From assembly GCA_019636285.1 (NCBI GenBank), contig JAHBXV010000003.1:62001-126000 (forward strand): a DNA stretch of 64,000 nt. The letters run 5' to 3'. The stretch's first letter is position 1; each line of letters begins with the position of its first letter. The notes beneath the pieces were generated by a model. That model saw only the letters and a program-made list of their open reading frames with translations. It was not told where the DNA came from and made no database searches. The DNA is from Planctomycetaceae bacterium (lineage in GTDB: Bacteria > Planctomycetota > Planctomycetia > Planctomycetales > Planctomycetaceae). Made by a program: the position numbers and the translations under genes. Positions 1 to 64,000 of the stretch are shown piece after piece.

Positions 1-1389
1 GCGCTGCTGGCTGGGCTGGCTCACGACCGGCGGGTCGATCCGCGAATTGGCGAACTGCTGTCGCTTTTGCAGAATGACGCGGGAATCGAACCGCTATCCG
101 ACTTGGGCGTCACGGTTCGCGAGTCTCGGCGTCTGTATGATCGTCACGTCCGGTTACCGCGGCGGCTAGTCTCGGAACTCAGTCGCGTGACCTCGCTGGC
201 CCAGCAGGCGTGGGTCGAGGCGCGTCGGGAAAACCGCTTTGAAGGTTTCCGGCCCTGGCTCGAACAGGTTGTCCGACTGAAGCGGGAGGAAGCCGAAGCC
301 CTCGTCCGGCCGGGAGAAGAATTATACGACGCGTTGCTGGAAGACTACGAACCTCGCATGACGAGTCGGGAAGTGGCGGAGATTTTCGCGCCGTTGCGGC
401 GCGAATTAACATTGCTCGTCTCGGCCATCGATTCGTCTGGCCACAAGCTGCCTGTCGATCTTGTTCACAGGTCATACCCGGTTGCCTCGCAGCGAGTCTT
501 CGTGAAACATGCGGCCGCCGCGATTGGCTTCGACTTTCAGCGCGGCTATCTCGCCGAATCGGCCCATCCGTTTTGCAGCGGGATCGGTCCGGGAGACTGT
601 CGTCTGACCACCCGCTACGATGAAAGGGCTCTGAACACGGCATTATTCGGCGTCCTTCACGAGGCGGGTCACGGAATCTACGAACAGGGCCTGCGGGAAG
701 AATGCTTCGGACTTCCACCTGGACAGGCGGTCTCCCTAGGGGTTCATGAGTCTCAATCGCGGTTGTGGGAAAACCTGGTCGGGCGCGGGAGGCCGTTCTG
801 GCGGCATTTCTTCCCGCTGCTCAAGCAGACTTTCCCCGGCACGCTCGACGGCGTGGCGGAAGACGACTTTCATGCGGCGCTCAATCACGTCGCGCCAACA
901 TTCATTCGCGTGGAAGCCGACGAAGTGACGTATAATCTGCACATCATGTTGCGTTTTGAACTGGAGCGAGCGCTGCTCGGAGGCAACCTCGCGGTTTCCG
1001 ACGTCCCCGAGGCATGGCGTCAGCTTTTCCAAAATTACTTTGGCCGCACCCCGGCGACCGATCGAGACGGTTGTTTGCAGGACATCCACTGGTCGGCGGG
1101 ACTGTTTGGTTATTTTCCAACGTACACGCTTGGAAACTTGTATGCAGCGGAACTGATGGCGGCGGCCCGCGGACAAATTTCCGACCTCGACTCGCAATTC
1201 GCGCGGGGCGAGTTTGGCGAACTGAGAGCCTGGCTGCGGGAGTCGATTCATCGGCAGGGGCGACGATACGCCCCGCGCGAACTCATCGAGCGGGCCATAG
1301 AGCGACCGGTGACAGCCGAACCGCTCCTCGCCCATCTTTGGGGCAAGTTCGGTGAACTCTACGGAATCTCGCGACCAGCCGTCGCTTAG
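1..1389 (+). CDS. M32 carboxypeptidase Taq family metallopeptidase (5' end cut by window)
   Basis: This is a zinc-dependent carboxypeptidase that removes C-terminal amino acids from peptides in the cytoplasm. The key motif is HEAGH (nt ~660-674), the HExxH zinc site of family M32, and the family signature ESQSRLWEN follows about 40 residues later. The frame is open from base 1 with coding-like sequence (ALLAGLAHDRRVDPRIG), so the true start lies left of the window. The TTG at 67 is only the first start-like codon. Family members are about 500 residues; about 460 are visible. The stop is TAG at 1387-1389. The family call is secure; the peptide substrate is unknown. Confidence 0.93.
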   Translation, partial: ALLAGLAHDRRVDPRIGELLSLLQNDAGIEPLSDLGVTVRESRRLYDRHVRLPRRLVSELSRVTSLAQQAWVEARRENRFEGFRPWLEQVVRLKREEAEALVRPGEELYDALLEDYEPRMTSREVAEIFAPLRRELTLLVSAIDSSGHKLPVDLVHRSYPVASQRVFVKHAAAAIGFDFQRGYLAESAHPFCSGIGPGDCRLTTRYDERALNTALFGVLHEAGHGIYEQGLREECFGLPPGQAVSLGVHESQSRLWENLVGRGRPFWRHFFPLLKQTFPGTLDGVAEDDFHAALNHVAPTFIRVEADEVTYNLHIMLRFELERALLGGNLAVSDVPEAWRQLFQNYFGRTPATDRDGCLQDIHWSAGLFGYFPTYTLGNLYAAELMAAARGQISDLDSQFARGEFGELRAWLRESIHRQGRRYAPRELIERAIERPVTAEPLLAHLWGKFGELYGISRPAVA

Positions 1390-1445
1390 CTTCCGTAGAC
1401 TCTCCAGTTGGCGACTGGAAGCAAAGGCAGAAGGAAATGCCAGGC

Positions 1446-2039
1446 ATGAGCGAATCCCCGGTTCCCGCGCGATCGTCGTCGCGAAGTGTTCTCAAAGTCC
1501 TGGTTCTGACCCTGGCCAGTGTCTCGATCTTGACCTGGGCGCTCCGACAGGCAAATCGGTCCCAACAGAGCCCGCTGGTGGGGCAACCCTGTCCCCCCAT
1601 TCAAGCCGCCGGCTGGTTGAATGCCGATGAAACGCCCGAAGCAACGAGCAAAGGCCAGGTCACCGTTGTTGGTGCCTTCGCCTGGTGGTGCGGCCCTTGC
1701 CTGAAGCACTCCCCGAAAGATGTCGCGCTGTTCGAGAAGTTTAACGACCGCGGCGTTCGCTTCGTATCGTTGACCGCCGAAGGAGAAGCGACGCTCGACA
1801 AGACGAAGGTGTTTCTCAACGCCGCCCGCTATTCATGGCCGGTTGGCTACGGTGCGAAAAGATCGTTGCTGGCGTTGGCCGCGGGATACATCCCGCAGGC
1901 GTGGGTGGTCGACTCCACGAACACCATTATTTGGGCGACGGGAAGCCCCGGCTCGATCGACGCCGCGATCGAACGCGCGCTGAGCGACACGAAACCCCGT
2001 GAGGCTTCCGAACGCATGAACTCAGACGCCGTGAAGTGA
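1446..2039 (+). CDS. Membrane-anchored thioredoxin/TlpA-like redoxin
   Basis: A likely thiol-disulfide protein facing the periplasm. An N-terminal hydrophobic segment (roughly residues 15-33 of this start) should act as signal anchor. A thioredoxin fold follows with the active-site motif WCGPC, as in TlpA/ResA proteins. The stretch YIPQAWVVD near the C-terminus resembles the cis-Pro region of the fold. The ATG at 1446 is preferred over the in-frame ATG at 1437 because the AGAAGGA element at 1429-1435 is then about 10 nt upstream. The 3' end overlaps leuA on the other strand by 18 bp. The partner is unknown; it may supply reductant to a secreted protein or cytochrome. Confidence 0.8.
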   Translation: MSESPVPARSSSRSVLKVLVLTLASVSILTWALRQANRSQQSPLVGQPCPPIQAAGWLNADETPEATSKGQVTVVGAFAWWCGPCLKHSPKDVALFEKFNDRGVRFVSLTAEGEATLDKTKVFLNAARYSWPVGYGAKRSLLALAAGYIPQAWVVDSTNTIIWATGSPGSIDAAIERALSDTKPREASERMNSDAVK

Positions 2040-3566
2040 TTCCACGACCTGGCTGGCGTTCGCGGCTTTGTTAAGTGCCTTCAGATAGGCGATGGCGCTC
2101 GCTTCGACGATGTCGGTACTGACCCCTTTCCCATGGTAGGTCGCGCCGTTGACCACCACGTCGACAAGGACTTCTCCCTGGGCATCCTGGCCCTCCGAGA
2201 TACTGCGAACCTGGTATTCCTCCAGCCGCGCTTCCAGCCCCGTGAGCCGTTCCAGCGTCTTGAAAACCGCGTCGACCGGTCCATCGCCGATCGCCGCGTC
2301 GCAGAGCGCCCGTCCATCGGAATGAAGCAGTTCGACCGTCGCCGTCGCGATGGTGTTCGTCCCGGCGGAAATGTGGAAGCGTTTCAGCGTCCAGCGCTCG
2401 TTGATTGCCGATCCTCGCTGTTCCACGAGCGCCACGATGTCGGCGTCGTAAACGTGCTTCTTCTTGTCCGCGAGAACGATGAAGTCTTCGAAAACCTTCT
2501 GGAAGGGTTCATCGGCCAACTCGTAGCCGAGTTCCGCGAGCCGCGTACGGAATGCATGGCGGCCGCTGTGTTTTCCGAGTACGAGATTGGTTCCCACGAA
2601 CCCAACGTCTTCCGGACGCATGATCTCGTACGTCGTTCGTTCCTGAAGCATGCCGTGCTGATGGATGCCTGCTTCGTGCGCGAAGGCATTCTGGCCGACG
2701 ATCGCCTTGTTACGCTGCACGACCATGCCGGTGGTCGACGAGACAAGTCGACTGACGCCGCACAGGCGGGGGGTATTGATGCCCGTCGAAACGCCGTAGT
2801 AGTCCGAACGTGTCTTGAGGGCCATCACGACTTCCTCGAGGGAAGCATTTCCCGCGCGTTCGCCGAGTCCATTGATCGTGCATTCCACCTGCCGGGCACC
2901 GGCTTCGATGGCCGCGAGACTGTTGGCAACGGCCAGTCCCAGATCGTTGTGGCAGTGCGTGCTGATGACGGCGCGGTCGATATTGCCGACTGTCGTTTTC
3001 AGATGACGGATGGCATCGAAATACTGGCGGGGCGTCGCGTAGCCAACCGTGTCGGGAATGTTGACGGTGGTTGCCCCGGCCTCGATGGCCGCCTCGACAA
3101 CCTCGGCCAGAAAATCGAGTTCGGTGCGCGCGGCGTCTTCCGGCGAGAATTCGACGTTGTCGCAATATTGCCGTGCGAGCCGAACATGCTCCACCGCCGC
3201 GCGGACAATTTCTTCCTTCGCCATCTTCAGCTTGTACTGCCGATGGATGGCACTCGTCGCGAGAAAGACGTGAATGCGCGGCCGTTCAATTCCGGCGAGC
3301 GCCTCTCCGGCCCGGACGATGTCGTCGTTACGGCAGCGCGCCAACGCGCAAATGGTGGTCTTGCTGCCAAACTGCTGGGCAACCTGGCGAACCGCGTCGA
3401 AATCTCCGGGTGAGGCGATCGGGAAGCCGGCCTCGATGATGTCGACGCCCAATTCAACGAGCGCCTCGGCGACTCGCAATTTTTCGGGCGTCGTCATGCT
3501 GCATCCGGGGGCCTGTTCGCCATCGCGGAGCGTGGTGTCAAAAATCAGGACTTTATCATCGGGCAT
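2022..3566 (-). CDS. leuA: 2-isopropylmalate synthase
   Basis: It catalyses the first committed step of leucine synthesis, condensing acetyl-CoA with 2-oxoisovalerate. The 514 residues match the usual bacterial length. The N-terminal TIM barrel shows [13 protein letters not shown] near the start and the metal-binding HCHNDLGLA motif; the C-terminal ~130 residues form the LeuA regulatory domain that binds leucine. The ATG at 3566 has AAGGAG about 11 nt upstream. The gene stands alone, without leuB/C/D here. A promoter, two hairpins and an intrinsic terminator lie in its ~370-nt leader, which suggests transcription attenuation on top of allosteric feedback. The 3' end overlaps the convergent redoxin gene. 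Confidence 0.96.
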
Positions 3567-3936
3567 GATGGTCGGGTCTCCTTCCGCGCGGCAGCGTCAA
3601 TCGCGGAATTTTTTGGCTCGGGATGATCTCGTAGTGTGGCAGGTTGCAAAGAGATTCGGCTGGGTTCGGGACGCCGGGAAGGGATCTGGACTTTCCACGG
3701 CAACAAAAAAACCTCGGAACCGACGGTCCCGAGGTTGTGATGCCGTGTGGCGTACTACGTCCGCACGACTCCTTAGAGCGTCGATAGCTGGAAGGAGGAT
3801 GGTAGTCGTAGCAACACGGGAATTCTCCATGGGTGGGGAAGGGCATCTTCCCCGGCAGTTCATCACTCTCGCCACATGAGGGAGGGTTGTCGCCAACGCG
3901 AACGTGACAACACCCTCATTTCAACGTAGCTTGGCA
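3567..3936 (-). promoter_or_regulatory. Structured 5' leader of leuA (candidate attenuator)
   Basis: Read on the minus strand from a predicted start near 3936, the leader holds three hairpins in order. The first pairs 3906-3917 with 3882-3891 and has a 2-nt bulge. The second pairs CTCCTT (3792-3797) with AAGGAG (3769-3774). The third is the intrinsic terminator at 3703-3736. An in-frame stretch starting with ATG (MENSRVATTTILLPAIDAL) places codons ACG ACT ACC ATC CTC CTT exactly over the 5' arm of hairpin two, as a leader peptide would. That frame has no early stop and runs through the terminator, so it is not a classical leader peptide. No T-box sequence was seen. The remainder of the region up to the leuA start holds no gene. 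Confidence 0.5.
3703..3736 (-). terminator. Intrinsic terminator inside the leuA leader
   Basis: On the minus strand AACCTCGGGACC pairs with GGTTCCGAGGTT (12 bp, one G-U pair, 3-nt loop) and runs straight into seven T. On the plus strand no T-run follows the stem, so it works only toward leuA. It lies about 137 nt before the leuA start codon, which makes it a premature (conditional) terminator. Confidence 0.8.
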
Positions 3937-3942
3937 CATCAA

Positions 3943-3971
3943 AGAATAGCCAAGTCACCCGGTACGGTCAA
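3943..3971 (-). promoter_or_regulatory. Sigma70-type promoter for leuA
   Basis: On the minus strand TTGACC (3966-3971) and TATTCT (3943-3948) are separated by exactly 17 bp, close to the -35/-10 consensus. This predicts a transcript start near 3936 and a ~370-nt leader before leuA. Confidence 0.5.
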
Positions 3972-4077
3972 TCGCTGAATCGGGGTCATCGGTCTCGTGA
4001 AAAGACAATCCTCGGAGTTCAAAGGTTCGCGAGGCGATTCGTCAGGCCGGTGTTTTCACGGAGTTTTCTGATCAACC

Positions 4078-5928
4078 GTGTCGAGCCGAAAGTCAGATTT
4101 GTCCACTCGTCAATCAAGCCCTCGCGACGCCCGAAGTCGAGCCGTTCCCGCTCTGTCGCTTGGCCGTTGGCTGCTGCCGATCTGGTTGGCCGGGTTCGTG
4201 CCGCTGGCAGTCGGGTTGTTCGATCTGATTCCCGAATGGGACTTCTGGATCATTTTCGTCGAACTTGTTCTCTGGCTCGTCGCGCCAGTTTTGGTCATGG
4301 CCTGGAGCGGCGACATCGGGCGCGGGGCGAGCGACGAACCAGCAAGGGAACCAGGGCTCCGCCGTCATGTGACGTCCCCCTGGTTGGCCCTGCTCTGCGC
4401 GGTCATCGCCTTCACGATGGTGAGTTGGTCCGGCTGGCGCGATCGGCATCTCCCCCCCGCCTATCACGACGAGTACAGCTACCTGTTTCAGGCCGAAACC
4501 TTTCGAGGACTGCGGTGGAGCGTTCCCAGCCCCGAGCGGTACCCGGAACTCTTCAATCAGATGCACGTCCTGAATGAAGGTCGGATGGCGAGCCGCTACC
4601 TGCCTGGAACGGGAGCGGTCATTCTGGCCGGCCTTATCGCTGGGCTGCCGCAACTCGGGCATTGGTGCTGCATGGCGCTTGCCGCGCTTCTGGCGTACGC
4701 GACGGCGAATGAACTCGCGGGGCGCGTCGCCGGCAGCACCGCCGGGCTGACATTTGCCATGGCCCCCGCGACAATTCTCTTTGGCAATCTGTTGCTCGCG
4801 CATGCTCCGACGCTCGCGGCGCTGGCGGTCTTCGTCTTCTTCACGATGCGGTGGCTACGAACCAGCCGGGCGATGGACGCAATGTTGGCCTCGTTCGGGC
4901 TCGCCGCAGCCATCCTGTGCCGACCGGCGACGGCCTTCGGCTGCGCGATCCCGTTTGCTCTTGCCGTTGCATGGGTGCTCTTCAAGTCCGCCCGGGCAGG
5001 GCGGCCGCGCTGGCTCGGCCTGGCCGTGCTCGCCTGGTCGATTCCGCTACTGACCGGGTTCTCGATTCTGTACGCCTACAATCGAGACATCACCGGCAGC
5101 GGTTGGACGATGACCTACCAATATTATACGGACATTTACACGCCGCGGCACGTCTATGGTTTCGACAACGTCGTCCGGGGAGAGCAGCACCTAGGTCCCA
5201 AGGTCAACGACGTCTACGATCGCTGGGCCGTCAACCTGACCCCGCCACTCGCCATCGAGAACACGGTCACTCGGCTACTCGGATCATGGCTTTGGACCTG
5301 GGATCCGCTCGTTCTCTTCATGACAGCCATCGTCGCGTCGATTCTACTGGTGACGACCAACGCGGACTGGCGCTGGTGGCTGATCCTCGGAGCGATCGCT
5401 GGACTGCACGGTGTGCACTTCGCCTACTGGTATACGGGAATTTTCGGTTGGCACTACGTTTACGAGACAAGCTGGCTGTGGCTGCTTCTCTTAGGGATGG
5501 TCACCCAGGTATTAGCGGTCTCTCGAAACCGCGGCCGCGGAGTTCCAGTTACCTTGGTCTGGATGGCGATAATCGTCGTCGCCGGAATTGGGGCAACCTG
5601 CGCCATACCAAGCGTGTCCGATCTCCCAAGGACATGGCGAGCGTGGGAGTCGGTGCGATATGCCCGACAACGACACGCGGACTTCTTCGCCTGGACGCGC
5701 GGCAGTGTTAGGCCACCAGCTCTGGTACTCGTCAGACCGACCGACGAGGAACTGTATATGAGCTATGTAGCGAATCGCCCAGGCCTGGAAGATCCAGTCA
5801 TCTTCGCCCACCAGCAGCCAAACGTTGCGACTCCGGAAGAAGTGGCCCGTGCGTTCCCGAATCGCAATGTTTACGTGTGTGATCCTGCTGCACGCACGCT
5901 ACGCATGGTAGCCGAAGGCGCTCGCTGA
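4078..5928 (+). CDS. Multi-pass membrane glycosyltransferase, GT39/ArnT-like
   Basis: A 616-residue integral membrane protein with about 11-13 hydrophobic segments. The first extracytoplasmic loop carries an acidic pair in YHDEYSY (Asp131-Glu132), the position used by GT-C family glycosyltransferases (PMT, ArnT) that take polyprenyl-phosphate sugars. The C-terminal ~100 residues form a soluble tail. The start is a GTG at 4078 with a weak GGAG element about 15 nt upstream. It stands alone between leuA (divergent) and cheR (convergent), so the acceptor is unknown; it could modify secreted proteins or a cell-envelope glycan. The GT-C superfamily call is reasonable, the subfamily tentative. Confidence 0.65.
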   Translation: MSSRKSDLSTRQSSPRDARSRAVPALSLGRWLLPIWLAGFVPLAVGLFDLIPEWDFWIIFVELVLWLVAPVLVMAWSGDIGRGASDEPAREPGLRRHVTSPWLALLCAVIAFTMVSWSGWRDRHLPPAYHDEYSYLFQAETFRGLRWSVPSPERYPELFNQMHVLNEGRMASRYLPGTGAVILAGLIAGLPQLGHWCCMALAALLAYATANELAGRVAGSTAGLTFAMAPATILFGNLLLAHAPTLAALAVFVFFTMRWLRTSRAMDAMLASFGLAAAILCRPATAFGCAIPFALAVAWVLFKSARAGRPRWLGLAVLAWSIPLLTGFSILYAYNRDITGSGWTMTYQYYTDIYTPRHVYGFDNVVRGEQHLGPKVNDVYDRWAVNLTPPLAIENTVTRLLGSWLWTWDPLVLFMTAIVASILLVTTNADWRWWLILGAIAGLHGVHFAYWYTGIFGWHYVYETSWLWLLLLGMVTQVLAVSRNRGRGVPVTLVWMAIIVVAGIGATCAIPSVSDLPRTWRAWESVRYARQRHADFFAWTRGSVRPPALVLVRPTDEELYMSYVANRPGLEDPVIFAHQQPNVATPEEVARAFPNRNVYVCDPAARTLRMVAEGAR

Positions 5929-5951
5929 GCCAGCGGACCGACCCGAGACGC

Positions 5952-6788
5952 TCAAGCCGATTTGATCGCGATCCGGGCTTTGGGAACATAGATCGGAGCA
6001 CGGCAGCCGATCGACCGCTCAAATCGATCCGTCACGCCCAGAACGGTTTCCGCGGCGCCAAGAATAACGCAGCCGTCAGGAGCCAGTTGCCGCTCCATTC
6101 GCTCAAGAATGTCTCGTTTCAGCGGGCTCTCAAAATAGATCAACACGTTGCGGCAGAAAATGATGTCGAACACGCCCAAAATCTGAAATGGCTTCATCAG
6201 GTTCAGCAACTGAAAGCTGATCCCGCGCCGCAGGTGGTCCTGAATTTTCCATCCGGCTGGCGTTTGTTGAAAGTGTTTCACAAGCGTTTGAATCGGGAGT
6301 CCCCGCTGGACTTCGAATTGGGAGTAAACTCCCGATCTCGCTCGCTCGAGAGCGGCCTGCGAGAGGTCCGTACCGACGATTTCCAACCGCCAGTCTGCCA
6401 ATTGCGGGAACGAGTCGTGAAGCATGATCGCGAGGCTATACGCTTCTTGCCCGGTCGAGGCGGCCGCGGACCAGATTCGCAAGCGTCGTGTGTTCGCGCG
6501 AGCCTCCAGCATCGGCGGCAGAATTGTGGCCTTCAATTCCTCGAACGGAGTCTTATCGCGAAAAAAGAGAGTCTCGTTGGTGGTCATGGCTTCGATCATC
6601 GCGTCGGCGAGGGGGCCATTTGGCGAACGTCGCACCGCCGAGACGAGCGCCGACAAATCGGCAAGACCATTCGCCTTGGCGATCGGTACGAGCCGTCCTT
6701 CAAGGAGATACCCCTTATTTTCTCCCAGCGAAAGACCGGAGCGCTCTTCAAGGAAGCGGCAGCAGAATTCATAGTCGGCGGGGTTCAT
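5952..6788 (-). CDS. cheR: Chemoreceptor glutamate methyltransferase
   Basis: It transfers methyl groups from S-adenosylmethionine to glutamates of the chemoreceptor, giving adaptation. The N-terminal helical CheR_N domain occupies residues 1-75. The Rossmann domain follows with AASTGQEAYSLA as the SAM-binding loop (usually GCSTGEE) and CRNVLIYF late in the domain. At 278 residues the length is standard. It is the last gene of the minus-strand che operon, 5 bp after cheB. The substrate is presumably the globin-PAS receptor encoded four genes upstream. The family call is secure. Confidence 0.93.
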   Translation of the reverse strand: MNPADYEFCCRFLEERSGLSLGENKGYLLEGRLVPIAKANGLADLSALVSAVRRSPNGPLADAMIEAMTTNETLFFRDKTPFEELKATILPPMLEARANTRRLRIWSAAASTGQEAYSLAIMLHDSFPQLADWRLEIVGTDLSQAALERARSGVYSQFEVQRGLPIQTLVKHFQQTPAGWKIQDHLRRGISFQLLNLMKPFQILGVFDIIFCRNVLIYFESPLKRDILERMERQLAPDGCVILGAAETVLGVTDRFERSIGCRAPIYVPKARIAIKSA

Positions 6789-6793
6789 TGCGT

Positions 6794-7882
6794 TTATGAC
6801 TCCACCTGGCAGCGCCGCAGAAGCGTTGGCGCGATTTGATCTAATGGAAGAATCTCGTCCGTGAGACCGGCCCGTGCAATGGCGCCCGGCATTCCCCAGA
6901 CAACACTGCTGGCCTCATCTTGAGCGAGAACCCAGCCTCCGTTGGCGACGACTTCTCGCGTCCCCAGCAAGCCGTCTTCGCCCATCCCGGTCAGCATGAT
7001 CGCGGCGACGCGATTGTTGAACAGGCTTGCGGCCGAGCGAAAGAGGGGATTTACGCTGGGGCGGCAAAAGCACTCCGGCGGTTCTTGATTCAATCGCAGG
7101 ATCCGGCGTTCGCCTGCCCCTGAAATGACAAGGTGATAATCACCCGGGGCGACGTATGTTTTATCATTTTCGAGCAACATGCCGTCCTGCGCCTCGAACG
7201 TTGTTCGGCCGGTGTCGCTCTCCAGATGTCGGGCCAGCATCGGTGTGAACATTGGCGGCATATGCTGCACGATAAGGATAGGAATCGGGAGACTCGCGGG
7301 GATCTTTGTCAGGACCGCGCGGAGCGCCTGGGGTCCGCCGGTGCTCGAACCAATAACAATCACCTTGGGGGGCAGGGCCGATTGCCCCATCAGGCGGTTG
7401 ACGGGAGCCGCCGATTTCTGAGGCTGCGGCGACGGCCGCACGGTAACGGGAGCCGCGTGTTGCCGCACGAGGCTGGGAATCAGCGCGTGCATGAGAGGTC
7501 GCAGTTCGCGGCCAATCATTTCAACGCTTTCCGCCGGGTTCTTACCGGCGGGTTTTGCCACGCACCCCGCCGCCCCCATTGCCAGGGCCTTAACCGTCGT
7601 ATCGGCCCCATCCTGAGTATGCCCACTCACCATGATGACGCGAATGGTCGGATAACGGCGCTGAATCTCCTGAAGAGCCGCGAGTCCATCCATCACCGGC
7701 ATTTCGACATCGAGCAGAACAATGTCCACGGGTGTGCGTGCGAGCACCGACAAGGCGGCCTCGCCGTGCATGGCCGTTCCCGCCAGTTCAATGGCCGGGT
7801 CTCCTTCGATGGCCTTGACCAACAATCCACGGACCACCGCGGAGTCGTCGACCACAAGGACACGCGCGGTGCTGCCTGTCAT
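6794..7882 (-). CDS. cheB: Chemotaxis response regulator / protein-glutamate methylesterase
   Basis: It removes methyl groups from (or deamidates) chemoreceptors when phosphorylated by CheA. An N-terminal receiver (residues 5-120) shows VVDDS and the phospho-acceptor Asp58 in LLDVEMP. A linker of ~50 residues leads to the CheB esterase domain with IGSSTGGPQAL (catalytic Ser), QHMPPMF (catalytic His) and LTGMGEDG (catalytic Asp). The start ATG overlaps the cheY stop by 4 bp (ATGA), so translation is probably coupled. All catalytic positions are intact. Confidence 0.95.
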   Translation of the reverse strand: MTGSTARVLVVDDSAVVRGLLVKAIEGDPAIELAGTAMHGEAALSVLARTPVDIVLLDVEMPVMDGLAALQEIQRRYPTIRVIMVSGHTQDGADTTVKALAMGAAGCVAKPAGKNPAESVEMIGRELRPLMHALIPSLVRQHAAPVTVRPSPQPQKSAAPVNRLMGQSALPPKVIVIGSSTGGPQALRAVLTKIPASLPIPILIVQHMPPMFTPMLARHLESDTGRTTFEAQDGMLLENDKTYVAPGDYHLVISGAGERRILRLNQEPPECFCRPSVNPLFRSAASLFNNRVAAIMLTGMGEDGLLGTREVVANGGWVLAQDEASSVVWGMPGAIARAGLTDEILPLDQIAPTLLRRCQVES

Positions 7883-8247
7883 AGAACCCCCGCGTCTTGC
7901 AGTTTCTCGCGGAGAATCTCGTCCGTGAATGGCTTCATGATGTATTCCACCGCCCCCGCGGCAATTGCCTCGAGGATCCGAGACATATCGTTTTCAGTAG
8001 TACACATCACGACGTGGGGCTGTGGCATCGCGGCATCAGCCTTGAGCGCCTTCAGCATGGAGATGCCATCCATCACTGGCATGTTCCAATCGAGAAGCAC
8101 AGCATCGGTTTCGGGGTGTTCGCGAAGCACCTGGAGCGCCTGCTGACCGTCTTCGGCCTCAAGGACGATACAGCCGATTTCGGTCAGCATGCGCCGCGCG
8201 GTCAGTCGGACTGCTCGCGAGTCGTCCACCAGCAAGATCGTTTTCAT
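7879..8247 (-). CDS. cheY: Single-domain response regulator
   Basis: A free-standing receiver domain that takes phosphate from CheA. It begins MKTILLVDDS (acidic pair), has the phospho-acceptor Asp in LLDWNMPVMDG, a conserved Thr in MCTTEND and the Lys in IMKPF. The ATG at 8247 is chosen because family members begin there; an in-frame GTG at 8274 would add nine residues. It overlaps cheB by 4 bp. No flagellar switch gene is in the window, so the output partner is unknown; it may regulate motility or a non-flagellar response. Confidence 0.92.
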   Translation of the reverse strand: MKTILLVDDSRAVRLTARRMLTEIGCIVLEAEDGQQALQVLREHPETDAVLLDWNMPVMDGISMLKALKADAAMPQPHVVMCTTENDMSRILEAIAAGAVEYIMKPFTDEILREKLQDAGVL

Positions 8248-8456
8248 GAACGTGCCACTCGGAGATACGATCACTCGCCGGGGAGATTCTCCGTCAGATC
8301 GCGACGACGGAAATGGACCACGACGAGAATCGGCTGGACGTGAGAATTGGAGTAAAGGCGGAAAAACAGGAATCTCTCTGAGGCAAAAGCGGCTGAGACA
8401 ATTCGCCGCGACAACAAGGCCGCCTACGGAATTGTGTCAGCCGCCCGTCAGATGGG

Positions 8457-11400
8457 TTAGATCGACCGCATCCGCTTCAGGAACTCGGTCGTCACCGTGT
8501 CCAGACGAGTCGATTCCTGGGACAAGCCTTCCGCGGCAGTCAGGATGTCGCCCGCGCCGCGACCGCTTTCATCGGCCGCTTGCGAGACTCCCTGAATGTT
8601 GTTCGTCACTTCCACCGTGCCGCGAGCGGCTTCGGCCACGTTCCGCGAGATTTCATTCGTGGCAGCCGACTGCTGTTCGACCGCGCCGGCAATCGTCGTG
8701 GAAATCTCATTGATGCGGCGGATGCTGTCGCCGATTCCCTGAATGGCGGTGACTGCGACACCGGTCGCACTTTGGATGGCCCCGATCTTGGCGCCAATTT
8801 CCTCGGTGGCACGGGCCGTCTGCCGAGCCAGTTCCTTGACTTCGTTCGCCACGACGGCGAAACCCTTGCCCGCCTCGCCAGCCCGCGCCGCTTCGATCGT
8901 GGCGTTCAAGGCCAGCAGATTGGTCTGCTGAGCGATCGACGTGATCACCTTGACCACCTGGCCAATCTCGTTGCTCGATTCACCTAGATGCTGAATCGTG
9001 TCATTCGTACGTTCCGCGTCCTTGACCGCGTTCGCGGTCATGCGCGAAGCCTCCTGCACGTTTCGGGCGATCTCGGCGATCGACTTGCTGAGTTCTTCAG
9101 CAGCCGATGACACCGTTTCAACATTACGAGTCGCTTCCTCACTGGCCGCGGCAACGATCTGAGACTGACGAGCGGTCTGTTCGCTGGCGGCAGCCATCGA
9201 CTTCGAACTAGCCTGCATTTCGGTCGCGGCAGCGGTAACGATTTCGACGACGCCCTTGACGTCGCGCTCGAAGTCGTCGGCCATTTTCACCTGCTCGCTG
9301 ATAATCTGCCAGCAGACCATCGGCCCGATGTATTCGCCGCTCTCGCTGACAATCGCGGAAACATTCAGTTCGAGCATTTCCGGACCAAGCGCGATGCGGG
9401 CTCGGTGCGGAAGATTCGACGGGTCCGACAGCAACCGGCGCTGATGTTCCGGTTGCTTGTGGAAGATGTCGATCGACTCGCCAATCAGCTTGTCGACGGG
9501 TCGCGGCAGGTACTTCTGCACCTTGCCGAGGGCTTGCGTCGACGCGGGGTTCATGTAAACGAGTTCGAGTTTGCTGTTGGCCATCATGACCGGCGACGGC
9601 ATGTTCTGCATCATCTGCTGGACACGGAATGCCTCTTCGCGGGCATGAACGGCCGACGTAATATCCTGGGCGAACTTCACGACCTTTGTCACGTTGCCGC
9701 GCGAGTCGCGAATCGGGGCATAGATCGCGTGAATGTAGATGGTGTTGCCGCTTTTGCCGACGCGCTGGAATTCGCCGGTCATTGCTTCCCCGGCATTGAG
9801 CCGGTTCCAGAAGTCGCGGTATTCGGCACTTTTGCGAAGGCTTTCACTGACGAACATCGAGTGATGTCGACCGCGGATTTCCTCGAGTGTGTAGCCAACC
9901 GTCTGAAGGAAGGCGGGATTCGCATCCACGATCGTCCCGTCGAGCTTAAACTCGATGACGGCGTTCGTCGCATGAACCGCCGACATCTGGCCAGCCAGGT
10001 CCGCGTTCTTTTCCTCGGTAGCAACTTTCTCCGTAATAATGTCCCACGTCACCATCGGACCGATATACCGTCCCTTGGCATCGTTGACGGCGGTGATGAG
10101 CAGTTCGGCGATTTCGGGGCCGATCTTGATGCGCGCGGTCCGAGGCAGGGAACTCGGATTGCTGACAATGCCGCGCTGATGGGCCGGGTTCTTATGGAAA
10201 ATGTCGATGCTCGACCCGACGACTTCCTCGGGTTTGACGGGCAAGTATTCCTTCAATCGCTGGAGCAGGGCCGTCGTCGACGGGTTGGCGTAGGTGATGG
10301 TCATGTTCTGGTCGGCGAAGATCATGCTGCTGGGCGAGGCTTCGACCATGCATTTCAGCTTATACGCCTCCTGCTGATTCAGGGTTGCCGTCACGAGTTT
10401 CGCGATGTTCTCGATGGCCGCCCGCCGCTCGTCGCTCTCGGCGAATTCATCGTCGAAATCGAAAAACAGAATGCCGGTTGTCTCGCCACACGTGCTAACG
10501 GGCGCCGCGTACTGGCCACCGTACGGGCGGCGGCGTGTGTCCGAGGATTGCTGATATTCAACATGCCCGGACTTGGCGGCGAGGCCAAGGAAGTCCTGAG
10601 CGGATCCTCCGCGACCGAGAGTTCCTTCTTCTTCCAAGGCGGTCCATCCCGCCTTGCCGCGAACCCAGAAGCCCGCATACTTCCAGTCGAATCGATCACA
10701 GACACGCTGCACGACGACGCGGGCCGCCTCCTTGATCGATAGCGTTTCGGATAATTCCCCAATCAGATCAATGACCAGGGAGTTGTTGACCTGGGACGCC
10801 GTGGCGAGACGGTTTTCTTCGCCGCTAGCGATCGGGCTTGTATTCAAGGGACCACTGTTCTGCGGGGAATTCAGCAACTGCTGAGACATGGGAGCAATCT
10901 CCGATTCGGGCCCGTCAGGCTGTGAGACCTCGTTAGGCGCTGTGACGTTGAGTGGGGAAGAAATTTCAGGTCGCGGGAAATCTTCAGAAAGCTCCGATGC
11001 CGTGCGTTCGGCCGACGTATCGTTCAGGGCCTTCGGCGGCGACAGCAGACGGCGCTGTTCACGAGTCGCCCGCATCAGGTGTTCCATCAAGCGGTCGACG
11101 GCCCGAGTCCAGGCGTCACCCGTCAGTTGCCAATCGCTCCCGGCGGCATCGGCCAGAGTGTTCAAGAATGTCCGTGCCAGCGGGCCAAAATCCGCGGGCT
11201 CGAACCCCAACCGTGAAAGCTGGGTCGCGATTTCGCCGGCCAGCTTTTCCAGTGCGGGCGGACGATCGAGGTTCCGCAGCAGCACATTCAGCGTGACGAC
11301 AATCTGTTCGTGGTGTTCGACCAGCCAGACACCCGGCACCAGGGGCGCCATGATCGGATAGTCTTCGAGCAACAGCGCGTAGAACCGCTCGGCAATATCC

Positions 11401-11459
11401 GCTCCTCGAAGCGAAAACTGCTCCAGCGACTGACGCAGGGTGGCGGGATCGGCCAGCAA
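8457..11459 (-). CDS. Soluble chemoreceptor with globin, GAF and three PAS domains
   Basis: A 1000-residue cytoplasmic methyl-accepting protein with no membrane segment. Order: globin-like domain (1-138), low-complexity linker (140-225), GAF (228-362), PAS (370-478), PAS (493-603), PAS (615-722), and the MCP signalling domain (735-1000) with the hairpin-tip region ending [11 protein letters not shown]. The first and third PAS domains are close copies of each other (both contain GESIDIFHK- or GSSIDIFHK-like and IGPMV motifs), so one arose by duplication. The globin alignment [12 protein letters not shown] puts Leu81 where flavohemoglobins have the heme-ligating His. The start is a TTG at 11459, just after an in-frame stop, with no clear ribosome site. 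It lies between cheW and cheY. Confidence 0.88.
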
Positions 11460-11536
11460 GGCTAATGACTTTCACTGCGGATCAGCCCGGTTAGCGCGGG
11501 CCACTGTTGTTTTTCAGACCAGTTGAATGACGTTCT

Positions 11537-12022
11537 TCAGTTCAGGTTCAGCACGGCTCCTACATCCAGAATGACCAACAGGCGATCTTCGAGACGGGAC
11601 ACACCGCGCGTAACGGATCGCCACCGGCTTTCGAGCGTGCGCGGCGGTGGTTCGATCGTTTCCTCATTCAGGCGGATCACATCGCCAACTTCATCAACCA
11701 GCAGGCTGAACGATTCGCCTTTGTGCCTGACGACGACATTCAGGAATGGCTTGCCATCGCGCGGCTGCGAAATTCCCAGCCGGTGCCGCAAATTGAAAGC
11801 AGTGACGATCTGTCCTCGCAGATTCAGGAGCCCCGCGACCTCGGCACGGGCCAGGGGGGTCGGAGCAATTGTCTGCGGGTTCAGGACTTCCTGAACCACC
11901 TGGACCGGAATCCCAAGTAACTGGTCGCCCACCCAGAACGAGACGTACTGGTTCTCAACGCCCTGGTTTCTCGGCTGTTCGGCCAGACTGCCTCGCGAAG
12001 CCGCCGTGGTGGCAACACTCAT
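11537..12022 (-). CDS. cheW: Chemotaxis coupling protein
   Basis: The scaffold that links CheA to the receptor array. The ~160 residues form a single CheW (SH3-like) domain: [30 protein letters not shown] and [12 protein letters not shown] are typical. The ATG at 12022 overlaps the cheA stop as ATGA; a GTG at 12028 is also in frame. Position between cheA and the receptor gene fits a co-expressed signalling unit. Confidence 0.93.
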
Positions 12023-14667
12023 GCGCACTCTCCTGAAAGTCCTCGCGCGCTCATCAGTTCACGAAGGACCGCGCGAAACTGCGCGGCGTCGAACTTCACG
12101 ATGACGCGATCAAACTCTCCGGCGAGAGTCTGCAGGCTGGGCGACTGATTCTGCTCGGCTGCGAGACCCAGGACGACGGCCCGCCGGAACCGGTCATGTC
12201 CGCGAACCCACTCGGGCAAAGTTATTCCGGCAGAATCTGGCGGGAGGACTTCTCCCACGATGGCTTCGAAATCGCCGTCGTGCGAAAGGCGCTCGATGGC
12301 CGCTGCGGTCGTTTCCACCGTGATCGCCCGATATCCATCGGCCTCAAGGATCGACTTCACCAGGTTGCGGAAGAAAATCGAGCGATCGGCGATAAGGACC
12401 CGCGGCGGCTTATCGGCGCGAGGACGGAACCACTGCGGATCGGCCTGCATCAGATACGACTGCGTGTCGAGAACTTCCGTTGCATGACCGCCAACGAGTG
12501 CCGTGCCCAGGGTTCCCCTTCGCGTGGAGGGCATATGAATCCGGAGCGGCTCTTCGACAATGTCGACAATTTCTTCCGCCATCAGCCCCAGAGAGCGCTG
12601 ACCTTCGCTGAACACGACGACCTGCTGCATTCCCGATGCGGTCAGTCCGCCGGACTCGCCGCCGATGGGAACGAGTTGCAGCAGGTTGCCGCGATATTTC
12701 ACCAGCAGTCGATCGCCGCTGCGTTCGATCTCCTTCGTCGGAAATTCTTCGAGTCGCGAAACGAGTCCCAGCGGGACGGCATAAATGTCGCTGCCGGAGC
12801 GGAAGAGCAGGAGGGGAACACGGTCATCGTCTTCACGGCCTTCGTCTGTGTCGCCGCGCGCCTTCAATTCAGACGACAACCCGCCAAACGTGGCCGCAAT
12901 TCCCGAGACATCCAGAATCATAATGACTCGGCCATCACCCAGAATTGTCGTCCCCTGGTAAACCTTGATGTCCTTGAGCAGTTGCCCCACGGGTTTAACG
13001 ACAATTTCCTGAGTGTCGAAGACCTCGGAAACGATCAGCCCAAATTGCTCCTCGCCGACCTGCACGACGACGATATTCGTGTCTTCCTCGCTGGCGCCAG
13101 GCGGTTCTTCGAGGTTCAGCACATTCGTCAGCGAAACCAGCGGCAGCAGACGATCACGCAGGCGATAGACTTCACGATCGTGGACTCGCTCGATTTTTTG
13201 GCGGTCCTCGGCGGACAGTCGCACCAGTTCGACGATCGCCAGTTGCGGGATCGCGAACGTCTGTCCACCACTTTCGACCACCAGGGCTGACACGATGGCA
13301 AGAGTAAGGGGAATGCGGATGCGAACCGTTGTTCCCGAACCTTCCTGGGACGAAAGCTCGATTGTTCCACCAATCCGCTCAATCTCGGTCCGAACGACGT
13401 CCATGCCGACGCCGCGTCCGGAAATCGATGTCACGGCTTCAGCAGTCGAGAACCCAGCCCGGAAAATCAGCCGGAGGATCTCGCTGTCCGACATCTGGGC
13501 ACTCTCGGCCTCCGAGACGATGCCGTTTTCGATGGCTTTGCGCAACACTCGACCACGGTTGATTCCCGAGCCGTCGTCGGAGATCCGAATGATGACGTGG
13601 CCTCCCTCATGGAAGGCGTGCAGTTGGATGCGGCCAATCTCCGACTTGCCGCGCTGCCGACGGATCTCCGGGCTTTCGATGCCGTGGTCGGCCGAGTTCC
13701 GCACCATGTGGGTGAGCGGATCCTTGATCGCGTCGAGCACGGTCCGGTCGAGTTCGGTTTCCGCTCCCTGCATCTCGAGTTCAATTTGCTTTCCCGTGAT
13801 CTGACACAGGTCGCGGACCAGCCGAGGCAGCTTGTTCCAGGCGTTGCCGATGGGCTGCATCCGGGTCTTCATGACCCCTTCCTGCAGATCGGTCGTCACG
13901 TGATTCAGCATCGCGATCGGGGCGGAGAACCGAGATTCGTCATCGCCGCGCACCATCTGCAGCAACTGATTTCTGGTTAGAACCAGCTCGCCCACCAGGT
14001 TCATCAGACGGTCGAGAACATTCACGTTCACGCGAATGGAAAGGTCCGCCACTCCCGACTTGGCTTCGTCGACACTCGCCGGAACTTTCGGGCGATCGAC
14101 CGGCTTCGCGACGGGCGTGTCAGCCACCGCATCGGGTTTCTCGGCAACGGTTGCCGTCTCGCGAGGCATTGCTGACGCGGCGGGTTCGATCTCCCGTTCG
14201 ACGGGGGCCGGGACTGGCGTCGGAGGCGATACAGGTGCGACAGCAGGCGGAACCAGCGTCCGATCGGCTCGCGGAGGGGCTGCTAGGGACGACAGAAGTT
14301 CAAGCCGATGCAACAGGTCTCGCGAATCGAGGACGGGCTCCTCGCCCGTCTCTTCAAGCCCGCGCAACAAATCCTTGATGCGATCGACCCCTTCCAGCAC
14401 GATGGAAATAGCCGACGGGCAAACGTCCAGGCACCGGTCTCGCATTTTCCCCAGGACATTTTCCGTCGAGTGGGCGACTTCGCCCAGCCGCGACAATCCA
14501 AGAAATCCGCACGTCCCCTTAAGGGTGTGGATTGTCCGGAAAATGCTGGCAATCAGTTCGGCGTCGCCGGGTTCCTGCTCCAGTCGCACGATCTCGGTGT
14601 CGAGCAGGCCAAGATTTTCCCAGCTCTCGGCCAGGAATTCCTGCAGTAGGTCGGCTTCAACGGCCAC
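12019..14667 (-). CDS. cheA: Chemotaxis histidine kinase with two CheW modules and a degenerate receiver
   Basis: The central kinase of the array: it autophosphorylates and passes phosphate to CheY and CheB. At 882 residues it is longer than usual. Order: Hpt domain with phospho-His47 in [12 protein letters not shown]; proline-rich linker (~118-205); dimerisation helices ([20 protein letters not shown]); HATPase with [10 protein letters not shown] and [10 protein letters not shown]; CheW domain; a second CheW-like domain ([19 protein letters not shown]); and a C-terminal receiver-like domain (~754-882). In this last domain the phospho-acceptor Asp position is Glu806 ([11 protein letters not shown]) and the acidic pair is reduced to ADRS, so it should not be phosphorylated. 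The GTG start has GGAG 7 nt upstream. It probably leads the operon. Confidence 0.93.
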
Positions 14668-15031
14668 GAAGATTCTCCGTCATCGCCTCCGTGCGACTCG
14701 ACTCGAACCGGATCACATCTGCCGAACAGGAGTGCTGGCACTCCAACGAATCTTCATTCGTCAAGTCGGTTCCCGGTTCGAGACGCAAAAAGATTTCGCA
14801 ATCGCTTGTCCAACAAATACGCCGCGTTCCACCATGCCATTCGCTTCCAACCGTCTGAACGTCCCGTGACGGACTTCCCTTGCATTCGTTCAGGTTTGAC
14901 AGCCGGAAGAAGGAAATCCCCCATTCAGCGGCCGCCGTCTCTATAAACGCGGACACTAATGCGGCGAAGAAATTGCCCTCCTGGACGCCGGCGAATGCCG
15001 CCAGTCTCGGAGTTGTCTTCGTGCACGCCAT
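14657..15031 (-). CDS. Possible small protein translationally coupled to cheA
   Basis: A minus-strand frame of ~124 residues ending at a TGA that overlaps the cheA start by 11 bp. From about residue 15 it looks protein-like (FFAALVSAFIETAAAEWG, then CEIFLRLEPGTDLTNED) and its codons favour G or C at position three in part. The start is uncertain: the ATG at 15031 lacks a ribosome site, and the frame continues upstream to a GTG at 15145. No family was recognised. It could be a real first gene of the che operon or simply an open frame upstream of cheA. The rest of 14668-15161 holds nothing else recognised. Confidence 0.35.
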   Translation of the reverse strand: MACTKTTPRLAAFAGVQEGNFFAALVSAFIETAAAEWGISFFRLSNLNECKGSPSRDVQTVGSEWHGGTRRICWTSDCEIFLRLEPGTDLTNEDSLECQHSCSADVIRFESSRTEAMTENLRGR

Positions 15032-15161
15032 GCGTTGGAATGATGGCCGGATCCGTCGCTCGTCCTTACCAGGCGGGACAAGACGCCATGATGGTATTGC
15101 GGGCGGATTCCCTCCCAATGGCCAGTTGGTGCGAGTCGTCGTCACGAATCAGGAGCCATCC

Positions 15162-15809
15162 ATGTCCGACATCGAGAGCCTGAATCAGCGGATCGATGCT
15201 GAATTTGCTTCGCACGAGGCGCGCCTGGAATCGTTTCGGGAAGAACAGCTTCGCGAGTACGAAGGTCGCCACGAGCGGCTTGAACGCCTTGAGGCCGTTT
15301 TCCGGGAACTGCGCGGCGTCTGGGCACCCCGACTGGAAGCACTGGCCGCGAAGTTTGGCGACAAAGTCCATGTGACACCCCGCATCACCCCATCGAGCCG
15401 ACAAGGGGTTTTCGACTTTCAATCGCAACTGGCGAAAATTGAGCTGCGGTTTGGGGCCACCACCGACCCCGATGTACGCCGCGTGGTGCTCACCTATGAT
15501 CTGGATATCCTGCCCATCCTGATGCGTTTCGAATCGCACTCCGAGATTGAATTCCCGATCGACAGTGTCGACAGGGAAGCAGCGGGGAAGTGGATGGACG
15601 ACCGGATTCTTGGCTTCGTGAAGACATATCTCTCGCTGCACGAGAATGAGATGTACCTCAAGGGTCTCATGGTCGACGATCCGATCGCCGGGGTTCGGTT
15701 TCCAAAGTTCGCGGCCGCTTGCAGCCTCAATCATGGCGGCACGACGTATTACTTCATTGGTGAAGAAACGCGTAACGAGTTCGCGAAGCAGAAGGGCATC
15801 AGCGGTTGA
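15162..15809 (+). CDS. Hypothetical protein with N-terminal coiled coil
   Basis: A 215-residue soluble protein of unknown function. Residues 1-50 are charged and heptad-like (many Glu/Arg/Leu), suggesting a coiled coil; the rest is mixed alpha/beta with conserved-looking stretches such as VVLTYDLDILPILMRF and WMDDRILGFVKTYL. The ATG at 15162 is chosen because AGGAG lies 6 nt upstream; the frame is open further left to 14880 but that extension looks non-coding. It diverges from cheA. The stop at 15807-15809 precedes the convergent kinase gene by 61 bp. No motif reveals its role. Confidence 0.75.
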   Translation: MSDIESLNQRIDAEFASHEARLESFREEQLREYEGRHERLERLEAVFRELRGVWAPRLEALAAKFGDKVHVTPRITPSSRQGVFDFQSQLAKIELRFGATTDPDVRRVVLTYDLDILPILMRFESHSEIEFPIDSVDREAAGKWMDDRILGFVKTYLSLHENEMYLKGLMVDDPIAGVRFPKFAAACSLNHGGTTYYFIGEETRNEFAKQKGISG

Positions 15810-15870
15810 TTGCGTTAGCGTTTAAACCGGTCCGGCAAGTCGAAGTGCCGTGACGTGGCCCGCGCACGCC

Positions 15871-17415
15871 TCAATTCGAAAGGCCCTCGCCGACAAGACG
15901 ATCCAGCCAGTCGGTCCGCGTCGAATCGGCGAGAATGACATCTCGCTGTTCCCGATCATCCAAGGGCTCGTGCGTCTGCAACTGCTTCCGTAGGACGGCG
16001 ATGTCGGCATCCGACGGATCAGTCCTCTCGGTCTGTCGTAACGTCAGGCGCTGTTCGAGCGTCGCGACATCGGCGACTACCGAGACGATGCGGAAGTTCA
16101 CGCCACGTCGGTGCGCGAGTTCCCGAAAGATGTCGCGCTGCCAGCGGGACAAGGAGGCCGCATCGATGACTGCAAGAAATCCTGCATCCAGGATCGCTTC
16201 GACACATTGCATGAGTCGCTCGCGATAGAGCCTGAGCGTGATCTCTGCGGCGTATCGGTCTCCGGTCAGTACGATGTCGTGTTCCGTTCCCCACAGCCCG
16301 AAGAGCCGTTTGCGTTCCGCATCGGAGCGGACAACCACGGCCGGCAAACGCTCAATAATCGAGCGGGCCGCAACCGACTTACCACTGCCCGAGAATCCAT
16401 GCATCAGCACGATTCCACCGCTCGTTGTGTGGATCGTCTGGCGGGCCAGTTCAACGTACTGTTCCAGATTGCCGGTCAGTGCAGCTTCTTCCTCGGCAGT
16501 CATATCGGCCTGCTGAAGTCGCAGGGCCGTCACCTTGGCGCGGACGAGTGCCCGATAGGCGAAGTACCACTTCCAGCCATGCAAGCCGGCGTAGTCTCCG
16601 GATTCCATGTACACGGCGTTCAGAAATCGCGACGCGAGACTCGTGTAGCCCTGTTCGCGTAGGTCCATCACGGTGAAGGCAATCTCGGCGACGACATCGG
16701 TCCAACTGAGCTTCGGATTGAACTCCAGGCAATCGAAGGCTTCGATCTCGCCATTCCGCCACACCATGTTGCCCAGGTGCAAGTCGCCATGACATTCACG
16801 AACAAACCCGCTCGACTTGCGCGCGGCAAACCACGACGCCAACTTTTCCACCGCGCCATCAATCCATGATGAGACTTCCGCAACCGAATCCGCCAAGGTT
16901 CCAATCGGCCGTAGCGGTTCCAGGCACTCGGTCATCGCGGCGCGAATCAGTTCCGGAGTCCCGTAGGGGTCGGTCGCCGTCGCGCGGCTCGCGCGGGCGT
17001 GAAACGTCGCAATTTTCCGGGCAAACCGCTCAAGAGCTTCCGCCGACACCGACTGCCGTCCCAGCGCGTCGGGAAGCAGGTCTTCCTGGGGAAACTGCCG
17101 CATGCGGACCGCGTATTCGATGGGCTCGCCCTGGCCCTGCAACCTCGGAGATTCGGGCGAGCCATGGATGGGCACCACGTCGACATAGAGATCGGGTGCC
17201 AGACGGCGATTGAGACGGACTTCCTCCTCGCAAAAGTGTTTTCGTCGGGCGAGCGTGGTGAAATCGACAAATCCGAAGTCGACGGGTTTCTTGAGTTTGT
17301 AGGCATACTCGCCGGTGAGGATGACCCATGAGATATGGGTTTCCAGCAGTTGTGGAGACGAAACGGCATGATCGTAAGCGGCCGGTTTCATCAATCCCTG
17401 AATGAGCGGCGTCAT
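15871..17415 (-). CDS. Bifunctional APH-like kinase / P-loop ATPase
   Basis: A 514-residue fusion of an aminoglycoside-phosphotransferase-like domain and a P-loop kinase domain, a common bacterial pairing of unknown substrate. The N-terminal half (1-320) shows YKLKKPVDFGFVDF and the catalytic loop HGDLHLGNMVW followed by AFDCLEFN, equivalent to the APH Brenner motif and the metal-binding Asp. The C-terminal half (330-514) has the Walker A motif GFSGSGKS and DAASLSRWQRD downstream, resembling gluconate-kinase-like ATPases. The ATG at 17415 has GGAG about 7 nt upstream. It is monocistronic and diverges from rhaA. It is unlikely to be a resistance gene; a role in small-molecule phosphorylation is inferred. 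Confidence 0.85.
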   Translation of the reverse strand: MTPLIQGLMKPAAYDHAVSSPQLLETHISWVILTGEYAYKLKKPVDFGFVDFTTLARRKHFCEEEVRLNRRLAPDLYVDVVPIHGSPESPRLQGQGEPIEYAVRMRQFPQEDLLPDALGRQSVSAEALERFARKIATFHARASRATATDPYGTPELIRAAMTECLEPLRPIGTLADSVAEVSSWIDGAVEKLASWFAARKSSGFVRECHGDLHLGNMVWRNGEIEAFDCLEFNPKLSWTDVVAEIAFTVMDLREQGYTSLASRFLNAVYMESGDYAGLHGWKWYFAYRALVRAKVTALRLQQADMTAEEEAALTGNLEQYVELARQTIHTTSGGIVLMHGFSGSGKSVAARSIIERLPAVVVRSDAERKRLFGLWGTEHDIVLTGDRYAAEITLRLYRERLMQCVEAILDAGFLAVIDAASLSRWQRDIFRELAHRRGVNFRIVSVVADVATLEQRLTLRQTERTDPSDADIAVLRKQLQTHEPLDDREQRDVILADSTRTDWLDRLVGEGLSN

Positions 17416-17612
17416 GTTTGTTCTCCGGTCGGGGGAGTTGCGTGTTCATTCTGCCGGAGATTGTCGGCGATTGCTCCAAGACGGGCATGAATCGTTGTCG
17501 ATAAGAAACAGTAGACTGGAAATCGGCAGCGGATTTTTGTGGCGTCTGATTGCCTCGCCTGGGAAAAATCAACGGTTTCACCCGCGATACAACCTGCCGA
17601 GGAGCCACGCCC

Positions 17613-18947
17613 GTGCCAACATCGACCAGCCACATTGAAACGGCCTATTCGCTGGCACGCGATCGATACGGTGAATTGGGCGTGGATGTCGATGCCGCGT
17701 TGCAAAGACTTCGGGATGTCTCGCTGTCGCTGCACTGCTGGCAGGGCGACGACGTAGCCGGCTTTGAAGGCGGAACCACTGAGATCGGCGGAGGGCTCGC
17801 AGTCACCGGGCGCTATCCGGGCCGGGCACGAACCGTCGACGAACTTCGCGACGACCTCGATCAGGCGTACCGGCTGATTCCCGGAAACCATCGACTGAAT
17901 CTGCACGCCAGCTACGGCGAGTTCGGGGGACGCCAAGTCGACCGCGACGAAATCTCGATCGAACAATTCCAGGGCTGGATCGACTGGGCCCAAGAACGCT
18001 CGCTGGGACTGGACTTTAACCCCACGTATTTTGCCCATGAACTCGCCGACGACGGGATGACGCTCGCTCATCCGAATCCCACGATTCGAGACTTCTGGAT
18101 CCGGCACGGCCAGGCCTGTCGCCAGATTGCCGCCGAAATGGGCAGGCAACTCGGCTCGCCCTGCGTCAACAACGTCTGGATTCCCGATGGCATGAAGGAC
18201 ACGCCGGTCGATCGAAAAGGACCGCGCGAACGCCTGGTGGCCGCGCTGGACGAGGTCTTCGCGGAAACCTTCGCCTCGTCCGATTTGCGGGACGCGGTCG
18301 AATGCAAACTGTTCGGCCTCGGGTCCGAGAGTTATGTCGTCGGTTCGCACGAATTCTATCTGGGCTACGCGTTGTCGCGCGGAAAACTGGCCTGTCTGGA
18401 TGCCGGGCATTTCCACCCGACCGAGACCATTGCCGACAAGATCTCTTCGGTGCTCTGCTTCACCCCGGAAATCCTCCTGCACGTCAGCCGCGGAGTCCGT
18501 TGGGATAGCGACCACGTTGTCATTCTCGATGACCCGGTCATCGCGATCGCGCAAGAACTCGTCCGCGGCGACTTCCTCGGACGTGTGCATCTGGGACTCG
18601 ATTTCTTCGATGCCAGCATCCAGCGCGTGGCGGCCTGGGTCGTCGGCGCTCGCAGCATGCTCAAAGCGCTGCTCGCTGCGTTTCTCGAACCCATTGCACG
18701 CCTGCGCGAGGCAGAATCGACCGGCGACTACACGACGCGCCTGGTTCTCCTCGAAGAACAAAAGCTGCTGCCCGTGGGGGCCATCTGGGACTACTACTGT
18801 TTGACGCAGGATGTCCCCACTGGAATCGCGTGGCTCGAAGACGTCCGCCGTTACGAACGTGAAATCCAACAGGCCCGCCAGTTACCTCCGCGCGTGCTCA
18901 ATGCTCAAGTTGCCAGTGAGACTTCTTCGATCGGAATTGAGCGGTAA
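17613..18947 (+). CDS. rhaA: L-rhamnose isomerase
   Basis: It interconverts L-rhamnose and L-rhamnulose, the first step of rhamnose breakdown, using divalent metal. The 444 residues form a TIM barrel. Diagnostic stretches are [13 protein letters not shown] near the start, [10 protein letters not shown], the metal-site HEFYLGYA region, and DAGHFHPTE. The GTG at 17613 is chosen because GAGGAG lies 9-10 nt upstream; the frame is open to 17550. No rhamnulokinase, aldolase or microcompartment shell genes are adjacent, so the rest of the pathway must lie elsewhere. Planctomycetes often use rhamnose from algal polysaccharides, which fits the gene. Confidence 0.93.
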
Positions 18948-19113
18948 ACCGCGAGCGTAACGCTCCTCCACCACGCCGTGTCAACGGATCAGTTGACTTT
19001 GATGGTGGACCGCTCCAAAGTACGAACCGCGACCGACGGTTCGCTCGCTGTCCGGGTCGCAGAAAATGTAACGTGTCGGTATCAACGGCGTGTCAGTGGG
19101 GCGCGAGGGTGTG

Positions 19114-20025
19114 ATGCGGGACGTGGCGGCCGAACCGTTTGTTTATGAATTCAGCCGTCTGCTGCCGCCCCGCTGCGAAATCGCTTCGGGGCAGACTCTG
19201 CGCGTCGAATCCGAAGACGCCCTGACGGGTCAGATTCGCCATCCTGGCGATCGGCGTGACAAGTCAGCCGTTCCGTACAGCAATCCCGTGGCTGGTCCGA
19301 TCGTCGTTGCGGGAGCCATGCCGGGCCACCAGTTGGCAGTGACAATTCATTCCATCGAGCCGCGCGATGGACAATGCGCGACCTACACCGGGTCTCCAAA
19401 ACAGTTGACGGAATGGCTGGGCTCCGACGTTCCGCACGGAGCCCATGTCTGCCCGATTCGTGACGGTGAGATTCTCTGGAAAGACAAGGTTCGAATTCCC
19501 TACGCCCCCATGCTGGGCTGCATCGGAACCGCGCCAGACTGGGGAACGCCGTCCACCGGTCCAGCGGGACCGCACGGTGGAAATCTCGATCTGGTTGAAG
19601 TCTGTCCGGGCAGCACGATCTTTCTGCCGGTCACGGTCCCCGGTGGCTTCCTCTATCTGGGCGATGCACACGCCGCGATGGGACATGGCGAACTCTCGGC
19701 GACCGGGCTGGAAATGGCTGCATGGTCAACTATCACAGTGGATCTGGTGACCTCGCCCAAAGTTTCCGGCGTTCGCGTCGCGAATCCTGACTTTCTCATG
19801 TGTGTCGCCACGCACGGCAGCACCGAGCGGGCCATTGCCGAAGCCTACGCCAGGCTCATTCTGTGGCTCGAAGCCGAGTTCCAGTGGAATCGCTGGGACG
19901 CGTATGACCTTCTCACGCACGTCGGCCAGATTTCGGTGGGCTACTATGGCAGCGGAACGGTTGGGGCGCGAGTCGACAGGCGTTATGTGAGCGACCCGCC
20001 CGGCGGCCCATCGGTGACAAGATAG
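19114..20025 (+). CDS. Acetamidase/formamidase family amidohydrolase
   Basis: A cytoplasmic hydrolase of the FmdA/AmdA family, which releases ammonia from short amides such as formamide or acetamide. Family hallmarks are the Gly-rich GTAPDWGTPSTGPAGPHGG-type loop, the GDAHAAMGHGELSATGLEM motif (metal-binding Asp/His and Glu), and the LLTHVGQISVGYYG stretch near the C-terminus. About 303 residues, near family length. The ATG at 19114 is preferred because a GAGGG element lies just upstream and homologues begin near here; a GTG at 19090 is also in frame. It is the first gene of a tight plus-strand run that also encodes a dimethylformamidase-like enzyme, so amide metabolism is the likely theme. 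Confidence 0.88.
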   Translation: MRDVAAEPFVYEFSRLLPPRCEIASGQTLRVESEDALTGQIRHPGDRRDKSAVPYSNPVAGPIVVAGAMPGHQLAVTIHSIEPRDGQCATYTGSPKQLTEWLGSDVPHGAHVCPIRDGEILWKDKVRIPYAPMLGCIGTAPDWGTPSTGPAGPHGGNLDLVEVCPGSTIFLPVTVPGGFLYLGDAHAAMGHGELSATGLEMAAWSTITVDLVTSPKVSGVRVANPDFLMCVATHGSTERAIAEAYARLILWLEAEFQWNRWDAYDLLTHVGQISVGYYGSGTVGARVDRRYVSDPPGGPSVTR

Positions 20026-20067
20026 TTCGTATTTCCTGGCGCGGGTGCCCCTTTCGGAAGAGCATGC

Positions 20068-21387
20068 ATGACGCCGCCAGCGGCCGGGTCTCTGCTTCCC
20101 ACCACCGAACGACAGCTTTTTTTGTCGCGCTGCGGAATCCTCCTGCTCTTGGCATCGGCGGCTGCCATTGCCTATCTGACGCGACATTGCCTCGCGGTCG
20201 CCAACACCACGATGCAGCGTGAGATCGGCCTGACGAACGAAGAGTTCGGTTACCTCTATAGTGCATTTTCGCTTGGCTACCTGATTTGTCAGATTCCCGG
20301 CGGCTGGCTCGGGCAACGGATCGGTGTCCGGGCGGCGCTACCCATTCTGGCTGCTTTCTGGGCGGCCATGACGTGCGTCACCGCGCTGGTGACGTCACTT
20401 CCGGCGCTCGTCGCCTCGCGGTTTTTCTTCGGCCTGGCGCAAGCTGGGCTGGTCCCCAACCAGGCACAGGCGGTGCGCAACTGGATCCCTGATTCGGCCC
20501 GCGGCCTCGCAAGTTCGGTACTGGTGGTTGCGATGTCGGCGGGGGCGATCGCGAGTTTGGCGCTCACCGGGCTTCTGATGAAGACTTTTCCCTGGCGGAC
20601 GATCTTCATCGCCTATGGCGCAGCCACGCTCGTCTGGTCGATTCTCTTCTGGCTGACATACCGGGATACACCACCCGCGCGTTCAGCGCCACCTGACGAT
20701 GGTACTCCAGGCAAGAACGCCCCTCCCGCCGCCTTGAAGATCGGCTTGCCGTTACTGGTCGTGCTGACAAGCGCGGGCGTCTGGGGGCTGTCCCTGCAAG
20801 CTCTGTTCAAGACAGCCGGCTATAACTTTCTCGTGACGTTTCTTCCGACATTTCTCGAATACGCCCACGAAATGCCGACCGAGAAGACGGCTTCGCTGGC
20901 CTCCTGGTCGCTGCTCGCTGTGATGATGGGATCGCTGCTCGGAGGAATTCTTGTCGACTACATTCAACGCCTCTCAGGAAGAAAGTGGTGCAGTCGTTGC
21001 GTTGTGGGTTCTGGAGCGATGGCCCTGACGGCCGGCGCACTGTTCTCCGCGACGCTGTGTTCGACCGCTACGACCGTGGCGCTGGTGATTGCCGTGGCAT
21101 CATTCTTCTCGGGCATTGGCGGCGCCCCTCCCTGGGCGGCAACAATGGATCTCGGGGGCCGCGGTGCCGCCGTCGTCATGGGCATGATGAACAGCGTTTC
21201 TGCCTTCGCGGGGATCATCATTTCGCCGCTGGTAGGCCGAATGATTGACTGGATTCGATTCAACGACGGCAACTGGTCACTGGTCCTCTGGGTTCACGCG
21301 GCGTTCTACCTGCTCTCGGCGGCCAGTTGGATCCTGGTCCGTCCCGATCATTCGCTCGATAAATCGGAGGCTGCTCATGCTGGTTGA
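20068..21387 (+). CDS. MFS transporter, anion:cation symporter type
   Basis: A 12-segment inner membrane transporter of 439 residues. The pattern resembles the ACS family (hexuronate, galactonate, phthalate permeases): RHCLAVANTTMQREIGLTNEEFG in and after helix 1, GGWLGQRIGVRAAL in loop 2-3, and FFGLAQAGLVPNQAQAVRNWIPDSARG after helix 4. A longer loop with Pro residues separates helices 6 and 7. It starts 42 bp after the amidase gene and overlaps the next gene by 11 bp. It presumably imports the acidic substrate of this operon; hexuronate- or sugar-acid-like compounds are the family norm, but the actual solute is unknown. Confidence 0.88.
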   Translation: MTPPAAGSLLPTTERQLFLSRCGILLLLASAAAIAYLTRHCLAVANTTMQREIGLTNEEFGYLYSAFSLGYLICQIPGGWLGQRIGVRAALPILAAFWAAMTCVTALVTSLPALVASRFFFGLAQAGLVPNQAQAVRNWIPDSARGLASSVLVVAMSAGAIASLALTGLLMKTFPWRTIFIAYGAATLVWSILFWLTYRDTPPARSAPPDDGTPGKNAPPAALKIGLPLLVVLTSAGVWGLSLQALFKTAGYNFLVTFLPTFLEYAHEMPTEKTASLASWSLLAVMMGSLLGGILVDYIQRLSGRKWCSRCVVGSGAMALTAGALFSATLCSTATTVALVIAVASFFSGIGGAPPWAATMDLGGRGAAVVMGMMNSVSAFAGIIISPLVGRMIDWIRFNDGNWSLVLWVHAAFYLLSAASWILVRPDHSLDKSEAAHAG

Positions 21388-22273
21388 TACGCACACCAAC
21401 TTGATGTGGTATCCCGAACATCTGTCGGATGAATTCGTCGAGTTCGCCTGGGAGGCCAAGCGGGCGAAGATGAAGCTCTCGACCGACGTCTACTTCGCCG
21501 GGGCTGACAGCCAGGCGAATAACGCTTTTGACTCGCGTCCGGAGCAACTTCTCGCCGCAACGAGCGAGGCCGACAAGGTTGTCGTCTTCGGCATTGTGGC
21601 ACCCCACAGCGGCATCTACGCCGACCAGGAACTGATCGCGCGGTTCGTCGCCGAACACTCCGACCGATTCATCGGCTGGTGTTCCGTCGATCCGAATGAT
21701 CCCGACTGCGTGCGACAATTGGAATACCGCGTGAAAGAACTCGGCCTGCGCGGTCTGAAGTGCTCACCCATTTATCAGAACTGGGACCCTTCGGACCCGA
21801 AGCACCTGCCGCTGTTCAAGAAAGCCGAAGAGCTCAACATCCCCGTGAACATTCACCAGGGGACGACATTCGTTCGCCCGGGACCGCTCAAGTACGCGAA
21901 CCCCATTCTGCTCGAAGACATGGCGATCGCCTGCCCCAAGCTGAGAATTGTCATCGCCCATATGGGGCATCCCTGGGAAACCGAGTGCGTCGTTCTCATC
22001 CGCAAGCACCCGAATCTGTACACGAATGTTTCCGCGCTCCATTATCGGCCTCTCCGGCATTACCAGGCATTCATGACGGCCATCGAGTATGGTGTCGAGC
22101 ACAAGCTGATTCTCGGGTCGGACTTTCCCTCCGCGACGCTGGCCCAGGTCATTGCCGGACAATGGAAGGTCAATCGCGTCATCGAGGGAACGCACTTTCC
22201 ACGCGTGTCGGACGAGATCATTCACAACATCATTTACGAGAACTGGCGTCGATTTCTGCCTGAGTACGAGTAA
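21377..22273 (+). CDS. Amidohydrolase-family TIM-barrel protein
   Basis: A 298-residue member of the amidohydrolase_2 family (relatives include ACMSD-type decarboxylases and lactone hydrolases). The first metal motif, normally HxH, reads DTHTNL, so the second His is Asn. Later ligands look present: NIHQG, IAHMGHPWE and GSDFPS. The ATG at 21377 has CGGAGG 6 nt upstream and overlaps the end of the transporter gene, giving translational coupling. It may hydrolyse or decarboxylate an intermediate of the operon pathway. The altered metal motif may change chemistry rather than abolish it. Confidence 0.82.
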   Translation: MLVDTHTNLMWYPEHLSDEFVEFAWEAKRAKMKLSTDVYFAGADSQANNAFDSRPEQLLAATSEADKVVVFGIVAPHSGIYADQELIARFVAEHSDRFIGWCSVDPNDPDCVRQLEYRVKELGLRGLKCSPIYQNWDPSDPKHLPLFKKAEELNIPVNIHQGTTFVRPGPLKYANPILLEDMAIACPKLRIVIAHMGHPWETECVVLIRKHPNLYTNVSALHYRPLRHYQAFMTAIEYGVEHKLILGSDFPSATLAQVIAGQWKVNRVIEGTHFPRVSDEIIHNIIYENWRRFLPEYE

Positions 22274-22343
22274 TCGTCCCGTTCGCGACAATAGGCCGTG
22301 ATTCCATTTCGAGTTTCCGAGTCCTGACGAAAGTTTTGCCAAG

Positions 22344-23264
22344 ATGAATTCCGCTCCGATCACCCCTGAATTGCTGGCTGGCTCCGTGATCTCCGTCCCG
22401 CCGTTGGCCCGGTCAGCCGATCTCACGATCAACACTGCCGAGAACACCAAAATCATTCGCCATCTCGAAGCCGGGGGCGTCACGACGCTGCTCTACGGCG
22501 GCAACGCCGCGCTGGCTCATGTGTCGCTGTCGGAATACGGCAAGCTGCTGGGCTTTCTCGCGGAGACGGCCGCTCCCACGTCCACGGTCGTGCCGTCGTT
22601 CGGACCAACCTATGGCCTGGCCATGGACCAGGTCGGCGTCCTCAAGGAATACGGCTTCCTCACGGTCATGCTGCTTCCCAGCCGCGAGGCAACAACGCCT
22701 GCCGGCATTGCGAACGGCGTGCGGCGGCTTGTCGAGCGTCTCGGGCGTCCCATCGTTCTCTACCTCAAGCACGATGGCATGGTGGACGTCGCAACGACAG
22801 CCGCGATGGTTAAGGATGGGCTGATTTCCTGGATCAAATACGCCATCGTCCGGCCCCGCGCGGCGGACGATACGTTCCTGAAAGATCTGGTCGCGGCCGT
22901 CGGACCGCAAATCGTGGTGAGTGGCATGGGCGAACAACCGGCCATCATCCACTTGCGGGACTTCGGGCTGGTGGGATTCACTTCCGGCTGCGTCTGCGTC
23001 GCCCCGAAGCTCGCAATGGATCTCTTGCGGGCGGCAAAGCAGGGCGACTTCGAGGCGGCCGAGCGAATTCGTGAACAATTATCCCCACTCGAGGCCCTGC
23101 GCGACGGTATCAACCCCGTTCGCGTTCTTCACGCGGCCGTCCAACTGGCAGGAATCGCTGAGACGGGACCAATCACCCCATTCTGGTCCGAAATCTCTGC
23201 CAGCGACGAGGGACGAATTTCGGAGGCAGCACGTGCCCTCCTGGCGCTGCAGAACCGGGCATAG
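22344..23264 (+). CDS. DapA-superfamily aldolase/lyase of unknown specificity
   Basis: A 306-residue TIM-barrel protein resembling dihydrodipicolinate synthase and the keto-deoxy sugar acid aldolases. Lys165 in SWIKYAIVRP is at the Schiff-base position, and Tyr140 in IVLYLKHDG is near the catalytic tyrosine. The usual GTTGE pyruvate loop reads LYGGNAAL, so binding of the keto acid may differ. The gene lies 70 bp after the amidohydrolase gene in the same run. By analogy to known pathways it could cleave or dehydrate a 2-keto-3-deoxy acid; this is inference. It is not a dapA housekeeping gene on present evidence. Confidence 0.82.
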   Translation: MNSAPITPELLAGSVISVPPLARSADLTINTAENTKIIRHLEAGGVTTLLYGGNAALAHVSLSEYGKLLGFLAETAAPTSTVVPSFGPTYGLAMDQVGVLKEYGFLTVMLLPSREATTPAGIANGVRRLVERLGRPIVLYLKHDGMVDVATTAAMVKDGLISWIKYAIVRPRAADDTFLKDLVAAVGPQIVVSGMGEQPAIIHLRDFGLVGFTSGCVCVAPKLAMDLLRAAKQGDFEAAERIREQLSPLEALRDGINPVRVLHAAVQLAGIAETGPITPFWSEISASDEGRISEAARALLALQNRA

Positions 23265-23279
23265 GCGCACGTGACGCCG

Positions 23280-23306
23280 TTAGCCGCCAGGCATCGCCGA
23301 GCGTTC
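23280..23306 (+). repeat. Dispersed 3'-end repeat, copy D
   Basis: TTAGCCGCCAGGCATCGCCGAGCG-type sequence 15 bp after the DapA-like gene stop. It matches copies at 26228, 54383 and 61688 with substitutions in the centre, keeping the left TAGCCGC and right GAGCG ends. Confidence 0.6.
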
Positions 23307-23349
23307 TTTCTTTTGACTTGAACAAAAATTCGCGGCAACGGAGGGCACG

Positions 23350-24984
23350 ATGCTGGTCGGTTACGTGAGCGACGAACAGTACGTCGCTCTCTGCGATGTC
23401 CTGCTGGAGTTCGAGCAGGGCGGTGACATCCAGGCGATTGTTCGCTCGTCGCCGCGCGGTGCGGTCCACGTCGATCTTCCTGCGGGGGAATATCGAGTGA
23501 CGCTCGTGAAACAGGGATATGGTTCCAAGCGCTCGACGGTGACTATCGGAGCAGGGCCCCCGCACCAGTTTCGACTGCTGTCCGATGGAATCCTCGGCTA
23601 CGTCTGGCCCCGTGAAGTCGTCACTGGCGGACGTTCGGAATTCCGCATTCATGCGACGGAGCCGTATCGCCTCTCGCTTTGGCGATACGGCTGGAAGCGC
23701 GAATTCGTTCGCCTGCTGGGCTGGTTCGACGAACACGGTCCCCGGGCGAATCAGCAGATCGTTCCCGACGGAGATTTCACGCAAACCGGTGCGTTCTGGA
23801 ACCGTGTCGGCTACGGCAGCGCGCATCACACGCAATTCGTGACGGGGCCTGAACGATCGGGGTTGTACTATCTGCACGCCAAGGGCGAAACCACCGGAAA
23901 GTTCTTCTCCTTTCCCTGGGTTGTCGCCCCCAGTCGTCCGACGGCACCAATCGCAGTCGTTGCTTCGACTAATACCTGGCTGGCGTACAACAATTTCGGC
24001 GGGCGAAGCAACTACGTCAATGCCGCCAGCCTTCCGCCCACTCCCACCGTCAACGCGCGGCAAGACTTGTTGCGGTACACGGCTGCCGGCTCATTCAATG
24101 AATGGGGCTTCGCCGACTCCGACTATCAACCCCTCTCCTTCGAACGTCCGGAACCCGGCAATTGTGTCCGTGAAGACGAGGAAGTGACCGACCCCATCGA
24201 GGGGCGGCTGCCCTGCGGCATGGCCCCTGCGGAATGGCGGCTCCTGGGGTGGCTCGAACGCGAGGGCTGCGCTTACGACTATTACTCCGAACGCCAGTTG
24301 CACAATGGAACGCTGGACCTCGACCAATATCGCATACTCATCATCAGCGTTCATCCCGAATACTGGTCGCGCGAGATGTACCAGGCGGTGAAGAGCTGGG
24401 TCTGGGAACGTGGGGGGAAGCTGATCTATCTCGGCGGCAACGGCCTCAACTGCGAGGTCGAATTCCTGGACGAGCACCGGCTGCGTTTCCGGACGCACCT
24501 GAAACCCAGCGAAGGGGGTGCATTGGGAATGCCCGACCCCGACAACCCAGACGTTTACTTCGAAAGCCGCATGCACCGAACGCTGGAATCCGAAGCGAAT
24601 CTGCTGGGCGTCGTCTGTACCGAAACCGGCATCATGACGGCTGCCCCCTATCGGGTTGTGAAAGCCGATCATTGGGTCTTCTCCGGCACCGGTCTCGCCG
24701 ATGGCGACGTCTTCGGCGAGAAGAGTCTTCATGAACGCGTACATGGCGGCGCGAGCGGTCACGAGACCGACAAGATGAGTAAGAATTCGCCGCCCGGTAC
24801 AGTGCTGCTGGCTAAGGGACTCAATCGTGATGAGGGCGGAGCCGAGATCGTGCATTACGAAACCGCCTCCGGCGGCGCGGTCTTCTCCGTCGGCTCAATC
24901 ACCTACGTCGCATCGCTCCTGGTTGATGATGCCATCTCCCGAATCACCTCCAACGTCATCACAAAGTTCCTCGCCAATCACTAA
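23350..24984 (+). CDS. N,N-dimethylformamidase large-subunit-like protein
   Basis: A 544-residue protein resembling the large subunit of N,N-dimethylformamidase, an iron enzyme that hydrolyses amides. An N-terminal all-beta region (1-195) precedes a Rossmann-like domain. Candidate iron ligands are Tyr213 (LAYNNFGG), His335 and Glu337 (SVHPEYWS), matching the Tyr / His-x-Glu set of the characterised enzyme in order. WVWERGGKLIYLGGNGL follows as in the family. No small-subunit gene is visible. The GTG/ATG choice is simple: ATG at 23350 with CGGAGGGC upstream. It sits between the DapA-like and PLP genes. The substrate is unlikely to be dimethylformamide itself; a natural amide is more plausible. 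Confidence 0.82.
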   Translation: MLVGYVSDEQYVALCDVLLEFEQGGDIQAIVRSSPRGAVHVDLPAGEYRVTLVKQGYGSKRSTVTIGAGPPHQFRLLSDGILGYVWPREVVTGGRSEFRIHATEPYRLSLWRYGWKREFVRLLGWFDEHGPRANQQIVPDGDFTQTGAFWNRVGYGSAHHTQFVTGPERSGLYYLHAKGETTGKFFSFPWVVAPSRPTAPIAVVASTNTWLAYNNFGGRSNYVNAASLPPTPTVNARQDLLRYTAAGSFNEWGFADSDYQPLSFERPEPGNCVREDEEVTDPIEGRLPCGMAPAEWRLLGWLEREGCAYDYYSERQLHNGTLDLDQYRILIISVHPEYWSREMYQAVKSWVWERGGKLIYLGGNGLNCEVEFLDEHRLRFRTHLKPSEGGALGMPDPDNPDVYFESRMHRTLESEANLLGVVCTETGIMTAAPYRVVKADHWVFSGTGLADGDVFGEKSLHERVHGGASGHETDKMSKNSPPGTVLLAKGLNRDEGGAEIVHYETASGGAVFSVGSITYVASLLVDDAISRITSNVITKFLANH

Positions 24985-25028
24985 CTGCTAACCACCAACC
25001 ACTCTCTTCTCTCCCCCAGAGCCACCCG

Positions 25029-26231
25029 ATGTCCGCCGCCAAGCCCTTCGCCGTTCGACCGATCATCAATGCCCTGGGAACATTCACTCGCGTCGGCGGC
25101 AGCCTGATGCCGGCCGAAGTGCTCGACAGCATACGGGAGGCCGCAGGGCACTTTGTCTGCCTTGAAGAACTACAGGCCGCAGCCGGACGCGAAATTGCCC
25201 GGCTGCTCCAGGCTGAGGCCGCTTACGTCACGTCGGGAGCCCAGTCTGCTCTCGTTCTGTCCGTCGCGGCCTGCCTCACGCGATTGGATGCGGCTGCCAT
25301 GGATCGGCTTCCGCGTACGGATGATCGTCCCAACGAAGTCCTCATAGCGAGTTTTCATCGCAACCATTACGACCACGCGATCGAGGCTGCCGGGGGGACG
25401 ATTGTCACCGTCGGTTCGGAAGAAGATTGCCGTCCCGAAGATTATGTGGCGGCGATCAACGATCAAACCGTGGCCATCCTGTATCTTCCCTGGCGCGAGG
25501 ACCGTCTCTCCTTTGCAGACGTTCTTGAAGTCGCCCGTCGGCACTCGATACCGCTCCTCGTTGATGCCGCCGGGGCCTGCGACGATCCACGCAATCTCAC
25601 GCGATTTTCGGCTGCGGGGGCCAATCTCGTCTGCCATAGCGGCGGGAAACACATCCGTGGCCCACAATCTTCGGGCATTGTCTGCGGCGATCGCGACCTG
25701 ATCTCCGCGATTGCCTGGCAGCATCTCGACATGGACTTTACGCCTGAAGTCTGGACCGCGCCGCCGGAGTTACTGTCGGCGGATCAACTGAAGTTCGTCC
25801 CAAGACAAGGCATCGGCCGGGGCTACAAAGCCGGCAAGGAAGAAATTCACGGACTCGTCACGGCGTTACGACTGTACTTCGAGCGCGATCACGTCGCCGA
25901 AAAACGCGAGGCCCGTAGAAAGCTCGATGCGATCGCTTTCCAACTCTCCGATATGCCAGAGATTTCGACATCTCTGACGCTTCCTGCGACACCGGACTCC
26001 GGGTTCCCAACCCTGACGATCACGATCGATTCCGAACGCACGGGTCTGACCGGTATCGACTTCATTCGCGCCCTCAAAGCTGGCACTCCGTCGATTCACC
26101 CCGGCGAACGCAAACTGGCAGAACATGCCGTCGTCATCCATCCCTTCAATCTGCAACCCGGCGACGAAACGGCCATCGTCGCAAGAATTCGCGAGATCGT
26201 CCTGCAATCCCGTCGTTTACGAAACGATTAG
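25029..26231 (+). CDS. SelA-like PLP-dependent enzyme (D-glucosaminate-6-P ammonia-lyase type)
   Basis: A fold-type I PLP enzyme of 400 residues in the SelA/DgaE group. Lys207 in CHSGGKHIRGPQSSG is the cofactor lysine and Asp179 in LLVDAAGACDD binds the PLP nitrogen; YVTSGAQSALVLSVAAC holds the phosphate. It is not selenocysteine synthase: it is shorter than SelA and no sel genes are nearby. DgaE-type members eliminate ammonia from amino sugar acids to give 2-keto-3-deoxy acids, which would feed the DapA-like aldolase encoded two genes upstream. That link is inference from gene order. It starts 44 bp after the amidase-like gene. Confidence 0.85.
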   Translation: MSAAKPFAVRPIINALGTFTRVGGSLMPAEVLDSIREAAGHFVCLEELQAAAGREIARLLQAEAAYVTSGAQSALVLSVAACLTRLDAAAMDRLPRTDDRPNEVLIASFHRNHYDHAIEAAGGTIVTVGSEEDCRPEDYVAAINDQTVAILYLPWREDRLSFADVLEVARRHSIPLLVDAAGACDDPRNLTRFSAAGANLVCHSGGKHIRGPQSSGIVCGDRDLISAIAWQHLDMDFTPEVWTAPPELLSADQLKFVPRQGIGRGYKAGKEEIHGLVTALRLYFERDHVAEKREARRKLDAIAFQLSDMPEISTSLTLPATPDSGFPTLTITIDSERTGLTGIDFIRALKAGTPSIHPGERKLAEHAVVIHPFNLQPGDETAIVARIREIVLQSRRLRND

Positions 26232-26251
26232 CCGCGACCCAACGGGGAGCG
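26228..26251 (+). repeat. Dispersed 3'-end repeat, copy A (overlaps a stop codon)
   Basis: A 24-bp sequence, TTAGCCGCGACCCAACGGGG followed by AGCG, identical to the copy at 54383-54406. Its TAG (26229-26231) is the stop codon of the PLP enzyme gene. Confidence 0.85.
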
Positions 26252-26357
26252 TTGCCTCTCCCCACCGACGATCGTTGACAACCCTCACGTCGAATCGGTC
26301 AACTGACATTCGTCTCTCCGCCCAATCTTCGTCCCTCATTTCGCCAAAGTTTGCCCG

Positions 26358-27146
26358 ATGTCTCTCAATGCTGCCGAATCGTCCGCAACCGGCGCTGCCG
26401 ATCATCGACTGGCAGTTTTCTCTCACATCGATCCCCATGACATGGCTTCGCTCCTCCACGAAGTCATCGGAATCCTGCCGCTCGATGGTGTGATCGCGGC
26501 GAAGGAAACGCCCGGGCTCATCGCTCGCCCCATGACGCGCAGTCAGGCCGACCAACTCGTCCGCCGGCTTCATGACGAGGGAATCAGTTCATACGCAATC
26601 CCTGCCAAGTCGCTTCCCAGCCTCGCGAACGCCACGCTACTCCATCACGTTCAGGTGTCAGACACCGGCCTCACCGTTTTGAACCTTTATGGCGAAGTCG
26701 ATGAAATGATTCCGTGGGCTGCGATCGGTGTGATTGCCATCGGACAGTTTCCGGCCGAATCGAGCCTGCATGCAATTGACGAAACACGCCCCAGCGTCCT
26801 GTCAGCAGCGCCACTTCCCACCGCCTGGACAACCGACGCCGGTCATCGCAGCGCCCTCGAACTGTGGCTACTGGCTCGCATGTCCGATCGTCTGTATTGC
26901 ATCCGCCACGACCGATTCAACTATGAGTCGCTCGGCGAAGAAATGTCGGACTCTGCAACCGTGAACTTCGACCACTTCGTGCGTCGAATCATCCCGTTCG
27001 CCCTGCATGCCGCGCAAACACCGTCGACCCATGCCTACCTCGCGAAGTCGCTGGTCGGGTATTCGTTCCCTGACCAGGCGGCACTCGAACGACAGGCCGT
27101 CCTGAACTGGGTGATGCGCCGAGCGGCGGAAAACCAGGAATCCTAA
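26358..27146 (+). CDS. Hypothetical protein, last gene of the amide operon
   Basis: A 262-residue soluble protein not recognised as any family. It lacks membrane segments and Cys-rich motifs. The first ~90 residues (HIDPHDMASLLHEVIGILPLDG, then RSQADQLVRRLHDEGISSYAI) resemble an alpha/beta regulatory module of the ACT-like or DUF2007-like sort, since they describe reading through a limited set of paired positions; this is only a shape impression. The middle looks like a PH-like beta barrel (VLNLYGEVDEMIPWAAIGVIAIG). It follows the PLP gene by 126 bp, with a repeat between, so membership in the operon is probable but not certain. Confidence 0.7.
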   Translation: MSLNAAESSATGAADHRLAVFSHIDPHDMASLLHEVIGILPLDGVIAAKETPGLIARPMTRSQADQLVRRLHDEGISSYAIPAKSLPSLANATLLHHVQVSDTGLTVLNLYGEVDEMIPWAAIGVIAIGQFPAESSLHAIDETRPSVLSAAPLPTAWTTDAGHRSALELWLLARMSDRLYCIRHDRFNYESLGEEMSDSATVNFDHFVRRIIPFALHAAQTPSTHAYLAKSLVGYSFPDQAALERQAVLNWVMRRAAENQES

Positions 27147-27174
27147 GCGATTCTGGATTGCGTCCGCTGGCGTG

Positions 27175-30100
27175 TCACTCCGGCGCGAGGCTCGGATCGA
27201 GCCCCAGTGTTCCTCGGAGACGGGCCACGTAGTCCGGCGACGCAACGTCGGCGATTCGCCGCTCCGTGGCCGCGAGCCGCTCGCGAACCGAGCGCGCCAG
27301 GACCGAGCTCTCGGATCCGCGCGTTTCCAGGAACCTCGCGAGCGAATCGTGATGCCGCTGCAACAGCCGCTCATCGGCGCGTTGCTGCGTTTCCAGACGC
27401 TGCCGATACCAGTCGCTCTCCAGTAGAGCTTCCAGCGTGAACATCCGCCGAAACTCGGGGTCGCTGGCGTCGCGGCCTTCAAAGCTGCCGTGCGCGAGAA
27501 TGGTCAGCAATGCCTTCAGAGGAGGGCAGGCATCGTTGATCGTTTCGTCCTCGAAGTATTGCTTCGCGACCCGTTTCTGAGCGTCGGTGATGTTTTCGAC
27601 GCCCTCGACAAAGCAGGTGAGATCCTGAGTCTCCGGGCGAAGAAACGCCTCATCGAACACTTGCGCGGGATGATCGAATACCCGCCCCAGAAAGGTTCGC
27701 ACGAACTTCGACGTGATTCGATATCCCAGCCGACTGGCAAGGATCGTTCGCCCTTCGTGCTCGAAGTCCTTCAGAGGTTCGAGGTGCTCGTTCGCGATCA
27801 GAAACGCGGGATCGCGCTCGGCCGGCTCCAGCCGGCACCAGACCTCGGGAATGAGCAGGGAAATGTCATGATCGACGCGCAGATTCGGACCGATGTACCC
27901 AGCCGCGGTCGAGAATCCTCCCAAGCCGGTCAGAATGTAGGAGACCAGCGCCGCGTTGAGATCGACGATCGGCCGCAAGGCATTGAACGGCGCCTTCGTG
28001 AGCGCTCCTTCCGAACCGGCACCTGTCGTCGAAGGACTCTTGCCCGTCAACGAGCAGATGAAGTCCATGAACAACTCGGGTAGTTCCTGGTAGTGAATCG
28101 GCCCATAGACAGCCAGCGCCCGAATCCCGGCAGCCGCGTCCGGCGGATTGTTGCGCCGACCAACCAGCACGGAATTCACGGGGATGGTCAATGGTTGATC
28201 GGCCGAGAGGGCACGGGCCAACCGCATGCCGCGTTCCGCCACATACTTCGGAAACGGATCGACCAGATCGGGGCGCAACTGCAAGTAGCGCGGATTCTTG
28301 CTGGGCTTCCCGTCCACCAGACGCGGATTGGCTGAACAGACGACATAACCGGTCCGCGATTCCGCCGCCGACTTGAGAATCTGCTGCATCGGTGGGGTGA
28401 AGTCTTCAAAATCGGTCACTCGCGAGACGATCGCGCGGGCCTGATCGGCCGACAGAGGTTCGAAGTTCGACAGGAAGTTGTCGTTTCGTCCGAGGTCGGC
28501 TTCCGTCTGCCGGTCCAGCCCCCGATGAACGGCATCATCCGGACGCTGAAAGAGCCGCGCCTCGCAATTCTCGGAAAACTTGTAGCTGAACGCCCGCGGT
28601 CCGGGGGGCAGTGGATCCAACCGCTCCGCCGGAACCACCAGCGACGCCGTAATGTCGTCTTCGGTCTGAACCTTGGCCGCCGCCGCGAAGTCCTGCCGCA
28701 GCTTGAACGTCCGCCAGTCCTGGGACGACAGCAGCCCCACGCGCAGATAGGTTCCCACAAGTTTGCGGCCAAATGCCTTCAGCTCATGACCGGAGTGACC
28801 GTTGATTGAATCGACCCCGAAGAGATCGCGCCAATGCTTCAAGTCTTCGAGGGGCACGAACCGTTTGATGATGAACACGATCGGATAGATGTGATTCGGC
28901 AGACTCGCCAGCCAGTTGTTGTAGTCGTCGGTGTAATCTTCGGAGGGCGTCAGCAGTTTGATGACGCTGCCGAGCGATCGCTGCGGGCTCAAGACGCCGC
29001 GACTCGGTCGGGCCGCATAGTCGGGACCGCATCCTGGCTTCCAGCGGGTCGAATAGTCGCGATCAAAAATCTGCTGCACGAGATCAAAGTCGTGGTCCTT
29101 GTCCGCCACGAAAATCGGCCCATACAACATATAGTCGCGCAGGTTCTTGGAGATTTCGCTCTTCCCACCTCCGCTCACGGTGCAGGGCTTATGGCAGAAG
29201 ACACCGCTGGCCCGTGTCCCGATCAGTCGCCAGCTCGCCGCCCCTGGATGCTTCTCCAGCCGCACCTTGTAGCCCGATGGGGTCATGTAGACCTTGTCGA
29301 GTTCCAGCGGGACCGCGAACTCGTGACCGTCGTGCTTCCACCAGACCTGTAGCCGCGCGACACTCGCCTTGGCATGAGCCGGAATGTACACAAGATTGGG
29401 AAACAGCCGATCGACCGCGTAGCCCTCCGGTTTCAGGTCGATCGAGTCGCGGCAATCCCAGGCCAGATCGTCGAGCGTGCGGTCGTTGATCGTGTAGCTG
29501 CTGGCGTCGAAGTCGTTTCCCAGGTTGTAACTGGCAAAAGCCAGGGCTCCGCCCGCGTGCTCTTCTTCTGCCTGACCCGAAAGGTTGGCCGCGTACGAAA
29601 TCTGTGTTTTGACTTCTTTCTTGCAGTAGCCGTAATAGTTGTCGGCGATCAGCGTGACGATGACGCCGGCTTTCGATCGGCACGTCAGCTTGAAAGCGCC
29701 CCCTTCGTTGTATTTCTCGATGGGATCTTTCCAGCACATACCGTCGCGGCGCTGGCGGTCTGTGGCCTGATCCCAATGCGGCAGCCCCAGTTCCTTCTTG
29801 GTCAGCCGGACGAGGTGTGGGGCCAGGATCACGCAGCCGGTGTGTCCCGACCAATGTTCCACGTCCAGCGCCGCGTCATTCTCGGCCAGCCGAGGGTCAC
29901 CGGCGTTGCCGAAAATCGACTCGACGAAATCGAGATTGCTGATGAGGCTGCCGGGAACGAAAAAACGTGTCTCCATGGTGCGCGCCAGCGACACCCCGGG
30001 CACTTCCGGAGAAACCAGCGGCCGCAAATGCAGCGATACGAACGCATGCAGCGGACATTCGCGGTGCACCGTGAAGGGAATCGTCGCGAGGTCTGCCGGA

Positions 30101-30585
30101 GGCTCGAATGCCTGCTTGAAAAGCCGGGCAAAGACTTCGCGCGGGACCGACTTCTTATCGACGGGAACCGGCAGCCCTCCTTCGGCGACATGGAATGTTC
30201 CCGCTGTCGTCCGTCGATCACTGCGCGGATTGTGCAGAACCCCGTTACGGATGCGATACGAGCGAACGTGCGGATTGCTGAAGCTGTCACCCACCTCGGG
30301 AAGCGAAAGTTCCCTGGCGATTCCGTGCCGCGAAAGGACGATCGTTTCCGAGGGCAATGACAGAGGATGTGCTAGCTCAAGGTCCGCGAAATACTTGGCG
30401 AGAAAGGCCTCGATGCGCTCGTCGATCGGACACTTCAGGGCGGCGTTCTCTTCTTCCAGAGCCAGTTTTTCCTGCCGCTGCTCGGTCTGTCGCACTACTT
30501 CCGAAGTCAGGCGAAAGGTTTCGGCATGCCAGTTCTGATCGGGTGAGTGAACATCGGCAATTCCAAAACGGCTCTGTACGTTCAT
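27175..30585 (-). CDS. Large conserved protein, possibly PPi-type PEP carboxykinase
   Basis: A 1136-residue soluble protein with no signal peptide or membrane segment. Length and several Gly-rich loops fit the PPi-dependent phosphoenolpyruvate carboxykinase family (about 1100-1200 residues), which converts oxaloacetate and pyrophosphate to PEP: KPCTVSGGGKSEISKNL in the middle and SLTGKSPSTTGAGSEGAL near residue 870. A helical region near 30-60 (VRQTEQRQEKLALEEEN) is a probable coiled coil. I recall the family only in outline, so the call is tentative. The ATG at 30585 has GGAGG upstream; the frame is open to 30687. The gene is single and converges with the amide operon, leaving 28 bp between stops. 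Confidence 0.5.
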   Translation of the reverse strand: MNVQSRFGIADVHSPDQNWHAETFRLTSEVVRQTEQRQEKLALEEENAALKCPIDERIEAFLAKYFADLELAHPLSLPSETIVLSRHGIARELSLPEVGDSFSNPHVRSYRIRNGVLHNPRSDRRTTAGTFHVAEGGLPVPVDKKSVPREVFARLFKQAFEPPADLATIPFTVHRECPLHAFVSLHLRPLVSPEVPGVSLARTMETRFFVPGSLISNLDFVESIFGNAGDPRLAENDAALDVEHWSGHTGCVILAPHLVRLTKKELGLPHWDQATDRQRRDGMCWKDPIEKYNEGGAFKLTCRSKAGVIVTLIADNYYGYCKKEVKTQISYAANLSGQAEEEHAGGALAFASYNLGNDFDASSYTINDRTLDDLAWDCRDSIDLKPEGYAVDRLFPNLVYIPAHAKASVARLQVWWKHDGHEFAVPLELDKVYMTPSGYKVRLEKHPGAASWRLIGTRASGVFCHKPCTVSGGGKSEISKNLRDYMLYGPIFVADKDHDFDLVQQIFDRDYSTRWKPGCGPDYAARPSRGVLSPQRSLGSVIKLLTPSEDYTDDYNNWLASLPNHIYPIVFIIKRFVPLEDLKHWRDLFGVDSINGHSGHELKAFGRKLVGTYLRVGLLSSQDWRTFKLRQDFAAAAKVQTEDDITASLVVPAERLDPLPPGPRAFSYKFSENCEARLFQRPDDAVHRGLDRQTEADLGRNDNFLSNFEPLSADQARAIVSRVTDFEDFTPPMQQILKSAAESRTGYVVCSANPRLVDGKPSKNPRYLQLRPDLVDPFPKYVAERGMRLARALSADQPLTIPVNSVLVGRRNNPPDAAAGIRALAVYGPIHYQELPELFMDFICSLTGKSPSTTGAGSEGALTKAPFNALRPIVDLNAALVSYILTGLGGFSTAAGYIGPNLRVDHDISLLIPEVWCRLEPAERDPAFLIANEHLEPLKDFEHEGRTILASRLGYRITSKFVRTFLGRVFDHPAQVFDEAFLRPETQDLTCFVEGVENITDAQKRVAKQYFEDETINDACPPLKALLTILAHGSFEGRDASDPEFRRMFTLEALLESDWYRQRLETQQRADERLLQRHHDSLARFLETRGSESSVLARSVRERLAATERRIADVASPDYVARLRGTLGLDPSLAPE

Positions 30586-30843
30586 ACTTGCCTCCGGCGA
30601 GCAACTTCTGTCGCGTCGCCAATGCATGGCTGAGAGAAAATGGAGGTGGATCGGGACTGGCGCGAACTGGCTGGCCGAGCGATTCAATCAGACTCGCCAA
30701 TCCGGGGGCGAGCGTAACCGAGTCAGGGACGACTCGACAACTTCACCGGGAGTCTATTCACAAGTCCTCGAAAATCCAGGCGCGCCGCCGAGGCCAAAAA
30801 GATCGAGCCTCAGAGAATCCCGCCGGATTCCCTCACGAAAAAT

Positions 30844-31167
30844 TCAGACTTGAGGTGACCAGAAGACTGCCAGCCACACCGTCGGCTCACTCTCGGAGGT
30901 CCAGGCGACCCGATGACGCATCCTCGCCGGGAGGAAGAACGAGTCGCCGACGGACAGGCGGACCGGCGGCCGATCCTCGAACGCCAATTCGGCAGATCCC
31001 GCCAGGATGCATACCCATTCGTGCTCGGGCTGATCGTACCAGAACCCCGGCGGACTCGACTGCCCCGTCGAAACGATCCGCTCGAATCGAACACCGTCTC
31101 GCGCGATCAGGACTTCTGTCAACTCGTCAGGTCGACGCACGGGCAGGTCGGCGAGTAAACGGTGCAT
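30844..31167 (-). CDS. Cupin-domain protein
   Basis: A 107-residue single cupin barrel. The first cupin motif appears as QPEHEWVCILAGSAEL and the second as PARMRHRVAWTS, giving His/Glu candidates for metal binding. Small cupins of this type bind metal or small ligands and are often of unknown reaction. It lies 15 bp from the DUF1653 gene in the same direction, so the two are probably cotranscribed. The ~260 bp between this gene and the large minus-strand gene holds nothing recognised. Confidence 0.85.
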   Translation of the reverse strand: MHRLLADLPVRRPDELTEVLIARDGVRFERIVSTGQSSPPGFWYDQPEHEWVCILAGSAELAFEDRPPVRLSVGDSFFLPARMRHRVAWTSESEPTVWLAVFWSPQV

Positions 31168-31182
31168 GTAGACCTCCCGCCG

Positions 31183-31410
31183 TCAGGGCAGACAGGGTTC
31201 AACATACTGAAACCGCGGTACAGTCTGCCCATTGATCTCGACCGTCTCTTCGAACATCGTTCGCGGGCGGACCCACCATGACCGGTCGCCGTAATCGAGA
31301 CGATAAACGACGAGTTCCTCTTCAGTCTCGCTGTGCCGCGCGACAGCCAGGACGATGTAGTCGTTTCCCTTGTAGTGACGGTAACGTCCCGGAAGCAGTT
31401 CGTTCGACAT
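31183..31410 (-). CDS. DUF1653 domain protein
   Basis: A 75-residue protein made of one DUF1653 domain, recognised by GRYRHYKGNDYIVLAVARHSE and by the RPRTMFEETV end. Members are small, cytoplasmic and uncharacterised; some are fused to nudix or other domains. It lies just upstream of the cupin gene and downstream of the GT4 gene by 50 bp. Confidence 0.85.
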   Translation of the reverse strand: MSNELLPGRYRHYKGNDYIVLAVARHSETEEELVVYRLDYGDRSWWVRPRTMFEETVEINGQTVPRFQYVEPCLP

Positions 31411-31460
31411 CAGTGGTCAATTCCCGGCTATTCCAGTTCGTACCGGTTGGGGCAACCGCA

Positions 31461-32612
31461 TCAGGCAGCTCGCAAAAGACTGTCGCGCTTCGCGACGCTC
31501 TTGAAGAGTTCGACGTAACGGTCAGCGATGCGTGACCAGTCGTGCGCAAGCGCCAGTTCGCGGCAATTTCGCGACAGTTCTTCGCGTGCCGGATGATCGA
31601 GAACGGAACCGATCGCGTTGGCCAGCGATTGTGCATCGCCCGGTTCGGCAAGTTCTCCAGTCTGACCAGGAATGACGAAGTCGGGAATCCCTCCCAGGCG
31701 ACTCCCGACGACCGGTCGACCGCAGGCCATCGCTTCGAGCACCACGAGCGGCATGTTGTCTTCGTCGACGGAGGGCACAATCGTCATCAGCGAGGACTGA
31801 TACAGGGCCACCTTCGCGGCACCTGTCACCGTCCCCAGAAAAACAATCTGCTTCGCCGCGCGAGATGCACCGGCCATGGTTTCAAGCGCCTGACGCTGTG
31901 GACCGTCACCGGCGAACACCAGGCGAACATCCCGATGCCGTTCGACCAGACGATCCATCGCGGCCACGGCCGTATCGAATCCCTTCCGCCCGACAAGCCG
32001 TCCCACCGCAAGCACATATCGCGGTCCGCACTTTTTCGAGATCTCTGCCGGCAGGACCGCTGTCTCCTGAAATTCACGCACGTTCACGCCATTCGGAATG
32101 CGAATGACATGGCGCTGGGCCGGCGCGATCTCGGCAAGCAACCGCCCGAAATAGCTGCTCAAAGCAATGACGGCATCCGCCGCCGACAACGCCCCCTGGA
32201 TTCGGCCCCACAGCAACGGCCGTTTGCGAAAGCGCGAGCGATAAAAAACGTCGCCGCCATGCGGAGTCACCACCATAGGCACGCCTGTCTGGCAAGAAAA
32301 CCAGCGGCCGACGTATCCGCCTGGATAGGTCAGATGGACGTTGAGCAGGTCAATGGGCCGCTCGCGATGCAGTTCCATGAGCAGCGATTTCAACCGCGAA
32401 TAGTTGCCGCGCTGGCTGAGCGGGCGATGGTACCGGACGACGGGATAATTACCCTGGAGAGCCGTTCCTGGCCCATGGGCGTGGGGGCCGATCACGACCA
32501 CTTCATGGCCGGAGATTTGGAATTGCCGCGCCAATTGGTCGACGCAGATCTGAGCCCCACCAACTTCCGGAAGAGACGTCGCCGTCAGCATCGCGATTCG
32601 CATCATCGACAT
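31461..32612 (-). CDS. Glycosyltransferase family 4 protein
   Basis: A retaining GT-B glycosyltransferase, 383 residues. The N-terminal domain starts MRIAMLTATSLPEVGGAQ and includes VVTPHGGDVF; the C-terminal domain has the nucleotide-sugar binding stretch YVLAVGRLVGRKGFD and the EX7E-type region PSVDEDNMPLVVLEAMACG. It transfers a sugar to a lipid- or glycan-acceptor, which the context does not reveal. In-frame Met codons at 32612, 32606 and 32603 are all possible starts. It heads a minus-strand group with DUF1653 and cupin genes. Confidence 0.92.
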   Translation of the reverse strand: MSMMRIAMLTATSLPEVGGAQICVDQLARQFQISGHEVVVIGPHAHGPGTALQGNYPVVRYHRPLSQRGNYSRLKSLLMELHRERPIDLLNVHLTYPGGYVGRWFSCQTGVPMVVTPHGGDVFYRSRFRKRPLLWGRIQGALSAADAVIALSSYFGRLLAEIAPAQRHVIRIPNGVNVREFQETAVLPAEISKKCGPRYVLAVGRLVGRKGFDTAVAAMDRLVERHRDVRLVFAGDGPQRQALETMAGASRAAKQIVFLGTVTGAAKVALYQSSLMTIVPSVDEDNMPLVVLEAMACGRPVVGSRLGGIPDFVIPGQTGELAEPGDAQSLANAIGSVLDHPAREELSRNCRELALAHDWSRIADRYVELFKSVAKRDSLLRAA

Positions 32613-32790
32613 CCTTGTCGCTGGAACTCTTTGTGGGGCCGAAGGTTATCGAGTGTCACGAGGATCGTCAATGGGGCTTCGACGGCTGATATCCCATGAA
32701 AAGCAAACAATTCAGCCAGATGACGTCCTGCCAGAGCGTGCTAAACTTGGTTGAAGTGAACGTCCGCCCCGCCTAACAGAAAGTGCCGAA

Positions 32791-34281
32791 TTGCCATCTC
32801 GGGACGGAAACCGACCCTCAACCGATTCGCGCTGGGTCTGGCCCTTCGAACTGCTGGACAAGCTGGGCGAAGGGGGGATGGGCGTCGTCTACCGGGCGAG
32901 ATACGTCGGCAACGACCGGATCGTGGCGGTCAAAATTCTGCCGGACGAAGTCGCCAAGAATGCCACGCTCCTGGCCCGTTTTGAACGGGAAGTCGAGCTC
33001 CTTAAGAATCTCAAACACCCCAACATCGTCCACTCGTTTGGCGGGACGTGTGAAAGCCAGCAGCGCTTTTACGCGATGGAGCTCGTTGACGGAGGAACAC
33101 TTGCCGACCAGTTGAACGAACGCGGCCACCTGACGTGGGATCGCGTGATCGACTACGGCTTGCAGATCTGCGCCGCCCTGCAATTCGCCCATGAACGCGG
33201 AATCATCCACCGCGACATCAAGCCCGGCAACTTTCTGCTGACCAAGTCCGGCAAAGTCAAACTCGCCGATTTTGGCCTGGCAGCCATTCAAGCCGGCCAT
33301 CGCCTGACTGCGGCCGGGAAGACGCTGGGGACATTTCACTATATGTCTCCGGAGCAAATCCGCGGCAAGCCCCCGATTTCGAATCGTACCGATCTTTATG
33401 CCCTTGGCTGCGTGTTCTACGAACTGTTGACCGGTCGTCCTCCGTACGACAGTGACACCGTTGGCGAGATTCTCAATCTGCATCTCAAAGCGGAAATCCC
33501 GCACGTTCTGGCCGAACTGCTCGACTGCCCGGTCGAACTCGACGACCTGATCACCAGCCTGATGCAGAAGAATCCGGACGATCGCCCCAAAGATGCAGCC
33601 ACAGTGGCCGTCCGGTTGCAGGCCATCTTGCAGCCGAGCCGGGCGAGAACGAGTCCCGTTGACTTGTTTGCCCACACCCGGAACGACGCGTCACCCGTCA
33701 CCAATCCGGTCAAGGTCCGCGGCAGCGCTCCGGCGATCCCCATCCCCAAAGAGTCTCCAACCTCGTTCCGCGCTCACGTGATCTGGGGGCTGGTCTGTGC
33801 GGTCCTGGTTCTAACGACGATTGCGAATTGGCGGGGCTGGCATGCGGCCGCCGATCGGGCCGCACGCGCCGAGCGAACCTGGGTCAAGTCGCTGAGTCAC
33901 CATGATTCCGCCCAGCGGTCCTATGCGTTGGATACGCTCTCCGTGCTGGCACCCTGGGAATCGGCGACAACTGAGGCGATTCTCGCCGCCCGCGACGATC
34001 CCGAACCAAACGTTCGTACTGCAGCCTATCGGGCATTTGAACAGAACCCCGAGGCCGCTCGTTCGCATCTTGCTGAGTTTGTCGGACGACTCAAACGCGA
34101 AGAACAGCCAACCGTTCGCCAGCAGATCGAAGCGACGGTGCGCGTTCTGAATCAGCCGCGGACCAGAACCACCTGGGTCTCCTGGGCATTCTGGGCCGGG
34201 CTGATGGCCGTGCTAGCCACGATCCTTTGGGCGGGATGGTCGCTTTGGAAGAGGGCGGAAGTCGCTCTCGGGGGCCGTTGA
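32791..34281 (+). CDS. Membrane-anchored Ser/Thr protein kinase
   Basis: A 496-residue Hanks-type kinase. The catalytic domain (18-285) has GEGGMGVVYRA, Lys48, the HRDIKPGN loop (Asp142) and an intact ADFGLA motif (Asp160). A transmembrane helix follows near 328-347, then a ~115-residue domain with HEAT-like helical repeats (DPEPNVRTAAYRAF), then a second helix near 463-482. So the helical domain probably lies outside the membrane as a sensor. The start is a TTG at 32791 with a weak site. It is followed 130 bp later by the AsmA-like gene. The targets are unknown. Confidence 0.9.
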   Translation: MPSRDGNRPSTDSRWVWPFELLDKLGEGGMGVVYRARYVGNDRIVAVKILPDEVAKNATLLARFEREVELLKNLKHPNIVHSFGGTCESQQRFYAMELVDGGTLADQLNERGHLTWDRVIDYGLQICAALQFAHERGIIHRDIKPGNFLLTKSGKVKLADFGLAAIQAGHRLTAAGKTLGTFHYMSPEQIRGKPPISNRTDLYALGCVFYELLTGRPPYDSDTVGEILNLHLKAEIPHVLAELLDCPVELDDLITSLMQKNPDDRPKDAATVAVRLQAILQPSRARTSPVDLFAHTRNDASPVTNPVKVRGSAPAIPIPKESPTSFRAHVIWGLVCAVLVLTTIANWRGWHAAADRAARAERTWVKSLSHHDSAQRSYALDTLSVLAPWESATTEAILAARDDPEPNVRTAAYRAFEQNPEAARSHLAEFVGRLKREEQPTVRQQIEATVRVLNQPRTRTTWVSWAFWAGLMAVLATILWAGWSLWKRAEVALGGR

Positions 34282-34410
34282 GCAACTACCGCCTCTCACT
34301 GCGAATTTGACAGTCGCGCAAACTCTCGTGGCATGTGATGCCGAAGAGATCAATAGGGAGACAGACCGCGCGGCGAAGCTCCGCGCGGAACGCATGCCAG
34401 CGAGGTTGGG

Positions 34411-37400
34411 ATGGAACCTGCGACGAACGTCGAAACACCTGCAAAACCCGAGAATTCCCTCGCCCAGAAGCAACCGCCGCGCCGCTTCGGACGACGGCTG
34501 TTCGGAACGCTGATCCTGCTCGGACTGGCTGTCTACGCCGTCCCGTATGGAATCGCGAACACCTCTGTTCGGCAAGAAGTGCCGAAGTGGCTGGCACCGT
34601 GGTTTTCGGGTCGCATTCAACTTGGTGCCACGAAACTCGACTGGTTTTCGCCCGTCGTCGTTCGTGACGCCGAGGTCATCGACCGGGAAGGGCGAATCCT
34701 CGCCCGGATCACCGAGTTCCGAACCAGCCGCCCGCTCTGGCAGTTGGTCGCGCAGCCGCAAGAGTTGGGGACGATCACGCTCGACAAAGTCGAGTGCCAT
34801 CTGGTCGTCCGTCAGGACGGCAGCACGTGGGACGACATCCTCGCGGAGTATTACGCGCTCCCGTCAAGTGGAGCGGCAACGGTCGTCAAGGTTGTGCTGA
34901 ACGAGACAAGCGTGAACTGGCGACGAATCGATCAACCCGATGACGTTCCCGAAGCGCACCTGGGGATTGCCCAAATCGAATGTGAAACTTCCGCTGAAGG
35001 CGCGGTGAAGGCGAATGTCGAGTTCGCGAACAGCCGGGACGGAGAGGCAGGCCAGGCACTAAAGGTTGGCTACGCTTTTCAGACCGACACATCTCCCCGT
35101 CTGCAACTGGATGTCGACGGACAGGGGTGGAAGTTGGAATCGCTGGGGCCACTCTTGTGGCGATACGGCATTGACGGCCAGATCGCGGGAACCTTCGACG
35201 GCAAACTTCAGTTGGTGTCATCCGATGACGCCTTCGCAAGCGGTCGCATGGCCGCACAGTGCCGCCTGACAGACCTGGATGTTTCGCAGGGTGAACTTTG
35301 GCAGGGAGACCGCCTGAGAATTCCATCGTCCTCCGTCGAAGGAGGAGTCAGTTGGACGCCGACCGAACTGGTGGGGGAAAATCTGACGATCTCCAACGAT
35401 CTGGCCCACGTCCAATGGACCGGTGGAATTCCCTCCCTCTATGCGCTGCGGCTTCCGGGAAATCGCGAAGACGCAAAGGTCGGCGGAACTGCCCCAACAT
35501 CGGTGCGGGAAACCACACTCTCCGCGCGTGTCGACGTAGCCGCCATGACTCGGCAATTTCCCCACGTCCTGAAACTGCACGACGGAATCGTCATCGAACG
35601 CGGCCACTTCGAGGTCAGCGGCGCCGTCCGAGCGGTCGAAGGCGAACCGGCACTGCATCTGGTCGCGCGTATGACTGAATTCTCCGCGAAAACACCCTAT
35701 GGTCCCGAAACCTGGGAAACACCCTTTGAATTCATGCTCCGCGCCAGGCAGCAAGGAGAAGCCTGGGAATTGCAGCGGACGGCATGTCGCTCGGAATTTC
35801 TTCAGGCCGCCGCGGAACCTTCCGAGCAAGGGCTGCGCTGCGTCGTTCAGGGCGATTTAACGAAACTCGCCCAGCGTTTGTCCCGCTACGCCTCCCTCGA
35901 TGGCGTTCAGTTGGCTGGCCAGGCGCGCATCGACGCCGACTTCGAGAATCCCGCAGTCGATCGCGCTCGCCTGCACGGACAATTGGCCGTTAATGGCTGG
36001 AGCCTGGGGCGCACCGCCGAGGGAGTCTGGAGCGAACGCGAGCTCACTGGCGACTTTGACATTCTGGCAGCATCAGCAACCCCGAACCTGAGCCAGATTC
36101 GCTCGGCTCGCGTTCGTTTGCTGGCGGATGCCGATCGAGCGAGTCTCGACTGGAACGAACCAGCCAGTGCCGCCATTGGTTCCTCAGACGTGAAGTTCGA
36201 ACTCGTGGGTGACCTCGATCGATGGATGCGTCGGGGAAAAATTCTCGCACCGGAAATGTCCGGGCGGCTATCCGGACAGGCTCAACTGACTGGGGCCATT
36301 CAACGGGCTTCCGATGGAGTGATGGACGGGCAGATTTCCGGGACCGTACAGAATCTGCGAGTGATGAGCGAGGGGCGGGCGTTTTCCGATCCCTCGGTCG
36401 CCATCTCGCTCAACGGTCAATTGAAGACGGCCACCGGGGCCTGGAATCTCTCAACCCTCCGCGTGACCGGCCAATCAGTCACGATCGAGGCCGATGGCCT
36501 TTCTGGCGGAGAGGCGATCCCCGCCTCGTTGCGAGGACAAATTCGTGCCAAGGGGGCCATCGAACGCCTGTTGGCCGGGCTGGAACCTCAGGTCATCAAT
36601 TCCTCAGCCAGCGTCTCAGGGCCGATTCTCGCGGTTGCCGACTTTGGAAAGTCTCCCAATGCGAACGCGTCTCAAGAAGTCGGCTGGAGCCTGGAAAGTC
36701 CGGGCCTCGTCGTTCAGCGTCAGGGAGCGAACCCGGTGACGGTCCCGCTGGCCGTCGATGGAACGGTTCACCTCGCCAAGGATCAGCAATCCATCGAGAA
36801 AATCGACGCGAACTGGCGGACCTCGGGTCTTTCCGGATCGGTTACCGGGAAAGAACAGAACGACGGAGTGCTGAACGTCCAAGGCGACCTCACGTTTGCG
36901 TGGGAAGAATTCTTCGCATCCCTGGGAGCCGCTTTGCCGGGCGAAATTCGGCTGACCGGCTCCGGACGAGAATCTTTCTCGGCACGAATTGGCCCGAACG
37001 GCCTCGTGGATGGACAGGGCGGCATGGCCTGGACGGGCGGCCAATTTGCTGGATTGCAACTTGGAGCGTCTTCGCTGCGACTGACGGCGAACCCGTCGAC
37101 CATCGCGGTGCAGCCCGTCTGGATTCCCGTCAATGATGGAAGAATTCGTGTCGATGGCTCGCTCACTCGCTCCGCCACGGGTTCCACGGTCTCGATCCCC
37201 GCAGGCGTCTTGATCGATCGTGTGTCTCTTTCGGAAGAACTGTGCGCGGGCTGGGTCCGCTACGCGGCTCCCTTTCTGGCCGATGCGACGGCCGTGCAGG
37301 GGCAGCTTTCGCTCGAAACCAGCGGCGTCATGATCCCCGTCGCCAGCCCCACCATGGCCCAGACTCAAGGACGGCTCGGAATTCACTCGGCGACCGCCAT

Positions 37401-37863
37401 CCCTGGTCCGAATTCGCTGCGAATGCTCGGAGTCATCGACCAGGTCCGGAACATCCTCAAGAAGGACATCGCATCTGGAGTTTCAGACCGCGCGCGGATC
37501 AGCCTTCCCGAACAGTCGGTCGAACTCGCTGTCGCCAATGGGCGAATTCACCATCGGCAGTTACAACTACAGGTTGGCGAGACGCTGGTGACCACGCGCG
37601 GCTCGGTCGGCTTCGATGAATCGCTCGATCTCGTGCTCGACATTCCCTTGCACGGCGACTGGCTCCCCGGTGGCAAGATTGGCCAGGCACTCTCGGGAAA
37701 AAGTCTGACGGTGGGCGTGCGCGGGACCGTGTCGCAGCCCCAGTTCGACCCCGTCCCGCTTCGTGACCTGACGCGGCAATTGACGGAGTCCGCAGTCGAG
37801 CGGCTGATCCAGAAACAGATCCCGAGCGACTTGGAGAAAATTCTACCGTTCCGCCGCCAATAG
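34411..37863 (+). CDS. AsmA/TamB-like envelope protein
   Basis: A 1150-residue protein with one N-terminal membrane anchor (about 28-48) and an otherwise beta-rich periplasmic body, the layout of AsmA, YhdP and TamB, which form hydrophobic grooves for lipid movement between membranes. The sequence after the anchor (LAPWFSGRIQLGATKLDWFSPVVVRDAEVIDREG) matches the AsmA N-terminal pattern, and the C-terminal section (~1000-1120: ASGVSDRARISLPEQSVELA, then LDLVLDIPLHGDWLP) matches the family C-terminus. The ATG at 34411 follows GCGAGGTTGGG. It is 130 bp after the kinase gene, same strand. The envelope role is inferred from the fold. Confidence 0.75.
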   Translation: MEPATNVETPAKPENSLAQKQPPRRFGRRLFGTLILLGLAVYAVPYGIANTSVRQEVPKWLAPWFSGRIQLGATKLDWFSPVVVRDAEVIDREGRILARITEFRTSRPLWQLVAQPQELGTITLDKVECHLVVRQDGSTWDDILAEYYALPSSGAATVVKVVLNETSVNWRRIDQPDDVPEAHLGIAQIECETSAEGAVKANVEFANSRDGEAGQALKVGYAFQTDTSPRLQLDVDGQGWKLESLGPLLWRYGIDGQIAGTFDGKLQLVSSDDAFASGRMAAQCRLTDLDVSQGELWQGDRLRIPSSSVEGGVSWTPTELVGENLTISNDLAHVQWTGGIPSLYALRLPGNREDAKVGGTAPTSVRETTLSARVDVAAMTRQFPHVLKLHDGIVIERGHFEVSGAVRAVEGEPALHLVARMTEFSAKTPYGPETWETPFEFMLRARQQGEAWELQRTACRSEFLQAAAEPSEQGLRCVVQGDLTKLAQRLSRYASLDGVQLAGQARIDADFENPAVDRARLHGQLAVNGWSLGRTAEGVWSERELTGDFDILAASATPNLSQIRSARVRLLADADRASLDWNEPASAAIGSSDVKFELVGDLDRWMRRGKILAPEMSGRLSGQAQLTGAIQRASDGVMDGQISGTVQNLRVMSEGRAFSDPSVAISLNGQLKTATGAWNLSTLRVTGQSVTIEADGLSGGEAIPASLRGQIRAKGAIERLLAGLEPQVINSSASVSGPILAVADFGKSPNANASQEVGWSLESPGLVVQRQGANPVTVPLAVDGTVHLAKDQQSIEKIDANWRTSGLSGSVTGKEQNDGVLNVQGDLTFAWEEFFASLGAALPGEIRLTGSGRESFSARIGPNGLVDGQGGMAWTGGQFAGLQLGASSLRLTANPSTIAVQPVWIPVNDGRIRVDGSLTRSATGSTVSIPAGVLIDRVSLSEELCAGWVRYAAPFLADATAVQGQLSLETSGVMIPVASPTMAQTQGRLGIHSATAIPGPNSLRMLGVIDQVRNILKKDIASGVSDRARISLPEQSVELAVANGRIHHRQLQLQVGETLVTTRGSVGFDESLDLVLDIPLHGDWLPGGKIGQALSGKSLTVGVRGTVSQPQFDPVPLRDLTRQLTESAVERLIQKQIPSDLEKILPFRRQ

Positions 37864-38050
37864 CCAGTCGCCCGACAGAATGTCGCGCGGTTTTCAGCAC
37901 GCCTTCCAACTTTGCGAAAGTTAAGTCATCGCACGGGATGGTTGTACCGACCCGTTGAATCGGTATTGTTGAGGGCTCAGGTCGGCCGGACAGGACACGT
38001 TTCCGCAGCGGCCGGACGACAGTCGTCATTCCGTTTCAGGACTCTTTTCC

Positions 38051-38548
38051 ATGCCCCGTATCGCCTTGGCTCGTGCAAGCTCACTTCTCGGACTCACGCT
38101 GGTAGTCGGCGTGGGAGGATGCTGGTCGGCTGTCCCCGCGAAACCCGTTGCCGATGCTCCGACGGCTCCCGCAAGCGAAGCAGCGACTCCCCCCGAAGTC
38201 GATCGCTCGGGTCCCTTCGAGACCACCGCCTCCGGCCTGAAATACCGCGTTTTGCGAGTGGGCGAAGGGAAGAAGCCCGCAGCCTCCGACAGCGTCCTGG
38301 CGCACTATCGCGGCTGGCTCGACGACGGGACGGAGTTCGACAGCTCCTACAATGGCGGCGAGGCGATCGAATTTCCCCTCAACGGGGTGATCGCCGGCTG
38401 GACCGAAGGCCTGCAACTGATCGGCGAGGGCGGAATGATTGAGCTCGAAATCCCGTCTGAACTCGGCTACGGAGCCCAAGGGGCCCCCGGCACGATTCCG
38501 CCGAATTCGACGCTCCACTTCGACGTCGAGTTGATCGACGTCCGGTAA
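38051..38548 (+). CDS. FKBP-type peptidyl-prolyl isomerase lipoprotein
   Basis: A 165-residue lipoprotein that speeds proline isomerisation during folding outside the cytoplasm. The signal peptide ends in a lipobox (VVGVGGC, Cys24). After a linker, the FKBP domain (60-165) shows GLKYRVLRVGEGKKP, VLAHYRGWLDDGTEFDSS, and FPLNGVIAGWTEGLQLIGEGG, with the end LHFDVELIDV. All typical active-site residues seem present. A strong terminator follows at 38585. The gene is monocistronic. Confidence 0.93.
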   Translation: MPRIALARASSLLGLTLVVGVGGCWSAVPAKPVADAPTAPASEAATPPEVDRSGPFETTASGLKYRVLRVGEGKKPAASDSVLAHYRGWLDDGTEFDSSYNGGEAIEFPLNGVIAGWTEGLQLIGEGGMIELEIPSELGYGAQGAPGTIPPNSTLHFDVELIDVR

Positions 38549-38584
38549 CAACCGCGTCGAAGAACTCGACTGTAAAAACGAAAG

Positions 38585-38630
38585 CAGGCTCTCTCGATTC
38601 CTTCAAGAGTCGAGAGAGCCTGTCTTTTTC
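38585..38630 (+). terminator. Intrinsic terminator after the FKBP gene
   Basis: CAGGCTCTCTCGA (38585-38597) pairs perfectly with TCGAGAGAGCCTG (38610-38622), 13 bp with a 12-nt loop, followed by TCTTTTTC. On the minus strand the stem is followed by CTTTCGTTTTT, so it may also end transcription of the acidic-protein gene from the right. Confidence 0.9.
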
Positions 38631-38705
38631 TATCCGCGACGCCTGATGCGGCAAAGACACAACGAAGCAGCCCACCGGCAATCCGGTTGGGGGCCGACGC
38701 GTTAA

Positions 38706-39014
38706 TTAAAAATCGTCTTCTTCGTCGTCATCGAGGTCGTCGAAGTCATCGTCTTCCTCCTCTTCTTCCTCTTCCTCTTCTTCGAAGTCCTCATCTTCGA
38801 ATTCGTCGTCCTCGAAGTCCTCATCGAGCTCTTCGTCGAGATCATCGAGGTCGTCGTCATCGTCTTCGAAATCATCGAAGTCGCCGTCGCCGTCTTCTTC
38901 GATGTCTTCGTCGTCATCGTCCGACATGATCATGACCGGGATCTCGCCATCTTCGAGACGAGCGTCCCAGTCGAGAACGGATGCATGTCCAACTTCCAGG
39001 AGGGCAATAGACAT
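38706..39014 (-). CDS. Very acidic Asp/Glu-rich small protein
   Basis: A 102-residue protein with a normal first ~30 residues (MSIALLEVGHASVLDWDARL, then GEIPVMIMSDDD) and a tail of ~70 residues that is almost only Asp, Glu, Phe and Leu, including ten consecutive Glu. The predicted net charge is strongly negative. Acidic tails of this kind bind basic proteins, metal ions or act as chaperones, but no function can be assigned. The ATG at 39014 is chosen because GAGG lies 9 nt upstream and a good promoter lies ~130 bp before it; the frame is open to 39278. Expression of an abundant small protein would fit the strong terminator at 38585. Confidence 0.75.
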   Translation of the reverse strand: MSIALLEVGHASVLDWDARLEDGEIPVMIMSDDDDEDIEEDGDGDFDDFEDDDDDLDDLDEELDEDFEDDEFEDEDFEEEEEEEEEEDDDFDDLDDDEEDDF

Positions 39015-39153
39015 CTGCGGGAACCTCGCGCCTCGGTAGAAAAACCAGTCTCGTGAACTCAGGTCGGCCATCGAAGTCGAAACTTTGACGAAACTCTCGT
39101 AAACCCTGTTCGCCTTGCAAGATGCAAACCTCGCGGTCGCATTTCGCGCCATT

Positions 39154-39182
39154 GAGATAGCCAAGTCCCTACAGCTTGTCAA
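39154..39182 (-). promoter_or_regulatory. Sigma70-type promoter for the acidic protein
   Basis: On the minus strand TTGACA (39177-39182, exact consensus) and TATCTC (39154-39159) are 17 bp apart, predicting a start near 39147 and a ~130-nt leader. Otherwise the 39015-39374 gap holds no gene that I could support. Confidence 0.5.
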
Positions 39183-39374
39183 GCAGCCAGTTTCCAAACC
39201 GGTTCGCGGCCAGAAATTTCCACGAACACGCGACTGGCCCGCTGCCCTCGATCGACTCGAATTCGAAGGGTGTCCCAATCGTCTTCCGGGTTCGTTTCCG
39301 AGCGAGACACCCCGGTGCCGACGTGGTTATCGACCCCGAATCCCCCCCTCGCGACACATCCGCCGCGCGACGGA

Positions 39375-40409
39375 CTAATTTGCCCAATCCGGCAAGATCG
39401 ACGCGCCAGCGACATTCGTTTCGGGGAGGGGCGCGGCCTGAAAACTCGTGGTGGAATCGTTGATAAACCCCGCTGGCAGCACACCCTCGGCAGTCCGTGT
39501 CGGAGAGGCGGGTAGCTCGGCCGCCAGTTCACGAGACGGCGAATGGGTCGGGTCCAACTCCAGGGCCACGCGGACCGCGCTGGCCGCTCCCGACAGGTCG
39601 CCACTCTGTTTTCGCGCGGCTGCCAGCAGATGCCAGTCGGCCGCGCTCGGCTCGCGTTCACGGATCGATCGATTGAGTTGTGCCGCTGCGTCCGACCAGC
39701 GCTCGGCCACGAGGTACGAGCGCCCCAGAAGCCACTCGGCTTCGACCCGCTGCGCGGAAGTCAGATACGGATTCTGCAGAATTTCTCGCAGAACCGGGGC
39801 CGCACGCGCGCCCGCTCCACGGGACAGGTGAATCTGGCTGAGCTCCAGCGCCGCGTCCAGATCATTCGGATCGGCCATCGTCAGCCGGTGCAACGTGGTG
39901 AGCGCGGACTCGCGGTGCCCCAACTGTTGCTCGCAACGATATCGCACGCGGAGCGCGGTCGTCTGGTTCGGATCCTGTGCTAGCGCCGAATTCGCCGCCT
40001 GAAGCGCCTCCTGCGTCTGGCCAGCATTCATCAGCCATTCGGCCCGCTGGCAAGCCAGTCGAAGGTCGCCCGGATTCTCCGCCATAGCCTGGTCGAGCTG
40101 GTCGAGGGCCGCCTGCGGTCTGCCGTCGCACCACAGGGCCTCCGCCAGCGTGGCCTGCGAATCGCCATGTCGCGGGCGCCGCTTGAGGGCCGCATCGACC
40201 AGACGGCTCGCCTGCTCCTCCTGCCCGTTGTTGCGAGCCGCCTCGGCCTGCTGACAGAGCGCCTCGCACTCCGCCGATCGTCGCGAAAGAGCTTGTCGCG
40301 TGGCATTGCAGCCCGAATGCAGCACCGCCAGCGTCGCCAGGCCAGCCACGACGGCGGTATGGCGACGGAGTAGGCTCCGGAGCCGAGGGCGACGAGCATC
40401 CGTGTTCAT
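39375..40409 (-). CDS. TPR-repeat lipoprotein
   Basis: A 344-residue lipoprotein with tetratricopeptide repeats, likely a periplasmic or outer-membrane-attached scaffold. The signal peptide ends in a lipobox (AVLHSGC, Cys34). Residues ~40-290 hold about six to seven TPR units (for example PRHGDSQATLAEALWCDGRP, then GDLRLACQRAEWLMNAGQTQ). The last ~55 residues are Pro/Ser/Thr-rich. The ATG at 40409 is preferred; the TTG at 40433 lies upstream in frame. It diverges from ispG. The 40410-40741 gap has no gene; it should hold both promoters, but I see no strong one. Confidence 0.85.
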   Translation of the reverse strand: MNTDARRPRLRSLLRRHTAVVAGLATLAVLHSGCNATRQALSRRSAECEALCQQAEAARNNGQEEQASRLVDAALKRRPRHGDSQATLAEALWCDGRPQAALDQLDQAMAENPGDLRLACQRAEWLMNAGQTQEALQAANSALAQDPNQTTALRVRYRCEQQLGHRESALTTLHRLTMADPNDLDAALELSQIHLSRGAGARAAPVLREILQNPYLTSAQRVEAEWLLGRSYLVAERWSDAAAQLNRSIREREPSAADWHLLAAARKQSGDLSGAASAVRVALELDPTHSPSRELAAELPASPTRTAEGVLPAGFINDSTTSFQAAPLPETNVAGASILPDWAN

Positions 40410-40741
40410 CGATTTTCTCGACGATCGCTGCAAGGTTTACCTAACCCGCACTTTTATTCAAATCTTGCGGGCCGGGAAAGAGCAAACCGTTTCTCCAACT
40501 AGACTTATCGGATTCGTGATGTTTGCGGAATCAGCGGACCCGGTCGGAACGGCAGCTTTTCCCTCAACGTGGACGGATTGTCTTTCCTCTCCTACCATGT
40601 GACAGGGAAACGCCCGTGGGCACGTTGTTCGGCCAGGCGACTCGTTGGACGGCCAGACCAGAAACGGCCAATGTGCTGTAAGTTATTACAAGAAAAAGAT
40701 TTCTAGAAAATCGACGAACCGGCGTGCCGGGGGGAGTGCTG

Positions 40742-41893
40742 ATGGAGATTCAACGCAATCCAACGCGATCCGTACAAGTGGGGTCGATCACGATCGGAGC
40801 GGGACACCCGATCGCCGTGCAGAGCATGACGGCGACGCACACCCAGGATATTGACGCCACGGTGGGGCAGGTGAACGCCCTGCACGCTGCCGGAGCCGAC
40901 GTCGTCCGCATCGCGGTTGATAGTAAGAAGGATGCGGACGCTCTCCGTGAGATTCGCCAGCAGACAGCCGCCAACCTTTCCGTCGACCTGCAGGAAAACT
41001 ATCGGCTGGCTGAGTTGGTGGCTCCTTACGTCGATAAGCTGCGCTACAACCCGGGCCATCTCTACCACCACGAACGCGACAAGCCGTGGCAGGAAAAGGT
41101 CTCCTACATCGCCCAGGTCGCCAAAGACAACGACTGTGCCCTGCGAGTCGGCGTGAACTGTGGCTCGGTCGACCCGGCAAAGTTGCAGATTGCCGATGAA
41201 GACTCGCTCGCCCCCATGCTTGCGAGCGCCTGGGAACACTGCGATCTGCTCGATTCGCTCGAGTTCACGCGATACGTGGTTTCGCTGAAGGATTCCGATC
41301 CCCGGAAAGTCATCGAGGTCAATCGCCGGTTCGCGGAACGGCGGCCCGACGTACCGATTCACCTGGGAGTGACCGAAGCCGGCATGCCGCCGGATGGAAT
41401 CATCAAGACGCGAATTGCGTTCGAGCAACTCATCAGCCGGGGCATCGGCGACACGATTCGCGTCTCGCTGACGGTCTCCAATCCCCGCAAACCTGAAGAG
41501 ATTGTCGCCGGGCGTCAGATTCTGGCTGACATTGCTGCCGGCCGGGTGCGCTCGGTCGTCGACTATGGCCTCCAGACGCTGAACATCATCAGTTGTCCGA
41601 GTTGCAGCCGGGTCGAGAACGAAGCCTTCATCGATCTGGCCGAACAGGTTAAGGAAATGACCGCGTACGCCAAGGATCATTCGATCACGATCGCCGTCAT
41701 GGGGTGCCGGGTCAACGGCCCCGGCGAAACGGACGATGCCGACCTTGGCCTGTGGTGTGGCCCCAAGTTCGTGAATCTCAAGAAAGGCCCGGTCGAACTG
41801 GGGGCTTTCACCTACGACGAGATTCTCCCGAAATTGAAATCGGAACTGGACGCACTGATTACGGCGTCTGGTCCGGCAGCGGTCGCCAACTGA
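40742..41893 (+). CDS. ispG: 4-hydroxy-3-methylbut-2-enyl diphosphate synthase
   Basis: The iron-sulfur enzyme of the MEP isoprenoid pathway that reductively opens 2-C-methyl-D-erythritol cyclodiphosphate. The 383 residues form a TIM barrel ([18 protein letters not shown] at the start, LRYNPGHL in the middle) and a C-terminal ferredoxin-like domain with the 4Fe-4S cysteines in ISCPSCSR and GCRVNGPGE. The ATG at 40742 is chosen because GGGGGGAG lies 6 nt upstream; a GTG at 40724 is also in frame. It is the short bacterial type, without the insert found in chlamydial and plant IspG. It stands alone, 201 bp before lpd. Confidence 0.96.
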
Positions 41894-42094
41894 CCGTTCA
41901 GGCGGCGGTTCGTCGGTCCAAAATGCACAATCCTCCCGCGCCGAAGGTCCGATTGCGGACTCGGTCGGCGATTCGGTTGCAACAGCCTCGGGAATCCGGG
42001 ACAACTGACGCTTTCTCGGGCCTTCCGGGCCGCCTCGCGGCCGGGGAAAACCTGCCGGAAATTTTTCCTTACGCACACGGATTTTGTGGCGATT

Positions 42095-43513
42095 ATGCAT
42101 TCGAAAGTTGTGGTCTTGGGGGCCGGTCCGGGGGGGTATCCGGCGGCGTTCGCGGCGGCCGATCACGGCCTGGAAGTGACGCTCGTCAATGACGACGTTG
42201 CTCCCGGCGGAGTCTGCCTCAATCGCGGCTGCATACCGTCCAAGGCCCTGCTGCATGTCGCCAAGCTGATTAACGAAACCCGGGAAGCCTCGCACTGGGG
42301 CCTTTCCTTCAGCGAACCGAAGCTCGATCTCGACAAGCTGCGAAATTGGAAAGATCGCGATGTCGTCCAGAAGCTGACCGGCGGGATCGGCCAGCTCTGC
42401 AAAGCCCGCGGCGTCAAGCTGTTGGAAGGCCGCGGCGAGTTCACCGATGCCAACACGCTCAAGGTAAAGCTCAAATCGGGCGAAACCGAGACGCTGACGT
42501 TCGATCACTGCATCATCGCGACCGGTTCCTCCCCAGCGATGCCGGCCGCGTTTCAGATTAACGACCCGCGGGTGATGGACAGCACCGGGGCGCTCGAACT
42601 CAAGGATGTCCCAAAGAGACTGCTGATCGTCGGTGGCGGCTACATCGGCCTGGAAATGGGGACCGTTTACGCCGCCCTCGGTTCTAAAGTCACCGTGGTC
42701 GAGTTCCTGCCCCGCCTGCTTGCCGCAGCCGATCCCGATCTCGTCAAGCCGCTCCAGAAACGCCTTGAGTCACAGTTTGAGGCGATTCACCTCAACACCA
42801 AGGTGGCATCACTCAAGGCGACCTCTCAGGGAATCGTGGCGACCCTCGAAGGAGAGGGCGTGGAGCCCGAGCAAATCTTCGACCGCGTGCTGATTTCCAT
42901 TGGCCGTCGCCCCAATAGCCGGGGATTTGGCCTCGAAACGACGGGAGTCAACGTCGACGACAAAGGCTTCATCCCGGTCGACGCCCAGCGGCGCACCAAT
43001 GTTCCCCATATCCAGGCAATCGGCGACGTCGCTGGCGAGCCGATGCTGGCTCACAAGGCGACCCGCGAGGCGCACGTGGCCGTCGAGGCCCTGATCGGGG
43101 AGCCGGCCGAGTTCGACAACGTGGCCATTCCCGCCGTCGTCTTCACCGATCCCGAAATTGCCTGGTGCGGCCTGCAGGAACAGGAAGCCAAAGACAAAGG
43201 AATCGAAGTCAACGTCGTCAAGTACTCGTGGGGAGCTTCCGGCCGGGCGACGACTCTGGGACGCAACGACGGTCTCACTAAGATCATCTGCGACGCGAAG
43301 ACTCAGCGGATTCTGGGTGTGGCCATGGTCGGCGTCGGAGCGGGTGAACTGATCGCGGAAGGAGTTCTGGCCGTCGAAACCGCCGCCGTCGCCCGCGATC
43401 TCGCCGAAACGATTCACGCCCATCCAACCCTCTCGGAAACCATGATGGAGGCCGCTGAAGGGATTTACGGGCAGGCGACTCACTCGTTCCGCCCAAAACG
43501 CGGCGGACATTAG
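42095..43513 (+). CDS. lpdA: Dihydrolipoamide dehydrogenase
   Basis: The FAD enzyme that reoxidises dihydrolipoyl groups of 2-oxo acid dehydrogenases or glycine cleavage, passing electrons to NAD. The ~472 residues show the FAD-binding [16 protein letters not shown], the redox disulfide [13 protein letters not shown], the NAD-binding [11 protein letters not shown], the second FAD motif [15 protein letters not shown], and HAHPTLSE with the catalytic His near the C-terminus. An ATG at 42095 fits homologues; a GTG at 42086 is in frame. No E1 or E2 gene is adjacent, so which complex it serves is unknown. Confidence 0.95.
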
Positions 43514-43547
43514 CGATCTGATTGTGTGGGGTCTTTGGAACCTCTAA

Positions 43548-43561
43548 CACAACCGGTTGTG
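43548..43561. promoter_or_regulatory. Perfect 14-bp palindrome upstream of the PQQ-propeller gene
   Basis: CACAACCGGTTGTG is fully self-complementary, in the 155-bp gap between lpd and the propeller gene, 107 bp before the start. A related half-site GGTTGTG lies at 43609-43615. It could be an operator for a dimeric regulator; no T-run follows it, so it is not an intrinsic terminator. Confidence 0.35.
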
Positions 43562-43668
43562 CCTGTCAGAAAACTGCGAGAATCCCGGCAAAAACTTGAT
43601 TGCACAGAGGTTGTGTAGGAATTCTTAGTCACTCAGGAACTTTTATCGAGTTCCTCAAGGAGACGGTG

Positions 43669-44955
43669 ATGAGCAAGGCACGTTGGCTTTCGTGTGTCTG
43701 TCTGGTCGTCGTCAGCGGAACACTCGCCGCGGCCGAGATTCCCGAACTCAGCGAGTTCCCGAAACTCTCGGCCGAAACCGACTGGCCCTGGTGGCGAGGT
43801 CCGCATCGAAACGGAATCGCCTCCAGCGATCCGGTCCCGACGGATCTGGGGCCGGGCAAGAACGTCTTGTGGAAGACACCCGTCCCGGGCCGCGGGCATG
43901 GCTCACCCATCATTGCGCGGGGCAAAATCTTCCTGCCGTCGGCCGACGAGCAGCAGAAGATTCACGGTGTCTTCGCGTTTGATCTGGAAACCGGCAAACA
44001 GGAGTGGGCCGTCGAAGTGAACCGGGGCGGCTTTCCAGCCCGCAATCACGCCAAAAACACCGAGGCATCACCTACGATCGCGACGGATGGCGAACGGTTG
44101 TACGCCTCGTTCTTTCATCACGAAAAGATCGAAGTCGTTGCCCTCAATCTGGACGACGGAAAAGTCCTCTGGAAGCAAGTCGCCGGTCCATTCAGCCCCA
44201 AGCGTTTTGAATACGGCTACGCCCCTTCGCCACTTATCTACAAGAACTCGGTCATCATCAGCGGCGAATACGACGGCAGCAGCTTTCTAACGGCACTGAA
44301 TCGCGAGACTGGCAAGCCTTTGTGGAAGACCGCGCGCCCCAACAACATCACGTTCTCATCGCCCGTCGTCGCCCATGTCGCGGGACGCGATCAGTTGCTC
44401 CTGAGCGGAGGAGAACAGGTTACCTCGTACGATCCGGCCACCGGCAAGCAATTGTGGACGGTCCAGGGGACCACCTTTGCGACCTGTGGAACGATGGTCT
44501 GGACAGATGACATCGTCATCGCCAGCGGCGGGTATCCCAAGGCAGAAACGATTGCCGTCAAGGCCGATGGCAGCCGTCAGGTTCTCTGGAAAAACAACCA
44601 GAAGTGCTATGAACAGTCGATGATCGTCATCGACGGCTACGTGTACGCATTGACCGATCAGGGCGTCCTCTTCTGCTGGCGGGCGACGGACGGCCAGGAA
44701 ATGTGGAAGCAGCGGCTGTCCGGACCGGTGAGTGCATCACCGGTCTACGCCGGTGGCAATATCTACTGGGCCAACGAAGCCGGTTCGATGTACGTCTTCC
44801 GGCCGAATCCCGAGAAATTCGATCCGGTGGCCGAAAACGACGTCGGCGAGTCGTTCGCCAGTCCCGCTGTTTCGCAGGGAAAACTGTTCCTGCGAGTGGC
44901 CGACCGCAGCAGCGGCGTTCGGCAGGAATATTTGTACTGTTTCGGGAAGAAGTAG
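43669..44955 (+). CDS. Secreted PQQ-type beta-propeller protein
   Basis: A 428-residue protein with an N-terminal signal peptide (about 1-23, ending GTLAAAE) and a beta-propeller of PQQ-like repeats (DLETGKQEWAVEVNRGG, then NLDDGKVLWKQVAGPF, then DPATGKQLWTVQGTTF). Such proteins are abundant in planctomycetes and resemble BamB in fold, but binding of PQQ is not implied. The WPWWRGPHRNGIA segment at the start of the mature protein is typical of the planctomycete group. The ATG at 43669 has AAGGAG 6-8 nt upstream. Its role is unknown. Confidence 0.85.
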   Translation: MSKARWLSCVCLVVVSGTLAAAEIPELSEFPKLSAETDWPWWRGPHRNGIASSDPVPTDLGPGKNVLWKTPVPGRGHGSPIIARGKIFLPSADEQQKIHGVFAFDLETGKQEWAVEVNRGGFPARNHAKNTEASPTIATDGERLYASFFHHEKIEVVALNLDDGKVLWKQVAGPFSPKRFEYGYAPSPLIYKNSVIISGEYDGSSFLTALNRETGKPLWKTARPNNITFSSPVVAHVAGRDQLLLSGGEQVTSYDPATGKQLWTVQGTTFATCGTMVWTDDIVIASGGYPKAETIAVKADGSRQVLWKNNQKCYEQSMIVIDGYVYALTDQGVLFCWRATDGQEMWKQRLSGPVSASPVYAGGNIYWANEAGSMYVFRPNPEKFDPVAENDVGESFASPAVSQGKLFLRVADRSSGVRQEYLYCFGKK

Positions 44956-45075
44956 CCGGTCCCGGTGGTCCGTGGGAGCCAGACGGCACGCCACCTCGGC
45001 AAGTCTCGTGGACCGCTCCCGGTCCCCGGCGTATCCTGAATGATGTGGTGATTTGTACGAATCGGACGAAACAAC

Positions 45076-45342
45076 ATGCCGACCTACGAATACGTTTGCC
45101 CGACCAATCAGCAGACCGTTGAAGTGCAGCACGGAATGAAGGAAAAGCTGTCGACCTGGGGCGAACTGTGCGAGCGCGCCGGAGTTCCAGCAGGGGACAC
45201 CGAAGCCACAGCCCCTGTCGAACGAGTCCTGTCCGGGGGCCTCATCGCGACAGTTGCCGGCGGAACCCGGAACCAGATGCCGGTCCTTCCGATGTCAGGC
45301 GGATGCTGTGGACGCCCGCAAAGCTGCTCGCACCACGGCTGA
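45076..45342 (+). CDS. FmdB-like small protein with degenerate zinc ribbon
   Basis: An 88-residue protein. It begins MPTYEYVCP like FmdB-family zinc ribbons and has the later ERVLSGG signature of that family. However, the usual CxxC pairs are missing: the first knuckle reads VCPTNQQ and the second is replaced by GDTEATAP. A separate cluster at the C-terminus (GGCCGRPQSCSHHG) could bind metal. So it is an FmdB relative that lost the canonical zinc site and may have gained another. The start ATG is well placed; it follows the propeller gene by 120 bp. No role known. Confidence 0.75.
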   Translation: MPTYEYVCPTNQQTVEVQHGMKEKLSTWGELCERAGVPAGDTEATAPVERVLSGGLIATVAGGTRNQMPVLPMSGGCCGRPQSCSHHG

Positions 45343-45381
45343 ACAAAGCACGATTTAAGGAGGCATCGAGAATTGGTTTTC

Positions 45382-45454
45382 GTGTGCCACTGGCTCCGCC
45401 AGTGCTGTCTTTTTCTTCGATGGAAGGAACGGACTGGCGGAGCCAGTGGCACAC
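45382..45454. repeat. REP-like paired hairpin element
   Basis: GTGTGCCACTGGCTCCGCCA (continuing GT, 45382-45403) is perfectly complementary to 45433-45454, a 22-bp inverted repeat with a 29-nt loop. Each arm is itself a hairpin: CACTGGC-TCC-GCCAGTG on the left and ACTGGC-GGA-GCCAGT on the right. Two head-to-head hairpins in an intergenic gap is the layout of REP/BIME elements. It lies between the FmdB-like gene and eboA. Confidence 0.75.
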
Positions 45455-45522
45455 CTATGCGGAATGTCATCCTCACGGATGACTGACAAGGGGCATGGCG
45501 GCCCTGTCCATTGAATTAAGGC

Positions 45523-46443
45523 ATGGAGGAGCCATTCTCATACGGCACGCCCGGGATTGAACCGCCAATGTCTGCCGCTCCTCGCGATGTTCTGAAATCC
45601 TGGTTGTCCAGCCGCCTGCCGGAAGCCGCCGCCGACTGGCTGAACGATCGAGCCGCTGCCATTACGGCCGGGGACCGGAAAGCCCTGTACCTCGCATTCG
45701 GTCTCGCCGTCCGTAAGACGGGAAAGGCGGAACTCTCGCTCTCAGCCGAGGAACTTGCGGCGGCCGAGCAGGCTCGCCCCGGCTGGAACGCCTCCAGTTG
45801 GTCGATTGACCAGGCGGCACGGGTCTTCCTCGTCCTGCATTATCCGTCCACCGATGCCGACGACTTTCGCAAAACTCTCGACCAGATGTTTGCCACCGGC
45901 GAAGTCCACGAGCTGGTCGCGCTGTATCAGGCTCTGCCGCTCTTTCCGCATCCCGAACTGTTCGTGGAGCGGGCCGCGGAGGGGATCCGCAGCAACATTC
46001 GCGCGGTCTTTCTGGCGGTGGCTCACAACAACCCGTTCCCTGCCGAGCAGTTCAGCGACGATCAATGGAACCAGATGGTCCTCAAGGCCCTGTTCATCGG
46101 GGTCGCGCTCGATCCGATCGTCGGACTGGACCGCCGCGCGAACGCCGAACTCGCCCGAATTTTGCTCGATTACGCGCACGAACGCTGGGCCGCCAAACGG
46201 CCGGTGAGCCCCGAGTTGTGGCGCTGCGTTGGACCGGCTACCAACGCCGAGGGCATTGCCGATCTGCGCAAGGTTCTGGATTCTGAACTGGCCACCGATC
46301 GCGAAGCCGCCCTCCTGGCATTGTCCGCGTCGAGCCTGCCGGCGGCGCAGACCGCTCTGACCGAAGAAAACCAGTCAGCCGTCACCGACCCTGCCGTACG
46401 AGCCACTCGCTGGCGCCAACTGGCCGCTAGCGTTTCGAACTGA
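45523..46443 (+). CDS. eboA: EboA-domain protein
   Basis: A 306-residue protein that I recognise as EboA from stretches such as YLAFGLAVRKTGKAELSLSA, then EQARPGWNASSWSIDQAAR, and the helical repeat-like body. EboA belongs to the ebo gene cluster, which in cyanobacteria is needed to move scytonemin precursors to the periplasm and is found patchily in many bacteria. Its biochemical role is unknown. The ATG at 45523 is taken, with an AAGG just upstream; the Met at 45568 is an alternative. It is followed 40 bp later by a TatD-type hydrolase gene, as in other ebo clusters, but no UbiA-like or other ebo genes follow. Confidence 0.8.
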   Translation: MEEPFSYGTPGIEPPMSAAPRDVLKSWLSSRLPEAAADWLNDRAAAITAGDRKALYLAFGLAVRKTGKAELSLSAEELAAAEQARPGWNASSWSIDQAARVFLVLHYPSTDADDFRKTLDQMFATGEVHELVALYQALPLFPHPELFVERAAEGIRSNIRAVFLAVAHNNPFPAEQFSDDQWNQMVLKALFIGVALDPIVGLDRRANAELARILLDYAHERWAAKRPVSPELWRCVGPATNAEGIADLRKVLDSELATDREAALLALSASSLPAAQTALTEENQSAVTDPAVRATRWRQLAASVSN

Positions 46444-46483
46444 CGAATCCGCCCGCGATGACGTCCTCCCGAAAGCCGAACTC

Positions 46484-47398
46484 ATGCGCTACATCGACCC
46501 CCACATACACATGGTCTCCCGCACGACCGATGACTACGAGCAGATGGCCGCGCAGGGGGTTGTCGCCGTCATTGAGCCGGCCTTCTGGCAGGGGCAGCCG
46601 CGTACGCAGATTGGCACGTTTCAGGACTACTTCTCGATGCTGGTCGGCTTCGAGCGGTTCCGGGCGGCACAGTTTGGTATCCGGCACTATTGCACGATGG
46701 GCCTGAACAGCAAGGAGGCGAACAACGTCCCCCTCGCCGAAGAGGTGATGGACCTATTGCCGCTGTTCGCCACCAAGGAAGGGGTCGTGGCGATCGGCGA
46801 AATCGGATACGACGACCAGACCGAAGCGGAAGACAAGTTCTTCCGCCTGCAAATTGAACTCGCGAAGGAAGTCGGCCTCCCGATCCTGGTTCATACGCCC
46901 CACCGTGACAAAAAGCGGGGAACGTACCGCAGCATGGATGTCCTGGAAGAGCATGGCTTCTCTCCGGAGATGGCCATCATCGACCACAACAACGAGGAGA
47001 CCTGCAAAGAGGTTCTCGATCGCGGCTACTGGTGCGGCTTCACGATCTACCCCAAAACCAAGATGGGGAACGAGCGGATGGTGGAAGTCGTCCGGCAATA
47101 CGGCAGCGAGCGCGTCATCATCGATTCGTCAGCCGACTGGGGCGTCTCCGATTCGCTCGCCGTCCCCAAAACGGCCCGCCTGATGCTGGAACGGGGCATC
47201 CCCGTCGACCAGATCGAAGCCGTCTGCTACCGCAACGCCATCGCCGCCTACGCCAGCAGCGGTCAGTTCCAGGAAGACGACTGGCTGAACCCCTCCCCCA
47301 TCGACCAGCGCACCCTCTTCGAAGGCAACAGCGTCCTCCGCGGCGGCCAAACCCCGCGCATCGACGAACCTGCTAAGGAAGGGTTGCTGATTCGGTAG
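46484..47398 (+). CDS. eboB: TatD-family metal hydrolase (ebo-cluster type)
   Basis: A 304-residue TIM-barrel metal hydrolase. The first ligands are in IDPHIHM, the middle Glu in AIGEIGYDD, then His in ILVHTPHRD and IIDHNNEE, and the last Asp in IIDSSADWG, so the metal site looks complete. It is related to TatD nucleases and to phosphotriesterase-like enzymes; the substrate is unknown. Gene order eboA-TatD hydrolase agrees with known ebo clusters, so the gene symbol rests on context. Translation is probably coupled to eboA (40 bp gap). Confidence 0.75.
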   Translation: MRYIDPHIHMVSRTTDDYEQMAAQGVVAVIEPAFWQGQPRTQIGTFQDYFSMLVGFERFRAAQFGIRHYCTMGLNSKEANNVPLAEEVMDLLPLFATKEGVVAIGEIGYDDQTEAEDKFFRLQIELAKEVGLPILVHTPHRDKKRGTYRSMDVLEEHGFSPEMAIIDHNNEETCKEVLDRGYWCGFTIYPKTKMGNERMVEVVRQYGSERVIIDSSADWGVSDSLAVPKTARLMLERGIPVDQIEAVCYRNAIAAYASSGQFQEDDWLNPSPIDQRTLFEGNSVLRGGQTPRIDEPAKEGLLIR

Positions 47399-47504
47399 GA
47401 CTCAACGTGACACGTAGCAGCGGTCTGACGATCGCCTTGCGGTATTTAAGTCGCGCAACAATCAGCCTGTCCACGCGATGCGCCTCCGTTTGAGGGACGA
47501 TCAC

Positions 47505-48083
47505 ATGTCTCGCTGGGCTCTTCCTGGTTGCGGTGTTCTCGTGGTGACCGTTTTGGGAATATCCCAAGTCTCATCGCAGCCTTCAACTGACCGTGAGCCT
47601 GTCGGCAACGTCGCGGACTGTGACTGGATACCACGGCCTGACTTCCAGAGAATTCTCTACGACAAAGCTCAAGGGATGGTCACAATCTATCCCTATGGCG
47701 ACCCTGAATTGGGCATGTGGCCGCCGCTGTCCAATACCGAACTCAAGCGAATCCTCGACTTCCCCAAAGTGGAGTCGGTGGAATTCCGGCGGGTCCCGAT
47801 CACGCGCTGCCAGCTTTCGATATTAGCCAGCAAACACAAGCTGAAATCCTTGAGCTTCAGCTATTGTGGCATTGGGGACAGCGTCGCAACAGTTGCCAGC
47901 AGTATTCCCCAGCTCGAATACCTGAATCTGTCCGGCACCCACATTTCGGACCACACCCTGCAACGCCTGTCGGGGCATCCGGCCTTGCAACATCTCGTCG
48001 TTGAGGACGTGAAAACAATCACAGGAGAGAGCGTCAAAGAATTCCAGGCGAGGACTCCCAACTGTCGCTACGAAGGTCAGTAA
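47505..48083 (+). CDS. Secreted protein with leucine-rich-repeat-like region
   Basis: A ~192-residue protein with a signal peptide (hydrophobic stretch LPGCGVLVVTVLGI near residues 6-20) and three to four repeats of the LRR type at 90-170 (HKLKSLSFSYCGIGD, then PQLEYLNLSGTHISD, then PALQHLVVEDVKTIT). LRR proteins bind other proteins; the partner is unknown. The ATG at 47505 is chosen because GAGGGA lies 7 nt upstream; the frame opens at 47478. It stands alone. Confidence 0.7.
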   Translation: MSRWALPGCGVLVVTVLGISQVSSQPSTDREPVGNVADCDWIPRPDFQRILYDKAQGMVTIYPYGDPELGMWPPLSNTELKRILDFPKVESVEFRRVPITRCQLSILASKHKLKSLSFSYCGIGDSVATVASSIPQLEYLNLSGTHISDHTLQRLSGHPALQHLVVEDVKTITGESVKEFQARTPNCRYEGQ

Positions 48084-48129
48084 CCCGGCAACGCACGATA
48101 ATCGCGTGCATCCCCATTCACTAGTCCCC

Positions 48130-48164
48130 TTTGCGACCTCTGCGACCTCCGCGACTCTGCGCGC
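48130..48164. repeat. 9-bp tandem repeat in the gap before the kinase-WD40 gene
   Basis: Three units, TTTGCGACC, TCTGCGACC and TCCGCGACT, followed by CTGCGCGC. Sequences of this GCGACCTC type are commonly scattered between genes in high-GC bacteria; no function is assigned. Confidence 0.5.
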
Positions 48165-48248
48165 AACCAATCCCAAGCTTCCGCCCGCGCCGGCGAATGC
48201 TAGACTATTGCCGAGTGTTCTTCATCCCACTCCGCGGTCAAGGTCGCT

Positions 48249-51200
48249 ATGGCACTGTCGCGCGCCGAGTTTGTTGATCGTTGGGTAGAAAGCGGCCTCG
48301 TCACAACTGATGAGGCACGCGCGAGTGTCTCCGCGTTGCCCGAGTCGATTGCCAGCGGCGAGGACATGGCTCGCGAATTGGTGCGGCTCAAGAAGCTCAC
48401 CATCTTTCAGGCCCAGCAGATTCTGGCCGGGCGCGGCAAGTCGCTGATCCTGGGCAACTACATCCTGACCGACAAACTCGGGCAGGGGGGGATGGGGATG
48501 GTGCTCAAGGCCGAGCACCGCCGGATGAAGCGAGTCGTCGCCCTGAAAGTGCTCTCTCCCGCCGTCGTCCGGACGAAGGAGCTCCTGCAACGCTTTCAGC
48601 GCGAGGTCGAGGCGGCTGCCCGGCTGACTCACCCCAACATTGTCGCGGCGTTCGATGCCGACGAAGCGAACGGGGTCCATTACCTGGTCATGGAATATGT
48701 GCCGGGGAAGGATCTGGCGTCGCTCGTCAAAGAGCGAGGGCCGCTCACGGTTCGACAGGCGGTCGATCTCCTCAAGCAGGCAGCGACCGGCCTCGAGTTC
48801 GCGCACAGCCAGGGGATCATTCACCGCGACATCAAGCCGGCGAACCTGCTCCTCAGCAGCAACGGAACTCTCAAAATCCTCGATATGGGACTGGCCCGAC
48901 TGGCCCCCAGCGGCAACGAGACCGGCGGACAGGCCGATCTGACGAATACCGGGGCCGTCATGGGGACGGTCGACTACATGTCCCCCGAACAGGCGCTGAA
49001 CACGAAACTCGCCGACGAGCGGGCCGACGTCTATAGCCTGGGCTGCACGCTCTACTACCTGCTGACGGGGCGATCTGTCTACGCGGGCGACACGCTGATG
49101 GAGAAGATTCTCGCCCACCGCGAGGCCCCAATTCCCGAGTTGCCGCTGAATGAGGCCCAGTCGACCGAACTGTCGAACGAAGGACGAAGCGGGCTGAACG
49201 CAGTTCTGTCCCGAATGCTGGCCAAGACGCCAGACGACCGTCTGCGATCCATGACGGAGGTGCTGACGGCATTGAAAGCCATCTCAAGTGGCTCGGCCGT
49301 CGCGTTCACCCCGCTGACCGGGCAGTCGCTGGTGACACGATCCTTGCAGCCCGACTCCAACGTTGGCGGTGGGACAATTGGAGGACCGGCCCCATCCCTC
49401 AACCTGCCGACGGCAGTCGAGCCGTCGATCGCCACCCGCATGAAGACCCGGCAGAAACAACCCATGCCGCGGTCTGTCTGGCTGGGCGGCGGAGCGGCCG
49501 TTTTGGCATCACTGGCGGTGCTTCTGATTGTTCCGCGGTTGTCAGGAAAGAAGCCGACGGTCGCCGCAACGACGAAATCCGCCACGGCCGAAGTTTCTGC
49601 CAACCAGACCCCCGAATCTCAGCCCAATCCCGTTGAGGATCCACTTTGGCCAAGCGGAGAGGACGATACGGTCTGGAAGGGAATTGTTTCCCACCCGACA
49701 AAACTGCCGGGAATTCGCCGGTGGCAGGTCGAGTCCACCATGCCGCGAGCCCGTGCAACAGGAGCGGCGTGGAGTCCGGATGGGCGGTGGCTGGCAGTCG
49801 CGAGTGAAGATGCGAGGATCCGTCTTTACAACCGAGTGGAGTCTTCGCTGCGAATGCGACACGTTCTGCCTGCATTTGAACGCAGCTCGGAAAAATCCTC
49901 GGTGTTCTGGACGCCGGACAGTCGCTGGCTGGGATGGCAAGGAAACTCAAGTAATGAATTCCGCAGTTTTGATCTCGTCGAAATGCGATCTGGACCGACT
50001 GTCTCGAGTGCACACCTCCGGGTTGCTGGTGGTTGGAACCCAGACGGGGACTTACTCGCGGTCCCCGGAATCGACGCTGGCGGCACCGGAGTCCTGTTGT
50101 GGAACTGGCCTTCAGGCAAGTTGGCCAGGCCGCTCCGCGGCACTCAGGATGTGCCGTGGCAGGTGGCATGGTCGCCCGACGGATCTAAGGTAGCCGCGAC
50201 GGACTTCGTTTCCATGCAAGTCTGGCAGGCTTCGGGAGAATTGCTCGGCAAGGCCACATTCGGCGGCGCGCAAATCTTATCTTTGGCGTGGCACCCGAAC
50301 GAGGATTTGATTGCGGCACGATTGCACAAACCGAATCGACTGGCACTCTTAAATTCTCGGGCGGAACAGATCGCGGTAACGGACCTCCCACCCTCCGACA
50401 ACTCTTCCCTGCGACCAATAGCCTGGTCACCCGATGGCCGCTGGTTGGGCATGGACGTGATTCCACATGGCGAATTGCAACTGTTCAACAAGGACGGAAA
50501 CGCTGGCCCCGTGCTACCGGGAACGGGAAGCTCTGGTCCGACTCTCTGGCGGCCAGGCAGCCGCGAGTGCTTTATTCCGGGCGACTATCATCCCTCTTCG
50601 CTCGTCGCCTACGACCAGCTCGATACCGCATTTCACCCGTTTCAGGCAGGAACCAGAATCGCGGCGTGGAGCCTCGACGGACATTGGCTGGCCGCAGTTT
50701 CCGTAGCTGGCGAACTGATGCTTTGGGATGCGGCTGCCCGGCAGACGACTCAGGTCGAGGCATCGGGACAAAACAACGTCATCAACGCCCGATGGTCGGC
50801 CCCGCGAGACCGATGGCTGGTTCATGCCATCCAGAACGTTTATGTCGGCACAAAGTCGAGAATTCTGACGGTTGCCGATAGCGGTGGGATCTTGGAATCC
50901 GTCGAGTTTCCATCGAATGAACGCGCATCGGTCGTTGGCCTGACCCCGGACGGCGACGGGGCATTGGTCCTGCTCCATCAAGCAACCACTCGACTGGAAT
51001 CGTATTCTTTGGCAAGCCTCTCGAATGTTTCGGAAGTTCCGCTACCTCGGATTGACGGCTGTGAATTCAGCGGGATTTCGGCCATGGCCCCGAATGGCCG
51101 GATGCTCGTCAAGGCGCGACGTGGTGAAACCGAAGAGTACTGGTTGACGGACACGAAGGGCCAACAGGCAAAGCCTCTCAACTTTGGGGCGACAAGCACT

Positions 51201-51893
51201 CTGCACTGGTCCAGCTTCAGCGGCGACGGCACTCGACTCGCCGTCTGCGTGGCCAAGCCGGACCATTCCGAATGGCAGGTGCAAGTTTGGGAGCCAACGA
51301 AGCCCTCCAAGGTAAAGACTTTGCCAAAAAACGTTCCCGGCGCTGTCACATTGTCTCCGGATGCCAGGTATCTGGCGGCAGCAAGCATTCATGGCGGACT
51401 GTACGATTTGCAAACAGGAGAAGCACTGCAGCGCTTCGACCTTGGACATGGGCATCGCGTTAGTTCCAGTTGGCACCCGACGCGACCGACTGTTGCCACG
51501 ACCGATGTGAGCGACCAGGTCTTGCGGATTAACGCGACTTCCGGCCCGGAACCGAGTCTTCCCATCCTCGATCCGTTCGGCGTGTCGTGGACTGATGATG
51601 GTTCACAACTCTTGGCGATGAGCGGCGCGGGGATGCTGCGGTCTTTCCGAGAAGGCTCAACGGCTTCGAACTGGTCCACCGTGCTGCTACCAGACGAACA
51701 GTGGGCGACTTTCTCTCCTGGAGGACGCCTAGCCGCAAATAGCGAAAATGCTACCTCCTATCTTCATGCCATCATCGAACGGGATGACGGCACGTTCGAG
51801 ACGCTCACCTATGCCGAATTTCTCGAAAAGCATGGTCCGAACTCGCCTCTGTCGCCGGTCAAGAGTGGGGCCGAACAGGAAGTCACCCCATGA
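48249..51893 (+). CDS. Ser/Thr protein kinase fused to a WD40-type propeller
   Basis: A 1214-residue kinase. An N-terminal helical segment (1-65) precedes the catalytic domain (70-345) with GQGGMGMVLKA, Lys100, and HRDIKPANL (Asp194). The metal-binding motif is DMG (212-214) instead of DFG, a known planctomycete variant that usually remains active. A membrane helix lies near 411-430. The extracytoplasmic C-terminus (450-1190) is a WD40/TolB-like propeller (ATGAAWSPDGRWLAVASEDA, then WSPDGSKVAATDFVSMQVW). A propeller-bearing receptor kinase could sense an extracellular protein. The ATG at 48249 follows a poor ribosome site. Monocistronic. Confidence 0.92.
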   Translation: MALSRAEFVDRWVESGLVTTDEARASVSALPESIASGEDMARELVRLKKLTIFQAQQILAGRGKSLILGNYILTDKLGQGGMGMVLKAEHRRMKRVVALKVLSPAVVRTKELLQRFQREVEAAARLTHPNIVAAFDADEANGVHYLVMEYVPGKDLASLVKERGPLTVRQAVDLLKQAATGLEFAHSQGIIHRDIKPANLLLSSNGTLKILDMGLARLAPSGNETGGQADLTNTGAVMGTVDYMSPEQALNTKLADERADVYSLGCTLYYLLTGRSVYAGDTLMEKILAHREAPIPELPLNEAQSTELSNEGRSGLNAVLSRMLAKTPDDRLRSMTEVLTALKAISSGSAVAFTPLTGQSLVTRSLQPDSNVGGGTIGGPAPSLNLPTAVEPSIATRMKTRQKQPMPRSVWLGGGAAVLASLAVLLIVPRLSGKKPTVAATTKSATAEVSANQTPESQPNPVEDPLWPSGEDDTVWKGIVSHPTKLPGIRRWQVESTMPRARATGAAWSPDGRWLAVASEDARIRLYNRVESSLRMRHVLPAFERSSEKSSVFWTPDSRWLGWQGNSSNEFRSFDLVEMRSGPTVSSAHLRVAGGWNPDGDLLAVPGIDAGGTGVLLWNWPSGKLARPLRGTQDVPWQVAWSPDGSKVAATDFVSMQVWQASGELLGKATFGGAQILSLAWHPNEDLIAARLHKPNRLALLNSRAEQIAVTDLPPSDNSSLRPIAWSPDGRWLGMDVIPHGELQLFNKDGNAGPVLPGTGSSGPTLWRPGSRECFIPGDYHPSSLVAYDQLDTAFHPFQAGTRIAAWSLDGHWLAAVSVAGELMLWDAAARQTTQVEASGQNNVINARWSAPRDRWLVHAIQNVYVGTKSRILTVADSGGILESVEFPSNERASVVGLTPDGDGALVLLHQATTRLESYSLASLSNVSEVPLPRIDGCEFSGISAMAPNGRMLVKARRGETEEYWLTDTKGQQAKPLNFGATSTLHWSSFSGDGTRLAVCVAKPDHSEWQVQVWEPTKPSKVKTLPKNVPGAVTLSPDARYLAAASIHGGLYDLQTGEALQRFDLGHGHRVSSSWHPTRPTVATTDVSDQVLRINATSGPEPSLPILDPFGVSWTDDGSQLLAMSGAGMLRSFREGSTASNWSTVLLPDEQWATFSPGGRLAANSENATSYLHAIIERDDGTFETLTYAEFLEKHGPNSPLSPVKSGAEQEVTP

Positions 51894-51985
51894 ACCACCA
51901 ACAGGATTCCTTCACTCACGGCATCGGCAGACTCTTCGAAGTACGCTGGGTGAATGGCAGACGTCAGGAGGCATGCACCACGCGG

Positions 51986-53494
51986 TCATTCACCAGTCTC
52001 AATTTGAACCTGGTAAGCCCCGGAATTGTTCGCCAGATCGTTCCAGTGGTCATTGATTCTTAGGCAAAGAATTCCATCGTCCTCGCACTCGACTTTTGAT
52101 CCGTCTCCAATGGCGAACGTAGGCAGCCGCCCCGGCCGCCATTCAGTAACCGGTGCCGCCGGGCAAATCCACCCGAGAAGCCGCCCAATCGGCTGACCAT
52201 CCGCGTACTCTCGGGAAATCCCGCGAGGTTCGCTGATCCACGGGCGCGTCGTGCGGTTCAGTTCGACCTGCCCGATCGCGGTCAAATGAAGTCGTTGACC
52301 GCGTTTGACCGGAATGCCAGTCGACTGCCATCCTGTCGCAGCTTCAACGGTTATGCCGCCTGATGGGCTCGACGGTGTCGTCCCGGAGAAATCGCCACCC
52401 GCGAACCAGCCGCGTTCCAGATCATAGCCATAGTCGATCGTGCGGACGAAAACTTCCCAACTCCTCGCGAGGGCGAGTTCATCCTCGCCGAACCGGGACA
52501 GTAAACTGGCCTCGAAGTCATTCGTGGGAACAGTGATCAACTCGTGGAATCGCTCGTGAGTCGCGGGAACCCTGTTCAGGAAATAGCAGATCGCCCAAGA
52601 CCACGCGTACGCGTCGGTCTGGCGAAATCGTTCCGCCGGGAACCGCAGGATTTCAGCCAGCGGGACCGAGCGGCCGGTGTCGACGGCTTCGCGAATGAGT
52701 TTGATCCGGCCCCAGCCAGGCGAGGTTTCTCGGGAGGTTGGCAGGACGCCGAAACGAATGCTCGCGTCCTCCTCGGTTGGCCCGACGTGCGTCGCGAACA
52801 GTTCCGCCATCCCCTCCAGATACCATGCCGGAAATTGCAGCGTGGGGTCTGCCGTCATGTAGCAGTGGACGCATTCGTGAAAGACGAGGTGCTCGCGGTA
52901 GAAATCCGTCGGCTGATCGTTCAGCCAGAACTCGTAACCGCGATGCCGTCCATGGTCAAAGCTTGGCAAGACTTCAGGAATAAGTCCCGCATTACGAAAG
53001 CGATCCTGCTGAACAATCAAGTAGCCGGTCAATTGCAGTTCGCTCCCATCCGTGGCGAGAGGCAGCGGCCCCAATTCTTCCATCAGCGTGTCGATCAACT
53101 GGTCGACCATCGCCGGTATCTTCGCAATTTGGGGATTCGGCGAATCGGTATGAAGAATCAGCCGTCTTGACGAGTAAGTCTCGATACCTGCCTGACGGAG
53201 CTTCCCAGGGTCGTGCCGAACACGATGATCGGCCATGCGAAAGCGCTGTGCCGGCGTATTTCCGGTTGGACGAAGTGGCTCGATAGCTTCGGCCAATTGA
53301 GGCGGCATCGCAGGCGATTCCGACCGCCCCGGCTCCACGACAACAGCTTCGATTGGACTGCCGCCGACGGGTTTTGCCGCTGGGGATGACGCATCGCCGC
53401 ACCCGCAAAGAATCAGGCCACAACCTGCCGCGAGCCACACGACAAGCGACGCATGGTTCAACGATTTCGAGACGAAGATGGAATTCGTCGGCAT
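51986..53494 (-). CDS. HExxH metallopeptidase-like lipoprotein
   Basis: A 502-residue lipoprotein. The signal peptide ends ILCGC (Cys32). A gluzincin-type site appears as HECVH at 206-210 and a third ligand Glu in WYLEGMAE at 227, so it is probably an active zinc peptidase. The C-terminal ~130 residues (VEAATGWQSTGIPVKRGQRL onward) resemble a beta-sandwich sugar-binding domain of the PA-IL (LecA) sort. The ATG at 53494 is chosen for the signal peptide; the frame extends to 53575 on the left. It diverges from the isomerase-like gene. Substrate unknown; a role on envelope or extracellular glycoprotein is inferred. Confidence 0.75.
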   Translation of the reverse strand: MPTNSIFVSKSLNHASLVVWLAAGCGLILCGCGDASSPAAKPVGGSPIEAVVVEPGRSESPAMPPQLAEAIEPLRPTGNTPAQRFRMADHRVRHDPGKLRQAGIETYSSRRLILHTDSPNPQIAKIPAMVDQLIDTLMEELGPLPLATDGSELQLTGYLIVQQDRFRNAGLIPEVLPSFDHGRHRGYEFWLNDQPTDFYREHLVFHECVHCYMTADPTLQFPAWYLEGMAELFATHVGPTEEDASIRFGVLPTSRETSPGWGRIKLIREAVDTGRSVPLAEILRFPAERFRQTDAYAWSWAICYFLNRVPATHERFHELITVPTNDFEASLLSRFGEDELALARSWEVFVRTIDYGYDLERGWFAGGDFSGTTPSSPSGGITVEAATGWQSTGIPVKRGQRLHLTAIGQVELNRTTRPWISEPRGISREYADGQPIGRLLGWICPAAPVTEWRPGRLPTFAIGDGSKVECEDDGILCLRINDHWNDLANNSGAYQVQIETGE

Positions 53495-53573
53495 TTCGTG
53501 CCACCCTACCTCATACTCGTTGATGCACTGACGGGGTCTGTCGCGCGATTCCCACCTCCCCTGAGCCTTCACC

Positions 53574-54386
53574 ATGCCGAACTTTCTCTACAGCCTCAAC
53601 GCCAGCACGATTCGCCCCACGCCACTTTTTGACAAGATTCGTGTCGCGGCCGCGGCCGGTTACTCCGGCATTGAACTGTGGCATGATGAACTTGAGGCGT
53701 ATTGCCAGTCGCAGGGAAAAATCGAAGATGTGAAACGTGCCTTGGATAACGCCGGATTAAAGGTGCCGATGACGATCGCCCTGCGGGGCTGGTCGCTGGT
53801 TGATCCCGCCGACGATGCCCAGGTTTGGGGAGAATGCGAGCGGCGCATCGAACAGGCAGCCGCGATCGGCTCGGAGTTCATCGTCGCCAGTCCTCCGTCC
53901 GGCCATGTCGACATTGGTGACGCCTCACGACGGTATCGCCATTTGGTCGAACTCGCCCAACCGTACGGCGTGCGGCCCGCGATGGAGTACCTTGGGTTCG
54001 TCGAGCACATTCACACGTTGTCGCTTGCGGTCGAGATCGTGCGAAAGTCCGGCGCAACCAGCGGCTGCGTGGTCATCGACCCGTTCCACAATTTCCGCGG
54101 CGGCGAGTCGTTCGAGGCGATTGAGCAAATGACGCTCGACGAAATCGCCGTCTCGCACTTCAACGATTCGCCCGCCTCTCCGCCGCGCGAACAGCAGCAT
54201 GACCGCGACCGAGTGCAACCCGGCGACGGCATCCAGCCGCTCGATCGCTGGATTGCCCTCCTGAAACAGAAGGGCTACCACGGCTGGCTGTCGCTGGAAC
54301 TGTTCAACGAAGATCTGTGGCAGCGCGACCCTCTCGAAGTCGCCACCGACGGCCTCCAGAAAATGCGCGCCATCGCCGAGCGTTAG
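53574..54386 (+). CDS. Sugar phosphate isomerase/epimerase-like TIM-barrel protein
   Basis: A 270-residue protein of the xylose isomerase-like TIM-barrel family (AP endonuclease 2 superfamily). Metal and acid positions include Glu in GIELWHDE, Glu and Tyr in AMEYLGF, and the HFNDSPASP segment near the C-terminal edge. Members act on hydroxy-acids or sugars (epimerases, hydroxypyruvate isomerase). The ATG at 53574 lies 80 bp from the divergent peptidase start. It converges with the KDPG aldolase gene, which acts on sugar acids, so a related role is possible but not shown. Confidence 0.82.
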   Translation: MPNFLYSLNASTIRPTPLFDKIRVAAAAGYSGIELWHDELEAYCQSQGKIEDVKRALDNAGLKVPMTIALRGWSLVDPADDAQVWGECERRIEQAAAIGSEFIVASPPSGHVDIGDASRRYRHLVELAQPYGVRPAMEYLGFVEHIHTLSLAVEIVRKSGATSGCVVIDPFHNFRGGESFEAIEQMTLDEIAVSHFNDSPASPPREQQHDRDRVQPGDGIQPLDRWIALLKQKGYHGWLSLELFNEDLWQRDPLEVATDGLQKMRAIAER

Positions 54387-54406
54387 CCGCGACCCAACGG
54401 GGAGCG
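54383..54406 (+). repeat. Dispersed 3'-end repeat, copy B (overlaps a stop codon)
   Basis: Identical in all 24 bp to copy A at 26228-26251. Its TAG (54384-54386) is the stop codon of the isomerase-like gene. It also forms the left arm of a hairpin, GGGAGCG pairing with CGCTCCC before the convergent aldolase stop (54431), so it may act in transcription end. Confidence 0.85.
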
Positions 54407-54430
54407 CTCTTCGCTCTCGCGCGCTCCCGT

Positions 54431-55078
54431 TTAACGCCTGCGAATTTCCTTCAGCTTCGCCACATACGCAGCCGCCGTCTTCGTGATGGTCGCGAAGTCC
54501 TTGTTTTCGATCGCCTTGCGATCGACGAGCGAGCTTCCCAGGCCGAAGGCACAGGCCCCCGCTTCATGGAATGACGCCATCGTCTCGAGATTGACTCCGC
54601 CCGTCGGCATGATGCGCACCTGGGGCAGCGGACGTTTCACGGCCTTCATGTAATCCGGCCCCCCGATTTCCGCCGGGAACAGCTTGATGACGTCGGCTCC
54701 GGCTTCCCAGGCCGAGAGGATTTCGGTCGGCGTATAGGCGCCGGGCATCACCAGACGGTCGTACCGCATGCCCATCTTGATGACGTCAAAGTTCACCGTG
54801 GGCGAAACCAGAAACTTCGCACCGGCAAAAAACGCCTGACGAGCCGTTTCCGGATCGAGCACGGTTCCCGCTCCGAGCAGAATCTTCTTCCCCATCTCGC
54901 GGTCGACGGCGGAAATCACCTCGGCCGCGTTGGGCACGGTGAACGTGACTTCCAGAATCCGAATGCCCCCTTCGTAGAGGGCCTTTGCGACGTTCACGAG
55001 TTCTTCACCCGAATTGGCGCGAAGAATGGCGACCAGACCGTGATCGAGAAGCAGAGACAAGTCGTCGTGCCGGCTCAT
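54431..55078 (-). CDS. eda: 2-dehydro-3-deoxy-6-phosphogluconate aldolase
   Basis: Class I aldolase of the Entner-Doudoroff pathway, splitting KDPG to pyruvate and glyceraldehyde 3-phosphate; members may also take other keto-deoxy sugar acids. The 215 residues contain the Schiff-base Lys132 in DVIKLFPA, Glu43 in ILEVTFT, and Thr in MPTGGVN. The ATG at 55078 fits homologues. It converges with the isomerase-like gene, with the repeat element between the stops. Confidence 0.93.
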   Translation of the reverse strand: MSRHDDLSLLLDHGLVAILRANSGEELVNVAKALYEGGIRILEVTFTVPNAAEVISAVDREMGKKILLGAGTVLDPETARQAFFAGAKFLVSPTVNFDVIKMGMRYDRLVMPGAYTPTEILSAWEAGADVIKLFPAEIGGPDYMKAVKRPLPQVRIMPTGGVNLETMASFHEAGACAFGLGSSLVDRKAIENKDFATITKTAAAYVAKLKEIRRR

Positions 55079-55172
55079 GACCGTCCTTATTCGAAAATCT
55101 CAGTGATTCGGAGAATGTTGAAACCGACATCGAGTGGCTCGTTAGCCGCCAGTCTGGTCTTTCAGGATGCGG

Positions 55173-55658
55173 TCAGCTCGACATCGCGAACTTTTCCGCG
55201 TACTCCAGCAGCCACTGGTCGACAACGTCCTTGAACGTCTCCAGGTCGAGCTCATCCAACCGCTGGTAGTGCGACCGCGAGAGCGTTTCTTTGTTGCGAA
55301 TCGCGCCGCGCACGCCCAATTCGACAATTCTTGCCGAACTCATGGGCTTCACCAGCACTTCCAGATGGCTGTAAAGCCGCGACATCGGTTTTCCCGGAGC
55401 ACCGGCCAGGTCGTCTCGCGCAACCTTTCCACCCCAGCCATCAGCGGAAACGACTTCCTGAAAGTCGAATCCCGGAAAATGGTCGACCAGTTTCGAAAGC
55501 CCCGTATTCACGTGGGCCGAAAGCTCCATCCGGGCTCGGGAGTGGAGCGATCGACACTCCTCTTCCGTCAGCCGTTGGCGCTCCCGCTCCTGTTCGGCAG
55601 CGTCTTTTTTCCGGAATCCCCGATTGATGGCCTTTTCCAGACGCTGATCAAAATCCAT
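55173..55658 (-). CDS. Hypothetical protein with charged N-terminus
   Basis: A 161-residue soluble protein, unrecognised. The first 45 residues are highly charged (RLEKAINRGFRKKDAAEQER), the rest is alpha/beta with FPGFDFQEVVSADGWGGKVAR and YSHLEVLVKPMS. The ATG at 55658 is chosen with GGGGAAG just upstream; the frame opens at 55781. It lies 94 bp from the eda start on the same strand. The 55659-56025 region between this gene and the next has no recognised gene; a TATAGT hexamer at about 55925 may be part of a promoter for the plus-strand gene. Confidence 0.65.
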   Translation of the reverse strand: MDFDQRLEKAINRGFRKKDAAEQERERQRLTEEECRSLHSRARMELSAHVNTGLSKLVDHFPGFDFQEVVSADGWGGKVARDDLAGAPGKPMSRLYSHLEVLVKPMSSARIVELGVRGAIRNKETLSRSHYQRLDELDLETFKDVVDQWLLEYAEKFAMSS

Positions 55659-56025
55659 GTGGCTTCCCCGCGAAGAATTCATGTCGGGAATTGTAGGCAC
55701 TTGAATGGGCTGCCGCAATTTTCCACCGGGAACTTGATTCCTTGCAATTCGTGCAATGTCGACCAACGGGCTCGGGAACACCGTAACCCGTGGATGGCCT
55801 CCGGCGCCGGCGTGAATCGGCGAAATCGGCGTCCGGGGCTAGGTTCGACAGCCACGAGGCGTGGTGAAAAGAATGATGTTCACGGAAGTTGCTGGACGGC
55901 ACGCGAACTGCTTCACACAATTTATAGTAGGCGTTCACACGGAATGGGGCCAATGTCCCGGCTCGGGCCACTTTCGGAGTCGGTCAATCAGGAGGAATCC
56001 CGCTCGAACGGCGGGAGTTGCCGCT

Positions 56026-56391
56026 ATGGGACCAGCAAAATCGGCTCTATGGTCGAGACTGACCGAGACACTTCCCGATCCGGCCGTGCTGGTGGCACTG
56101 GGGCTGCTCCTGGTCGGAATCGTGTGGGGACTTGTGCGGGTCAGAACACGAATTCGCGAGGCAACGGATACCACGGCTGAATCGCTTGATCTCCTGACGC
56201 ACTTCCGCGAAATCAAGCAGGGGGGTGGCCTCTCCGAAGATGAATACCGATTAATCAAGCGGCGACTGACGGAGGGCAGGGGGCCGGAGGGACGGCGTTC
56301 CGATCCAACGTCGGCGAAGGAAAAGTTGAAGTCGGGTTCCGAGGGGCCGCCGATCAAGGGCCATCCGACGGACGCGACAACACAGGGTTGA
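56026..56391 (+). CDS. Small membrane protein with SHOCT-like C-terminus
   Basis: A 121-residue protein. One transmembrane helix (VLVALGLLLVGIVWGLV, about 22-38) precedes a cytoplasmic or extracytoplasmic stretch that ends with a SHOCT-like motif (IKQGGGLSEDEYRLIKRRL at 68-86), a short module found at the ends of many unrelated proteins. The function is unknown. The ATG at 56026 has GGGAG upstream; the frame opens at 55861. It precedes clpX by 171 bp on the same strand. Confidence 0.65.
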   Translation: MGPAKSALWSRLTETLPDPAVLVALGLLLVGIVWGLVRVRTRIREATDTTAESLDLLTHFREIKQGGGLSEDEYRLIKRRLTEGRGPEGRRSDPTSAKEKLKSGSEGPPIKGHPTDATTQG

Positions 56392-56562
56392 GTGAAGAGA
56401 AGAGAGTTCTGGCCGTTGGCCGGGAGTTGAGACCGGTCGGCGGCATCCGACGGAGACGCGTCGGAGTCCGCCATGCTCACGACTCAAGGGCGAGGTCGTG
56501 GCGTGTGACCCCGAAACCGAGCCATGCCGCTCTGTCGGTTCGGCCGCGATGAAGGAAATCTG

Positions 56563-57849
56563 ATGGCTTCAGGTCGTGATTTCATGTCCGCTGGCAAGAA
56601 AAACACCACCGGCAAGAAGAACGCCAATTGCTCATTTTGCCGCAAGAGCTATCGCGAAGTCGGCCCGCTCGTCGAGGGGCCCGACGAAGTCTATATCTGT
56701 GGTGAATGCATCGAGCTGTGCCAGTCGATTCTCGAACAGGAACGCCGTCGCCGAGGCGGAACGACGAAGCTCTTCAATCGCGTTCCCAGCCCCCGCGAAA
56801 TCGTTTCGTACATGGATCAGTACGTCATCGGCCAGGAGCGGACGAAACGCATCCTCGCCGTGGCGGTCCATAACCATTACAAGCGGTTGATGCACACGGC
56901 CGAAGGAGACAACGACGTCGAACTCGAAAAGTCGAACGTCTTGCTCATCGGCCCGACGGGTTCGGGCAAGACGCTCCTCGCTCGCACCATGGCCCGGCTG
57001 CTCCAGGTTCCGTTCGCGATTGGCGACGCGACCACGCTGACCGAAGCGGGCTACGTCGGCGAAGACGTCGAAAACCTGCTCCTCAAGCTGCTGCACGCCG
57101 CCGACTTTGATATCGAAGCCGCCCAGCGCGGAATCGTTTTCATCGACGAAATCGACAAAATCGGCAAGACCAGCCAGAACGTCTCGATCACCCGCGACGT
57201 CTCGGGCGAAGGCGTCCAGCAGGCACTCCTCAAAATGCTTGAGGGGACTGTTGCCAATGTTCCTCCGCAGGGAGGCCGGAAGCACCCGGAACAGCAATAC
57301 ATTCAGATCGATACGACCAACATCCTCTTCATCTGCGGAGGGACGTTTGTCGGCCTGAACGACATTATTGCCCGCCGGATGGGGAAGCGAACGATCGGTT
57401 TCGGCAAGACCGGAGACGATCGCAAGGTCGAGACCGACGATTCGGACCTGCTCAAGCACGTTTGTACCGACGACATCATCGAGTACGGCATGATTCCCGA
57501 ACTGATCGGGCGGCTGCCGGTGATGGGCCCGTTGACTTCGCTGAGCGTGGAAGACCTGGTCCGGATCCTCGTCGAGCCGAAGAACTCGCTGGTCAAGCAG
57601 TATCAGCGATTCTTCCAGATGGAGAATTCGGAACTCGACGTCACCCCGGAAGCGCTCCAGGAAATCGCCAAGATCGCCAAGTCGAAGGACACCGGGGCAC
57701 GCGGCCTGCGGTCGGTCTTTGAGGATGCCATGTTCGAGGCGATGTACGAGCTGCCCGAACAGTCACCCGGAAAGAAGTTCATCCTGACCCCCGAAGTGAT
57801 TCGTGGCGAAGAGCGGATGCTGCCGCGGGACGAACCCGCCGCGGCGTGA
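56563..57849 (+). CDS. clpX: ATP-dependent Clp protease ATP-binding subunit
   Basis: The AAA+ unfoldase that feeds proteins into ClpP. The 428 residues contain the zinc-binding domain (CSFCRKS and CGECIELC), Walker A GPTGSGKT, the substrate-pore loop GYVGEDVE, Walker [10 protein letters not shown], the sensor region and the SRH end [13 protein letters not shown]. The ATG at 56563 follows AAGGAAATC; the Met eight residues later is an alternative. ClpP is not adjacent. A stem-loop terminator follows at 57878. Confidence 0.97.
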
Positions 57850-57877
57850 CCCTCCTCGGCACGATATCGAGAGCACG

Positions 57878-57917
57878 ACGATCCCCGGCCAATCACGGTC
57901 CGGGGATCGTTCATTTT
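57878..57917 (+). terminator. Stem-loop terminator after clpX
   Basis: ACGATCCCCGG (57878-57888) pairs with CCGGGGATCGT (57900-57910), 11 bp with an 11-nt loop, then TCATTTT. The T-run is short, so termination may be moderate. Confidence 0.65.
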
Positions 57918-57990
57918 GAGCCCGCTGCCGGTACCCGCTTGCGAACCGCGACATCGTCCGTTTATCATCAAAGAGAATTGATGTTTTCGG

Positions 57991-58497
57991 GTGAGCGACA
58001 TGCAGGTCATTCTCAAAGTCCTTGCGAATCACGCGAACTTGCGGCAGATCGTCCTACCGGCGGTCGCCGTCATCGGTCGGGCCACCGATTGTCAGCTCAA
58101 AATCGCGTCGCCGCTTGTCAGCCGCCGTCACTGCCGCGTGACGGTCAATCGCGATTGTGCCTGGATTGAAGATCTGGGCAGCGCGAATGGGACGTTCGTG
58201 AATGGCTGTCGGCTCCCTCCTGGCGAGCCATGCCCACTGCCGATCGGAGCGAAGCTGACCATTGGCCAGGCCGACTTTGTCGTGGAAGCGCGCCGCGTCG
58301 ATTCTCGCCTCGGGGCGTTCGGCTGGGGTCGACTGGCATCGGCGTTTCAGCCCCCTGCCGACGATGCCGACGAGCACAGCCCGTCGTTCGGCGGTCAAAC
58401 GCCGGAAGAGGGTAGTTCCGAGAATTCGAACCACGACGATCCGGCCCATCTTCTGCGTTCGCAGATTCAGAACTTCCCGGCCCTCGCGACCTGCTGA
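57991..58497 (+). CDS. FHA-domain protein
   Basis: A 168-residue protein with one forkhead-associated domain (about 5-95), which binds phosphothreonine peptides. Conserved signatures are VIGRATDCQLKI, the SRRHCRV core and DLGSANGTFVNG. The remaining ~75 residues are loosely structured and Ser/Gly/Asp-rich. With two Hanks-type kinases in the window, it could read their products, though this link is inference. The start is a GTG at 57991; an ATG at 58000 is also possible. Confidence 0.85.
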   Translation: MSDMQVILKVLANHANLRQIVLPAVAVIGRATDCQLKIASPLVSRRHCRVTVNRDCAWIEDLGSANGTFVNGCRLPPGEPCPLPIGAKLTIGQADFVVEARRVDSRLGAFGWGRLASAFQPPADDADEHSPSFGGQTPEEGSSENSNHDDPAHLLRSQIQNFPALATC

Positions 58498-58653
58498 CGG
58501 CCGTTTCGACCTGAGCAACACGATCTTTGCTCCTCGCGGTTCCGACCCTTTCGACACCGCCCGTTGAATCGACTATCCTCGGCGCCACCTCGATTTGACG
58601 TCGCAGTTTGTGAATGCTGGTTTCCGCTTTGGATCAACCTCCTGGAGTCCTTG

Positions 58654-61600
58654 ATGGCCGCCGCGTTTCGGATTTTGTCCTTCCGCCTGTTCGTCGTGGC
58701 GATTGCCTCGTGGATCCCCGTCAATGCCCTCGCCGCCGAGCCCCCGACGCCGCATTGGATCTGGACCTCCGGCGACAGTGCCGATGCCGTCGTCTTCCTG
58801 CGCGGCCACGTTGACACGACCGGTCTGACAGTCAAATCGGCTCGTCTCGTGGTCGCAGCAGACAACGAGGCCACTGTTTTCGTTAACGGCACGCGCGTCT
58901 TGAAAAACGACAACTGGGGTTCGCCCACCTCGGGCGATGTCCTCAAGCTCCTGAAGCCGGGGCGGAATGTCATTGCCATTCGTGCCGCCAATGCTGACGG
59001 TCCCGCTGGCGTCGTCGCACAACTCACGCTCGACACCACGGCCGGTTCGCAAGTCCTTGTCACCAATGCGGACTGGAAAGCCACCTCCAAGACCGACGGC
59101 AAGTGGCAGCAGGTCGAGTTCGATGACTCCGCCTGGTCGGCGGCTGTTGCCTTAAATGCGCTCGGAACCGATCCGCGCGGCACGGTAAACGCCGCACTCT
59201 TCGCAAGGCTGTCTAAAGTCTCCCCACCAGAAGCGACTCCGGTCGAAAAGCTCGTGGTCAAGAAAGACTTCAAGGTCGAACTGCTGTATTCCGTTCCGAA
59301 AGATGTCGAAGGTTCGTGGGTCAACATGTGCGTCGACCCCCAGGGACGGCTGATTGTCTGCGACCAATACGGCGGTCTCTTTCGCCTCACCCCGCCGCCG
59401 CTGGGCGTGACCGAAGCCCCGAAAATTGAGCCGATCAACGTCGATATCGGCGAGGCCCAGGGGCTCCTCTGGGCTTTTGACAGCCTGTACGTGGTCGTAA
59501 ACGCCGGCGGAAAGTACGAGAGCGGCGTCTATCGCGTTCGCGATACAGACGGCGACGACCAGTTGGACTCGCTGGAAACATTGCGCAAGCTCGAAGGGGG
59601 CGGCGAACACGGCCCGCACGCCGTCCTGCTGACACCCGATGGGAAGGGCCTCTACATCGTTTGCGGCAACAATACGAAGCTCACCGAAACCAACGCGTCG
59701 CTCGTTCCCAGGACATGGAGCGAAGACCATCTGTCTCCCCGAATGCCTGATGGACGCGGCTTCATGCGTGGCGTCCTGGGACCGGGCGGAGCTATTTATC
59801 GCATCGATCCCGACGGCAAAGACTGGACGCTCGTCAGCGTCGGTTTCCGCAACGAATTCGACGCGGCCATCAACCGCCATGGCGATCTCTTCACGTACGA
59901 CGCCGACATGGAGTGGGACTTCAACACACCGTGGTATCGGCCGACGCGCGTCTGTCACGTCGTCAGCGGCAGCGAGTGGGGCTGGCGGAACGGCGCCGGG
60001 AAATTTCCCGTTTATTACACCGAGACGCTCCCACCGGTCGTGGATATCGGCCCCGGTTCACCCACCGGCATTGTGTTCGGCTACGGGGCGAAATTCCCTG
60101 CCAAGTATCAGGACGCCCTGTACATCAGCGACTGGAGCTACGGCAAACTCTACGCCGTCCATCTGCAACCGCAGGGTGGCAGCTACACCGCGCAACTTGA
60201 AGAGTTCGTCGCTGGCACGCCCCTCTCGCTGACCGACGTCATCATTCGTCCGCAAGACGGCGCGATGTACTTCACCATTGGCGGTCGACGGACACAGTCT
60301 GGCCTTTACCGAGTGACTTACACCGGTTCGGAATCCACGGCTCCGGTAACGGACGTCGCGCCGCTCACCGCCGAGCACCAACTGCGTCGCGACGTCGAAA
60401 CCCTGCATGGTCAGATCGGCCCGGACGTTGTCGTGAAGGCGTGGCCCGCGCTGAGTCACGAGGATCGCTTCATTCGCTCGGCCGCGCGCGTCGCTCTGGA
60501 GCATCAACCGGCCGAATCGTTCCGCGATCGCGCCCTCGCCGAGACAAATCCGCAAGTGGCGATCATGTCGCTGCTCGCCCTCATTCGAGTTTCGGCGAAA
60601 GACGAATTTCATCGACAACCAAATGATCCAGCTGTCGATCCTCAACTGACGGCCGACATCCTCGCTGCCCTGGGGAAATTGTCTTGGAATGATCTCACCA
60701 CGTCGCAACGCGTCGATCTGTTGCGGACCTACCAGATTGCCTTCACACGATTGGGCATTCCCACCGACGAGGCGCGCGATGCACTGGTCACCCGGTTCGA
60801 TACCATCTTCCCCGCCGAAACGAAGGAAGAAAACATCCTGCTCAGCGACTTGCTCGTCGCGCTGCAGGCACCTTCGGCAGCCGAAAAGGGAGTCGCGCTT
60901 CTCGAGTCGGCTCCGACGCAGGAAGAGCAGATCGACCTCGCCCGCTCGCTGCGGACCCTGAAAGCCGGCTGGACACCCGAATTGCGGCAGCGGTACTTCC
61001 GCTGGTTCCTCAAGGCCGGCACGTTCCACGGTGGCAACAGCTTCACCGGCTTCATGGACAACGTGAAGAACGACGCGCTCGCGCTGTTGAACGACGAAGA
61101 AAAGCTCGCTCTCAAGCCAATTCTTGAGGCCCCCGCCGATTCCGCCCAGGAAATCGCACCGCCGCGTCCCTTCGTGAAGGATTGGACGTTCGACGAAGTC
61201 CTGCCGCTGGTGGAGAACGGCATGCGGGGCCGCGACTTTGAACGCGGCAAAGCCATGTTCGCGGCTGCCAACTGCTTCAGTTGCCACCGCTTCGACAATC
61301 GCGGCGGAGCCAACGGCCCCGACCTGACGAACGTCGCCGGCCGCTTCAGCGCGCGCGACCTGCTGGAATCAACCGTCGACCCCAGCAAGGTCATCAGCGA
61401 TCAGTACGCCGCCGTCATCGTCACGACGCTCGAAGGACAGGTCATCACCGGCCGCATCGTGAATCTCAACGGCGACACGATCATGATCAACACAAACATG
61501 CTGGAGCCGAACACGATCACATCGGTCGAACGCAACAACATCGACGAAATGATCACCTCGAACGTCTCGATGATGCCCAAGGGCCTCCTGAACACGCTCA

Positions 61601-61674
61601 ACCAGGACGAACTCCTCGACCTGATGGCGTACCTCCTGTCCCGAGGCGACCGTAAGCATCCGGCGTTCAAATAA
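58654..61674 (+). CDS. PVC-type heme-binding membrane-bound dehydrogenase-like protein
   Basis: A 1006-residue secreted protein of a class typical of Planctomycetes and Verrucomicrobia. A signal peptide (about 1-28, ending ALAAEP) precedes a jelly-roll domain, then a beta-propeller dehydrogenase-like domain (KDVEGSWVNMCVDPQGRLIV, then WRNGAGKFPVYYTETLPP), a helical repeat region, and a C-terminal cytochrome c domain with one heme site CFSCH (about 873-877) in the family that ends DLMAYLLSRG. The donor and acceptor are unknown; a sugar or alcohol oxidation role is the usual guess. The ATG at 58654 has GGAG upstream; the frame opens at 58564. Confidence 0.88.
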   Translation: MAAAFRILSFRLFVVAIASWIPVNALAAEPPTPHWIWTSGDSADAVVFLRGHVDTTGLTVKSARLVVAADNEATVFVNGTRVLKNDNWGSPTSGDVLKLLKPGRNVIAIRAANADGPAGVVAQLTLDTTAGSQVLVTNADWKATSKTDGKWQQVEFDDSAWSAAVALNALGTDPRGTVNAALFARLSKVSPPEATPVEKLVVKKDFKVELLYSVPKDVEGSWVNMCVDPQGRLIVCDQYGGLFRLTPPPLGVTEAPKIEPINVDIGEAQGLLWAFDSLYVVVNAGGKYESGVYRVRDTDGDDQLDSLETLRKLEGGGEHGPHAVLLTPDGKGLYIVCGNNTKLTETNASLVPRTWSEDHLSPRMPDGRGFMRGVLGPGGAIYRIDPDGKDWTLVSVGFRNEFDAAINRHGDLFTYDADMEWDFNTPWYRPTRVCHVVSGSEWGWRNGAGKFPVYYTETLPPVVDIGPGSPTGIVFGYGAKFPAKYQDALYISDWSYGKLYAVHLQPQGGSYTAQLEEFVAGTPLSLTDVIIRPQDGAMYFTIGGRRTQSGLYRVTYTGSESTAPVTDVAPLTAEHQLRRDVETLHGQIGPDVVVKAWPALSHEDRFIRSAARVALEHQPAESFRDRALAETNPQVAIMSLLALIRVSAKDEFHRQPNDPAVDPQLTADILAALGKLSWNDLTTSQRVDLLRTYQIAFTRLGIPTDEARDALVTRFDTIFPAETKEENILLSDLLVALQAPSAAEKGVALLESAPTQEEQIDLARSLRTLKAGWTPELRQRYFRWFLKAGTFHGGNSFTGFMDNVKNDALALLNDEEKLALKPILEAPADSAQEIAPPRPFVKDWTFDEVLPLVENGMRGRDFERGKAMFAAANCFSCHRFDNRGGANGPDLTNVAGRFSARDLLESTVDPSKVISDQYAAVIVTTLEGQVITGRIVNLNGDTIMINTNMLEPNTITSVERNNIDEMITSNVSMMPKGLLNTLNQDELLDLMAYLLSRGDRKHPAFK

Positions 61675-61687
61675 TGTGCGCCGCCCA

Positions 61688-61711
61688 TAGCCGCGAGGCA
61701 ACGCCGAGCGC
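61688..61711 (+). repeat. Dispersed 3'-end repeat, copy C
   Basis: TAGCCGCGAGGCAACGCCGA followed by GCGC, 14 bp after the cytochrome gene stop. Its ends match copies at 26228 and 54383 (TAGCCGCGA and GAGCG); the centre has GGCAACGCC where those have CCCAACGGG. Confidence 0.7.
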
Positions 61712-61724
61712 TTCTTCCAATCCG

Positions 61725-64000
61725 TCATTTGCCGGAGCGTTCCGCCGTATCCGGGGTGCCCACGGAATTCAGTCCCCGCACGATTTCAAGGAGACGATCC
61801 GCGGGAACAACGTAGGACACGTCAGGTTTGTCCGAGTACCGCGTTCCCAGGAGTGTCATTCCAGCCAGCTTGCCGTCATGGAACAGGACGGTCCCTTCAG
61901 GGAGTCGACGATCGACGCAAAACAGTTTCTCGAACTGGTGGTGTATTTGACGTTCCGGCAGACGGAAATCTCTTGCGAGACCGACCTCTGTCACGCGAAC
62001 AGGAACAGCCTTAAGCATGGACCGCCCGTCTCGAGCAAGAGTCGATAACTCGTCACCCAAGCGAACCGTCCATGTCTCCGTCAATTGTGGAGCGTTCACA
62101 TTCTCGCTGATTCGATACAGGAAAAAGTCTTTCGTGCTTCGCGAATCATAGATCGCGGGCAATGGAACCGGTGATCGATTCCACTCCAGATGCGAGGCGT
62201 CAATTGCCGGGGGCGTTCCCTCGGGCGCCAAACCGACCAATCCGGCGGTCACCGCGTACGAATCGTCGCCGACATTCAGCACCAGGCAAGGCACCGCGAG
62301 CCGCGATTGATCCTGAAAGAACGTATGAACGAGCTTGGCGACCGATTTTTCCAGTTCGCTCTTCGGTTCATAAGGCGGATCGATCACAACTTCTGATGAA
62401 CCGTTTACCGTTGGCAGGGCATCCGGTTTCGGCGTTCGCGACGATAGCGGCGAACGCTCGTCGAGGGCGAGATCTTGCTGCAGCCGAAGCGCCGCGACGA
62501 CCGTTCCCCGCTGGTCCGCCACCTTCGCCGGATCCTCACCGGGATTCAGTCGTGTATTGACGACCGTCTGATAGAGCGGCTCGCCAGCGTTTAATTTCCG
62601 CGGCAGATAGAGAACCTTGGTGACCATGTTGCCCGACAACGCCTGCTCGAGATCTTCCGTGGTGAGCGTCAGTGGAATTGGCGACTTCACGAGCGGGAAT
62701 TCGAGAGGCTCTACCGGGACGTTCAGAATGAGGAACAGTCCGTTCTTCGCATCGCCCCCTAAACCTGACAGGTGCAAGACAATTTCACTCCCCCGAGTTG
62801 TGTCGATCCTCACCGGCTCCGAAGGCATGCTCACAACCGTTCCCGGCCCTGTGAGCCATGTGATGGAACTGGATTGAAGGGGCTCGGAACGTTCCAGCAG
62901 GAAACTCACCAGTTCACCGGACCGGCTCGATCCTTCCGCATTTCTTGCGGGGGGAAGCGCGCGTTGACCCCGCATCTTCGAGAGTGGCGGATCAGTCGCC
63001 ATTTCACCGCGCAACGCATGAACCTCCAGCGCGCCGAGTTTCGCGGCCTCAATCAAACCTGGCACATCCTGCCCACGGACCTGCAACGTAACAGGTTGAT
63101 TCGACACGGCTCGCCGACGGTCCTGCCAGAAGTCCACAAGGATGGCCTCCTCGACGATAATCGGCGTATGGTCGAAGCCCGCTTTGATCGGTCGTAGCGT
63201 CTGGCTCACCATGACGCGCTGACCAACTTTGAGTTGCTCGAGCGTGCTGTGAGGACTCGGCTGAAAAGTAACCCGGACGAGCCCGTTTTCATCCCGCAAG
63301 GAGACTTGAAACAGTCCCACATCTTCGTCGAACTGTTCGGAAGAGGCATGAACAGGCTTCGTCCCCGCTCCCAAAGCCCCTGTGTTTGTCCCTTCGGTTC
63401 CGCCGGCTTCCTCCCACTTTAGGCCGGGGTTAAGCAACTCATCGACGCGCCGTTTGACAACCTGATCGCGAAGTTTTTCCCGCGTTTCGAGCGATTGCTG
63501 CAAACTCTTGAGGCGTCGTGCAAACCCGGCAATTTCCGCCTGCTGCAGCCGCTGACGCGCCTCAAACGCCTTCTGGACGAGGTTCCGAAGCGCGTGCTGA
63601 TCTGCACGATCAACCTCACTCTTCCAGGGCGACCCTCGCAACTTCGCCGCCAAGTCCGAGACCTGACGCTCAAGGTCTTCATAGCGGGCACGAAGCTCAG
63701 CAGCGCTCTCAGAACGTGCCGATAGACTAGTTTTCACATCGCGGCTATCGATTGGCATTCCCATGTTTGATGGATCCGCCGGGTTCGCCGTTGTGGCCCC
63801 ATCCGTATCAAGACGGAGTAGAACCGCTTCAATCTCGGCCAGTCGGTCCGTAGCGCCGCGTACAAGAAGTGAGTTACGTCCTTCTTCGGGAACAATTGAA
63901 ATGTCATCCGCCCCATACAATTGCACCAGCAACTTCGCCGTTGCCGCCGCCTGGATGTTTTTCAGATGAAACATCTTCAGCACCATTTCGGCGCTGTCCG
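61725..64000 (-). CDS. Secretin-N-like / pseudo-trypsin protein (5' end cut by window)
   Basis: A partial minus-strand protein of at least 753 residues; its start lies beyond the right edge. The left-most part of the protein resembles a secretin N1-type domain (FHLKNIQAAATAKLLVQLYG). A coiled coil follows (ELRARYEDLERQVSDLAAKL), then a long all-beta region, then a C-terminal trypsin-like fold (GDDSYAVTAGLVGLAPEG, then VLFHDGKLAGMTLLGTRYSD, then VVPADRLLEIV). The trypsin Ser position reads EGTVLFHDG where active enzymes have GNSG, so catalysis is unlikely. The frame continues upstream (DSAE before the first Met). The periplasmic location is inferred. No family was recognised for the whole. Confidence 0.65.
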   Translation of the reverse strand, partial: DSAEMVLKMFHLKNIQAAATAKLLVQLYGADDISIVPEEGRNSLLVRGATDRLAEIEAVLLRLDTDGATTANPADPSNMGMPIDSRDVKTSLSARSESAAELRARYEDLERQVSDLAAKLRGSPWKSEVDRADQHALRNLVQKAFEARQRLQQAEIAGFARRLKSLQQSLETREKLRDQVVKRRVDELLNPGLKWEEAGGTEGTNTGALGAGTKPVHASSEQFDEDVGLFQVSLRDENGLVRVTFQPSPHSTLEQLKVGQRVMVSQTLRPIKAGFDHTPIIVEEAILVDFWQDRRRAVSNQPVTLQVRGQDVPGLIEAAKLGALEVHALRGEMATDPPLSKMRGQRALPPARNAEGSSRSGELVSFLLERSEPLQSSSITWLTGPGTVVSMPSEPVRIDTTRGSEIVLHLSGLGGDAKNGLFLILNVPVEPLEFPLVKSPIPLTLTTEDLEQALSGNMVTKVLYLPRKLNAGEPLYQTVVNTRLNPGEDPAKVADQRGTVVAALRLQQDLALDERSPLSSRTPKPDALPTVNGSSEVVIDPPYEPKSELEKSVAKLVHTFFQDQSRLAVPCLVLNVGDDSYAVTAGLVGLAPEGTPPAIDASHLEWNRSPVPLPAIYDSRSTKDFFLYRISENVNAPQLTETWTVRLGDELSTLARDGRSMLKAVPVRVTEVGLARDFRLPERQIHHQFEKLFCVDRRLPEGTVLFHDGKLAGMTLLGTRYSDKPDVSYVVPADRLLEIVRGLNSVGTPDTAERSGK

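Follow-up and report, generated by a model that had tools for sequence, protein, structure and literature searches.

On balance, the first six genes of a seven-gene run in a Planctomycetaceae bacterium are likely to belong to a modular cassette that serves the catabolism of a small acidic molecule carrying an amide or N-acyl group. The cassette comprises about eight genes for enzymes and transport, whose combinations vary from genome to genome. The first five, FMD, MFS, AMH, DAP and DMF, are well-supported members of this cassette, and their linkage is far beyond chance. The run lies in what we call the window, the whole stretch of 64,000 nucleotides that was analysed (assembly GCA_019636285.1, contig JAHBXV010000003.1, positions 62,001 to 126,000 of the forward strand). 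Gene content, conserved linkage, a second locus in the same genome with two more members (KEL and MLE), and the conserved or altered active-site residues were established directly. The initial annotation had described seven plus-strand genes with small gaps or overlaps, and the seven open reading frames were verified, with spacings of 42, -11, 70, 85, 44 and 126 bp:

19114..20025, plus strand: FMD, FmdA/AmdA-family protein (303 aa, short), putative amidase; Pfam FmdA_AmdA, 89 bits; cassette member
20068..21387, plus strand: MFS, ACS-type (anion:cation symporter) importer; MFS_1, 160 bits; cassette member
21377..22273, plus strand: AMH, Amidohydro_2 enzyme (Pfam), ACMSD/LigI/LigJ-like; best conserved of the cassette genes
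22344..23264, plus strand: DAP, divergent DapA-family TIM barrel, predicted Schiff-base lyase/dehydratase; Pfam DHDPS, weak, 28.8 bits
23350..24984, plus strand: DMF, N,N-dimethylformamidase-like, predicted Fe(III)-tyrosinate amidohydrolase; DMFA2_C, 198 bits
25029..26231, plus strand: DGA, SelA/DgaE-family PLP enzyme; Pfam SelA, TIGR01437 200 bits; occasional member
26358..27146, plus strand: gene 7, planctomycete protein whose N-terminal domain is predicted to be ClpS/L7-L12-like; unlikely to be a member

The general family labels given earlier were confirmed by Pfam and NCBIfam at the family level, with scores below the functional cut-offs. The NCBIfam scores of these window genes were all below the curated cut-offs, and the NCBIfam profile search gave no match for AMH, DMF or gene 7. 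Within the run, terminator- and promoter-like sites were no more frequent than in shuffled sequences. The run stops at a convergent gene on the minus strand (27175-30687), a 1170-aa open reading frame with no Pfam match. Upstream, at a distance of 166 bp, lies rhaA (17550-18947, plus strand), a bona fide L-rhamnose isomerase gene that scores above the NCBIfam equivalog cut-offs.

With AMH as the anchor, we searched about 85,000 species genomes and obtained 80 loci with 71-87% identity, 79 of which were gene-mapped; a same-strand run was defined by gaps of at most 350 bp. The loci are mostly from Planctomycetota, with others labelled Gemmatimonadota, Latescibacterota, Poribacteria and more (labels of metagenome-assembled genomes as recorded). 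At least one partner was found in the strand run of AMH in 55 of the 79 loci, and at least three partners in 26: MFS in 25 loci, an MLE-subgroup enolase in 25, DMF in 20, DAP in 18, the kelch protein KEL in 15 and FMD in 14. Counted anywhere in the locus, DMF was present in 25/79, FMD in 20/79 and DAP in 18/79, against a chance expectation of about 0.05-0.1, computed from gene copy numbers in 59 relatives; P values are indicative only, as the loci are phylogenetically related and four of the 20 matches to FMD are weak, at 29-39% identity. The complete order FMD-MFS-AMH-KEL-DAP-DMF-CRN-MLE, in which CRN is a creatininase-family protein, was seen in two loci (L123 and L124), and FMD-MFS-AMH-KEL-DAP-DMF in two more (L111 and L119). 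FMD adjoins AMH in relatives. No recognised partner was found in the strand run for 24 of the 79 AMH genes, several of which are close to a contig end. Many homologues of DMF and DAP occur as single genes elsewhere, suggesting that both enzymes have roles beyond the cassette as well.

Because the co-occurrence counts in the 79 loci greatly exceed expectation, a chance same-strand run was rejected for the first five genes. It is very improbable that the whole is a chance run of unrelated genes on one strand: gene 7 and rhaA do share the strand and are unlinked elsewhere, but the same combinations recur in dozens of species, including records labelled Gemmatimonadota, Latescibacterota and Poribacteria. 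Thus, when gene neighbourhoods were compared, the proposal that the set travels together held for the first five genes, held occasionally for DGA and did not hold for gene 7. The seventh gene had been counted as a member of the operon, yet it was present in none of the 79 AMH loci, and its homologues (26-36% identity) are scattered elsewhere in relatives. It had no Pfam or PHROGs match, and its structural model (pLDDT 80) gave weak fold matches, with a ClpS/L7-L12-like N-terminal domain. Gene 7 is probably not a member of the cassette. A rhamnose pathway was also rejected, as rhaA was found in 0/79 AMH loci.

KEL and the MLE-subgroup enolase are recurrent members that are missing from the window. 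In the same genome, the two are encoded side by side on one strand of contig C1 (KEL, 65-68% identity; MLE, 75%). With this pair on a different contig, the cassette of this genome is split. By inspection, KEL appears to have a signal peptide and to be secreted. A sialic-acid-like pathway, suggested by KEL, was rejected as its NanM match is below threshold (20.7 bits; cut-off, 45). Also recurrent in the AMH loci are creatininase-family proteins (CRN) and DAP2, a second and more typical DapA-like protein; an amidase (AMD) and a transglutaminase-like protein recur in five. An alternative order, amidase-DMF-AMH-transglutaminase-like protein, was observed in L153, L157, L159, L160 and L168, labelled Latescibacterota or Gemmatimonadota. 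Regulators of the GntR type, usual for catabolic operons, adjoin FMD in two loci (L132, 8053-8841; L236, 9119-10129) and are candidates for the regulator of the cassette.

DGA was found in none of the 79 AMH loci, and its homologues with 40-46% identity sit elsewhere. A search of 170 genomes of the family, however, revealed closer homologues (63-70%) in eleven genomes. The nearest orthologues, from two other genera, are found in the arrangements KEL-DAP-DGA (L226) and KEL-DMF-x-DGA (L227), and in one genome (G410) DGA lies roughly 18 kb away from a complete cassette. Of the eleven genomes with DGA at 63% identity or more, nine also encode AMH at 73% or above; nine of the eleven belong to one genus, in which DGA is not beside cassette genes. 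In genus g268, the homologues adjoin genes that by eye are DUF1501- or PQQ-propeller-like. The view that DGA is an unrelated gene was dropped once the closer homologues were found beside KEL and DAP and beside KEL and DMF, and we regard it, judging from these neighbourhoods, as a genuine but occasional cassette member. DgaE-like PLP enzymes are also part of a different recurrent one-strand set (L035, L048 and L228), together with amidohydrolase/deacetylase-like, M81-peptidase-like (by eye) and enolase-superfamily-like proteins. The genome studied here has a second DgaE-like gene (35%; L046, G000:C26:66000-85000), placed between phosphotriesterase-family and amidohydrolase genes on one strand; the arrangement is similar in L045 and partly so in L044.

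In the dimethylformamidase of Paracoccus, the iron ligands are Y399, Y440 and E521, and the catalytic residue is H519 (PMC7686228). The alignment places Tyr213, Tyr243 and Glu337 of DMF at the ligand positions and His335 at the catalytic position; of 49 homologues, 48-49 share them (here and below, PDB sequences in the active-site alignments were taken from HMMER outputs). The nearest solved structures are N-acetyl-(R)-beta-phenylalanine acylase (8huy) and dimethylformamidase (6lvb), with which DMF shares the DMFA2_C domain, the Tyr-Tyr-Glu ligands and the catalytic His. DMF differs from both in its length (544 aa versus about 770), its N-terminal region, its low overall similarity (54-64 bits) and its gene neighbourhood, and nearby no small-subunit gene was recognised. 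The earlier assignment as an iron amidase is thus supported by well-preserved active-site residues, and DMF is predicted to be an Fe(III)-tyrosinate amidohydrolase. FMD had been given the final release of ammonia from formamide. Its nearest solved structure is an uncharacterised acetamidase/formamidase (5ubu, E 3e-45), and it scores 67 bits with the formamidase model NF045496, far under the equivalog cut-off of 500; a role as formamidase is not supported.

AMH had been listed as an amidohydrolase in a scheme that included amide cleavage. In the group of mononuclear-metal amidohydrolases that includes ACMSD, the metal site has a strand-1 His-x-His motif plus His, His and Asp. AMH has this fold and aligns His160, His195 and Asp249 at the corresponding positions, where they are kept, but it has Asn8 instead of the second His: His6-x-Asn8 was found in 95/95 sequences, whereas 15 paralogues have His-x-His. 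The loci of such paralogues (L190, L200, L201 and L203) showed no consistent neighbourhood. With the AlphaFold model of AMH (pLDDT 93), Foldseek returned the uncharacterised 3irs first, followed by LigJ, LigI, 5-carboxyvanillate and dihydroxybenzoate decarboxylases and ACMSD; identity to the ACMSD/LigI/LigJ group in structural alignments is 12-20%. AMH is thus closer to decarboxylases, lactonases and hydratases than to amidases, and this type of structure together with the invariant His-x-Asn makes amide cleavage by AMH doubtful.

These fold matches bear on the main rival to our reading, namely that the cassette handles an aromatic compound or a ring-cleavage product, in which case AMH would be a lactonase, hydratase or decarboxylase, MLE a cycloisomerase and DAP a hydratase-aldolase, and the amidases would process a side group. 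The best NCBIfam match of MLE, the muconate cycloisomerase subfamily (239 bits versus a cut-off of 335), points the same way; its nearest solved structure is 2p88, with further matches to muconate cycloisomerases, dipeptide epimerases and N-acylamino-acid racemases, and the MLE subgroup also includes racemases, epimerases and dehydratases. Among the recurrent neighbours, however, we recognised neither a ring-cleaving dioxygenase nor a CoA pathway, and three or four families of amide hydrolases recur (FMD, DMF, CRN and AMD). We consider the handling of an aromatic or ring-cleavage product unlikely.

In DAP, the Schiff-base residue Lys165 is kept in 33/33 sequences and Tyr140 is invariant. The GTTGE motif, which in DapA binds the substrate carboxylate, is replaced by YGGNA in all 33; in DAP2 the motif is closer to its usual form. 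DAP is therefore like members of the DapA superfamily (3D0C/3E96, 5-dehydro-4-deoxyglucarate dehydratase) in its TIM barrel, Lys165 and Tyr140 and unlike them in this motif and in its score with the NCBIfam model of 5-dehydro-4-deoxyglucarate dehydratase, 32 bits versus a cut-off of 278. With the usual keto-acid-binding motif missing from DAP, the proposed aldol cleavage of a keto-deoxy acid is not supported. For the proposed ACS-type importer, the best NCBIfam model of MFS is TIGR00893 (D-galactonate/ACS transporter), at 176 bits, below the cut-off of 395; an importer of the anion type is supported, and we would call MFS ACS-like only.

DGA has the DgaE family TIGR01437 as its best NCBIfam match (200 bits; cut-off, 385). 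It shares with DGL the SelA fold of a PLP enzyme and the aligned PLP lysine, Lys207, which is kept. The His pair and the Arg cluster described for DGL (PMC9529869), His162/163 and Arg301/332/346, are absent: the His pair aligns with Arg156 and a gap, and the Arg positions are occupied by Thr328, Gly359 and Phe373. It also differs from DGL in scoring below the family cut-offs, and neither a KDPG aldolase nor PTS genes were recognised in the cassette loci.

In the scheme of the initial annotation, an N-acylated amino-sugar acid would be imported and its amide cleaved, ammonia would be eliminated to give a keto-deoxy sugar acid, and an aldol cleavage and the release of ammonia from formamide would follow. 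The ACS/D-galactonate-type importer, a PLP enzyme of the DgaE family, the DapA fold and the weak NanM match of KEL all lean towards this sequence of steps, but DGA lacks the His pair and the phosphate-binding Arg residues of DGL and is found in no AMH locus, DAP lacks GTTGE and FMD is far from the formamidase model. The scheme is weakened because the enzymes of its key steps fail these residue tests, and we rate it as somewhat less probable even than the processing of a ring-cleavage product. What stands of it is a catabolic set with an importer and an amide hydrolase; the exact order of sugar-acid import, elimination, aldol cleavage and formamide hydrolysis is speculative, as the checks on gene 7, AMH, DGA, DAP and FMD did not support it. 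That the set is coherent and catabolic is supported by its co-travel, the anion-type importer and at least one preserved amide-hydrolase active site.

We return to our preferred reading, a modular cassette for an acidic amide or N-acyl compound. MFS would bring in the anion, which the MLE enzyme would epimerise, cycloisomerise or dehydrate. DMF and FMD would cut the amide bond or bonds, and AMH may perform a hydrolysis, hydration or decarboxylation step. DAP would cut or dehydrate its substrate via an imine at Lys165 and, in this species, DGA may take off an amino group by elimination. In some lineages, the set is extended by a creatininase-family hydrolase, an amidase, a further DapA-like enzyme or a PLP enzyme of the DgaE-like type. 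For this pathway, we infer the substrate, the order of steps and the products. No cassette member has a close homologue that is characterised, and every assignment beyond the Pfam level falls below the family cut-off. No description of the gene combination was found in open-access papers, the scope of the search, in line with the earlier remark that the combination was not one known as a described pathway; this is weak evidence.

The cassette is real, catabolic and apparently undescribed, and its component enzymes are from known superfamilies. The strong conservation of AMH (71-87% in records labelled as several phyla) and the atypical active sites suggest that it probably acts on a compound without a described bacterial breakdown. 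More tentatively, the cassette may encode an undescribed pathway that has spread horizontally among Planctomycetota, Gemmatimonadota, Latescibacterota and Poribacteria and breaks down an organic acid that is abundant and contains an amide. It would rely on an Fe-tyrosinate amidase, a new type of amidohydrolase with His-x-Asn and a DapA-like enzyme whose substrates are not the ordinary 2-keto acids; we hold this to be possible rather than likely. The conserved linkage makes the cassette directly testable. To our knowledge, the substrates with which the Fe-tyrosinate amidase family has been characterised so far are an industrial solvent and an N-acetyl-beta-amino acid; if the proposal is true, environmental bacteria would be using the family on a natural substrate, which would widen its range.
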